Source of the DNA: Aquila chrysaetos chrysaetos
Taxonomy: Eukaryota; Chordata; Aves; Accipitriformes; Accipitridae
Assembly: GCF_900496995.4 (NCBI RefSeq)
Contig: NC_044009.1
Coordinates: forward strand, 35,673,505 to 35,737,504
Length of the DNA stretch: 64,000 bases
Direction of reading: 5' to 3'
A program made the translations under genes and the position numbers. The notes below the pieces were generated by a model, which was given only the letters and a program-made list of their open reading frames with translations, was not told the DNA's origin and ran no database searches. This document shows, piece by piece, positions 1 to 64,000 of this stretch (position 1 is its first letter; each line of letters begins with the position of its first letter).

Positions 1-1279
1 CCGTCCTGGCAGCTCCCTCCCCACTGGCTCCAGTGGCCTTGGTGGGCATCTTCTCCTCCTGCCCCCTGGCCATGGGCTTCTTCCCCATGGTGGTGGTGGC
101 CGTGCTGGCCCCGGGCTGGCTGCGCTCCTCAGGGACGCGCCTCCTCCCCAAGGCAACCTTGGCGGCGGGAGCCCGGGGGACGGCAACCTCTACCACGGGG
201 GGTGTCAGCGGGCCAGGGGCATCCGGCGGCGCCGGGGGCCGGGCATCAGAGAGGGCTGAGAGCGATGGGGACTCTTTGAGCCGCTGGGCCTCCAGGCGGG
301 CCACCGGGATCTCCAGGGGTGCGCCGGAGCGGCGGTGCCGGACGACAGGCTCGGCGTCCCCGTGGCTGAAGGAGCTGCTCTTCTGCAGCTGATGCTCAGC
401 AGGGAGGAGGCGCGGCGAGGTGGCCTCGCTGGAGGCCGCCCGCACAAGCCGTGGCACCGCCGGCGCCGGCGGCTCCAACCGGGTCGGCCGCGGGACCTTC
501 TTGTCTGGGCCGACCCCCAGGGTCTCCAGGAGGGGACCCCGCAGACCGCTGACCTTGCCGTCCCCGGAGCTGCCCCGCAGCAGCCGCTGGCGCATCAGCT
601 CCAGGCGCTGGGCATGATCGTCCTCCCCCCAGGTCCCCTTCCGCCGCGGCAGCTCCATGGAGGCCGCCTTGGCCAGGGCCCGGCGGGGGTCCCGTCCCGC
701 CTCGGCCCCCTCCTCGGCCCCCGGAGGCTGGTGGAGCAGCAGGGCGCTGTCGGCTGAACCACCCCTCTTCAGCTCTCCCCGCCGGGCACTTCCCGGGGAC
801 TCCAGGCTGGAGCCCTTCCTCATGGCTTTGCGGGGGTATTCCGGCCGCTTCTGGGCTTCAGGGGCTTCTTCGTCGGAGGAGCCGGGTGCCTCCACATCTG
901 CGCATGGCCGCCGTGGCCCGGCGCCCCTCGGCCGCTTCCCCAAGGCCACCCCGGGCTTCCCCGTGCCCTGGCTCTGCCACTCCATGGCGGAGACGTCCCC
1001 CGACGTGACCCCCTCCAGCCGCGGCCCCTCGGACGGCCCCATGGCCTCGTCGTCTGTGGGGATCTCATTGAGCGACATGCGGGAGCCAGAGAACTCCACC
1101 TGGTGCGGCATGGGGATGAAGGGCAGCTCGTCCAGGTCATCCGAGTCCGAGGAGGATGACAGCGCCGGTGACTCCTTGAGGTGCCGGGGCACGGCGATGG
1201 AGAGGTGGTTGGACGTGTCCTCCAGCAGCTCCGGGATCGGCCGCAGCACCATGTTGCACTTGTAGCTGATCTGCGAGCG
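1..1279 (-). CDS. SPEG: SPEG exon 30 (partial): giant inter-kinase linker exon, truncated by the window edge
   Basis: Begins after CTGCAG with [21 protein letters not shown], directly continuing SRRKWQ as in human. It stays open in the minus frame to position 1, at least 426 codons. The product is low-complexity and Ser/Arg/Pro-rich, with conserved islands: [108 protein letters not shown] and [11 protein letters not shown]. These are the 14-3-3/basophilic-kinase type repeats of SPEG exon 30. The exon continues to the left of the window. Confidence 0.93.
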
Positions 1280-4200
1280 CTGCAGCCGGCGGAGAGGGCT
1301 GGATCAGGCCCGGGCGGGTGGCACGGCATCATCCTGCCCAGTGCACATCACCCCATCCTGCCCAGCACACAGCCCTGCCTGCCCCCCTCCCTCCCCAGCT
1401 CCTGCCTTCACCTGCCATTTCCGACGGGAGAGGAAGAGCTTTAGGTGGTCGGTGCTGATGACCTTCCCCTTGGCCAGCGTCTGTGGGGCGAGGGGACAGC
1501 GGTGTCCCACAGAGCCTATAGCAGGCTCAGCGGAACCCCGCTGCCGCCGGGCACTGGGTCCCTGCTGAGGCTCACCTTGAACCAGGGATGCTCCAGGGTC
1601 TGCTCCGCGTTGGGTCTCCTGTGAACCGACACCACCAGGTAAGAACCGCCCGGGCTGGGGGGCTTTGGCCAGCCGGGGGAAAGGCAGGAGGGTCTGGCTG
1701 CCCGTGTTGCACCCCAGCAGGGCTGTGCAGCCAGCCTGCCCTCGGGCACCCCGATGCACGGGGGTCCCCACCCTCCCTTGACCACAAGGCTCACACCAGC
1801 GGCACAGGGGCCGGGGACCCCACAGCACTCACAGCCTGTCATTGACCAGCACTTTGATGACGAAGCCCTTGGCCTCCCGGGTGAGCCCCTGGAACATCCT
1901 CTCCTCAAAGGCCACGTTGTAGTTGCGGATGTTCATCAGCGTTGTCTTGTCATTCTCGCCCACGAAGGGGGAGATCCCCGTCAGACTGCCGAGGAAGAGA
2001 CATTGTCATCGGGCCGTGGGGACATGGGGAACAGCATGGCAAATACAGGGGACCAAGAACAAGACCCTGGACCCCAGCCCCAGTGCCATGGGGAGGGTAG
2101 AGGCAAGAGCAGCTGGGGAGGAGGCTGAGTCTGCAAGGAGCAATGTGCATGGCCACAGCCCCAGCGCTGCAAGTGGTAAGGGGGTGGGAAGGGTGTCCCT
2201 CCCGTGGGGGCCCACCGGGGCACTTACCAGAGGTAGGCGATGACCCCCACAGGCCTGCGGAGAGGAGACTGCGGTTACTGCACAGCATGAGCCTCCGAGG
2301 CGCCCAGTCTCTCCCGGCATAGCGGGGAGCCCACCATCCACCCCGGGGCCACCCTTACCAGATGTCGGTGACGCTGGAGACGGGGCTCTGGTTGACGATC
2401 TCGGGGCCCACAAACTCAGGGGTGCCATACTTGCAGTACTGCGGCTCCTCGGGCGTCAGCTCCTGTGCATTGCCGAAGTCGCAGATCCGGACCTGCTCGC
2501 TGCTCGAATCTGCCATCAGGAGGTTTTCTGGCTACAAGACAGTGCGGGGCGGAGGGGAGCTTGGCAGGAGGCAGGGGCTCCCCCCAGGGAAGGGATGTCC
2601 CCCGTCAGCAGGACTGAGCCCCCCGGCAGCACGGCAGGAGGGAGGGGGCCAGAAAGCCCCCCACTCACTTTGATGTCCAGGTGCAGGATGCTGTGCTGGT
2701 GCAGGTAGCAGATCCCCTCCAGGACCTGCCGCATGTAGGACCGGACCTGCGAGAGAGCAGAGGGAGGGTGGGCACCCTGAGCACGGGTCAGCCCCATGCT
2801 GGCCCTGTGCAGAGGAAGGTGTGGGCTGTAGCCCCCTTTTTAGGCTGATACAATGAGTGTTGCACGTCTCTGGGCTGGGACAGACCCCGATGTCCCCAGA
2901 CTCCCTCCCTCCCCCATCACTTTGCCCCCCTCAGGGTTCACCCACCTCAGACTCGCACACCGAGGGCTTCCTCGCCATCCTGTCCAGCAGCTCTTCCTCG
3001 GCGCAGCTGGGCCCCAGTCAAGGAGCACAGAAACTCCATGCCCTGATGTGTCCTGCACCTTCCTGGGCACACAGCTCGTCCGCACCTGCTCTGCCCCCCC
3101 CCCCCCCCAAAAGCCTCCCCTCATCCCCCGTGCCACGCGCTCCCAGAGCAGCACCCGGAGGATACAGCTCCATGACCATGATGACGGCGTTCTTCTTCTC
3201 GAAGGCATCATGGAAGAAGACGATGCGCTCGTGGTCCAGCTGCGAGAGGATGTGCAGCTCCCGCCGTGCCGACTGCTTGGCCTTGGTCCTCCCGGGGACG
3301 AACTTGGCGGCAAAGTCCAGCCGGCTGCTCTTCTCCGTCACCCTCCGCAGGTAGGAGAAAGCCCCCCTGCAATTCAGCAATGGGGGCGAGGGGGGCTAAG
3401 AAGGTGGGGGAGCAGGAGACCTCCCCTTCCCTGAGCAGCTGGGGCAGGCGTCTGCTCTGCAGGGAGCTGCCCGCAGCCCCAGCAGCCTTCCAGGACCATC
3501 CATGGAGAGAGCTCAGGCCTGGCTTTGCCCCGGCTCCCCACCCTGAGCCGGCACCAGGGCATCCAACCATGGCTGAGAGCAGCCCCAGCACATCAGGATC
3601 TCAGTCCCGAGGGACAGAGCCCCACGGTGCAGCCTGGCTCCAGCACCCCTGTCCCTGTGGTGCCCAGGGTGCCCCGCTGCCCACCGTGGCGGCGGCTCCG
3701 TACCTCCCAATCTCCTCGTGCACGTCGTAGTAGTCGGTCAGGCGTCGCGCCTTGTGCAGCGCATCCTCCTCCATGGCAGCATCGGCAGCGGGCTGGGCTG
3801 GGGGAAGGAAAGGCGCTGGCGGGGGGCAAGCCGGGCACCCGGGCTCTGTCCCCCGGGGCCGGGGGGCCGGCCGGCCGTACCTGCCCTCACCACCAGCTCC
3901 GCCTTGCAGGAGACCTCCCCGGCCAGGTTCTTGGCCGTGCAGGTGTAGACGCCACTGTCGGGCTCGGCGGCGCCCAGCACCACCAGCGAGCACTCGTTGT
4001 CCTCATATACGAAGCTCAGGTGGCTGCTCTCCTCCAGCAGCTCCCCATCCTGGGGGTGGCAGGGGCGTCAGGGGGGTGTCGTCCCATCCCTGAACAGCTC
4101 CTGCCACCCCTTCCCCGTGGATGGGGCACGGGGCGCATCCCGCGTCATCGGGGGTGAACACAACCCCAAAGCCCCAACACAGCAACCCAGGTGAGGCTGT

Positions 4201-7200
4201 GGAGGGCGTGAGTCTGGGGGGGCTGTGGGTCAGGAAGGGGGTGGAGGGTCCCAGCCCACCTTGTACCACATGATGTCTGGCAGCGGTTTCCCCTCCACCA
4301 CCACGGCGAAGCGCGGCGTCTCCCCTTCCTGGGCATCGATGTCCTCCATGATGGACTCAAAGCGCGGTGCCTCTGCCAAGAGTCGGGGCACGGGGCACCA
4401 TGGGGCAGTGCCAACCCCCTGCCACTGGCATGGGGTGTGCGGCTGTGGGGCACTGCGAGGAAGTGCCAGCCCATGGTATAGGGGCATGAAGTGCCATGGG
4501 GCAGTGCCACCCCAACGGACACGGGAGCGGGACACTACGGGGCAGGCCACCACTGGCATGTGCCTGCAGCACCGTGGGGCAGTCACCCACTGGTGTGGAG
4601 CACCACGGGGCAGTGCCACTGTGGGTTTGCATCTCCCCGCTACATATGCATATGGGGTACTGTAGGGCAGTGCCACCCATGACACCTCTGGGGGGCATTG
4701 TGGAGGTGTGTCCCATGGCTCTTGGCCATAGGGCACTGTGGGGCAGTGCCACCCCATTATACACTTATATAGGACACCCTGCAGCAGTGCCACTCGTGGC
4801 ACATGGCTGAGGGACACCGTGGGGCAGTGCCACCCCATGCACATGGTCATGGGGCACATGGGACACTTTTACCCAAGTCAGATATGGGTATGGGACACCG
4901 GGCAGCACTATCAACGCATGGTTCATGGCTTTTCAGCCCCGTGGGGTATTGTCACCCTATAGAGCAGCATCCCTATGGCATACAAGTACGGAGCACTGAG
5001 GAGCAGTGCCATGCTATGGGGCAGTGCCCCCATGGCACGTGAGCACCGTGGAGCAGTGCCACCCTGCGGGGCAATGTCCCCCCCCCCCCTTCCATGGCAC
5101 ACGGGCTTGGAGCACCACAGGGCGACGCCACCCCTCGGCAGAGGGGCACGGCCCCCCGGCGCGGGCGCACCTACCTGCAAGGCGGAGGCGGAGGGTGCAG
5201 CGGGCAGTGCCGTGGCGGTTGCTCACCTCGCAGGCCAGCGGCCCCGCCGCCCCCCGGCCCACACGCAGCAGCCGCAGGCAGTGCTGGTCGTCGTCCGGCA
5301 TCACCACCTCGCACGTGCCTTCCTGCTCCCCCAGCACCTGCCCGCTCCTGCGGGAACACCAGCTGCCGCATCACGGCCCACAGGCAGCCCCAGACCCACT
5401 GCCCCATCGATAGCTCCCACCTCACAGCCCCATGGCCACCTCCTGACCCACAGACACCCCTGGCCCCGGCTCCCACCCCACAGCCCCCGCAAACAGCTCG
5501 CACCCCATTGCTAGCTCTGCCTCCTGACTGGCTCCCAACCCTTAGCACCCCACAAACAGCACCCCCCCCAAAAAAAAGCTCCCCCCCGCATGCAGCTCTG
5601 CACAGCCCTGGACATCAACCTTGGGTGCATGCCCAGCTCAGCCCCAAGGAAGGACCCCCACCCACCACGGGGAGCTGGTGCAGGAGCCCCTCTCTGTGCA
5701 CCCTGTGGGGCGCTGCTGGGCATGGGGCAGGCAACAGGCACAGCGCCATGTCCTACCTCTTCCAGGTGACAGTGGCCTCCACGTGGTTGATGGTGATGGT
5801 GATGGAGGCTGGCTGACCCTCCACCACGTACACCACATCTGGCTTGTCCAGGATGACCGGGGCCTCTTCCAGGTAGGGACCTGCCACACGCATCATCATC
5901 ACCACCACCACCTCCGGACCCCACGTCGCCCAGCCCTGGGCAGCTCACCACCCCATAGAGGACAGAGACCCCTCCACCCCAGCCACCCGTCCCCTCCCCG
6001 CTGCCCCTCTCACCCCGGTCCAGGAGCTGCACGGGCCCCACAGGTGGGCAGGGCTTGCTGTTGGTCTTGGGGGTGGCGGTGATGACGCGGAAGAGGTACT
6101 GGGCACCCTTGGTCAGCCCATGCACCGTGTAGGTTGTGTCCCGCACGCCGGCCACCAGCACCAGCCACTGTGTTGTGCCCAGCACTTGCATTTGCACCAC
6201 GTAGGTCACCGAGTTGGGGTCTGCAGGGGGAGAGGGTCGGTGCAGAGCCCCCGGCATCGGGCTGGCCCCTGTGCCCCATCACGGCATTGCCCACCCCCTG
6301 CCCAGCCCCAGCCTCCTCACCTATGGCGGTGTCCAGCCACCTGGGCTTGTTCCAGGTCAACGTGATGGCTCTGCCGGTCACCGAGGCCACGGTGGGGGGC
6401 CCATCCGGGGGGGTCGGCACCACGTCTGTGTGGGGAGGAGGGCAGGGGTGTGAGCATGGCCTCTGCCACAGCTCCTCAGGGCATCTGCCTCGCGACCCGG
6501 GAGACGCGGGCTGCAGGGCATGGATGGGGCCAGCAACCCTCACTGGTTCTCTGGCGGGGGCTCAGCCTGGCAGCCCCTGCAGGGCTGGTGCTGCCAGCAA
6601 GTCCCACGTGGGATCTGGGGGTCCAGGGATGGGCCCTGACCCCGCAAGGTGAGGACTGCACAGCTGACCCCGCTTTTAGGTTGGATTAGAGACCTGAGCT
6701 CCCCTCCAACCTGAACTGCCCTGTGATCCTATCAATGTAGGACCTCGCTACACAGGGCCACCGACCCCCAGCCCCGGGCCACAGCCCAGCAGGGTGGCAG
6801 CGAGTGGCCGCACATCCCCGGTGGTGCCCACTGCTGCTTACCAGTGACGTAGAGGTGCGCGTAGCACGTGGCCTTCCCCACTTTGTTGGCGATGACACTT
6901 TTATAGACACCAGCGTGTGCATGGCTGACGGCCGTGAACACCAGGCGATGGACATCCTTATCTGAGGGGGGAACAGGGACACACGGGTAAGACACCGACA
7001 GCCAAGCCGCGCAGGGCTCCCCTCCCTGCCTCATGGGGCATGAAGGTCTGGGGGATGATGCTTCCTCCCGGGGTGTCCCCCCTTCCTCTGCCCCAGTTGG
7101 AGGGACCCCAAGGGTGAGAGGAGGGCGGCAAGGAGCCCTACACTGCATCATCTTGCGGTCATCTGTGCTGTCGATGCGGGAGCCGTTGTGGAACCAGGTG

Positions 7201-10200
7201 ATGGAGGGGTAGGGCAGCCCGGCCACCTGGCACTCCAGCACGGCCTCCTTTGACTCCACCACGTCCAGGTTGTGCAGCGGCTTCAGGAAATCAGGCATGG
7301 TGAAGCACTCTGCCTCCGTCTCTGCCTGCTCTGGCTCCTCCGGGATGGATGGCATCTTCTCCAGCTTGGAGCTGCAAGAGCCCACGCACACTTGCAGCGG
7401 GAATACAGTGCCCCCAGCCCATCCCTGACCCCAGGCTTTGCACAAACTCGTTGTCCCCCAGATCCCAGGGGGAAGCAAGCAGGGGGGATGCAAACCCCAG
7501 AGACCCCTGGCTCTCACATCTGGGAGGCAGCAGACGGCCGCGGCTCCTCCACGTAGAGCTCGGCAGAACATTCCACGTGGCCGTGGGCATTCCTGGCTGT
7601 CACCGCATACTGCCCCTCATCCTCGCTGCCCACGTGCACGATGACCAGAGAGTGCAGCCCACCATCCCGCTGAATCCGCACGTTCTCCCCCTCCTGCACC
7701 GGCTGGCCTGCACGGAGACACACACCAGCATCAGCATCAGTATCAGCACCCCTCCCAGCCCCAGCTGGGCACGAGCCCTTGGATGCAGCCCCCAAGGGGA
7801 TGGGGAGAGGTTTCCCTGCAGGGCCTTGGGCAAGCTCTCTGGGCTTGGGGGTTACCAAAATGGGTCCAGGTGACCGCCGGGGGGGGAGTCCCACTGATCA
7901 TGCAGTCAAAACGCGCCGTCCGCCCTTCCACCACGTCCACGTCCTCCAGCTTGCGGGTGAAGAGTGGCTGCACAGAGGGCTGCACCGTCAGCCGGGCACT
8001 GCAGGTCAGCTCGTCTGCAAGGAGAGGAGGTAGGAGTGGGCCCCACGCAGCACGCCTGCGTGCAGGGCAGGAGGCAGCCTGCCACCCCCCCACCTGCAGC
8101 CCCAGCAGCCAACGTGGTTGTAGCTGAGCGTACCCCACGCCTGGTGGGGGCTAAGCCCGGGTGTGCTGGGTGCCAAGCTCTGTCCCTGCATGGGGCAGGG
8201 GGGGTACAAGTGTGTGTGAGGTCCCTATGCCCAGGGCTGGTACTCTGCGGGCAGCGGGGTGCCTCTTTCCTCCCCTCACAGCGGTACAGATGCCAGCAGC
8301 GGTGGGGCGGGAGAATGCTCTCTCCTTCCCATAGGGCAGGGGGTCACAGCTGGCCTAGCGCCTTGGGGACGGGGAGGCGATGCTGAAGCAGGCAGCACCA
8401 GCACATGCAGCACCCAGGGGCAGCATGGGGACAGGCACAGGCTGGATGCTCCAGATGAGGGGTTTGCAGCAGAGACCGCTTCGCAACGATGGTGTCGTCA
8501 CCCATCCCGGGCAGGGATTGACACCATGCTCACCTACCTGCACCCAAAACTGCTGCTGCCCTCAAATCCCTGCAAGCGTACAGCCTCCTCCATGGAGGGA
8601 TGCCCAGGCACCAGCCACAGGGTGCCGGGAATGCCGCTGTCCCCTGCACCCACCGCAGCCCGGGTTACTGCTGAGGGGCTGCCCAGGCGGGCTGGGGAAT
8701 TTGAAAGGGACCCTTGTCCCTGCCCCACTGCGGGGGACAGAGGCTGTGTGCAGCATGCACAGGCACAGGGGGGTGTCAGAGCCATGGGACAGAGGCCGTG
8801 TCCTGTTGCACTTCCTCAGATGCCACCAGTGATGGCTCGGTGGGAGAGGGTGGGTGGCCCTGACCAACCTGCCCATTGCCCCTGCCACCTCCCAGGCCAG
8901 CAGGGACAGGTGGGTACCGGAGCCGGGTGCCCAGAGGCTCTGGAGCCAGGGAACAGGCACAGCTGTGCTCCAGGGCTGCATCCAGCCAGTGCAGCCACAG
9001 TGCGAATGCATCTCCCCACATTCCTGGGAGCTGCATGCATGCCGGCAGAGGAGCTGAGTGGGGTGGGACAGGGCTGCAGGGCTCAGGGTGCTGGAGCCTG
9101 AGGACTGATGCCCCCCAGTTTTCCCAGCTGGGGAAAGCTCCCCAGCTCCTGGAGCAGCAACCACTCCCTGGCCCCCTGGTCCCCACCTCCAGCACTCACA
9201 GCTACATCCCAGGGGGACCAGAGCCCCGAACCCAGGGACGGGGGGGGGGCTGCCCACCCCCCAGCACCCCCCTTGGGCCAAGCCCCGAGAGATACCCGCC
9301 CCCCCGGGGAGCTGCGTGACCGCCGCTTACCTTTGGCGGTGCTGAGCTTGCAGGTGTAGATCCCGCTGTCGTCCTCATGCACGGAGGTGAGCAGCAGCTT
9401 GCACTTGCGCCCGTCAAAATGCATCTTGCATTTGAGCAGGGCGGGCTGGAGCAGCCGGCCCCGGGACAGCCAGTCCACGTCCATGTCTGGCGGGCCAGCC
9501 ACCAGGCACTCAAAGAGTGCCAGCTCCCCCGCCCCGACCACCACGTCCTGCAGGGGAACCACGATGGCCAGGGACTGGCACTCGGGGCGAGCTGCCCGGG
9601 AAGGGGGGGAGAGAGAGAAAGAAAGAGAGACGCGTCTCAGCAACTGAAAAGCAACCATGAGAGGTGGCAGGGATGGAGCTGGCGGGGGGGGGAACGTGCG
9701 GGGCGGGGGGGGGGACATGCGGGGAGGGGGCCCGGCGCGGCGGGCAGGGAGTGCAGCGGGGAAGGGTGGGAAGAGGGGGCGAGATGTGGAAAGCGGAGCT
9801 GAGCCAGGGAGGGGGCCGGGGGTGAGGGGAGGTGTCCGTGCCAGGAACACACCACACAGCGCTTTACCAAACAGATTTTATTAGAGCTACAAAAAAAGGG
9901 TCACGGCCTCGCAGCCCGCCCCCCCGCCAAGCCCCCTCCCCGGGGAGAAGAGACCCAGAGCTGGGGGGTGCTCCGGGCGGACCCCGAGCCCTGGGGCTGC
10001 GAGGGACATCTCAAGGTGACCAGGCCGGCACCCGGGCGGCTGCCTGCGGGCCAAAGGGGCAGATGCTCTCCCTCCCTGCTGCGGCTGGGGCAGGGTGCTC
10101 CCCCGCAGGGGTCCCGGGGGTCTCCTGTCCCCCGTGCTCCGAGGTGACTGTTGCAGAGCTGCCACCATGCCGCAGCCCCTTCCCTACAGCCCCGGCCGGC

Positions 10201-13200
10201 ACGGCGGCGACCGTGGGCTCAGCTCCCTGCTCCCCTTCCCTGGGCAGCAAGGAGAGGAGCGGCAGGACACGCAGACAGCGACAGACGGACGGAGCAAGAG
10301 ACAAGACAGCATCATATGGCCGCCCTGGCCCGGCTGAGGGGGTGCCTGGTGCTCCCCTGCCGCTCCCCCCACCCCGCCTCGGTTACGCCTCCCCCGGCCA
10401 TCCGGCGAGCCCCTGCCCGGAGTCGAGGGCCCGCACGTCCCCGCGGTGCATCCAGGACGAGGCGGCGGATGGAGCAGAAGGTAATAACACAAGGTGAGGT
10501 CCACTGCCTAAGAGGTGTCCAACTAAGAGCCCCGCGGCCGCGGCTCTGAGAGATGCACCCCCTTATCGTACTCCCCCTGCGTACAGACAAAAACCGCAGT
10601 CAGCAAGCGGAAGGGTTAGTGCAGCAGCAACGGGGCCGGCACGCACGCACGCACACGCCAGCGCCGGCACGAAGGGTGCGAGTGCGCACCAAGGCACGGA
10701 GCCACCCGCCGAGCCCCCCGAGAGGGGCCGGGGCTTGGGCCGTCACCCCCGCAGCCCAGCTCCTGCTGGCCGTGGGGCACGGGGCTGGCTCCCACTCCCA
10801 CCCCAGTGCCGCCGCGCTTTGCCGGAGGCTGGGAGCGGGGTCCCGGCAGGGTACAAGCAGTGCAGCCAAGGCCGGGGCGGGATGGGCGCAGCCCGGGGGG
10901 CTCAGGCAGCCGTCAGCAGGGAGGGCTGGGGGGGGAGCAGGGACACACAGCAAAGGGCAAGAGGAGGGAGGCAGCATCACTCGTTCCCGCAGGCTTCTTC
11001 CCTGGCCTCGGGAGATGCCAGGCAGAGCCTGGCTATCAGTCCTGAGCTCTCCTCCCCCATTTGCACACATATATTGGGGTCCTAGGAGGACCACAGCAGG
11101 GCTGGGGAGGAACGGCAAGGGATGGGGGCTGGACAGCCCAGTCCCATGCATAAGGCTATTGCTAGAAACGGGCAGGGGGGTACCTCTCCAAGCTGCCCTG
11201 TGCCTGGCACACAGCTTGCAGGCTGCCTGGGATGGGGAGGGAAGGAGCTGTTGGCACGGCAGGGCAGGGGGACATGTCCCCTGCAGGGTCACCAAGGGCA
11301 AAAGCCCTCCCTGCACAGCCAGGGGCAGCAACCGGCCCCACCAGTGGGTACATGGGGAGACAGGGGAATGTGGGGAGAAGCTGGGCTGCGGGGAGCAGCG
11401 GGCTCTGGGTCAGGCCATTGGGGGCCCTGGCACAGTTGGGTGGTGGGACCCTGGGCTGTGGGGCCGCACATCTGGATGGGGCAGCAGTGCAGCCTGCCTT
11501 CCGCTGCAGGGCCAGCCTCTGCGGGCAGACCCAGGCACGCAGCTTCACTTTCCTGCTCCTGGCTTGCGCCCGCCTGCGCTGCAGCAGGGAAGGGCAGGCT
11601 GGCTTGTTGCCTTCTCCTGCAGCACCACCAAGGGGGGGGTCTTCAGCAGCCCCTTCCCCACACAGCTCATGCAGGGTACTGGAGACAGCTGGCCCCTCAG
11701 GGCCGGGGGAGACGCGCTCGGGGAGCTTTACCTCTGACCTCCAGCTTGGCCTCGCACTGCTTGGTGCCATACTCGTTGACGGCCTTGCAGGTGTAGAAGC
11801 CAGTGTCTGTGCGCTCCGCTGCCAGGATGTGCAGCGTGAAGAGCCCCCGCGCCCCCTCCGCCTCCTCTGCATGGTGCCGGCGGCCATACTTCACTGGCTG
11901 CCTGTTCCTCAGCCTGCTCGGGACACAGGCAGAACAGCATGGTCACGCCTGGCCCTGTATGTCCAGCCTGGCCGTCCCCAAAGGACCCCTCTCTTCCACT
12001 CCCAACCCTGCTAAGGACCAGAGATCCGAGCTGGCCATCCCCAAACGGGGAGGTCACTGTGCCTGTCCCCTCCTTCCCTGCCCAGCTGTGACCCAGCGAG
12101 CACCGGGACTTACCAGTAAATGATAGGCTTGGGCTCCCCACGGACGCGGACACTCATGCTGACATCCTGTCCCTCCAGCACCGACTGGTCCGACAGGGAC
12201 ACCTGGGGAAGCAGGGGTCAGAGAGCAGTGAGCACCCACCTGCACCCAGGGCCATGTATGCCCACCACTGCACCCAGGGCTACGCGTCCCCCATCACAAC
12301 AGCAGCCCTGGAGAACCAGGGGAGCTGGTGGGGTGGAGGCTGCCCAGGTGCCAGGGGCACCCCAGATCAGGGGGTAGGAAAGCCTGACGGGGCACCTCCT
12401 GGCACTGGGGACCACAGGGCTGTGGTCACAGGGCACTGCTCCCCCTCTGCCAGGTCCCGGGGGGGGGGGTGTCGGCTCACCTCAAAGGTGGGTGCAGCCT
12501 TGAAGGTGCTCTCCGGGGAGCCGCGGGCAGCCCCATGCTCGGCTCTAGGCTGCAGCTTCATGGCCGGTCGGTGCTGGGGGGTGCCGGACTCGGGGAACTC
12601 TTCCAGGGGGCTCAGGTACTCCTCGTCCGAGGTGATGGGGCTGGCCTGGCCGAGGGGGGGTGCCAAGTTCCCATGCCGCTCCACGGCGGGGGCTAGCACA
12701 GGAGAGGCTGGATAAGGAGCCAGCAGCAGCCAGAGCCGGGCGGGCGGGTCAGGACACCCCTCCCCGCCACCCTGCACCCCAGGGGTGCCCGGGCACAGCC
12801 GTCCCACGGCACATCCCAGCTCGGCAGCAGCCAGCAGCGAAGGGGTGCGGGGCCGCGCCGGGGGAGGGGGTGAGAAGCACTCCACGGGACGATAAGGGGA
12901 CGCGATATCCCGCAAGGCGACAGCAGGGCTCAAGTGGCTCTTACGCAGCAGCCCGCGCTCCCATCCTTAAGCCGCCCGGATTCCCGGGATGGCTGCCCCT
13001 GCCCCGAGCCGCCGAGGGCTGAAGGTGACATTGGCAGCTGCGCTCCCCCAGCAGCCCGGCCGGCCGCCTGCCCGCTCCCCGGGGGGCCGGACCCGCCTGC
13101 GTGGGGAGCCCACCCGCGGCCGGGCTGGGGGACCCGCGGGGCGCGGGATGCGTGCGGGGGCCGGGGGTGAGTGGTGCGAGGTGGGGAGCGGCGAGCGGCG

Positions 13201-16200
13201 CGGGGTGCTGGGAGAACCCGGCCGCCGCGCTGGGGGTGCTGGCCCCCCTCCAGCCCGGCTGCCGGAGCGCCCTCCCCCCTCCCCTTACCGGGGGGAGGCG
13301 GGCGGGCTGCCCGGTGCAGGGCGAGGGCTGCGCCCCCCCCCCGCGTCCCCGCGCTGCCCGCGGGCAGCCCCAGGGCGGAGAGCTGCGGCGGAGGGCCCGA
13401 CCCCCGGCTCCCCCCCCCCGTCCGCCCTCCCGAATCCCCCCGCCGCTCCCCGAACTCACCGCGGGGCGCGGGCCCGGCGGCTGCCGGGCCGGGCCGGGCC
13501 GGGCCGGGCCGCACCGCACCGCCGAGCCGCCGCTGCCGGGGCCGGGGCCGGTGCCGGGGCCGGTGCGGCGGTGCCGTGCGCGCCTCCAGCCCCCAGAGCC
13601 GGCGGCCCGCTGAGCCCTCCCCGCCCCAGCGCCGGCCGGCCCATGGGGCTGGGCCAGCAGAGCGGGGGAGGGCCCGCCGCGGGGCCGGGGGCTGCCGGGC
13701 CCCGGCCCGGCCCCCCGCCGCTGTGCCCTCGGCTGGCCCTGCCCGGCCCCCGCTGCCCCTGGGTGTACGGCCCCGCTGCACCGCGGAGCGGGTGGGGGTT
13801 TTTGGGGTGCTTCCAGCCCCCAGGGCAGCTCTGAGCCGCTGCTCGCTCCCCAGGGACGCTCTCGGGATGGGGAGCGCCTAGGGGCTGCGGCGGGCTGGGC
13901 ATCCCCACGGCCGGCGGGGCGGGGGGCAGGCTGGGTACCCCGCGGCTAGCAGCTTGGTGGGCAGGCTGGGTGTCCCCACAGCGAAGAGCTTGCGGGGCGG
14001 TGGTATCCCCAGGGCTAGGAGGCTGGAGGGCAGGGGTGCCCCCACGGTTCGCGGGTTGGAGGGCAGGCTGGGGTATCCCCATGGCTAGCGGGGCGCAGGG
14101 CAGGTGTGGGGGAGGCCGGACACCGGGCTGTTCGCGGGGTGCCGGGGGATGCTCACAGCCTCACCCCGCTCCCCCCCCCCCCCCCCCCGGCAGGATCCCT
14201 CCGTGCTTGCCGGGAGCACGTCAGCTGCTTTGGTTCAGACAGAGCCTTGTAGGGTAAGGAAGCCGGTTTCTTCCCAGTGACAGCAGCGGCCGGAGCTGGC
14301 AGCCAGCCTGCCGCGGCGCCGGCCCTCCCGCCCTCCCCGCCGGCCTCCCGCCGCCGGCACTCACCGGGCCGCACGCTGAGGATGGCACTGCAGCAGGTCG
14401 CCCCCACCTCGTTGGCCGCGGTGACGGTGTAGAGGCCAGCGTCGGCTACCCGGGCGCTCCTGACCAGCAGGGTATGACGCTCGCCCTCCGCCTTGATGGG
14501 CCGCGTCGTGCTGCTCCGCAGCGGGACCCCGTCCTTCCTCCAGGACACTGCCGGCAGAGGCGAGGGTCACTCGTGGGGCAGGAGAGCCCAAGCTCCCCCG
14601 GGGGTCCGTGCAGGGTCCCGGTGAGGCCAGGCGCTCCCCTGCCCGGCCCGGGGACCCCTTTGCCACGGGGAGCAGCCCCGGGTTCCCACGGCCCCTGAGG
14701 GAAAGAGCGGGGCTGGCCGCTGCCTGATTCCTGGCATCCTCCTGCCCTCCAGTGGAGGCTGGAGAAGGGAATCGATGCCGCTTCGCTTCTGTCCGGCTCT
14801 GGCGCCTGGTACCGGCTCCTGCTGCCCAGCCGCCCCTGCCCACGTCCTGCCTACAGCATGCCCGGAGCCCATCGGCCCTGAGCCGGGCTCTGCTCCCGGG
14901 AAACCACCTGAACTGTCCCAAGGGCAGCCCAGAGCATCACCCGTCCCTGCCCGCGCAGTGCTCAGCGGCCCTTGTCCCGCTCTCCCAACAGCCCAGCCCA
15001 GCACGGGGGAAGGGCAGACACCCTGCCTGCGCCCTGCCCCGGCAGGCAGTGCCCGAGCACTTCACTCCTGCCTGGCAGGAGGCGGGGTGAAAGGGGTGCT
15101 CCCGGGGTGGGCACATCACCTCCCTGAGACACCCAGCTCCGGGCTGCGTGTCCCACTCCGCACAGCTCAGGTGGCCCCAAGGGACGGCTCAGCGAGAGGG
15201 AAGTGGACGTGCAGAGAGCCTCTCCGCCATGCTCGCACCCCCGACCCCCCAGCCCTGCGATCACTCACCTTCTGGCTGGGGGTTGGCTGTGACAATGCAC
15301 TTGAGCAGCACCTCTGCCCCCACGGCCACCGCCATGTCCTGGATGGGGATCTCAAAGATGGGGGCTTCCAGTGGGTCTTCACCCGCTGAGACATAGGAGT
15401 CATCAGAGGACTCTGGACAGGGAGAGACAGACCCCGTGGCTGTCAGCGGGGAGGAACAAGCGGGTCCTGTGCCGCGCCAGCCTGCGTGCAGGCAGAGCAG
15501 GGGCCTTGCAACCCTCTGCCCATCCCTGCCACCAGGTGCCCCACACCCTCGCTGGGGCATTAGCAGGTGCCCGGGCCATGTAGTGGAGGAAAGGGCCACA
15601 TCAGGGGCCACAAGCCACAGTGCCTGCAGTGGGACGAGGCAGGGGACCACAGGGCAGGGAGCGTACAGCCTGCTGTACATCCCCATACACCATAAGGGAT
15701 GAGGCAACAGCAGGGTGTGGAAGGAGGAGGGTTGTACAGCCCACCACAGCCTCCACGCCGAGCTTCCCCCAGCCCCCCATGGGGTGCTGGCTGCTTTGCT
15801 CCACCACAGCAGCACCAGCATCCCAGCTCCCTCCCCTCCCATGGCCCCAGCACATGGGCAAAGGTCCTGGGGCTGCGCCAGGAGCCTCAGGCATCTGAGC
15901 CTGGCACTGCCCCGGCCAGAGCAGAGCCTGGAAGGAGATCCCAGCCCAGGTGCAGTCTGGTCTCACCCCTGCGGGCTGGGATGGGCAGGGACACCTCTCC
16001 CATGGCCAAGCCACTGCAGCATCCCCTGGGGATGCTTCAGCTGCACACCCTGCCTGGAGCAACGAGCATAGTCCAGCTGGGACAAGTTGCAATGGCTGCC
16101 CTGTGCTCCGGGGGGCTGGACCAGCCCAGGGCTGGGTGCCAGAGGTCAGCACCCTGCGTCCTTCCTGTGCCAGGCAGGAGGGACGGAGACGTCAGCAAGT

Positions 16201-19200
16201 GTCATGACTTCAAGGCCCAGCAAACTGGTACTCAGGCTGGTCTGTCCTACGGCACCGGTTGGTGCCAACATCCCCAGCCTCCAGAACCATGTGCCCCTGC
16301 CCCACCTCTGCGCTCTCTGGTACAGCCTGGGATCCCCACCCCTCCCAGGGACAGGCTGGGGGTCCCCCATCCAACTCAGGGGCTGGCCGGGCCAACTCTG
16401 TGCCTGCAGGAAAGCAGAAAGCCATACCCCTACCTAGCTCTGGAGAGGTGGGCCTGGCTCGGCGCCCCTTCCCCTTGCTCCGCGTGCTCCTGCCTTCTTG
16501 AGCCATCCGGCCACTCTCTTTCTTCTCCGACACTTTCGTCTGCCTTCTCTCCACCTCCCTGCCCACACTGTGCTGCCCTGCCGAGCTCCTCTCCAGGCGA
16601 GCCTCCTGCTCCATCCCCGGCTTCGCCCAGGGCAGGAACCGCACCTCCGCAGGTGCCTCCGGCCGCCGGTACAACCCGTGGGGCACGGCCAGCCGGGCGG
16701 CCAGGGCTTCGCTCACCGCCCCGGGGGCACGGGCTCCACCGGCAGGGCCCCCGTCCGGGCACGGGCTGCCTTCGGCGGGACCCGCCTGTGAAAGGGCCAC
16801 CCGACCCTGTGGGGTGGCTTGTGCTAACGGCCACTGCTCCTTCTTCTTCACTTCCCCAGTGCCTTCTTGCTGCAGACCCTTCCTGGCGCCCGCATCCTCC
16901 ACCTCGGTGGGCTGACCGGCCACCACGCCGCCCCACGCCGGGGCTTTCCTCCCACGCTGCCCCCCTGACTCCAGCTCCCCGTCGGGTCCCACCAGCGCCA
17001 CGCTGGAAAGTGCCAGGTGCTGGATGACGTGCGTGCTCTCCGCCGGTGGGAAGGTCTTTGGCGGCAGCGCCTTGCGCCCGCCGGCGCCCTGTGAGGAGGG
17101 GGTGCGGGGGGCACGGGGGGCGGCAGGCTCGCTGGCCGCCGGGGGCGAGGGTGCCGGGGGCAGCCCGGCTTTGCACAGCTCCTGGGAGCGCCGCAGCTGC
17201 TGCTTGGAGACCGTCCGCTTGATGCGGGTCAGCTCCTCCGCAAACTTGTGCTCGATGGCGTAGACGCGGCCGGCAAACTTGCCCCGCTCGTCAAAGGATG
17301 CGGCTTTCTGCCGGAAAGCCAAACGCCGGCATGCCGCCGTGTCACCCGGCTCCCAGCGTCCACCTTCCCGCACGTCCTCCCGCGAGCCGCCCAGCATGCT
17401 GGCACGGCGCGAGCCGGAGCCGGGCTGGTCGAAGGAGCGCGTCTTGCGCAAGGGCAGGCAGGAGTGTGCGGGGAAGGGGCTGTCTGCCTGCTCCAGGCTC
17501 CTCCGCCGCTCCTCGAAGTACTGCAGCCTCTCGAAGATCTTGGAGCCAGCACGCACCAGCTTGGGGGATGCTCGGACAGAGATGCGGCCGGAGGCGTCGC
17601 TCATGGGTGTCTGGGGACGGGACTCTTGCGTGCTGCCCTGCGAGTACCCCGAGGACTTGGGCTTCTTGATCTTCTCCTCGTACTCCTCAGGGACGGTGTC
17701 CTGGTACTCGGCCGGCACCGAGGACTTCTTGCGGGGGGTCACGGGCGTGAAGGAGGGGACGCCAGAGCCACGGGCAACAGGTTGGGATGCGGTGCCGGCG
17801 GGTGGCGGCAGGCACGGGCCGGCACGGGGAGATGGCGAGCGGAGGATGGGTGGCTTGGCGGTCAGTGGCAGGGCAGCGGGGGACCTCGGGGCCTCGGCGC
17901 CAGGCTTCGGAGAGACGGGGCCGCTGTGGGGGTCATCTCTCCGGTAGCCCCCCTGGGGGATGCTGCTGCAAGGGGAGAGACAGAGGAGCGCAGTTCAGAG
18001 CCCACCCTCAGCTCCTGGCTGCATCCCTGCTCCCAGCCCGCACCACGGTGCCCAATGGGGCACGGCAAGGGGGCAGGCGGCCAGGGCAGCCCCGGGACTG
18101 GGGAGCCTCAAGGGGCCCCGGAGAGTGAATCCGGCTGGGTTGGGTGAGAGTCCTGGGCTGCTGTGACACAGGGGTGTCCCCTTGCCCAGGGATACCCGTG
18201 TGGGACAGTGGCATGATGCTGGGATACCCAGCGAGTCCCCTCCCCAGGGCTGCCATGCAGACAGGACCGGGAGCTGGGTGGGTGCCCCAGTTTGCCAGGG
18301 TGTCCTGGTGTGCCGGGGCAGCATGGCACAGGCCAGCTCTTCTGCAAGGCGGAGGGGGTCCCAGATGCTACAAGCCCTCCCCATGCACATGGTGCTGTGG
18401 CTGCATCCCCCCACCCCATTGCCCCCGGGGGGGCTCGGCAATCGCGGTGCAAAAATCATAAGGTGGAGATGAGGTTCTGGTGGAAGAAGCAGCTGTCGAA
18501 CAAAAAAAGGGGCGGGATGGAGGTCGAAGGAAGCAGGCCTGCGAGGATGGAGACCAAAGGCGGTGGGGAGGGAGGGGGGCTCTGAGCGTGTCAGCTGGTG
18601 CTGGGGAGGCAGCATGTCCCTGGTCCCTGCTGCCACCCCTGTGCGGTGCGGACCACGGGTGGCAGAGCCTTGCCAGCGGGTGTCCCAGGCGGCTGCGGAC
18701 CCCCACATCCCCACAGCCTGGGCTGCGCAGAGCCCCCACGGCTGGGCGGGACGGGGGGACACCCATGGCACAGCCTGCGGGTGGGATGCTGCAGCTAGTG
18801 CAGCGGCACAGGGGTTACCCCCAGCCCCAAACTGGCCACAGCAGGAAGGGACCCCACTCCATGTCCCCTGCCTCACACAAAGGCCTGCCCCCCTGGCCCG
18901 GGTTGCTCCCACCTCCTCACCAGGTAACAGGCTGCCTACTGCTCAGAGCCCCCGTTCCTCATCCGGGCATGACGAAGGCAAAGAAAGCCCAGGCGGAGGG
19001 GAGGAGATGGCTGCGGGGGTTGGAAGGAGATGGCCCCAGCGCGATGTCCCCTCCGTGTGCTTCCCCCGGCTACTTACACGTGGAGCGAGAGCGCCCGTCC
19101 TCGGTACAGGCTGAAGGCGCTGCCGTACGGGTCGCTGGCCACCGAAAGGCTATCCTCTGACCCCCAGCTCGTGCCCACCAGATTAGCCCGTGATGCCCGC

Positions 19201-22200
19201 ACCAGCGGCTCCACGCCCAGGTGCCGGACCTCGGCGCCGCGCGGGGCCGGCGCGTTTGCTTGCCTTGGGGTTCCCTGCGGCTGCTGCCAGGCAGCAGGGC
19301 GGAGGTAGGGTCCCCGTGCGGGGAGGCTGGCATCCGTCTCCTTCTCCACCACGGTCTGCTGGCTGCCCGACCAGCTGGAGCGCTCCTCCGCCTGTGACAG
19401 GGCCAGCACCGAGGTTGGCGTCGTGTTCATGGAGGCGTCCACGAGGGTGTCGGACCCACCTGGAAGGAGAGGGGTGAGCCGACACGGGGTGCCTGCGGGG
19501 ATGAGCCCAGCACCCTGCTCGGAGAGGGCTGAGCCACCACGGGGTGTCCCGAGCAGCACCCTGCTGCCCCAAGCCCTCTCCCCTTTGCACGGGCGGATCA
19601 CAGCTCCCCCCGCAGTGGAGACCCCCAAGGCTGGGCCAGCAGAGCCCTTGCGGGGGGGCCATGCCCAGCAGCTGGTGCCGGGGCTCGGTGCCAGCCGGGT
19701 GCCCCCTGCTCACCCGTGGGGGTGCTGAAGGCCGTCTCATCCTGGAGCTCGCTGCGCTGCGTCACCTGGGGGTCGCTGGGCTCATCCTCGCCCGTCTCCG
19801 AGTCTGGGGGGGTGGGGGGGGGAGAGCAGGGGGTGAGGGGACACGGGGACAACAGGCCAGGCTGGTGCTGCCCCTTGCAGACCCACCGGCTCCAGGGGCA
19901 GGAGAGCAGTTCCCGGGCAGCTCCGGGAGGAGGCAGCGCCGGGGCAGGGGGCATGACTGTGACCTGTAGGGACAAGCTGCCAGCAGGGAAAGGCAGAGGT
20001 GGGAAAGTCCAGCAGGGCAAGGGCAGGCAGGGGAGGGCAGGCAAAGCGGGCAGGAGCAGCGTTAGATGATGGGAGGAAGGGAGATGGTGCCGGCAGTGGG
20101 AATGTGGCTGGCAGAGGCGGCGAGGGGATGGGGAGGCAGGGCTGGGGACGGTGGCAGTGATGGGGCAGGGTAGCAGGCTGGGGCACAGGGCCCGCTCTGG
20201 GGATGGGGCTGGCATTGGGCAGAGGTCTTCCTACCGTAGCTTTGTTTCCTGCAGGAGCGGAAAACTTCGCTTCCATAGGGGCAGCAAGAGAGAGAGAGAC
20301 ATCAACACCCGGTTATCTGCCCGGCCTGCAGAGACGCGGGGGGGCAGCGGGGCGGGACCTTGTCCCCAGCATCTCCCCACGCTGCCATGGGGCAGGGACC
20401 TGCCAGGGCAGCACCTGTGTGGGCCATGCCAGCACGGAGAGCCTGGCACCCTGTGCCAGGCTTCAGGTCCAGGGATGGGTCCAGGATTGGGCGTTTGCCC
20501 ATCTCAGGACTCCACAAGGAGCACCCCATGCCCTGCCCAGCCCCATGGCAGGGGCCAAGCACCCACAGAGTGTAGAAACAGGTTTGGCACCCCCAGACTT
20601 CCCTACCACATCTCCACTCCACACCCATGTTCACTGCACGCCACTCCAGCGCTGCACACAGACCCTCCTCACCCACACACTGTCCCACCTGCGCAGTGAA
20701 TGGCACCATCCCCTCCCCATGCCATGGCCACATCCTGCCCGGCAGGACAGCCACCTCCTGTCCCCGGAGCTGCTGGAGCTGCCCCGCAGGATGGCATCAC
20801 CATTGTAGCATCCACACATCCACGTGCTCCGCAGGGCACTGCAGCTCGGGGCTGGACCCCTCAGCCCGTGCCCCAGCTGGGTGCTCCTGGGGGTGCTGGG
20901 GCACACGGACACATGAGTCCATGTGCAAGCACCCTCTCTCTGGCATGTACAAGTGCATCCCCTACTCCATCGCTGGCAAGTGCTGCATGATATGGCCATG
21001 CCCCACAGCACGGCCCCGGTTGATAAAGCAGGGATGCTCAGGGCAGGGCATGAGTGAGAGCCTCCCCACACACAGGATGCAGCCAGGCCAGATCAGTGCC
21101 ACCCTAACGTCCCATCCCCGGAAAGCCGACGCTGCGCAGCCAGAGAGGGCCAGACTTTCCTCCCCGCCGCTGCCCGAGCCCTCGCAAGCTGCTGCAACAG
21201 ACTCCTGCGGCAAGGGACGTGTCCCCTGCCCACCACCGCTCCCCTCCACTGCACTGCCATGGGGCGGTGGGGGGGCCACGCGGCTCCCCTCAACCCCAAG
21301 CCACCCCTCCGCAGCCCGGCACACTGCCAGCTGCCCCGGGCACTGCCACCGCACCAGGGTCCCCAGCCCGGCCACGACAGCTGGCAGCCCCTGAAGAACC
21401 GGAGCTGCAGGGCCAGGAGCAGCCCAGCCTCGCGGGGGACACTGGGAACCCCTGGCTGACCGGGACCCCATTCGGGGCTGGCGAGATGCAGCCCAGCCCT
21501 GCCCAGCCTCTGCTCGCTGCCCTCCCGCGGCACAGCGGTGGGGCTGGACCCCGTCTCCGCGCACTTGGGGCGGCGGGGGGAGCCGGGTCCTGGTAACTCA
21601 ACGCACCATGCGTGAAGCGCCCGAAGCGCCGCGAGTGGCCGGTCTTCTGCAAAGGAAAAGAGAAGAGAGTGTTACCCATGGCATGGCGCTACGCGCCTGC
21701 TCACGCACGCACACTGCTGGCACGGCACACCCGCACGCACACACCCCATCATGGCACATGCAGCCCCGCTCACACCCACAATGGCTCACACGAGCACACT
21801 GGCACGGCACACGTGGTGCCGCTCACACCCTCCCGCTGGCAGGGCACACCCGGCACCGCTCACACGCACACTCACACACACACATCCCCCGGCTGCACAC
21901 CCACGGGGTACCCACAGGCACACACCCCCGCGCACGCAGACAGGGATGGGTGTAGGTGGACACGTGTAGCGCATGCCCAGCCATGCACACACACACTCAC
22001 ACACACCTGTGCACACCCCCCCCCCCCCCCGTGGTGATGGTGCTGTGCACCCCAACCTGTGCCAGGGGGGGTGACACTGTGCCCCCCAGTCCTATGCCAC
22101 TGCCCGTGCCTGGGGAGTGACAGCCCTGGGCAGCCTGGCTGCCCCGGCACCACTGCCTGCAGCCAGCACCGCCTGCAGCAAGTTCTTTGCCCGGGCAGGT

Positions 22201-25200
22201 GCCCAAATGCTCCACAGCCTCTTCGAAGCCACCAACCACGCCAGCGTGGGGATGGGGCCAGCAAAGCGTCTTCCAGGCGCTGGCCGAGACGCCACCATGG
22301 GCACCGGCCCAGCGCGGGGACAGCATCCCCCATCCCCGGCGGAGGCCGTGCCAGCTGCGAGAGAGGCTGCCTGGCACAAGCGGCATGGGACCGGCCCGTC
22401 TGTGCGGGGCTGGAGGCGTGGGGGCTGCACTCGCCCGCGCCGTCTAGGCAGGCAGGAGGGACCCGAGCACCGGCAGAGGCGCGGGGAGCTCCCTGCCAGC
22501 TTGGCTGCCCTCTACGCTGCAGCCCAGGGCCGGGCACCCGCTTGCCAAGGGAGGGACCAGCTGAGAGCGACCCGGCTGCCAGGCCCGGCGTGCACCAATG
22601 CCACCGCTGCCCAGGAAAGCAGAGGGATGGGGTGATCTCCAAGGCAGGCAGGAGCAGGGATGCGGCGTGCAGACAGGCAGGGTTGGGCTGCCAGGACTGA
22701 GCATCCTTCCCAGCCAGTCTGGGTGACAGGGTCTCCCCAGGACACTGACGCCCCATGTGCTATCTCCCCAGTGTGCAGCCCAGGGCTGGACACCCAGCTT
22801 TCTTGAAACCCTTGGCTTTGCCAGCCTGTCCTGCCTCCCCACAGCATCCAAGCAGGGTCACAGACAGCCAGCCCCCAGGGACAGCCAGCCAAGCGTGGCC
22901 AGCAGTTAGCTGCCCTTGGAAGAGCCACTGGATCATTTTGCGTGCCCCAAAGCTGCTGCCACTGCAGCGGTAGCCCCTGCTCATGGGCAACGCCTGGGGG
23001 CTCCCACCAGCCCCCTGCCTGCATGCGGTGCTGGCCGGAGGGCAGTGGCTGCACGAGACACATTTGTATTCAGGCTGAGCCAGGCTTCACCTCCCCTCCT
23101 CGGCTGACTGTGCTGGTTCTGGCTGGCAGCCCGTCTTCCAGGCCAGGGAAAGATAGATGAGTGATTAACTGCACCATCGGCGGATAATTCCCCCATTAAA
23201 AAATGAAAATGCAATTGAGTGCCATTATCGGGTGCTCTTGTGGCTTCCCCAGGGACTGGCGCCATCAGCTCCCCATCAAATATGGTGACTGCACCCAGCG
23301 GGCCTGGGCCGGGCTCCATCGCCCAGAGCTACGGGGTGGCTGAGCCCCCTCCCCTCTGCCTCGCAACAGGTCCCTGCGGGATCGGGGCACCCCACAGCCT
23401 TGACCCCCCTCGGGCGCAGCACCCACCCGCAGCTCATCAGGGAGCAAGTGCTGGGTGATGCAGGGTCACTCCGAACCAGGAGGTGGAAAGGGGGCAGGAG
23501 CAGCTCAGGGCTCGCTGCGGGGCTGGGCTCTGGGCGAAGGGGCCAGCCGGAGAGTTGGGGGTGTGCTCCCTGCCTGGATTTCATTTGCACCCTGGGAAAA
23601 GGGGTAGGGGAGCCCCAGGACCCCGCTCTGTGCCCAGCCAGCCCGGGGCGGGGAGAAAGGCTGGCTGGGATCAGCACCCATGGGGCAGCAGGGTGAGACC
23701 TGGTGCTGCCTCCTTCCCCTGTGCCAGGCACAGATCCTCCCTGCCCAGGCTGGGGTCCTGCCCTGGCCATCCCTAACCACGGCCACGGGGCCAAGGGGAG
23801 TCAGGGGGAAAAAGGGGCTCCTGGGACCATGGAGCACAGCCCTTGCAGCCTGCCACGGCCTGGCACGTGGAGCCCAGCACCACACGGCACTGGTGCCACT
23901 GGTGTGAGACAGGCAGACAGGGAGCAGGGATGGTGTGTGGTGGGGAGGCAGTGGGTGGCTTGCCTGACGCAGAGGGACAGCTGCTGTGGGTGTCCTGATA
24001 CCCCCGGTGCTCGGGCAGCGCTGCAGGACCTTGCCCCACCACGCAGGCAAGCCCCTGGCCTTGCTGCCCCCAAGGGCAGAAGGGGCAGCCGGGCAATGCA
24101 ATCCACCCTGCCCCGGAGGGACCCCCCACCACGCCCGGCTCCCAGCATCCCTGGGGACCTGTGTCCCCCAAAGCATCCCGCACCCCTGGGAAGGGGCGGG
24201 GGGGGTGACAGCCCCTCCCGGGCCCCTGCTGGGCCACCAGACAGGGTGACAGCGGGGAGGCCAGGGGCCCAGCGCCCAGCGGGGTGGGCTTGTGCACCCA
24301 GGGGAGCCGGGGGGTGGGGGCCTTCCTGGAAGGATGCCCCCCATCGTCCCCCCCTCCGCCGAGGCCAAGTGACGTCCTTGTTCCTTGCTCGGCGGCGGAG
24401 CGTGCGGCGGGGCCCGCGGAGGAGCCTTGCCTGTGCCAGGCATGCTCCTGACGCGGAGGGGATGACGCATGCAAAGCCTCGTCTCCAGCTCCGTGACCAC
24501 CGGCAGCGGGGCCGGGGGGAGCCATGAAGCAGCCTCCATTTGCTGCCCCGGCTCCGGAGGGCAGAGAGGGGAGAGGGTGGCGTGGGGGGAAGGCCCCGGC
24601 GGGGGTCCCAGCCCGGCTGCTGGCACAGGCGGTGCTGAGCACCTGCCCTCTGCCCCTCCTGGCCGGGCTGGCGAGGACAGACAGGCAGCTGGCGGCTCTG
24701 CGAGCGGGGCTGGAGCCGGTGACGGGCAAAGCCTTGGGAAGCCCCGGGCGGCAGCGGCAGGGCCGGAGGGACACCCCCATCCCCATCCCCATCCCGATGC
24801 CCTCCGGCTCCCGGCACTGCCCCCTCCTCCCGGCACCCGCCGAAGCCCTTACCTGGAAACGCTTCTTCACCCAGATCTTCTTCATGCTTCTGCAGAGCCC
24901 CGCTGGCCCGGTCACACCGGCTCAGGCCCGGCAGGACGCCAGCCCGCTCCCGGCGGGGTCCCCGCTGTCAGCACGCCGGGGGGGCAAGCGATGCTCCGAG
25001 CATCCTCCACCGCCGGCAGCCGGGGACGGCGGAGGGGAGAGGAAGGGGCTCGCCAGGTTGGGCTCTCGGGAGGGCTGGAGCTGTGAGCATGAAGCATCAC
25101 TGGAGTGCTCCTCCCTCCATCCTTCCCCCGCCTGCCTCCGCCTCCGCCTCCCCGCCAGCCCTGGCACACAGTGACAGCGGCGGGGGACGGGCAGGGCACA

Positions 25201-28200
25201 GGTGGCGGGGGGCGAGGGCAGCCGCGGGGCGGGGGGGGGGCGCGGCTGGGGCGGGCACACGTCCTCCCCCCCCGCCGGCTTTGGCTCCACGGCACCCAGG
25301 GGTGCGAGCCCCCTGCCCGGCAACGCGGCTGTACCACTGTCCCCTGCCATCCGTCCATCCTGCCCCACCGCCTGGGCCGGGGGCCGCTCTTCTCTCCCGT
25401 GCTCAGCACCGTGGGGCACAGCCCACCACCGCGGCTCCCACACGCAACCCGACGGGGACAAGAATAACACAACACACCACGCCAGCGCTGCACGCGACTG
25501 CCCTCCACGCGCTGCCCCCAAAGTGCCCCTGAATGGGGCAGCTCCACAGCCACAGCTGCCAGAACCCCGCACACAGCAGCACAGCCGCATGGTGTGCCAT
25601 GGCACGGCCCAGCCAAGACCCAGGCTCACCAGCACTCTGCCAGCCTCCGCTCAGTCCCCCACATCCTCCAGCCATCGGCAATGCAGAAAGGTTCCCTTAC
25701 CAAGACACGGGTGTGGGTCCGAGCGCTGCTAACCTGCCTGCACACGAACGAGAGCTAATACAGGCACAGTCTTTCACAGCAACCGCCCTGGCCCAGCACA
25801 GCACGCGCCACGGCATGAGCCCCCCTTGCAAACCACGCAGCCTCCAGCCCCAGGCACCCAGTGCCCTAAGGCAGACCTTGCACCCCACTCCTCGGGTGCC
25901 TCAGGACCCACGTGGGATGGCAGGGCTGGACTGGTCAGCCCTGGGCTAGCATCAATGCTTTGTGGCTGGTGGGGACGCAGGTTTGACCGGGGGAGGTAGG
26001 CCGTTGTCCCCGTCCATGTTGCATGACACACACAAGACCTCCCGTCGTGCTGGGGTGAGGACCCACGGCACAGCTCAGGGCAGGACTGGGTGCCCAGAAC
26101 TGAGCTGCGATGGGGTTCCCGGGTCGTGGGCAGAAGCTGTGGTTGGGGATCCCCGGTGAGGCTGGTCAGGGCCATAAAGACCTATTAGTGCTCCGGGGTG
26201 CTGGCACGAGCCTTCCCCAGCCGAGCGTCCCCAGCCCTGCTGGCCTGTCCCTGTTCTCTGGGTGACGCTGCAGATAAGCCAGAGGGGCAGTCCCAGCCCC
26301 ACAGCCTCAATGGGGCCTTTCCTGCCTGCCATGCTCCCATAGCTCTCGGTACCCTGCATCGCCAGCTCACCAAGCCTTTGAGCCCCACGGCACCCATCAG
26401 CCCCCTTTCCAGGCTCCTGGAGAGGCTGCCAAGGTCCCAGGCCCACCGGCTGTCTGCGCTGCCCCCTCCCACTGCAGAGCATCCGTAGGGACGCTGCTGG
26501 AAGCCTCCCCACCCAGCGCGTGTCCCTGTGCTGCTCACCTGTCCCCTGGGGAGCCGGTCACCCCATGCGGGGCTGCACACAGGCATCACGCTCCCCACGA
26601 CGCCTGGCAGCTCCAGCAGCTTTTCTCCGCTTCCCCTCCCAGCCCATGACTCCCAACGTGAGGCTTTTCATGGCTCCATAATAACTTGCAAATTACCCAG
26701 TACAAAAGGAGCTGTTTATACAACATTTCTGACAGTCCCACAATTTGAGTGATGCTGCGGGGTTTCCGTGGAGACCCTGCACGTCAAGCGAGTCCCACAA
26801 ATGCCAGAGCTGGCACTAAGGGAATCTCCTGTCAGAGCCAGAGGACTCTGCTGGGCCCCCCCCCCAGCCCTGAGTGGGGACAGAGATGGGTACCCCTGAG
26901 CCAGGGATGGGTAAAGGGCTGGGCTGTGGGGCTCATGTCTGCCAGGGTCCCAGCACCCAGGGTCTCCCTGCCAGGTGCTCTCACCCAGGCTGTGCATGCC
27001 TGTGGTCCTGCCGCAGACCTGCATAGCCTGTGCCTTTTTTTTCACAATCAAGTGGGATAAAAGCCTGGTCAGGGATGCCGGGAAGGAGCACTGAGGCTTG
27101 GGCTTGGCACACAGTGGTGCCAGGGCAAGGGTGCTGCCACCGCAGCACCTGCAGGGACAGCCCCAGGGCTGGCCCCAGGGAGGGACCACAAGTGCCCAGC
27201 CAAAACGCAGTCATTTGGGTATCCTCCGACTGCCATGTCTGCTGCCCCCTTGGCCACGGCTCCTGGCTGGCGGGGCACACAGCCCTTCCCAGCAACTGTG
27301 GCTCTGCTGCTCGGCTATCCCTCAGCGAAAGCCCCAGAAGTGGCTGTGGGTTGCCCCAGAGATGCCGTACCCCTGGAAGCAGCTGGGTCACCTCTGAGGG
27401 GCTGTGGCTGCAGTGGCGCCCAAAAATCCTTTCCAGAGGCAGCAGCACCTGCAAATCCCCCCGCAAGGGCAAAGCCGGAGTCCCTGCAGAAGGCGTCCGG
27501 TGGGAGGTGATGGCAGTCTGCACCCAGCGCAGCCCCTCTGCCATGCCCTAGCCCGGGGGCAGCCTGGGCACTGCCCTGCTCCACTGCAGGACATGGACAC
27601 AGGGCAGGGGAGGGGGGCCAGCGCAGCCACGCCATGGACAAGGGGCAGAGCCAGACCAGGTGGCCTCATTGCCACCCAGCTCCAGCTTTGCCTGCTGGAC
27701 ACGCACTGGCCCCGAGCGAAGCAGATAGCAAACACTTGCTCAAAATGCAGCATTAATTACGCTGCTCAGAGAGCCTCGGCTCCCCACACCTTGCTGGGCG
27801 TCCCCGGCAGCTCTGCACGGATCCTGCCCCTGCACTGCAGCACCAGCTGGGCACTGGCCACCCGGCCCCAGCCACCAGCCCCCTTGTCTCGGCGCTTGAA
27901 TAATTGATGGCAGCGGGTGTGTGCAGCCATCTCGGGTAGCAGGAGGTCTGGGCATGAATCTTTCATGTGTTTGCGACTCCTGGAGCTGCTGGGGAGGGTC
28001 TGCAGGACATGGGGATGTGCTGGGAGCCTGGGGAGGTGGGGACCATCCCCAGCCCTGTCCCCAGGGGGAAATAAATGCAGCGGGATGGCCCTCATCACAG
28101 GGCAGGGCAGCACCGCAGCAGCTTTCTGGTTCTGGGGAAGAGCAATGGTCTGCTGTGACCCCTCTCCCAAGGGCCAGGGACACCCCAGGTGCCCTCCCCA

Positions 28201-31200
28201 CCATCACCTCCCCTTGCCACCACTAGAAGGATGCCCAAGCACACGGTGCCCGCTGCAGGTGGAGGACACGGGGATGCAGGACAGCAACGTGACCTTGGCT
28301 CCGGGTGCCTGGGCATGGAGCGGGATGGTGGGCAGCAGGGTAGAAGCAGCTAGCCCCTTAGCCCCTTCCCAGTGCCACTGAGTCAAGGCACAAGCCAGCA
28401 ACCTGGTGTCAGGAGGCAGGAGGAGCACTGGGAGCGCTGGGCAGCCCTGGGAGGAGGAAGAGGCCGTTGCCCCATCACACAGCCCCGAGCGGCGGTGCTA
28501 TATTTACCTACCCGCAGGCCTGGGTCTCAGCCTCTCGCCTGTAACACAAGCCCTGCAGCCCGCCAGAATCCAAGGGGACGGCACATTCCGTGGCAAAAAT
28601 AACCCCCCGGCAGCGGGCGAGAGGGCAGGGGTGGAGGTGACTGACTGGACAGCTGCACCCTCCGCTCCGCTCCCCAGGGAGCAGCCCTCCCGGTCCGCAG
28701 TGCCCCGGGACGGGGAGCTGGCACACATGGCCACCGCACCGGCCCCCTGCCCAGGTGGCTGGGGGCAGAGCTGAAAGCCCAGGTCTCCGGCAGCTGCCCA
28801 TGGGCTGGCCCCGGTGCCACCCCCAGGGCCAGGGAACGGGCACAGTCCCAGGGCGCCCGGCTGTGCTTGGGGACTGGCGGCGGCACAGCCGGTCCAGCCG
28901 CCGGCCCTGCTGGCTGCGGGCATCCTGAGGGCCAGGGCCAGCCCTGTCCCCCCCTGCGCTGCCCAGCCCGAGGGACCTGTCCCTGCACCAGCTGAGACCA
29001 GCACCTGGGGTGGCACCCCAGCTCTGCAGAGGCAGCCCCTGCGCTGGCACTGCTGGGCATGGTGCCCACCCCACGGTGGGGCATGGCAGCCTGGGCTGGA
29101 GCCTTGCTGCATCCCAGGCTCCTCTGAGATGCTACACGCTGCTGTGCCCTGGGGCTGGGGCGAGAGCTGGGGACAGCAAGGGGAGACTGAGGCAGCCCCA
29201 GAGAGACCCACAGGAGGGAGGAGATGGCAAAGGGAGGCTTTAGGTCCCATTCGGTCCCCGAGCAGGGCTGGCAGGGGCTCCAGAGGGAAGGGGCAGTTGG
29301 CATTAATCATGGGCGCTGCGCTGCAAAGTAAGGGACTAAAATTAGGCGCTGAGTGAAACGGCCAGAGGTGCTGGGCCACCAGGGACACCGTCAGTGCAGC
29401 CATCCCCACCAGGGTGCCATTGCTGTCGCCACGCACCACCAGCTGCAAAAGCATGCCCACGCTGTCCCGCTGTAACTCTGGGCTGGATGGAAAGGGGCCG
29501 TGCAGTGCCGCCATGCACAGGCAGCTCCTGCCCCCTTCCCTGCCCCCCAAATCCAGGCGGGTGCAGGCTGTTCCCTGGGCAGAGGAATAGTTCCAAGGCA
29601 GTTTGATTGCTGAGTGCAGGTGGAGGCGGGTGGAGCAAGACCCTGTGCTGGGAACCCAAGACGGACACATGCAACCTTGAAACAAGAGGCAGTCCCGGCA
29701 GGGAGAACCAGGCAGCGCCAGCATGGCGAGGGAGGGCTGGGATCTAAAAGGAGATTAGCTTGGGTTCTTAAGAGGTGATTTAATCTGGTTTACAGGGAAA
29801 AAAATCAGGAGATGCAGCTGAGAGGTGATAGAGGCTTTAGTGAGCCTGGGGGCGATGGAGCCACAGTGGGAACCAGGGCTGGCTGGAAGGGTCTGGATGG
29901 TGTCTGGATGGACCTGGGAAGCCCCTGGACCAGCCTGGTGCTGGTGTGAGGAGGGCCAACGCACCCCACCTGCGCCTGAGGAGCCAGAGCATGAGGGCGA
30001 ACCTGCAGCAGGAGTGGGGCAGAGCAGTGGGACACAGCGGGGATGGTGTGCCCCTGGGAGCCTCTGCGGCTGGCTGCCCAGCCAGCCCCACACGTGCGCT
30101 CCCCATGCCAGGCACTGACGCGCACGGGGGACCTGGGAGAAGAGCAGGAGAAAATCATTAGTGGGGTGGAGCGACAGATTCAGGGCAAGGGATTAGAGGA
30201 GCTAAATCAGGCTTGTGCAAGCAAGAGGGAATGCTGAGCTAGTGCAGGAGGAGCTGCCGGGGCTGCGCATGGAGCTGGGCAGCACAGAGCCCCCCCACAC
30301 CACCAGCAGTGACCTGAGCCACCTTGGGGAGAGCTGATGCTGGCCCCACAGAGAGCTGCAGTCTGGCCCGCATGCCGGGGAAAGAAGGTGGAGGACCAGG
30401 TTCCGTGCCCACTGGAGACCGTGACCCAGCAGAGACAAATGGAGCAAGGGCATCCCAATACGTCCAGACACAGGGGGCCAGGACCCCGAACACAGAGAAA
30501 GACCTCATCCTGCCCAGGGCACCTTGCACCCGTCCCCCTTACCCCATAACTGGCTGATAACCCATCTCACAGGGCCCCTCCAGGGAACAAGGACGGGGTG
30601 TCCCTGCCCAGCACAGGGACAGTGCAGCCACCAGTGGAACTTCCACAGTCCTCAGAGAGCTGCGTCTCAGCAGGGAGCGTGGGGAGCCCCTGAGCAGCAG
30701 GGGCCTCCATGCTAGAGGCCAGTGAGCCACAGCACACAACCTGGCAGGGTGTCAGGGCAGGCGGGTGCAGAGCGGTGGCACGGCTCCTCCATTTCACACG
30801 ATGACCCATCTCACCACTCCGCTGCCGGCATGGAGAAAATGGCCTCAGGGGAACAACACGCTGAGTGCCTGCGCCCTGCAACGGGGCCAGGCAATAGGGC
30901 TGGACCTTCTACCACATCCCATCACCTCCACACCAGCACCCCTCTCCAGCACCCGGCAGGACTTGGTGCGCCCCGGGCGCTGCCACAGCACACCTCAGAG
31001 ATTGTTCTGCCCCAGGGCAGGGGCAAAAACCACACTGGAGGCTGCCACGCTCCTTGCCCAGCCCGGTGCCCTGGAGCCTGCGTGGCTCCGGAGGCATCTC
31101 TGCCCCAGGGCTGGCTTTGTGCACCCACGGCCAGCCGGGAGGAGCGCCTGGAGCGGGGTGACATTCACCCCGTGTGTTAGGCAGTCCTGGCTGTGCCATC

Positions 31201-33118
31201 CCTCCCTCAGCTGCTCCAGAAAGGCAGCAGCGAGGGCCAGTGGCTGGGAATCGGGAGCAGGGACAAGTGCGTCAGCACAACGGGAACGGGCACCTGGGGA
31301 AATCAGGCAGCGCTGCGCCCTTGGGCAGAGGCAGGGGGGTCTGGGCCGGCAGTGCCATGGAGAGGTGCAGCTGTACACCAGAGTGTGAGAACAGGGTGAC
31401 CTCCCCCACCTCGGGACAGGCTGCTCGCACCCTGTGGGGCTGTGCACGTCTCCCACTCTCTCTGCACACATAGTGCCACGCGTCCGACTGCACAGTGCCA
31501 TGGTCCCCAAAGCGTGATGCACGGTGACCTTGCACAGACCCACCATAGGGCAGGACCCCTCCTGCACACTTCTCCGCTTCCCCTGCCCTCCCTTCAGGCC
31601 CATGAGCAGCACATACAACTTCCTCCATCCTCCAGACACTGCTCCACCAGCCTCCTGGCTCACACAAAGCAACTCCTCCTCTTCCTCCATTGCTCCCCTC
31701 AGCACCGCGAAGGCTCGTTCTGCCCCCCCCCACCGCCACCCTGTTCCCACCTCAAGGTGCAGCATCTCCAGCTCGCCTCCTGCGCTACAAAGCCCCAGGT
31801 GCAGCTCCTTCCCCAGAGCCCAGCACCACCTCCCTCACTCCCTGCCCTCGCCGTGCCCACGCAGATGGCACAGCTCACATCCCAGAGCTGTGCCACCAGC
31901 CAGCACCACACGCTCCCCAACATTCAGGTCTGCAACACCCCAGGGAGGTGGCATCCATCCTGGGGCAGAGAGGCCGAGCCCCAAACCTGCCTGGCTCCTG
32001 TGCAGGATGAGGCCCACCCATGCAAGGGCCCACAGCAGCCCCCATACACTCCCTGTGCACCAGACAAGGATGCCTGGCTGCTGCACCCAGGAGCGATGAG
32101 CCGAGGGGCAGCCGTATGGCTCTAAGGGGCCGGCAAAAGCTAGCTCCACCCCTGCTAATTAACCATCAGGCCCCGCCCACTGCAGGGCACAGGCCCCACC
32201 TACTTGACAGCCCCGCCTCCTGCAGTGTTAGGCTCCTCCCCCCGGCCCCACCCCCGGAGGGTCCCAGTTCTCCCAGTGCAGTCCCAGTGCCTGGTACAGC
32301 TGTGATGGCGATGCCACGGGCAGCTCTGCCCGCAGGCATCTGGCGCACGAGTGGCTTGTGCAGGGGCACCGGGGGGTACCGGGGACCGTGTCGGTGGCTG
32401 CGGAGGTGGCACCACCGGTGACGTGCACCCGAGCCACGTCTCTCTCTCTCCTCCTGCCCCGAGCAGGCTTGGCATCACATGTTCCTGACACTTCAGTGCC
32501 CGGCCCTGGCACCCTGCCTGGCCTGGCAGCAGGTACAGCAGCCACATGCTCACCCCAGCCTGCAGCACGGCAGGCACAGCAAAGCTCAGCCCTGGCCGGC
32601 CCCAGGCATGCACTGAGGCAGGAGCCTGCAAAGCACCGCTGCCACCCTCGGCGAACTCGCGCCCGTGGCTGTGCCAGCACAGCCGTGACAGCGGCCAAGC
32701 CGCCCTTACCTTCCATGTCAATGATGGCCAGCACGGCACTCGTCATGGCCTCTCCCCTCTCGTTCTCGGCGATGCAGGTGTACACGCCGGCATCCTCCTT
32801 CTTGCTGTCCCGGATCCAGAGGGTGCCGTACTCCTCCTCGCGTGGGGCCAGCAGCTCCTCATTTCGGTACCAGCGGAGGCTGGGCCGGGGGTTGCCCACA
32901 GCCACCACCCGCAGCCGGATGTCGCAGCCGGTGCCGATCGCCGCGTTCTTCAGCTTCCGCGCAAAAAACGGTGCCGCCGGGCGAGCCGGGCCCTCCTCGG
33001 GCGCCCCCGGCTCCGCCGTGACCTTGGCGCGCTTCGGGGGGATGCCGGGGCTCGGCGGGGCCGCCCGGGGCTCCCCACCGGCCCTACTCGTGCCACCGCG
33101 TCCCTGTGCCCGGTGCAT
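1..33118 (-). CDS. SPEG: SPEG, striated muscle preferentially expressed protein kinase (5' part; 3' end lies left of window)
   Basis: Giant muscle protein of the myosin light chain kinase/obscurin family, which sits at the triad and sarcomere and phosphorylates junctophilin-2 and related partners (family knowledge). Thirty coding exons join in one open frame of about 2,417 residues with GT-AG signals: 33118-32710, 19803-19714, 19459-19078, 17965-16434, 15412-15269, 14547-14365, 12692-12481, 12202-12114, 11913-11732, 9591-9331, 8014-7856, 7707-7518, 7371-7142, 6961-6842, 6425-6321, 6220-6014, 5880-5757, 5347-5175, 4372-4260, 4049-3881, 3797-3704, 3366-3166, 3006-2946, 2746-2669, 2531-2359, 2254-2228, 1985-1833, 1618-1576, 1480-1412, 1279-1. 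Order of domains: Ig, long linker, Ig series, Ig6-FnIII-Ig, Ig, kinase 1, giant linker. Human SPEG is about 3,267 residues, so the second kinase and the remainder are outside. The start at 33118 is the first ATG before the conserved PPSPG-PPKRAKV stretch. Exon edges are hand-placed and agree with phase throughout. Confidence 0.96.
1412..3797 (-). CDS. SPEG: SPEG exons 21-29: protein kinase domain 1 (residues 1692-1991)
   Basis: Nine exons: 3797-3704, 3366-3166, 3006-2946, 2746-2669, 2531-2359, 2254-2228, 1985-1833, 1618-1576, 1480-1412. The catalytic core starts at [18 protein letters not shown] (glycine loop), with the ATP-binding Lys in DFAAKFV (about residue 1744), catalytic Asp in HLDIKPENLL (about 1834; HLD instead of the usual HRD), and the DFG Asp in ICDFGNAQ (about 1854). 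[11 protein letters not shown] replaces the usual APE with [18 protein letters not shown] and TLEHPWFK mark the C-lobe, followed by the autoinhibitory-type helix [15 protein letters not shown]. All three catalytic residues are intact, so the domain looks active. The exon at 2228-2254 is only 27 nt. Confidence 0.95.
3881..4372 (-). CDS. SPEG: SPEG exons 19-20: Ig domain 8, just before the kinase (residues 1598-1691)
   Basis: Exon 19 (4372-4260, 113 nt) encodes [38 protein letters not shown]. Exon 20 (4049-3881, 169 nt) encodes [25 protein letters not shown] and [26 protein letters not shown]. Almost every residue is shared with mammals, the strongest conservation in the Ig series, consistent with an Ig that packs against or positions the kinase (inference). 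Confidence 0.95.
4390..5070. repeat. Degenerate minisatellite in SPEG intron 18
   Basis: A short core close to GGGGCAGTGCCACCCC recurs at about 4402, 4498, 4575, 4607, 4665, 4740, 4821, 5001, 5018 and 5051, embedded in units of roughly 55-80 bp that also contain CACATGGGGCAC-like segments. Copies are diverged and spacing irregular, so it is an old tandem array, not a recent expansion. It fills most of the intron between exons 18 and 19. Confidence 0.75.
5175..5347 (-). CDS. SPEG: SPEG exon 18: second half of Ig domain 7
   Basis: 173 nt, bounded by GCAG at 5348-5351 and a GTAGGT donor at 5174. It encodes [29 protein letters not shown] and [20 protein letters not shown]. The PDDDQ-CLR and NRHGT segments match human SPEG. 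A Cys in strand F (LACEV) completes the Ig started in exon 17. The next intron contains the minisatellite-like array at 4390-5065. Confidence 0.93.
5757..6425 (-). CDS. SPEG: SPEG exons 15-17: fibronectin type III domain and start of the next Ig (residues 1395-1540)
   Basis: Exon 15 (6425-6321, 105 nt) begins [17 protein letters not shown] and carries the FnIII Trp in [13 protein letters not shown]. Exon 16 (6220-6014, 207 nt) has [33 protein letters not shown] and ends [11 protein letters not shown]. Exon 17 (5880-5757, 124 nt) encodes [27 protein letters not shown] and VTWKR, the first half of the following Ig domain. This Ig-FnIII-Ig order just before an Ig and kinase is the hallmark of the MLCK/titin/obscurin/SPEG family. 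Confidence 0.95.
6676..6735 (+). mobile_element. CR1-type LINE 3' tail fragment
   Basis: The stretch GGTTGGATTAGAGACCTGAG, then CCCCTCCAACCTGAACTG and CTGTGATCCTATC follows the layout of avian CR1 3' ends (GGTTGGACTAGATGACCTC, CCTTCCAACC, TTCTGTGATTCTATG). Only about 60 bp is recognisable, in SPEG intron 14. CR1 is the dominant retroposon of birds and other reptiles. Confidence 0.75.
6842..7371 (-). CDS. SPEG: SPEG exons 13-14: Ig domain 6 (residues 1278-1394)
   Basis: Exon 13 (7371-7142, 230 nt) encodes [15 protein letters not shown], a conserved inter-domain linker, then [22 protein letters not shown] and PSITWFHNG. Exon 14 (6961-6842, 120 nt) encodes [36 protein letters not shown]. The codon split across the junction makes MMQ-Y-KDV, equivalent to human MTQYRDV. 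The Cys in VLECQV and the TCYAHL segment are the Ig core. Between them, at 7083-7141, intron 13 is only about 180 nt. Confidence 0.95.
7518..9591 (-). CDS. SPEG: SPEG exons 10-12: Ig domains 4 and 5 (residues 1075-1278)
   Basis: Exon 10 (9591-9331, 261 nt) encodes Ig4 nearly identical to mammals: [48 protein letters not shown]. Exon 11 (8014-7856, 159 nt) starts [14 protein letters not shown] and enters Ig5 with [16 protein letters not shown]. Exon 12 (7707-7518, 190 nt) completes Ig5 with [21 protein letters not shown]. The strand F Cys of Ig5 is replaced (QYAVTA), as in human. Junctions TAK-D-ELTC and THFG-QPVQ fit phase 1. Confidence 0.95.
8015..9330 (-). other. SPEG: SPEG intron 10, no gene seen
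   Basis: 1.3 kb of GC-rich intron between the two halves of the Ig4-Ig5 block. No exon-like frame with splice signals, repeat or regulatory motif that I can support. Confidence 0.6.
9860..11696 (-). other. SPEG: Predicted 3' UTR of the APEG1-type transcript (SPEG intron 9)
   Basis: Stretch between the intronic stop at 11697 and the AATAAA at 9877. It is GC-rich with no splice-bounded open frame continuing SPEG; the 394-codon plus-strand frame across 10553-11737 is not supported by any family motif. For the long SPEG isoform the same bases are intron 9. Confidence 0.6.
9877..9882 (-). terminator. SPEG: Poly(A) signal AATAAA inside SPEG intron 9 (APEG1 3' end)
   Basis: On the minus strand the sequence reads AATAAA at 9882-9877, followed about 15-35 nt further by a GT-rich stretch (GTGTGGTGTGTTCC, 9864-9846 region). 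This is a full cleavage/polyadenylation module. It lies 1.8 kb after the APEG1 stop codon (11697) and before SPEG exon 10 (9591), exactly where an APEG1 terminal exon should end. Confidence 0.8.
11697..12561 (-). CDS. SPEG: APEG1-type short isoform of SPEG (predicted 128 residues)
   Basis: Alternative reading of the SPEG locus: ATG at 12561-12559 in exon 7, exon 8 (12202-12114), then exon 9 from 11913 read through its GTAAAG donor into intron 9, stopping at TGA 11699-11697. The joined length is 387 nt, 128 residues. The first residues MKLQP align with the known human APEG1 start (MKPSP), and human APEG1 (113 residues) likewise ends shortly after LEVRG inside the same intron. The bird tail is about ten residues longer and basic. 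A consensus poly(A) signal lies 1.8 kb downstream, before exon 10. The existence of the isoform in this species is inferred from sequence and mammalian precedent, not shown by transcripts. Confidence 0.75.
11732..12692 (-). CDS. SPEG: SPEG exons 7-9: Ig domain 3, shared with the APEG1 isoform (residues 914-1074)
   Basis: Exon 7 (12692-12481, 212 nt) carries a linker with the conserved [18 protein letters not shown] motif and an internal Met (12561) that begins the APEG1-type protein. Exon 8 (12202-12114, 89 nt) encodes [26 protein letters not shown]. Exon 9 (11913-11732, 182 nt) encodes LRNRQPVKY through [22 protein letters not shown]. These give an I-set Ig with the DTGFYTCKA signature. In mammals the same exons make aortic preferentially expressed gene 1 from an internal promoter. 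Confidence 0.95.
12693..14364 (-). promoter_or_regulatory. SPEG: SPEG intron 6 with dense CpG island: candidate internal APEG1 promoter
   Basis: The 12.95-13.75 kb part is extremely GC- and CpG-rich with many GGCGGG-type blocks, no TATA box and no coding exon. It lies 0.4-1.2 kb upstream (minus sense) of the exon holding the APEG1 start. In mammals APEG1 is made from an internal promoter in this part of the gene, so this island is the natural candidate (inference). A run of 18 C at 14171-14188 and GGGCC repeats at 13483-13570 sit in the same intron. Confidence 0.5.
13483..13570. repeat. GGGCC / CCGGGG short tandem repeats
   Basis: 13483-13510 is five to six uninterrupted GGGCC pentamers; 13538-13570 is an imperfect run of GGGGCC and GGTGCC hexamers. 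Both have strong G-quadruplex and R-loop potential. They lie in the presumed APEG1 promoter island. Confidence 0.85.
14365..15412 (-). CDS. SPEG: SPEG exons 5-6: Ig domain 2 (residues 805-913)
   Basis: Exon 5 (15412-15269, 144 nt) opens with [18 protein letters not shown], conserved with human, then an Ig strand set with [12 protein letters not shown]. Exon 6 (14547-14365, 183 nt) completes the Ig fold with [10 protein letters not shown], a [11 protein letters not shown] strand and [14 protein letters not shown]. The usual YxC Cys of strand F is replaced by Val-Thr (LYTVTA), while a Cys pair appears just after (GATCCSA), which matches the human pattern of a noncanonical F strand. The two halves join with phase 1 at ANPQPE-VSW. 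Confidence 0.94.
16434..17965 (-). CDS. SPEG: SPEG exon 4: 1,532-nt linker exon (residues about 294-804)
   Basis: A single long exon, open throughout in the minus frame, bounded by CAG at 17966-17967 and a GTAGG donor at 16433. It encodes a disordered Ser/Pro/Arg/Gly-rich linker between Ig1 and Ig2. Conserved islands: [56 protein letters not shown] and [14 protein letters not shown] at the end; [10 protein letters not shown] also closes the human linker exon. The spaced RS, KKSS and RTPS elements resemble sites for basophilic kinases (inference). The opposite strand also shows a long open frame (15699-17027), a GC-content shadow. Confidence 0.94.
17966..19077 (-). other. SPEG: SPEG intron 3, no gene seen
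   Basis: 1.1 kb intron between exons 3 and 4. Around 18445-18520 is a locally A-rich stretch (AAAAATCATAAGG, AACAAAAAAAGGGG) in otherwise GC-rich DNA. Nothing else recognised. Confidence 0.6.
19078..19803 (-). CDS. SPEG: SPEG exons 2-3: acidic and Ser/Thr-rich linker (residues 137-294)
   Basis: Exon 2 (19803-19714, 90 nt) encodes [11 protein letters not shown] through AFSTPTG. Exon 3 (19459-19078, 382 nt) begins GSDTLVD and ends GRALSLHV. The end of exon 3 contains a long block nearly identical to the mammalian protein ([43 protein letters not shown]), whereas the middle part, rich in Gln and Arg, diverges. No folded domain is apparent; the conserved block is probably a docking or phosphorylation region (inference). 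Phases 1 and 2 fit exons 1 and 4. Confidence 0.94.
19804..32709 (-). other. SPEG: SPEG intron 1 (12.9 kb): no gene; contains CA-rich repeat and AT-rich islands
   Basis: The largest intron in the window. Numerous six-frame open frames exist because GC content suppresses stops, but none shows a family motif or conserved splice structure. Its notable contents are an imperfect CA/CACG repeat (21705-22015) and several short AT-rich islands that stand out from the background (about 23150-23290, 26640-26760, 27715-27790, 27890-27985, 29285-29360, 29750-29850). Those islands are candidates for regulatory elements of the striated-muscle promoter (inference). Confidence 0.7.
21705..22015. repeat. Imperfect CA-rich microsatellite
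   Basis: Repeated CACAC, GCACAC and CACGCAC segments, interrupted by longer words such as GGCACACC, across about 300 bp of SPEG intron 1. It ends next to a C-run at 22018-22030. Confidence 0.8.
32710..33118 (-). CDS. SPEG: SPEG exon 1: N-terminus and first Ig domain (residues 1-136)
   Basis: Starts with ATG at 33116-33118 and runs to a GTAAGG donor at 32709. Residues 1-49 are a basic, Pro-rich leader containing PPSPG and PPKRAKV, which is also near the human N-terminus. Residues 50-133 form an I-set Ig domain: core Cys in TGCDIRLRV, Trp in LRWYRN, and the DAGVYTC motif with the second Cys. The exon ends after IIDME plus one base, so exon 2 completes a Asp codon followed by SETGED, as in mammals. 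The first exon alone makes this the promoter-proximal end of the long striated-muscle isoforms. Confidence 0.95.
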
Positions 33119-33760
33119 GGTCTGCAGCTCCCCTACCCCTGCCCGCCACCCCCGCTGCCCCGAGCCAGCAGCGCCGTGCCCCTCTTCTCCCCCTGCCTGC
33201 AGCCTGGGGGTGCTGGGTGCCTGCCAGGGGTGCCGGGGCAGAGGCAGCCCCCCGGTCCAGGTGCCCTCCGGTTCGGTGCCTCCCCCCCACCGGCTGCAGC
33301 CCCGAAGGTCGCAGCGCCGTGGGCAAGTGAGGGGCTATTTTTAGGCGGGGGCTCGGGTTGCCGCTCACCGAGCCACCGCTCACCGAGCACCCGGTGCGGC
33401 GCAGCACCCACACCCCATGTTCCGCTGCGACCCCGAGCCCGCCCAGCGCCTCGGCACCTGCTCCTCCGCCGGCCTGGGTGCGAGTCCTGCGGGAGCCGGC
33501 TGCTCCCTGAGCTGTCCCGCCACTGGGGCCGTGGCGTCCCCCCCCTCGCCCGTCCCGTCCCGCGCGGCCCCCGGCGAGCTGCGCTCCCTCTGCCCCCTCT
33601 CCTGAAGTGGCAGCTGCCTCTGATATGTCACATTCCTTGGCCGGGCTCCCCCTCTCCGCACCCGCCGCCCGGGCCCTGCAGCCCAGCTCCGCTTGCAAAG
33701 ATAGAAAGGGGCCAGCGCCTTTCCATATTAGCAGCGAGACTCGGGGGGGACCCAGCCTTC
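33119..33760 (-). promoter_or_regulatory. SPEG: SPEG promoter region with muscle motif cluster
   Basis: Directly upstream of the SPEG ATG. The GC-rich proximal part contains a perfect MEF2 site CTATTTTTAG at 33335-33344, about 220 bp before the ATG. Further out are an E-box CAGCTG (33611-33616), an MCAT/TEAD site CATTCCT (33631-33637) and a CArG-like CCATATTAGC (33723-33732), all within about 390 bp. Such MEF2, E-box, MCAT and CArG clusters are typical of striated-muscle promoters. The transcription start cannot be fixed from sequence. Confidence 0.65.
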
Positions 33761-35690
33761 CTCCCCCCCTTCCCCTTCTCCGACGGTGTCACCGGATCAG
33801 GACAGAGAGACCCTGGTGGCATGTGGAGGGAAAGGACACCGTCGTGCTTCCTGCAACGCGAGACCCCGGGCAGGAGCCAGCCCCACGGGGCCCCTTTGCC
33901 CCATCCCCAGCAGGCAGCGGACAGAGGGATCCCTGCATCCCTGCTCACCCCAAATCCAACCTGCCAGGAGGCCGCAAGCACAACAAAACCCCATTTCTCT
34001 CACCGAGCCCCCGCCTCACTGCCCCGGGCAGTGTGGGTCCCGGCCAGCCCCCATTCAAGCCCTGCTTAGAGCAGGACCACCTCGCTGTTGGGGTTTGGGG
34101 TGCCCCACGAGAGCTCCCACATGCTGTGCTCCAGGCGGCGAGCGACCAGGGACTGCCTGTGTCATGCGCTGCCTCGCCACCCCCGGGCAAGGCAGGGCTT
34201 CCCCAGCTCCCGGCGCGATGGCACACGTCTGGGCACCTGGCCCTGGCCGCCCTCGCCGGGGGCCGTAAATCTGGGTGAGCAGGACGCGAGCGACAGGGCA
34301 AGCCGCTTCTCAGCTGCAGGCCAGCCCCGCCGGCTTTGGCACAGCCCGTTGTCACCAGCCCAAGGGTGCTGGCATCAGTGGAGCATCACTGGCGAGGAGA
34401 AGATCCCAGGATCCCCGCAGCTTGGGTGGCTGGGGTAAGCCGGAGCGGGATGCCCTGCCAGACCCACGGCCCGGCTGCAGAGCAGCTGAGCAAGCCCCAG
34501 GGTCTCCGGGGGCTGGAGGAGAAGCCTGCGAGAGGCTTGGGGGGCTCTCCCCTGCTTGCGCTGCCCGGCGGGCAAAGGGCTGCCCTGTCCCCTGCCTGTC
34601 CCCCCTTTGCCCCCCGCCCCAGGGGCAGAGCCCTGGCCCAGCCAGCCCGGGCCGGACAGGGAGGGAGGTGTCATCCCTCCCCAGGGCGGCCCTGGGGACC
34701 ATCCTCGATGTCACAGGGCCACCTGCTGGAGACAGCCCTTGAGATCCGACACCCCCCCGGCCCTGGCCGGCCCCGCAGCCAAAACTGGGGTTCGCCACGC
34801 TGGCCTTTCCATCAGGGACTCCCCAGCCCCTACCCCACTGCTGGCAGCAGCACCCGCCCTGTCCCTAAAACGCCCCCCCCGCCAAGCCCTCCCAGGGCTC
34901 TGCTGCCTGCCGGGGGGACGGACCCTCCAACGCCTCCCCGGGCAGAGCAGCCCTGAATCTCTCTCTCCTGTGGGATGCTCGACCCTGGGTTCCCCTGCTG
35001 CATCGCCCATCGCTGGGGCGAAGGAGACGAAGCCAAGACCCCCACACCCCGACCACAGGGAGGGGGGCACGTGTGTTGGGGAGGAGAGGGTGTAGGGGCC
35101 AGGTTGAGGCTAGGGGTTGAGTGTGGGGTGGGGGCAGGTGTGGGGTGGTGGGGCTGATGCCCACGGGGTACTGGGGAGGAGGTAGATTTGGGATGAGGGG
35201 GGCTCTGCTTGCAGGTCAGTGGCAATGGGGGGGCTTGATGAGGTCCCAGGCGGGTGTGGGTCTGTGGCAGGACTGGCCCGGCTGAGGGCAGAAAGGGGAC
35301 AGCTGTGGGGCTGAGTGCCACTGGGCCATGGTGTAAGGCCCCTAGGTGTATAGAGAGGACAGGGGATGGTCACCCAGAGCCCGTCCAAACCTGCTCAGGG
35401 GTCAGGTGTCACTGCCTCCAGTCCCAGCAGGGCTCTCCCACCCAGTGCAACTGGGAAACCCACCACCACAGGCAGAAAAACGCTCTGGGGCACCTTCAGT
35501 GTAAGATGAGGGACACACATGTTTTGGGGGGGACCAGCAGCATAGGGAAGAGATGGCTCAGGTGGATGCTGGCCCCCTCATCCACCCCAGCCCAGCCCCG
35601 GAGGCCCGTGTGATGCCCCCTCAGTGCTGCCTCCCCACCACCCCATCCCATCCCATCTCTGCTCCAGAGATGCGCTGGGAGGAAGGGGTG
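33761..35690. other. DES-SPEG intergenic spacer, no gene seen
   Basis: About 1.9 kb between the SPEG upstream motifs and the DES 3' end. Contains G-rich GTGTGGGGTGGGGG-type sequence at 35090-35200. No conserved frame, RNA gene or repeat family recognised. Confidence 0.6.
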
Positions 35691-36590
35691 ATGCTCCACT
35701 GTTTATTTCAGCCGCCTGAAGAGTCACGTAGACGCAGTGGGGTGGGGATGCAGTGGGGTGAGGGGTGGGGGCGCCTGCCCTGGCCCCCGGGCCTCTCTCC
35801 GGCTCCTCTCCTTCTCTCCCCCCTCTCTCCCACTCACTCACTCCTCCTCTCTCCTGTGTCCACCTACGGGTACCTTCTCGGCTCACGAGCCTGGCCCCGC
35901 ACAGCCTCCTGCTGCTGGGGGTCCCCGCGATGGGGGGGGTGGGCGCTGCCCTCCTCTGCCCCATGGGGCTGCCTCTCGGGCTGGGGGGACCGCAGGGCCC
36001 CAGCCCCCCCGGGCCAGGAGGGGGACGCAGGTTGGGAGCACCCTGGCTCCAAGCCGGGCAGAGAAGGGGGGGCTTGGCCCAGACCCCTCTTCTCCCCATC
36101 CCCAGCATCACCGCCATGCACCCGGAGAAGTGCCAGCTCCGGGGAGGCCAGCGGTGCTGGTGCAGGGGGACAGGTCCCTGCTCCCGTGGGATGAACCCTG
36201 AGCCCATGCCCGGTGTGGGAACGGGGCTGAGGGGGGATCCAGAACCCGCTGCTGGGATCATCCGGCTCTCCAGGGAGCTGGCCCAGGCCACCACCGGCTC
36301 CCCCCAGCCCCTCCTGCCTGTCCCCTCCCTCCCTCCTGCCGCCCCCCTGGCCCGGGCCTGATCCTGACGCTGGCGTTGCTGCTGCGAAGCTGCGAAAGCA
36401 GAGCGAGCCTTTCAAAGCCAAAGGAGAGAGCCCGGGGGGTGCGGGGGGCCCGGCGGCGGCTGTGCAGGGGGGGACCCCTCGGGCAGTGCCGGGGGAGCAC
36501 CGGGGGGCAAGGTGGGGGGCAGGAGGGGGGCTTGGCGGCAGGACGGAGGCAGGGACGGAAGGTGCCAGTGGGCTGCTGGAGCAGCCTCCT
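35690..36590 (-). other. DES: DES 3' UTR (predicted)
   Basis: Sequence between the DES TAG (36593-36591) and the AATAAA at 35702. GC-rich, without splice-bounded frames. The long open frames on both strands here show no homology that I recognise. Confidence 0.6.
35702..35707 (-). terminator. DES: DES poly(A) signal
   Basis: Minus-strand AATAAA at 35707-35702, about 885 nt after the DES stop codon. It is the first consensus signal downstream of the stop that I see, so it most likely ends the DES mRNA. Confidence 0.65.
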
Positions 36591-41353
<4,763 letters not shown>

Positions 41354-41490
41354 GGTGGCGGCGTGGGGCGGCGGGGCTGGAGCAGGGAGCAGGCAGCAGG
41401 GCTGGCGAGTGGCCGGCAGCTCGGCGAGGCGCCGCTATTTGTATCCTGCTGACATCACCCGCCCCTCCTGCTGCCGGGCAGCTGGGGGAT
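41354..41490 (-). promoter_or_regulatory. DES: DES core promoter
   Basis: On the minus strand the TATA-like element GATACAAATAG lies at 41445-41435, about 85 bp before the ATG, preceded by GATGTCAGCAG. The human DES promoter, as I remember it, has GATGTCAG, a short spacer, then the same GATACAAATAG. An E-box CAGCTG at 41479-41484 occupies the position of the proximal MyoD-type E-box. Confidence 0.75.
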
Positions 41491-42099
41491 GCTGCTGCGG
41501 GGGGGGGGTACGGCCGCCAGCCACCGCCCACCACCCCGTGGAACCCCAGGCAGGCGACGACGATGCCCGTGGACCCCGGGCACCCCCAGACCCCATCGGT
41601 GTATCAGCCTCCCCCCTGGCCCCCAGTGCACTGCCCCGTCCCTGGGGGTGTGAGGGGGGAAGTGGGGCAGGCTGGTGGTGAGCCCCCCAGCACTGCCCAG
41701 ACCCCCATCGGGGCGCAGTGGCACCCGCGGGGGGCCCAGACAGAGGGATGAGCTGGGCTGACGCCAGGGGGCAAAGAAGGGGACTCAGTCCTTCACACCA
41801 TCACTTGCTTCCCCCTTGAGCCAGACCCCATGCCCCAGTGGCCCCGCTTCCCAAATTGGCCTTGAGCACCCCAGAATGCCCCTGATGGTGCCCTGACCAG
41901 GCTCAACTCTCCATGTGGGGCCAGACTCCAGCCCCCCACACAGAGAGGGGCAAGGGAGGGCCCTGGGGAGGGGGTGATGTGGGGGGATCCCTGTCCTGAG
42001 CACGCTTGTGCTGACGCACCAGCTAAAGCCCCTCTTTCTCATACGGGGGGCTGAGCGCCGGCCCGGGGCTGGGCGCTTTCGGGGTGCTGCTGAGTGACC

Positions 42100-42250
42100 C
42101 CGAGCAGGTGCTGGGTCCAAGCGGCCCCTGGTGATGGTGATGTCACCCCCCAGGTCCTTGCTCTGGCACATTCCCAAAGCAGCAGGCACCCAACCAAAAT
42201 AGTCTCCGGAGCTCATACACGTGGGACAAACGTGGTATTTATAGCCCGGG
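42100..42250 (-). promoter_or_regulatory. DES: DES upstream muscle enhancer (candidate)
   Basis: Minus strand CTATAAATAC at 42244-42235, 0.88 kb upstream of the ATG, matches the MEF2 element of the human desmin enhancer (CTATAAATACC in the -0.97 to -0.69 kb enhancer) in sequence and distance. Adjacent motifs: an E-box CACGTG at 42218-42223 and CAGGTG at 42105-42110. The order of MEF2 then E-box resembles the human enhancer. The MEF2 match differs from the strict consensus at the last base. Confidence 0.6.
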
Positions 42251-44927
42251 GAGGCACCCTGTTAACCCTTCTTGCGCCAGGCATGTGGAGAGTATGGCTG
42301 GATGGGGACCCTGCCCAGAGCAGCCCCAGCACCTCTCTGGTCCCCATCACCCCAAGAGCAGGACAAGGTCCCCAGGTCATCCTGGGGCACTGCAGGCTCT
42401 GTCCTGTCTCCTCAGCCTCCCCCTTGGCCCAGCAGTACTTTGGGGAGCAGAAAGCCCAGCCCGCCTCCCCAAATCTTCCCAGAATGAGGAATACCCCAGT
42501 TCACCCCAGGACCCCCACCACAGCTTCCCACCTCCTGGATAGGTGGTGGGCCAGAGCAGGGACCCCTGGGGCCATGCACAAACCCAGGCCAGCTAAAGAG
42601 GACACCCTGAGGGAGGGGGGCTGTGCTGGGGTAACCCCTCGGGGAGTTGCCCCTTGCCAGGGCAGCACCCCTCCTCCCCAGGCCCCCCGGCACACCTGGT
42701 GACCCCCAGCCCTGCCCAAGCTGGGCTGTTTTGGCTGACATCAGCTGGCACAGCCCCAGCCCCTCTGTCCCTGGACGCCCTGGCGGAGGGGACTGCCGTG
42801 CCACTGGGCACCGGGTGACTCAGCACCAGGAGCAGCGCTCAGCCCTACCCGGCCCCGCACCTCCCAGCCCTCTGTCCGGGCTGCAACCCAGATGCTGAGC
42901 GGTGCCAGGGCTCGCCTGTGGCAGCATCAGCATGGTAAAGGCTTGGGCTTGGTCACGGCAGCATCCTCAACGCCCCCGGCTCCGGGAGGCACTCCTGCCT
43001 GCTGCCTGCCTGCTCCCTACCACCTGGGGGGACAGCAAAGGTCTGGGCCCCACAGCCATGCAGGTGGGCAGAGGGTCGATGCCCCATATCCCTTCTGCCC
43101 CCCCAAGCCCCCCCATCCCCAGAGTCCCTCCCGGCCGCCTAGTCGCAGTGTAATGCAGTGGCTTCCCAAAGGGTGCACACTGCCTGGCGGAGCGTGCCTT
43201 TAAAAGGGAAGGTATTTCCAGATGGGGTTGTTTCATCCCAGCGCAGGGGGGAGGATGGAAGGAAGGGGGGCTTGTGGGGTGGCGGGGGAGAAGATGGAAA
43301 AACAGACAGCATCCTTCCTCCTCCTGGCCCTGCTCCGAGAGCACCCTGCGCGTCCCTGAGTCCCGCACGTGTGCCCTGCCTGCCCCATGAGTGCCGGCAG
43401 GGTGGCATGCCAGCCCTTGTCTGGGGGGGGCAGGTGGGTGCCCACAACAGCACGGGGGACCCCAGGGGTCTGGGCCAGCACAGTGCCAGCCGTACTGTTC
43501 AGCCGTCCTTTCCTGTGACCCCATCCCGCTGCCCTGCCAGCTGGGGGTGTGGGGAGGATGTGCCCCCCAGGGGTGGTATGTCCAGCGGTGCTCAGCACCC
43601 TGCCCTGGTGCTTCAGGTAAGGCGATGCAAACCCCACCCCAGGCCTGGAGAGCCCTTGTCCCCATCCCACAGAGCAGGGGCGTGCAGGGTTGGGGTGCCC
43701 CGGGGAGGGGAAACGCACTCTTGGGCACTGCTGCTAGGAGGGGAAGCAGCCCAGAGGGGTTAACCAAGAGCATCCTCCTGACCCTGCGCTAGGACAGTTT
43801 GAAGTGGCCTTTCCTCAGCTGCTGTGACAGCCTTCCGGGATGGCTGTGTGCAGGCAGGGGCCCCACGGCTGGCAGAGAGCGAACGGACGCCTTGGACTTT
43901 CCACAACCTCTTAGGAAAGCCCCGTCTGCATGCAGGACCCGGCAGCACGGGAAGCAGGGGGTGAGGGACAGGAGCCAGGGACCCTGCCAGAGTCCCATCC
44001 CAGGGACGGGCCCCAAGCACTCTGCCAGCTAAAGCCCCAGGGGCTTCGAAAAGCAAGGAAGCTGCAGAGAGCAGTGGTGCAGGGGTGCCTCCTGTCCTGT
44101 CCAGCCCCGTTCAGTCTACCCGAGGCTCCATCCCAGGCCAGGCTGACCCAGACTGGCGGAGCCTGGGAAGCAGCCCCTCAGCCCCCACGCTGGCCTGGCC
44201 CCAGCTCCCACCAAGCCCTGGGATGAGGCTGCTGCCGGGAAGGCGTCAGGAGCTGGAATGTCAAACAACTCCCTCCGGTCATGACATCCCCGTGAGCGAA
44301 GCCAGCTGCATCCCGTGGCTGCCCCTCCTCCCTGGCCTTCCCTTCCCACTGCTCCCCCAGGATTTAAGCCACCCGGCGAGCCGGGCATAGCCTTCCTGGA
44401 CTGCGGGCATCTCACGGCTTGGAGGTGGGCAGGATGCGGGGATGGGGTGCCGGCCCTTCCTCGGCCCTGTTCCCTGCCGCTGGGGCCCCTGCGCCTGCCT
44501 TGCGCCTGGCCCTGGCTCAGGGGTGAGCAGAGGGATGGGAATGAAACAGTGAGGGCATCCATCCCCCTCCCTCCTGGCCCCCGGCCGTCTCCTTCTGTCC
44601 TGCTCCTTTTACAGCCATGAGCCTCCCAGGCGCCTTTACCCTAACAGGGAAGGACCAGGCAGCCCATTCCCCGGCGCTGACGGACCCAGGGCACGTGCTA
44701 TTGTCTAAATAGGAGATGGTTCTCCTTCCCTGCCTGGACCATGGCCCAGCCTGGCCCACCGGGGCCCTGGGAGCTTGTGGGTGCCCTACAGGCTGCAGAC
44801 CCCCACCCATTGCTCACCCCAGCTGCCCCCATGCCTTCATCCACCCTGGGGCTCGGGGCCAGCAGTGTGGGCACACAGCCCGTCTGGCTGGCCCTGGTCC
44901 CCACCCCTGTGCTCCCAGGTGATGGGG

Positions 44928-45430
44928 ATGCTGGGGACGATGGCTTGTCTCCAAATGGCACGGGGATGCTGGGGTGCCTGGCTGCCCCGCAGCATGCATG
45001 GATACTGGGGGTGTTCAGCTAGCCCCTGTAACCTGTATGGATGTTGGAGGGTGTTTGCTCGACCCACTCCCCAGGTCTTTGTAGGTCCTCAGGGTGAGTT
45101 GTTGCGTCTGTGGTCCACGAGGATCCTGGGGGTGACCTGTTGCCCCCAGGGCCATGTAGATGCTGCAGGACACCAGCTACCTCCATGTCCACGCGGATGC
45201 TCGAGGCATATACCTGCCGCCATCACTCATCTCCAGCTAGCCCTGCAATCCGTGAGGATGCTGGGGGTGTTCACCCATCCCCGCAGCCCAGAGGCAGGCT
45301 GAGATGTCCACCTGCCCTCGTGACCCATGGGGATGCTGGGGCTGCCCAGCTGCCTTCGTGGTCCATGAGGATGTAGGGATGACTGGCCACCCTCGTGGTC
45401 CATGAGGATGCTGGGGTGTCTCTCTGCCAT
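44928..45430. repeat. Degenerate minisatellite, core GAGGATGCTGGGGGTG
   Basis: Copies of a core close to GAGGATGCTGGGGGTG recur at about 44928, 44962, 44999, 45038, 45119, 45158, 45194, 45254, 45330, 45367 and 45404, each followed by a pyrimidine-rich half containing CTGCCC or CACCCTCGTGGTCC. The unit is about 35-75 bp, best preserved in the last three copies. Confidence 0.75.
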
Positions 45431-47668
45431 CCCGCAGGCCTCGATAGCATCACCCATGCCAGTGAGATGAGGTAGCCGTTACCCGCTGCATCACTGGCGG
45501 CTCATGTAAGGCATGGTGGCCATTCGCTCAGCCTCCAGCAATGCCTGGGCAGTGATTTCACTTTCTCATGCTCAGACACGTGGGCCGGGATGGGGGGGAC
45601 CGCCTCGATGGGTGCCATCCCTGCGCTCATCCTGGCAGGGCAGGCAGGGAGGGGGTCCAGGCAGCCTGGCAAGCAGCAGGAGAAGGGGGCGGCAGTTCCT
45701 GGAGCTCCGGCTGTGTTTACAGGCTCTGTCCTGGGCCATCTCTCCGTTAACCCTTTCCAGCAGGGCTCAGCTCTGGCTGCCCATCCCCGCAGCCACCTGC
45801 CGCCCCAGGGAATGCTTCCTGGAGCAAAGCCTGCGCGTCACCCAACCCTGGGCTGCCAGGAGATGTGGGAAGGGGCACGGTGCCCTGTCCCCACTGATCC
45901 TGCCCCTGCCAGGCTCCCCTGGGCGCACGCGTGAGCCCAGCAGCGGGGTGCGAGCGCCCCGAGGAGGAGCTGATGCCGGCTTTGGGGGGCTGCCTGGGGC
46001 TCCCTGCTGCACCCAGGCGTCCATGGGGCAGAGAGGGATGGGGACAGGAGCAGTGCCTTCCCAGCGGCGTGGTGATGGGGTGGGGGGCGGCCGCGGCAGG
46101 TGCTGTGCAGCCCCCGGCACCCAGCCAGGGGTGAGTCAGAGCCCACCCGGAAATAGCCGGCGGGAGCTTTTTCTGGAAACCCCGCTGCTCCGGGAATAGC
46201 TGTGGCATGCCAAGGCGCTGCCCTTTGCTCGCGCCTGCAGGGCTGGGCAAGGGCCGCACCCGGCCCTGCCACTCACCCCCTGCTCCGGCCACCCCAGATC
46301 CGGGCACCCCCCTGCTCCTGCACCCACCCACCCCCGGACCCATCTGCCCTGGGCACCCGTGTCCACTGGTTACCCACCCATCCGGGCAGCCACCAGCTGG
46401 GGGGGCCATGGGCTCCGGGCACCCATGCTGCAAATGTCCCCAGATGTCCCCCAGGCATGGCCTGGGGACCACCCAGCAGCATCCAGCCCTGAGCTGGGTA
46501 CCTGCAGCAGTGGGGGGTGATGCTAGCAGGAGGAGTCGGGGGGACGGCTGCCTGGCACCCATGTCCCTTCGGCAGGAGGGTGCAGGGCGGAGGGTGAGTG
46601 TGGCCCAGCTCCGGGCCAGGGTGCTGGGTGCCTGCTCCCAGCCTGGTCCTGTCTCGGCAGGGCGCTGGCCCTGTGTTTTGCTATGGTGGCTGTGGTTGAC
46701 ATGGAGACCCTCCAGCTGTCAGCTTGCAGGGTGCCAGGCACTGGGGGTACTTGTTCCCTTTTGAGGGGGGGGAGAGGCAGGTGCTGGGGGGTGGGAGCAT
46801 AAATCCAGAGCTGTCGTGAGCTGCCGGCACGGCAGGTCCCAGGGTCAGGGGCAACAGGACCACCAGTTTCCAGTCCCCAGGACACGGACAGCGTCTCCAG
46901 CTAACAGTGTTCCCACGCTGGTGACTCAGGAGCTGGGAATCTGGCTCGCACTGAGCACCTGGGCCCCAAGCACCGCTCACAGGCTGCCATCTCCCTCCTA
47001 AGGCCGCAGACCTATTGCTGGGAAGACAGGATCTTCCTAGGAAATCATGCACGAGCAGCGATGGAAACCCAAAACCCCACCGCCACACCCAGCCCACGTA
47101 GGGGACCCAGCCAAGGGCGGGAGCCACTCCGATCCGTGCGAGGCCCAGGGGTCCCATCCCCTAGACGTGCCCAGGCCGTGCCCCCGCTGGGGCTGGCAGG
47201 CAGCTGGGGTGCTGCCCGGCCACCGTGCCAACTCCCAGCACCCCTGCGCATCGCTGTCACTCAGGGACATTGGTCCCCAATATGGCACCAAGGGCTTGTG
47301 CCTTGTTTTCCGTGAGGGCTGAGCACTGCCGAGGTGGGGGAGCAGCAATGATGGGGGGCTGCAGCTTGGCTTACACCAGTGACTCACCCCAAAGACACCC
47401 CGCCTGCGGGAAGCGTGCGCATTCCCCTGTGCACTTGCACCCATGGGCAGCGCAGGGACAGCTGCAGGCGGGCCAAGCCCTGTTTCGGGGCGTCCCCTAC
47501 TCACCTAGTGCCCAGAACTGGGGCACCCCAGGGTGACCATCCCTGGGGAGCCCATCCCTGCCTCTTGGCTGCCACCCCAGCCCCTCCTGGCTGCGCCCAG
47601 CTTCCACCCACCCGGCCCCCAGCTCTGTCCTGGCTTTGGCAGGCGCCGGCTTTGCCTGGCCCTGGACC

Positions 47669-47760
47669 GGGGTGCAGGGTGCGGGGTGCGGGGTGCAGGG
47701 TGCGGGGTGCAGGGTGCGGGGTGCGGGGTGCGGAGTGCAGGGTGCGGGGTGCGGGGTGCG
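47669..47760. repeat. GGGTGCR heptamer tandem repeat upstream of DNPEP
   Basis: About 13 near-perfect copies of a 7-bp unit GGGTGCG or GGGTGCA (one copy GGAGTGC) in 92 bp, ending 82 bp before the DNPEP ATG. High copy identity suggests recent expansion and probable length polymorphism. Confidence 0.9.
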
Positions 47761-47842
47761 CACTCTGGGGCCGCCTGGGCGCATTCCTCCGCGCCAGCAG
47801 GGGGCGCGCGAGGCGGGGCGGCGGGGCGGGGCGGCGGCGGCC
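47761..47842 (+). promoter_or_regulatory. DNPEP: DNPEP CpG-island promoter and 5' UTR
   Basis: TATA-less, very GC-rich sequence with overlapping GGGGCGGGGC Sp1-type boxes directly before the ATG at 47843. Typical of a housekeeping gene. An 18-G run (47905-47922) follows in intron 1. Confidence 0.6.
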
Positions 47843-50800
47843 ATGCAGGTAGCGAGCGAGCGGGCGGGCAGGCGCGGGGAGGGGGTCGGGCCCTGCCCGG
47901 GGCTGGGGGGGGGGGGGGGGGGTGTTCCCGGGGGGTCCCGGCCCGGGGTGGAGATGTCCGGTAACGGCGGTGTCCGCAGGCGGCGGCGCAGGGCTCGAAG
48001 CAGGCCGCGCAGGCGGCGGCGCAGGAGCTGGTGAAGTTCGTGAACCGGAGCCCCTCGCCCTACCACGGTGAGGAGCCGCCGGGCCCGCCCGGCCCCCGCG
48101 TCCCCTTCCTTCCCCTCCCCTCGGTGCGGCCCCCCCTGACGGCTCTCCCCGCTCTCCCCGCAGTGGTGGCCGAGTGCCGCAGCCGGCTGCTGCAGGCCGG
48201 CTTCCAGGAGCTGAAGGAGACGGAGCACTGGGAGGTGCGACCCGCGCAGAAGGTGGGCCCGGCCGGGGGCAGGGCGGCGGGGAGCGGGGGAGGCGGCCGG
48301 CCCTCACCCCTGCCCCTCACCCTTGCTCCTTTGCCCCCAGTACTTTGTCACCAGGAACTACTCCACCCTCATCGCCTTCGCCGTCGGCGGCCAGTTCCAG
48401 CCCGGGAATGGGTTCAGCCTGCTGGGGGCCCACACCGACAGCCCCTGCCTCAGGGTAAGGCCGGCCAGCCGGCTGCCTTCCCCCGGGGCTGGGGCCTTCT
48501 CTGGTGCCCTCCAGTTTCACTCCACAAGAAAAAGCTACCCTGAGTCCCACCGTGCTCCACAGCACCGATGCTGGGTCCCCACGCCTCCCAAATCTGCCAC
48601 CCAGCGCGGCCCGTGCTGCCCCCTGCATTGCTTCACCTGCTGTTATCGCCTCTGGTGTCCCCTGTCCCACAAAGCACCTCCCAGCGCTCTGCGCTGACAG
48701 GATCAGCGATGAAGCTCTGGGCGTGCTCTGCCCGGTACCCACCAGTTACCCAGTCCCTGGGGCTTTGCGGTGCCGGCAGTGACGCCTCTGCTCTCGCCCA
48801 GGTGAAGCGGCGCTCTAAGCGGGGGCAGGTGGGCATGGTGCAGGTCGGTGTGGAGACCTACGGAGGGGGCATCTGGAACACCTGGTTCGACCGTGACCTC
48901 ACCGTGGCCGGGAGGGTGATCATAAAGGTGAGCCTGATTTGGGACGGGCACAGTAGGCTAGCTGTGTGCCTCTGGCTCTGGGTCCATGACTCCCACCCAG
49001 AGTGGGACCTACTGCAACCTCTCAGCCCTGCAGGCCTGGCCCCAGCGGTTGTCCTTGTGTTTCAGGACCCAGCCACGGGGCGCCTGGAGCAGCGCCTAGT
49101 ACGTGTGGAGCGGCCCATTCTCCGCATTCCCCACCTGGCCATCCACCTGCAGCGCAGCATCAATGAGAACTTTGGGCCCAACACTGAACACCACCTGTAA
49201 GGCCTGGCTCGGCCCTGACCCCTGGCCAGCCCTCGGGAGGGCTGGGACCCAGCTGGAGCGGTGCCCAGCCTCAGCTCTCTCCCTCTGGCAGCTGCTCATT
49301 GCAGTGGGGAGGTCTGCAATGGCTTTTCTCAGCCCCACAGAGCCCTCCCAGGAGATGCTTCCAAGCTTGGGACTTGGGAAAGAACACTGGGGTGTCCTGA
49401 GGTGACACAGTAGATCTGTGCTTGAAATGTTGTGTGTCCTTGCTCCGTTTGGCGTGGCAATTGCTCCGTGGAGGAGCAAGGCAGGCACCCCAGGAAGGGT
49501 TCGTTGTGTATGACCCAAGCAGGTGAGCAAAACCCTTGGAACTAACGGCACCATCTCCCCACAGGGTTCCCATTCTGGCCACTGCTGTGCAGGAGGAGCT
49601 GGAAAAGGAGGTGCTCATGGAGGCCACACCTTGCAGTGCTGCGGCCCAGGTGAGCCAGGTGCTAAGGACTAGCAGGGGCGCTTGCTAGGACCTCACACTT
49701 GTCACCTTTGATTTCCAGTCCTCAGGGACCTGCCAGCAGGTTTCCCTTCTCCCCATGAACTTCTGGTAACGTTCCACTCTGTGCCTGAGCTGCGTACATG
49801 ATGCATCTGCTCAGCCATGTCTTTGTTCCCACCCTGGTCTGTGGCACCAGGAAGGAGATGCAGGCCCTGTAAAGCTATCAGGGTCTCCCTGGGGAGGCAG
49901 GGCAGGGAGGGGGGATTGCACAGAGGGCAGAGCGCCCCTCACTGCACCCTGCGAATGGCCCTGCTGTCCTGTGTGAGGTGGGGGCTTGAACACAGGTCGC
50001 GTTAGTAGGAGGGAGGATTGTGCCAACGTGAGTGGGGTGTGGGACGGCTGTGCCAGGGCCAACGGGGAGTTTCCCCTGCCATCCACTGCCTGCCCAGCCC
50101 ACAGGTCTGCTTTTTTCCTAGGCAGAGCGGCACAGCCCTGTCCTGCTTTCCCTGCTCTGCCCCCAGCTGGGGGTGAAACCGGAGCAGATTGTGGAGCTGG
50201 AACTATGCCTGGCGGATACACAGCCAGCGGTGAGTAAGGGCAGGAGCCTCTCTCTGCCTGCACACAGCCTGTGGGCTGGCATTGCACAGGTTTTACCCGG
50301 CACGCTTCCTCTGCCTGAGGCATGCCAGGGCTGGGAGCTGAGTGGAATGAGAGGCGGCAGCTCCTGAGGAGCAGAGATGAGGGGACTGGAATGGATACCC
50401 AGTGGCAGGTACTTTTTGGTGACCCAGAGCCTGTGCCCTTCTCCTCCTGGCTCTCTGCCTGCAGACGCTGGGTGGTGCCTTTGACGAGTTCATCTTTTCC
50501 CCACGCCTGGACAACCTGCACAGCTGCTACTGTGCCCTTCAGGTGAGCAGGAGGGAGAAAGGAGCCTGGAGGCCGCAGCATGGCCCCCATGCACCCCGGC
50601 TCGGCTTGGCGGGGCTGTGGCCTGGACTGAGGCTCTGCAGGGAGGTGTGTTCCTATGGGGTGGATCTGGCTTCTTGAAGGATCTGGGGTTGGATGGGGGG
50701 GGGGGCTGCCACCTGTGCTGGGTGTGGGGGGGGTTCCCAGCAGCTCCCGGGGTGACTCCTGCTCTCGCTGGGTAATGTGTGTGCCCGCAGCTCCCTTCCT

Positions 50801-53016
50801 CGGTGCTTTGGGCTCTTCTGGGAAGTTCCTGCCGGCTCAGTGCTGAGCTTCCCGGGATGGGATGGCACTCAAGCTGGTGTCCTTTCTCCTCTAACGCTTC
50901 AGGCCTTGATTGACTCGTGCGCGACACCCTCCTCCCTCTCCCAGGAACCCAACGTGCGTCTCATCGCGCTCTATGACAACGAGGAGGTGAGTGAGGGGCA
51001 CAGCCCTGGGGTGGCTAGCGCAGGGAGGGGCTCCATGTTCTTTGCTCTCCCCAAGCCAAGCCTAGCAGGAGATAGATCTCAGGCCCCGGCGGGGCAAGGG
51101 GAGGTTTGCTCACCCCCTGTGGAGCATGGCCCAGGCAGGGGTGGGAAGCACTGGTGTGGTTGGAAGCACTCTGCTGGCTTTGGGGAGCCCCCTGTCACTC
51201 AGTCAGCCCCTGGGGTGCTGGGGGGGGTTGCACCATGTGGGTCATGCTGACGGTGGTCCTTGGCAGGTAGGGTCAGAGAGTGCACAGGGCGCGGAGTCCT
51301 TGCTGACGGAGCTGGTGCTGCGCCGGATCTCGGCATCGCCGCAAAACCTGACAGCCTTCGAGGAGGCTGTGGCCAAGTCCTACATGATCAGCGCCGATAT
51401 GGCCCACGCTGTGCACCCTAACTACGTGTGAGTAGTCTGAGCTGTGCCATAGGCCAGGGTAGCTTGCCCTACCGGCTGGGGGGACGTATCCCCATTGTTC
51501 CCCAGGAAGTGCAGATAGGATAGTCCTTGTCGCAGCAGGGAGGGAGGGCTGTAGCATGAAACTCCTGCTTCTCTTTTGCAGGGACAAGCATGAGGAGAAT
51601 CATCGTCCGGCCTTCCACAAGGTGAGGGCAGCCCTCTGCTTTGGGCTGGGACGGACGCTGTACGTCTCTCCTGCAGTGCTGTGAAACACCCAGCTGCTCC
51701 CTGGAGCACGGTCCTGGGGGGCAACTCAACGGCACTCACATGGGAGACATTTGTGCTGCAGCACGATTTGGGCATGCCACACATCTGGTGTTAATCAATT
51801 GGGACCGCCGCCTTGGCCCTGGAGCCCTTCCCTGCTCTGAGCTGGGGCTGTCCCTATCCCCACGGATCATCCAGGGAGGGGAGAATGGACTGGTGGGTTG
51901 GGCGGGGATAGCATTGCCCGGGCACGGGTGTTTCCAGACGCACCAGCTATCCCCGGTGTCAATCGTGGGCCTGCGGTGCCTTCCCTTGTGCAGGGCCCCG
52001 TCATCAAAGTGAACAGCAACCAGCGCTACGCCTCCACGGCTGTCACCGAAGCTGTCATCCGGGACATCGCCACCCGTGTGGGTGTCCCTCTGCAGGTGAG
52101 CGGGGCTGGGCGAGCCCTCCGTGAACGTTACAGCTTGGGCCGCCGCCCTGCCCTGCGTTCAGGAGATGGGGGCCTGTGCCAGACCCCCACCCCTCAGTTA
52201 CCGTGCCCGTCCCCGCCAAGGTCTGCACTGCCTCCTGCTCTGGGGCTCCAGCTCTGGGGCTGCCTCGGGGAGCAGGCTCGGGAACAGGAGGGGAGGGCCC
52301 GGCCTGAGCACATCCCATCTCTGGGGGATTTTGCATCCTGGTTCAGGGATTGTGCTGCTTCCCCGTCCCAGGTTGCCTCCCTTCGGGCCCTGGGGTCCCA
52401 GCTGGGATGCCATCTGGGCAGCGTGGGCAGCTGCTGAGGCCGTGTCCCCGTGCAGGAGTTCATGGTGCGCAACGACACGCCCTGCGGCACCACCATCGGC
52501 CCCATTCTGGCCTCCCGCCTGGGGCTGCGCGTGCTGGACATCGGCTGCCCGCAGCTGGCCATGCACTCCATCCGGGAGATGTGCTGCACCTCGGGGGTGC
52601 TCCAGAGCATCACCCTCTTTAAGGTGAGACCCGTGTCCCCCATCCTGCGCCAAAGCCCCCTCCCTGTTGCTCCACATCTCCCGCATCCCCGTGTCCCCAT
52701 CCAGTCCCCATCCTTGGGGCTGAGCCCGGCCATCCCGCCGGTACTGGCTGCTTCCGGAGGTGCCCCCTCGCATCCCAGCCTTCCCTGGCGACTGCCATCC
52801 CCAAATGGTTCCTATGGCAACCGGTGATAGCCTTGAGTCAGTGATGGGTTACTATGGCAACGCGGTCCTGCTCTCTGCCAGGAGCTGCCTGCTGTGACGC
52901 CCCGCGCGTAACCCAACGGGGAGCCGCTGCCTGTCCCCCCACCCTGACGGCCTGTTTCCTTCCAGGGCTTCTTCGAGCTCCTGCCGGCGGTCAGCAGCAG
53001 CCTGGTGGTCGACTGA
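47843..53016 (+). CDS. DNPEP: DNPEP, aspartyl aminopeptidase (complete coding region, 476 residues)
   Basis: Cytosolic M18 zinc aminopeptidase releasing N-terminal Asp and Glu, for example from angiotensin peptides; forms a dodecamer (family knowledge). Fifteen coding exons: 47843-47848, 47980-48067, 48164-48252, 48341-48454, 48802-48927, 49066-49196, 49565-49649, 50122-50229, 50465-50542, 50903-50986, 51267-51427, 51582-51621, 51994-52095, 52456-52623, 52966-53016. The joined frame is 1,431 nt. Zinc and catalytic residues sit in GAHTDSP (His), LCLADTQPA (Asp), LYDNEEVGSES (two Glu), [13 protein letters not shown] (Asp) and [10 protein letters not shown] (His). The end [16 protein letters not shown] aligns with human. 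The first coding exon holds only ATG CAG, as in mammals, where the protein also starts Met-Gln. Human DNPEP has 475 residues. Confidence 0.97.
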
Positions 53017-53058
53017 GCGCGGTGGGGAGGGAGCGGCTGTGGGCTCAGCCCTGGGGCC

Positions 53059-53064
53059 ATTAAA
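53059..53064 (+). terminator. DNPEP: DNPEP poly(A) signal ATTAAA
   Basis: ATTAAA 43 nt after the stop codon, followed by a TGTCTC and then GTGGTCTGTGAGCGTGG GT-rich stretch. It predicts a very short 3' UTR of about 65-80 nt. The same position defines the left edge of the PTPRN upstream region. Confidence 0.75.
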
Positions 53065-53079
53065 GCGTCTCTGTCTCAC

Positions 53080-53973
53080 CAGCGAGTGGTCTGTGAGCGT
53101 GGCTGGGGGTGACGGATCTGGGTGCCCCTGGGGACTCCCGTGGCTCCCACCTGTGCTCTCCCCTGAGGCCAGGAGCGGGAGGTGTTCACCCCCCCCCCAA
53201 CAGCGGCCCCCTCAGTGCCGTGTCCTAGCTAATGGGCAGAATGTTCCTCCTGCCCCTCCCTGGCAGAGCTGGGGAGAGGATGTCCCCTACCTCCTGCAGC
53301 ACCGGGGCTGCCCCCGTCCCCAGGGGGGGACTGAGCCTGCCCTGCCGTGACGAGGGGTGTGCTGTCAGGTCCTGCCAGCCCCCCGGCTGCCGCTGCTCCC
53401 TGCTGCCAGCGCCCTGCCCGGGGTGGGGGTGTTCCCTGCTCGCACCGGCTGGGGGCTCGGGGGCTGCCGGCTCCCTTCCCGCCCTTCCCGGGGCGGGGCC
53501 GATGGGCGGGGGTGTGAGGGTGTGGCCCGGCGCTCGCCGCTCATTGGGCTGTTCTCAGGGCCGTGGCCCGCGCGGGAGCCTGTGGGGCCGCAGGGCTGGG
53601 AAGGGACAGCCGGTGATTGGTGGAGGCGCTGCCGGCGCGGTGTCACGCCCCCGGGGGGCGTGGCTCGCCTCCAGGGAGGCTGCGATTGGCGCGGTGCTTG
53701 GCCGACTCCCCACCCCCTCCCCCGGGGCGCGACGTAATTGGCCTCGCTTGATAACAGGGGGGTGTGAGCCTGACGTGCGGGTGGAGGGAGGGAAAGAAGT
53801 CCGGGTCTCTGACTGGCTGTCCGTCGCGGGGGCGTGGCGCGGCAGCAGCGGGCCGCGCGCCATTGGCGGGGAGGCGGCGGTGGGCGGGGCGCGCGGCGCG
53901 GCGGGGCGCGGGTTGGCGGGCGGCGGCGGGGGCGCGGCCGGCGGGTGCGCCATGGTGCGGCCGTGAGCGGAGC
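53080..53973 (+). promoter_or_regulatory. PTPRN: PTPRN promoter CpG island with five inverted CCAAT boxes
   Basis: ATTGG occurs at 53543-53547, 53616-53620, 53685-53689, 53737-53741 and 53862-53866, spaced about 50-125 bp, in CpG-rich DNA with GGCGTGGC and GGGGCGGGGC boxes. A TGACGT half-CRE lies at 53771-53776. No TATA box. NF-Y arrays of this kind drive many TATA-less promoters, and CRE elements fit a gene responsive to cAMP in secretory cells (inference). No RESP18-like exon lies in this gap. Confidence 0.65.
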
Positions 53974-54076
53974 ATGGGGCGGCGGCTCCTCCGGGCGCTC
54001 CTCTGCCTCCTCCTCCTGGCCGGCCGCGGGCTGCTGCGGGACGGCGGCGCCTCCGCTACCGCCACCGCCGCGCACG
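53974..54076 (+). CDS. PTPRN: PTPRN exon 1: signal peptide
   Basis: ATG at 53974 starts [19 protein letters not shown], a classical signal sequence, followed by Ala/Thr-rich residues up to a GTGAGA donor at 54077. A second upstream ATG (53952) opens only MVRP and stops, so it is a tiny upstream frame of four codons. Confidence 0.9.
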
Positions 54077-57000
54077 GTGAGACCGGCGCCCCGGGTAGGG
54101 CGGCGCCCCGGGCAGCGCGGGGGCCGGGGCCGGGGCGGCGGGGGGGGCCGCTTCCCGGGGAGCGGCAGGGCAAGGGGGCTCCGCGGCCGGTGCTCTCGCT
54201 GCTGCCGTGGATGCTTGTCACGGCGCGCGGCCGCGGGCCTGGCTCCCGGTGGAAGGGCGGGAGAAGGTAGCTTGGTACCGGGGCCGCGGGTGCGTCACTG
54301 GCACCGGGGGGCGCCTCTCTCCTGGGGCGGCCGGGCTGGTGGCGGTGCTGGTGCTGGCCCCGGGGCGCCCCGCCGGCTGGAGAGTTGGTGCCGCCCCCGG
54401 GGCCGGCTGGACGGGACGGGACGGGAGCGGGGCGGTGCTCGCTCAGGGACCCTGCCCGGGGCAAAGCCGGTGCCCGGGGCTGCCGCAGGGATGGGGAGCC
54501 CGGGGCTGATGCTGGGATGGGGAGCCCGGGGCAGCGGCCCTAGGCGGCGGCTCCCTCCGGGACCCCGGCGCCCTTTAGCCGCCCTCCGCCGGTAAGGGCG
54601 GCCCGGCCCGGGCCGCGAGGGCGGGCCAGTGCATCTGCTGTCCTCCAGCTCGGCCCGTGCGGCCCCTGCCCGGGGCTCTCGGAGACCCGGGTGCCGCTGC
54701 CGGTAGCGGAGCTGCAGCCCCCCCGCACGGCACGGCCCCGGCGACCGCTGACTCACTACCGGACGCCCGGGGCTGCTGCGTCCCTCGTCCTCCGGTGGGC
54801 CCGGGAGCGCCGGGACGGGTCCGGCCGCACCGCGGGGGCCCCGTCGTCTCCGGGAGCAGGCGGGGGCCGGGACCGGAGCGGCTGCCACCGAGCCCCGGTC
54901 CTGCCTGGGGGAGTCTCCCGGGGCCGGTGCCGCCGCCCCTCCCGGCGGAGCGGGGCGTCCCGGCGAGAGGCGGCTGCGCCGCTTCAGCACCGCGGACAGC
55001 GCCCGCCCGGCCCCGCCGGCCCGGCCCGGCCCCCCGGGGGTCGCCCCTCGGCACCGGGGTCCTGCGCCCCGCACCTGCGTTGGCCCCCGCCCCGGGGGGA
55101 GCGGACCCGTGGGTGCCCGGGTTTCGGAGACCCCCATCCCCACTTGCCCCCTTCCCCCGCGGCGGGCTCGGCGGGCCCCTCCCTCCCCTCCCCCCGGTTG
55201 TTTTCTCGTTCCTTCCTCGCCATCCGGGGCTGAGTCATCGCCTGCTGCCGTCTCGCTGCTGACGGTCTTGGACCGAGACGGGGGGGGGAGAGGAAGGGGG
55301 AAGCCGCCCCCTGCCCAAGTGCTGCCCCCCGAAGGGGTTGGAGAGAGACATACACACACACACACACACACACAGCCCGCTGCCTGCGTGCTTTGGGGTC
55401 CCCCTCGCAGGGAGAGTGGGTCTCTGGTGGCACAGGGCTGTGTCCCTGCCTCGTAGTGCCACATGTGGGAGGGCAACAGATGTGGTCTTGCAGGTCTCTG
55501 CCCCCTCAGCCTTCCCTTCCTAACTGCCGGCACCCCAAAAAACTCCAGGCCTCCCCCTGCTCCCCAGAGCCAGGGGCAGGCTTTGTACACAGCCCCCATC
55601 TTAGCTTTGAGGGGGGGGGGGCAGGGAAGGCTGGCATCGAGGCCCTGCCCTGGGCTACCAGGCTGTGCCCCCCACCACCATCACCACCCGTGGCACGTTC
55701 CTAGATAGTTGGGGTCCCCAAGTAGCTGGTGATGAGCAAATGCGATTGGAGTCCCCCTTGGATGCTGTGCTGACTGGCCTGTCTGTCTGTCTGTCCCAGG
55801 CTGCCTGTTTGACCGGAGGCTGTGCTCCCCCCAGGAGGTGTGTGTGCAGGGTAAGTGGTTAGCAGGGGTGCAGGGATCCCTTCTTCCTTCCCAAGGGGGT
55901 GTGGAGAGTGCAGGGCTGCTTGCAGGGGAACTTGGGGTGCAATGTGGGGGGCCGTGGCAGGAGAAACGTGAAGCTGTGCCCGCAGACCCTCACCCCAGGG
56001 TGTTCATCCATCCGGCCCCACCGCCTCCCCTCTCTTGCAGATGGGCTGTTTGGGCAGTGCCAGGTGGGCTCCGTGCAGGACAGACCCTACTTCCAGGTCA
56101 CCTCTCCTGTGCTCCAGCGCCTGCAGGATGTCTTGCGGCATCTCATGGCACAAGGTGAAGGGGGGAGCATGCGGGGACTCACTGTGGTCTGGTGGGGAGG
56201 GGCTGTCAGGCAGCATTGCCTGGTGGCACTAGGGCTGTCTGGGGTCCTGCTGGCCCAGGGGCCAGGGTGGGCTGAGAGGGGTCCGGCTTATTCTGGGAGG
56301 ATCAGGGCCAAATGCAGGCCATGGGACACAGGGTCAGGACACCAGGGCAGCTTCCTGTGCACTTGCCCCATGGTCCCCAGGCCTCCTCTGAGTCTCACAG
56401 CCCCCTCCTGTGGCAGGGCTCTCGTGGCAGGACGGCATCACACAGTATGTGATCTCGCAGGAGATGGAGCGCATCCCCCGCCTCCGCCCGCCGCCATCGC
56501 TGGAGCCGGTGGCCAGGGACAGGTAAGGCAGCACCAGCCACCAGCCTGTGAGCAGAGCCTGGCAGGGCAGCAAGGGCTTCCCCCCCCCAAATGGGGTTTT
56601 GGGGGGGACCTCCCCGTTACCCAGGTGAGTCACCCTGGCACTGTTTGCCTCTGAGGTTCCTGCCCCTCCGTGGCTCCCCCCGGCGAGCCCCGCTCCCTGC
56701 GGACCCCGGCCTGCCAGCGGCTCAGCATCTGGGGCAACCTCCGCCGCTGCTGTCCTCCCCCCTGGTGCAGCGGTACCTGGAGCACCTCTTGCTGCCCCCG
56801 CCACCCCAGCTGGGCTACGAGGAGGCTCTGCTCAACCCCTACTCCTACCACAAGGTAGGCCATGGGGGTGAGCCCCCTTCTCCCAGGCGGAAAGGTAGAG
56901 ATGGGCAGGGGGTTGCTGCACTCCCAGCACCCTCCTTCTGCTGGTGCTGGGGTGCCCCTCTGTCTCTGGGGTGCCCTGCCATGGGGTGGCAGGGGCCCTG

Positions 57001-60000
57001 TGGTGTTTGACCATGGCGGCTCTGTGTTTCGGTTGCAGTTCGGCTACCAGGACGGCGCTCACCAGCTCCCCGGCAGCTCTGGCAGGCAGAGCCCTGAGAC
57101 CTCCTCGCTGCTGGGCCGGGTCCCTGCCCAGGCCCTTTTTGGGGCCGGCTCTGTGCCCTCCTATGGCGGGCAGCCAGGAACGGACGGGGGCCATCTCTTC
57201 CAGGACTTGGGCATGCTTTCCCTGCCCAGAGAGAAAGCCGGCCGCCCAGACCCTGCCAGCACCAGGCTACAGCACAGCTTGCAGCTCCCTGGTGACTACA
57301 GAGACATGGAGGAGAGGGAGCAGCCAGTGCCCCTGGCTGCCCAGCCACCCCCTGCACAGACGGGTACCATGTCCTCCAGCCAGGCACCAGCCCTCATCCC
57401 CATCCTGTCCCCACAGCCACATTCCTCGTGGTTCACACTCTCCCTCCTCTTTGGCTTTGTGGCCGTGGGCAGCATATCCCCCCAACCCCACCTGCCCCTG
57501 CTGCTGTGTCCCCAGCCCGTGGTCCCTTGCATGGATGCAGAGCATCCGACCTGATGCTGCATCCTCTTGCAGACGCTGCCCTGAAGAGACTGGCCTCCCT
57601 GCTGGCCAGCTATGGCCTGGGGCTGCCGGAGCTGAGTCCCCAGCAGCTGAGCAGCCTCTCCACCCTCCTCCAGCTGCTCCAAAGCTCTGGTGAGTAGGAT
57701 GCAGGGACGGGGCAGGCAGGGACTGGCAGCAGTGGGTGCCAGCATGCCCTATTTCAGGATAGGGAGTGTTGCCTCTCAGGGCAGGTGCTGCAGGACCTCT
57801 GTCTCTCTCCTTCCCAGGTGTTGCTGGCCCTGAAGTGCCCACAGCAAAACGGGTGGGTTTGCAGCAGGGTGGTGCTGGAGGAGGTGCCATGCCGCAGGTG
57901 GGATGGGGGGGTGGGGATGCAGCCCCCCAGGGCTCTCCTCAGAGATCCCAGCTCCTCCCTTTCCCTTCCTCCAGGTGACGGAGGGGGACATGCAGCACGC
58001 AGAGGAGCCAGTGCCCCCTTCCTCCACGGTGCTGCCCCCCAAAATCCCAGCCAGCATCTCCCCAGGGAATGGGCCGAGGGGCAGGGCAGCGTCCTCGCCA
58101 GCCCCCTGGGCCGAGCCGCAGCAGGGACACGGCGGGGACGTGCTCAGCCCTGGGAAGCCGATCATGGTGGAGAAGAAGAGCTACACAGAGGCGAAGGATG
58201 GTGGCGCACAGCAGGGCACACGGCCACCGGACGAGTACGGCTACATCGTCACGGACCAGAAGTGAGAGCTGGGGGTCGGGTGAAGGGGTGTGCATGCGTG
58301 GAGGGTCTGTATCCCCCCGCACCAGCTGTCATGGCTCCCTGTGCTCAGCTGAGCCTGTTTGGGTCTGTGGTAGGGTCAGGTCTCCAGTGGGGTCAGCTCC
58401 CCCGTCCCCTCTCCACCTGCAGCCCTTGTCCCACCCCAAAGCCTTCCTCTCAGCCCATGCCAAAGCCAGAGCTCGCTGCTGCAGGATGGGAGGCTGGGAC
58501 AAGCTCAGCCAAGCGTGTCCGCACAGCTGCCTCTGTGCACGCTGGTGTGCAAGGGTAGGGGGGGTCAGCTCACCCCCATCGCTGCACATCCCCGTGCTCT
58601 TACCTCCTGCCCACCCTGTGACACCCCTGCAGGCAGCACAGCCCTTGCTGCACGCATGGGACTCCGTGAGCCTGCCTGTCCCCCCCTTCCCCAGCCGCGG
58701 GGAGTGTGGGCTCTCCCCTCGACCCCGCTGCCCGCTCCTCACCCTGCCGCTGTCCCCACAGGCCCCTGGGCCTGGCCGCTGGCGTGCGGCTGCTGGAGCT
58801 CCTCGCCAAGCACCTCCACCTCTCCACGGCCAGCTTCATCAACATCAGGTGAGGGGAGCGGGGCCATAGGGCGCTGCTGTCACAGCCCTGGCTGTGCACA
58901 GCCACCCCGGGCGGGGGGCCGGGAGGGACTGGGCTGTGGTGGGGATGGGGAGGGGGTCTGTTCTTCCTGGTCTCACGCTGTGTCCCCCGCTCCCCGGCAG
59001 TGTCGTGGGCCCTGCGCTCACCTTCCGCATCCGGCAGAACCCCCAGAACCTCTCTCTGGCAGACGTGGCCAGCCAGGCTGGTGAGTTGGGCAGGGGTCCC
59101 GCTGGTCCTGCTCCTCTCTTCCGCCCCCCGCCCAGTTGTGGGGTGCCCCTTCCCAGGGACTGGGAGGAGGGGGCTCCCACCGTACATCCCAGTGCCCTTG
59201 GCTGAACTGGGGAGCTGGCGTGGGGTGGGCAGCTATCAGGGGTATCCCGTGGCTCTGTCTCTTTGGGGGGGTCTCTTGGGTGGAGGGGAAGCACCCCTCT
59301 GACCATCTCCTCTCCATCCACAGAGCAAGTGAAGGCAGAGCTGGAGGCAGAGCTGGGCCTGAAGATCGTGCAAACAGGAGTGGGAGAGGTAGGAGTGAGC
59401 ATGGCCGTCCCTCGGGGCTGGGGCAGCCGGGGACAGGGCAGCGGGGGTGCTGCCGCCAGGTACGGGCTGGGAAGCGCGCTGTGCCGCAGCCCTGGGGCTC
59501 AGGGGTCTTTGTGAGCGAGCCGTCCCTGTGGGTCTGAGGGGTAGCTGAGGAGCAGAGGGCTCTAGGCAGTGTTTGGGCTGCTGTGTTGGAGGCAGACTTG
59601 GGTTATCTGGGATGGGCCGGATCAGGACCGCTCCAGTGACCCCCTTCCACCCAGCAGTGTGATGTTGCCCAGCTGCCTGCATTCTCAGGGCACTCGGCTC
59701 TTTCCAAAACAAAAGCTCCACAGGCTTTGAAGGCAGTTTGGGAGGGTCTCCTGGCAGCTTTCCCCCCTGCATCTAAGACCGGGGGGCTGCAGGCTGCACC
59801 CCACAGGGCTTATCCTCACCCTCACCTCCCTCCAGCCTGTGCACCCCATCTTCGCTGTGGCCTGGGCACCCCCATGCTGGGCTGTGCTCATAGCACCGCA
59901 GAGACCGTGGCTAGGCAGGCAAAATGCCATCGTGTCCCCAGAGAATGGCAAAGCAGCTGAAGGCAGGAATGGAGCAGGAGCCATCTGCTTGGAGAGGGGC

Positions 60001-63000
60001 AGCCCCTCCCCGTGCTCCTCTGGGGACCCCCAGGAACAGTCTCCTGGGGGAGAAACAGGGGCTGGAGATGGGGGACTGAGCCTGCCTCCTGTGTTTGCAG
60101 CCTGGGGAGGGCAAGTGGTGCAGCACCTCCCCAAACCGGGGTCCCTGTTCCCCACCCTCCTGCTCTGTGGCCGTAGCCGTGGGCAAGGAGGAAGGAAGGG
60201 GGGGACCTTGGAGGAGGAGGAGGCCATGGAGAAGGGGTGGCCTGGCCACCGAGGCAACCCATCTCCCTCAGCAACATGTGGAGCGTCGCTATGGCAATGC
60301 CTTTTGATGTGACGAGTGGCAGGAGCTGGGAGAGATGGCAGAGATGAGGGAGCTGGAGCTCAGAGGAGGCTGTGGCAGCTTTGCGAGCCCTCTTCTGCAC
60401 AGATGTCCCCAGTCCAGACCAGCTTGTGCTTTTCCTTCATTCCACCCCCAGGCTCTGAACTTGGTGGGACTGGTGCAAGATTTGGGGAAGGAGGGACACA
60501 GATGCAGGGGGACAGCAGTGCCTGGGCAGGCCTTGGGACAGAGGTCCCTTCTGTCCCCGCTGACATCTCCAGCCCTTCTGAAACCTGCAGGGCTGCTCCT
60601 GCTTGGGTGCCCCCAGGACCTGGGCGGTGCTGGTCCTGGCGGGTACCCCTGGCTGCAGGGCTGGCTGGGCCCTGGCAGCAGTCACACTGGCCCACGGGCG
60701 CTGGGGCTGGCGACGCTGGGGGGGGCAGGTGGCAAGGGGACCCCTGGGGCAGGGGCATCCCCAGGCGGTGATGATGATGAGGTAGGTGATGATGATGCAG
60801 TGTTCCCTCGGTGACCTCATCAGGCTCGTAGCCAATGGGAGGCCGTGGCAGTGAGGTAATGCTGGGTTCTGGCACCTCATTGGGTGCAGGGTATTTGGTG
60901 GTGGTGATCCCCCAGCATCCCTGTGCTGCCCCAAGACCTGGCTGTGGGGGAGCAGCATCCTGATCACCAGCGGCTCTGGGACAAGGCCCTGGTAGGGGTC
61001 TTGGCCGTGGGGGGGTCTTGGCCTTGGAAGGAGTCTCATCCAGCAAGGGCTCAGCACCATCCTGTCCCAGCATGGGACTGGCACGCATTGGGCTGTGCCT
61101 CCCAGCCACAGGGAAGGAGCCCTGGAGGCCCTGCCTGCAAGGTGGCAGGGGCTGCTCTGCATCCCAGCTGAGGAGAGTGATGGGGAGGACCTGTCCCCCA
61201 GCCACCACAGCTGGGATGGCACCAGCCCTCCGGCAGTGTCGGCACATTCCCCCATGTCCTGCCATGGAGCAGTGGCTGCAGGGGAGAGCCAGCCCCATCT
61301 AGGGAAGTTCCCTGGGGGCAGCAATTGCTGCCCTGGACCCAGCGCTGCAGTGGCCCATCCTTTGCCATTAACCCCTTGGGCTGAATCTGGCCCTCCTTGA
61401 CCTCCAGCTGGGCAGGAGCCCGTTGAAGCCGAGTTCCATGGGACTACTACCTGCCCTGGAGGGGGGCAGTCCGGGCTGGGGCTGCCCTGGGGAGCAGTCC
61501 TGGGTGCTGGGAGTAGGGGAGCAGCAGGTTGTGGCTGCCTGGGCTTGGCCAGGCTCTGTCCCCTCCTGCAGCTCCAGGGACACACCAGTGTGAGCAACGT
61601 CCCATGCGACACGCAGGTGGGTGCACTGTGCCTCACCCTAGTGACACCCAGCACCCCAGTGACACCAGCTCCGCCCCAGCTGAGGGTGGTGGGAGAATCA
61701 GCACAGCACCGAGTGCCCTTGCTCTGTTTTAGCCCCCAACAACCCCAAATGTGGTGCAGAATGGGGTCGATGCCCCCCCCGCTAACCCTTGCTCGGCTCT
61801 GCCCCCAGCGAAACGAGGCTGCTGCCTACTCGCGCCCATCCCACTTTGGGGACAGCTTCCACTCAGTGCTGCTGACCTTCATCGCACTCGCCTGCGTGGC
61901 AGGAATCGCCATCGCGGCCGCCGCGGCCTTCTGCCTCCGGCGCCATGCGAAGCAGCGGGAGAAGGAGCGCCTGGCTGCCCTGGGGCCCGAGGGTGCTGCT
62001 GACACCACCTTCGAGTACCAGGTAGGACCCCATGGGATGCGGGACCCTGCGGGATGCGGCACTGCTGCGCCAGCGTCGCTCAGGGTGCGCAGGGCTGCCC
62101 TGCGGCGGTGCTGTGCCCAAGGGACAGGGCTCTTCGTGGGGTTCCCCAGGAGCTGTGCCGCCAGCACATGGCTGCCAAGTCTCTCTTTGGCCGTGCTGAG
62201 GCACCAGCGGCACCGGCAGAGACCTCACGGGTCAGCAGCGTCTCGTCCCAGTTCAGCGATGCCCCGCAGCCCAGCCCCAGCTCCCACAGCAGCACGCCCT
62301 CCTGGTGCGAGGAGCCCGTCCAGTCCAACATGGACATCTCCACTGGGCACATGATCCTGGTGAGCTGGCCTGGTGGGGTGGCAGTCCCCCTCCCTGGCCC
62401 CCCATGTACCCCCCGGGCTGCTGGGCTGACCCCCACCCCTCTGCCCTAGGCCTATATGGAGGACCACCTCCGCAACCGGGACCGACTAGCCAAGGAGTGG
62501 CAGGCTCTCTGTGCCTACCAGGCTGAGCCCAGCGTCTGCTCCATTGCCCAGAGTGAAGCCAACCTGAAGAAGAACCGCAACCCCGACTATGTGCCCTGTG
62601 AGCATCCCAGCCGCCCTGCCCCAGGGACCGGCTCCCAGGGCCGTGGCAGGAGGGCGGTGTGGGGCACGGGGATGCTTGCGGCCACAGCAGGCTGCGGCAC
62701 GGGTTTGCCCGCAGCTCCCCTGGGCACTCGCCACATCCCCTGGCCTCCGTTTCCCCAGATGACCACGTGCGGATCAAGCTGAAAGCCGAGAGCAACCCGT
62801 CCCGCAGTGACTTCATCAATGCCAGTCCGATCGTGAGTGATCACTGGGGGCTCCTGCCCACCCACCCCGCTCTGTGATGTGCTCAGCCCAGGCAAGGCTC
62901 CCCCTCTGGGATGGAGCTGGACTGAGCTCACATCCCTGCGGGCTACAGATGTGAGCAATGTGCCTGCCCCATTGCTCAGACATGGTTAAAACCCATTTCC

Positions 63001-63741
63001 CTCCTGGCTGTGGCACCCAAAGCTCTCTCCCCAGCCTTCCCATCACCCCTGGAGTATCCCCCCGCTCCTCCCAGTGTCACTGACCCCTGGCCAAGGAGCG
63101 TGCGGTCTGACATTCCCTTTCCCGCTCCAGATCGAGCATGACCCACGGATGCCAGCATACATCGCCACGCAGGGGCCGCTGTCCCACACTATCGCCGACT
63201 TCTGGCAGGTGAGCATCACCCAGCTGTGCCAGCCCATCGGGGTCCCTCTGGGTGCTGCCAACCAGATGGGTCACCGCGGCTTGGCCGCCCTCCCGCCTGG
63301 GCTGTCACCCAGCAAGTGACACCCCACATGCCTTGCCTGCAGATGGTGTGGGAGCATGGCTGCACCGTTATCGTCATGCTGAGCCCGCTGGCCGAGGACA
63401 GCGTCAAGCAGTGTGACCGCTACTGGCCAGACGAAGGCTCCTCTCTCTACCACATCTATGAGGCAAGTGTGACCGGTAGCCTGTGGCAAGGAGCATCCTC
63501 CAGCTGCTGTCCCGCCGAGTGAGTGCAGCCCCCCTGCCTGGCGCTGACGCCCACCGGCTGCTTCTCTCGGGCAGGTGAACCTGGTGTCGGAGCACATCTG
63601 GTGCGAGGATTTCCTGGTGCGCAGCTTCTACCTGAAGAACGTGCAGTCGCAGGAGACCCGCACCCTGACGCAGTTCCACTTCCTTAGCTGGCCGGCCGAG
63701 GGCATCCCCGCCACCACCCGGCCCCTCCTCGACTTCCGCAG
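53974..63741 (+). CDS. PTPRN: PTPRN (IA-2/ICA512), receptor-type pseudophosphatase of dense-core vesicles (3' end right of window)
   Basis: Type I membrane protein of insulin and neuropeptide granules, stabilising granules and regulating secretion; catalytically dead PTP fold. Nineteen coding exons seen: 53974-54076, 55800-55850, 56041-56154, 56417-56522, 56656-56854, 57039-57363, 57573-57689, 57818-57897, 57975-58261, 58762-58848, 59001-59080, 59324-59388, 61809-62021, 62150-62359, 62450-62597, 62759-62832, 63131-63208, 63343-63462, 63575-63741. About 874 residues. Features: signal peptide (1-34, [13 protein letters not shown]), Cys-rich RESP18-homology region ([19 protein letters not shown]), dibasic convertase site VEKKS (about 432), mature ectodomain [10 protein letters not shown] to LQTGVGE-like end, transmembrane helix [17 protein letters not shown], and PTP domain [13 protein letters not shown] onward. 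WPAEG replaces catalytic WPD. The frame runs into the window edge before the HCSxGxGRT-like loop. Confidence 0.96.
54983..55003 (+). promoter_or_regulatory. PTPRN: RE1/NRSE (REST-binding) element in PTPRN intron 1
   Basis: The 21-bp site consists of TTCAGCACC, two spacer bases, and GGACAGCGCC: both half-sites match the canonical RE1 consensus without mismatch and with canonical spacing. It is about 0.9 kb downstream of the PTPRN exon 1 donor, inside the CpG island. REST silences neuronal and neuroendocrine genes elsewhere in the body, which fits PTPRN expression. Confidence 0.9.
55352..55374. repeat. AC dinucleotide microsatellite
   Basis: About 11-12 perfect AC units in PTPRN intron 1. Confidence 0.95.
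57818..57897 (+). CDS. PTPRN: PTPRN exon 8, with two possible in-frame donors
   Basis: Acceptor after CTTCCCAG at 57817. Two GT donors keep the frame with exon 9: GTGGGA after 57897 (used in the main model, giving a Gly-rich [11 protein letters not shown] segment) or GTGGGT after 57852 (15 residues shorter). Sequence alone does not decide. This is in the poorly conserved luminal linker before the [11 protein letters not shown] segment. Confidence 0.6.
59389..61808 (+). other. PTPRN: PTPRN intron 12, largest downstream intron
   Basis: 2.4 kb. Holds a run of GATGATGATGA (60767-60800 region) and the possible cassette exon at 61572-61616. I see no recognisable RNA gene. The host-gene microRNA known from human PTPRN (mir-153-1) was not found in the visible introns. 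Confidence 0.6.
61572..61616 (+). CDS. PTPRN: Possible 45-nt PTPRN cassette exon (luminal juxtamembrane)
   Basis: In the 2.4-kb intron between exons 12 and 13, CCTCCTGCAG at 61562-61571 is followed by 45 open bases and a GTGGGT donor at 61617. Translation is [15 protein letters not shown], phase 0 on both sides, so inclusion would add 15 residues including a Cys and an N-x-V/S-type Asn just outside the membrane. I do not recall an equivalent in human PTPRN. It is a candidate only. Confidence 0.4.
63463..63574 (+). other. PTPRN: GC-AG intron of PTPRN (between exons 18 and 19)
   Basis: The only donor that joins TATGAG (YE) to GTGAACCTGGTG (VNLV) in the conserved frame is GAG followed by GCAAGT, a GC donor with otherwise perfect U1 complementarity; the acceptor is GGGCAG. 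A GT six bases further would insert Ala-Ser and has a poor context. Confidence 0.8.
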
Positions 63742-64000
63742 GTGAGTGCCCACCTGGTGCCATGCCAGCCCCCGGGAAGCCGGCGGTGTTCCCGACCTCA
63801 GGGGGACTGATGGGCGAGGACATCGCTGCCGGTGTGATGAGGGTCAGGGACGTGGCATGGACTGGCTGGGGGAGACGGGGGGCTGCCGTGCATGGGGAGG
63901 AGCAGAAGAACCAGATTCTGGCCAGCTTGGGATGAGGCTCAGCGGAGCTTGGTGGGCAAGAGCCCTGCAGGCTGAGGTTGCCAGGGCTCTCCAGCCTTCA
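63742..64000 (+). other. PTPRN: PTPRN intron 19, start only
   Basis: Intronic sequence after the GTGAGT donor at 63742, cut by the window end. The exon encoding the KVNKCYRG and signature-loop part of the PTP domain should follow outside. Confidence 0.8.

Follow-up and report, generated by a model that had tools for sequence, protein, structure and literature searches.

In rodents, Ptprn is reduced by REST expression in INS-1E cells as well as in RIP-REST islets (PMC3447792), and it is reported as strongly repressed in the hrPC12 line (PMC4639699), which is taken here as a high-REST line. In mouse Ptprn, Eya1 occupies a proximal intronic REST element described as "highly conserved" (PMC9561260). 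Known here by its description (PMC9561260, PMC3447792), the mouse element is intronic and proximal, like the eagle site analyzed below, and belongs to a REST-responsive gene. Treatment of cultured mouse hepatic stellate cells with valproate, an HDAC inhibitor, increased Ptprn, whereas the changes in vivo disagreed (PMC3866247). For human, Table 1 of Wu and Xie (2006, PMC1794552) gives mir-153-1 with the host gene PTPRN, the NRSE TTCAGCACCGCGGACAGCGCCA and a distance of 1060; only NRSEs that are also conserved in mouse, rat and dog entered the human set of that paper.

As for birds, a review (PMC10605157) describes that N-tubulin and Ng-CAM decrease when REST is expressed constitutively in the spinal cord of chicken embryos, and therefore REST repression works in birds at other genes. 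Our literature search, with subscription papers mostly outside its scope, found no avian PTPRN RE1 and no bird PTPRN binding or expression data, which is weak evidence of absence; a search on REST ChIP-seq at PTPRN intron 1 likewise found nothing.

Here we analyze an RE1/NRSE in PTPRN of the eagle Aquila chrysaetos chrysaetos. The window is the whole stretch of 64 kb that was analyzed, and all coordinates are given relative to its first position. The eagle site is probably a true regulatory switch of a type described before, both the element and its logic being known in mammals. On the simplest account it represents the avian copy of the PTPRN RE1 already known, and we infer that in birds, too, it is bound by REST and mediates silencing.

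Identity and layout of the host gene

The following features are referred to throughout the text:

53500..55250, no strand: CpG island over the promoter and exon 1, reaching through most of intron 1; GC 0.72-0.82
53974..54076, + strand: coding part of PTPRN exon 1, from the ATG to the donor G/GTGAGA; hydrophobic, signal-peptide-like; read from the sequence
54077..55799, + strand: PTPRN intron 1, containing the RE1; donor and acceptor read from the sequence
54983..55003, + strand: RE1/NRSE (REST binding site), TTCAGCACCGCGGACAGCGCC; exact 21-bp consensus with GC spacer
55800..55849 (end approximate), + strand: PTPRN exon 2; read from the sequence
62450..63741 (end set by eye), + strand: PTPRN exons, first part of the phosphatase-like domain; PDB match 2i1y

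The spliced phosphatase-like region scored 414 bits against its closest PDB chain, 2i1y, which is titled only "Receptor-type tyrosine-protein phosphatase" and which we take to be IA-2, as compared to 327 bits against PTPRN2 (2qep). The mature ectodomain scored 135.6 bits against PTPRN and 63.8 bits against PTPRN2. Judged by similarity in these two regions, the gene is PTPRN (IA-2), and the scores rule out PTPRN2 as the host gene. The FDRRLC run of exon 2 is also encoded, in our by-eye reading, by a mouse Ptprn qPCR primer given in PMC3866247. A Pfam search with the 34-residue exon 1 stretch revealed no domain, and a PDB search with one transmembrane/juxtamembrane stretch yielded 0 matches. The acceptor AG of intron 1 occupies positions 55798-55799. 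The gene scores, together with the donor and acceptor positions, bear out the assignment of the site to intron 1 of PTPRN that was made in the initial annotation of this DNA. The gene encoding aspartyl aminopeptidase (DNPEP) was found at 52438-53016; its end precedes PTPRN by about 1 kb, and both genes are on the same strand. In mammals, RESP18 sits between DNPEP and PTPRN.

Calculated in 500-bp windows, the CpG observed/expected ratio across the island at 53500..55250 is 0.6-1.0. The site falls inside this promoter island, as had also been proposed. The region 5' of the PTPRN ATG contains five ATTGG boxes (inverted CCAAT) at 53543-53866 and a half-CRE TGACG at 53771. Human PTPRN is listed with a full CRE that precedes the inferred start by about 114 bp. 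The eagle window contains no exact match to this full CRE, and only TGACG half-sites were observed near the PTPRN start.

The RE1 site and its chance expectation

The consensus used is that of the initial annotation, and it is consistent with the published sites in Table 1 of PMC1794552. The sequence TTCAGCACCGCGGACAGCGCC at 54983-55003 (+ strand) has 0 mismatches to the 21-bp consensus TTCAGCACCNNGGACAGCGCC. Both halves, left TTCAGCACC and right GGACAGCGCC, are intact and separated by the canonical two-base gap, and thus the perfect RE1 with two complete half-sites reported in the initial annotation is confirmed. The site lies on the coding strand of PTPRN, 1,009 bp from the ATG. At a cutoff of at most 3 mismatches it is the sole consensus match in the 64-kb window; the same cutoff gave at least one match in 9 of 100 dinucleotide shuffles (mean 0.09). 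Two partial arrangements were observed at a distance from it, namely a lone left half at 19721 (- strand) and an odd-gap arrangement CAGCACC-5 bp-GGACAG at 27143.

The number of exact matches expected by chance was estimated using Markov models (orders 0 to 3), with either the window or the island as training sequence. Counting both strands, these models predict 1.0e-6 to 4.2e-6 exact matches in 64 kb, in agreement with the earlier judgement that a chance full match in 64 kb is very unlikely. One could still suppose that base composition produced a match without function, given a GC content of about 80% in the island and a motif that is itself partly GC-rich, as are its flanks. However, only 3e-8 to 1.4e-7 exact matches are expected in the 2.1-kb island alone, the AT-containing halves TTCAGCACC and GGACAG are fully retained, and human PTPRN is listed with the identical 21-mer (PMC1794552). 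We consider a chance or composition-driven origin extremely improbable.

A scan with a REST weight matrix had been suggested as a check. The matrix was built from 13 distinct human sites, that is, the 16 rows of Table 1 in PMC1794552 minus the PTPRN row and two duplicates; the sites in that table are predicted, part of them with ChIP support. The site at 54983-55003 ranks first in the window with a score of 29.0 bits, as compared to 17.8-27.5 bits for the 13 training sites and to a best score of 25.5 in 200 simulated windows (first-order, 2-kb blocks). The next-ranked candidate RE1 in the window, at 61491 (- strand) with 18.3 bits, was dropped as not above chance, since this score was reached in 20% of the 200 simulated windows.

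Given these results, the 21-mer is very probably a functional high-affinity RE1, and REST bound there would keep PTPRN and the downstream mir-153 off.

Comparison with the human PTPRN site

Conservation was checked by direct comparison with one species, human. The eagle site and the published human PTPRN NRSE are identical at 21 of 21 bases, the GC spacer included, and differ at the 22nd base, which is C in eagle and A in human. Both sites belong to the same gene and lie within it at a distance of about 1 kb from its start, with mir-153 further downstream. The human distance of 1060 bp is presumably counted from the start of the host gene, because the miRNA itself is about 14.1 kb away according to the coordinates in PMC1794552. 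In eagle, mir-153 follows the RE1 at about 9.4 kb, as compared to about 14.1 kb in human. Judged by the 21-mer, by the host gene and by the similar distance from its start, the human and eagle RE1s appear to be orthologous.

Hence, a published mammalian REST target site is extended to a bird with 0 of 21 bases changed. The reading of the avian PTPRN site as a REST silencer, put forward in the initial annotation, is supported, REST occupancy and silencing in birds being what this comparison would predict. The prediction is less new than was implied there, as the mammalian counterpart is already in print. The 21/21 identity speaks for a control of PTPRN by REST that is ancestral to amniotes and probably extends to mir-153; the picture of how REST works is unchanged by the avian site. 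More tentatively, and with somewhat less than even confidence, we suggest that the PTPRN RE1 may be an essentially frozen amniote element, whose optimal 21-bp sequence has been held for about 300 million years. The single site would then have to silence PTPRN, as a dense-core-vesicle gene, together with mir-153, which is predicted to repress REST, and PTPRN would be a REST feedback hub in birds as in mammals.

mir-153 and the proposed mechanism

A search against Rfam yielded a mir-153 hairpin (RF00650, 89.2 bits) at positions 410-481 of the adjoining sequence L009, equivalent to window positions 64410-64481. Since the hairpin begins 410 bases beyond the window end, the Rfam search of the window itself gave 0 matches. 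The hairpin is located 9.4 kb 3' of the RE1, on the same strand and downstream of the exons encoding the PTPRN phosphatase domain, and therefore the same RE1 should gate mir-153 too. We infer that mir-153 lies within PTPRN's own transcript. One copy of mir-153 was found in the genome-wide search, in which scores were computed for 63 out of the 420,952 first-look candidates; a second copy is possible.

The mechanism that we propose is as follows. In REST-expressing cells, the zinc fingers of REST would bind the 21-mer approximately 1 kb inside PTPRN. Bound REST would recruit Sin3/CoREST-HDAC corepressors, a general property of this factor. The corepressors would deacetylate the CpG-island promoter, and PTPRN along with the mir-153 hairpin in the same orientation would be kept off. 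In neurons and endocrine cells, with REST absent or low, PTPRN would be expressed.

Binding of REST at this position could have other outcomes. The main regulated product might be mir-153, acting in a REST/mir-153 feedback loop, with repression of PTPRN being secondary. The same-strand hairpin downstream fits such a loop, as do the filing of the human NRSE under mir-153-1 and the prediction of REST and CoREST as mir-153 targets by Wu and Xie (PMC1794552). However, regulation of mir-153 is compatible with PTPRN silencing if one promoter serves both, as Wu and Xie assume for host genes, and rodent PTPRN is itself REST-responsive; we regard a merely secondary role of PTPRN repression as unlikely. 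The location of the RE1 1 kb inside the gene, away from the start, would also suit a boundary element or a regulator of an alternative promoter that recruits REST without being the main-promoter silencer. Given that the published rodent data show a net lowering of Ptprn by REST, this seems very improbable, and silencing of the main promoter is the outcome that we favor.

Other exact RE1 sites in the eagle genome

In total, 18 exact RE1 consensus sites were found in the 1.23-Gb genome and 0 in a control search with the reversed pattern, whereas composition models predict 0.016-0.066 exact sites per Gb. The GC spacer is the commonest one, present in 10 of these 18 sites, and for this reason its presence in both human and eagle PTPRN adds little as evidence.

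The other 17 exact sites fall into 16 loci. For each locus the four top-ranked open reading frames, cut at 260 letters, were read. Neighboring genes were recognized at 4 of the 16 loci, and all are neuronal or neuroendocrine: TUBB3, VGF, MAST1 and BARHL1. At the other 12 loci no gene neighbor was recognized, even among up to seven further open reading frames near each site. The assignment of TUBB3 (locus L024) is based on a PDB search, in which the five best matches were all tubulin beta-3, with Pfam also supporting tubulin; an MC1R-like sequence at the same locus is presumably avian. A stretch beside one RE1 matched Pfam DUF1908, and we take it to be MAST1-like. The names VGF and BARHL1 should be considered our assumption; a Pfam search with the VGF-like and BARHL1-like stretches gave nothing. 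Vgf and Mast1 are among the genes tabulated as REST-associated in PMC4371837, and PMC10605157 cites an inhibition of VGF by REST.

The RE1 at the TUBB3 locus resembles that of PTPRN in having the exact consensus and the GC spacer. The gene is a different one, and the RE1 lies in CpG-rich sequence 5' of the last TUBB3 coding exon.

Three further sites have an unusual arrangement. Two exact RE1s, at L013:4963 and L013:5018, are 55 bp apart on the same strand of one CpG-rich stretch. The exact RE1 at L020:4990 is inside a long open frame that would translate to ALSSVLKS on the strand opposite the motif, and may be coding rather than regulatory. At L018:4980-5020 an exact RE1 immediately follows a TATAAA box 5' of the VGF-like open frame, as if placed on the transcription start.
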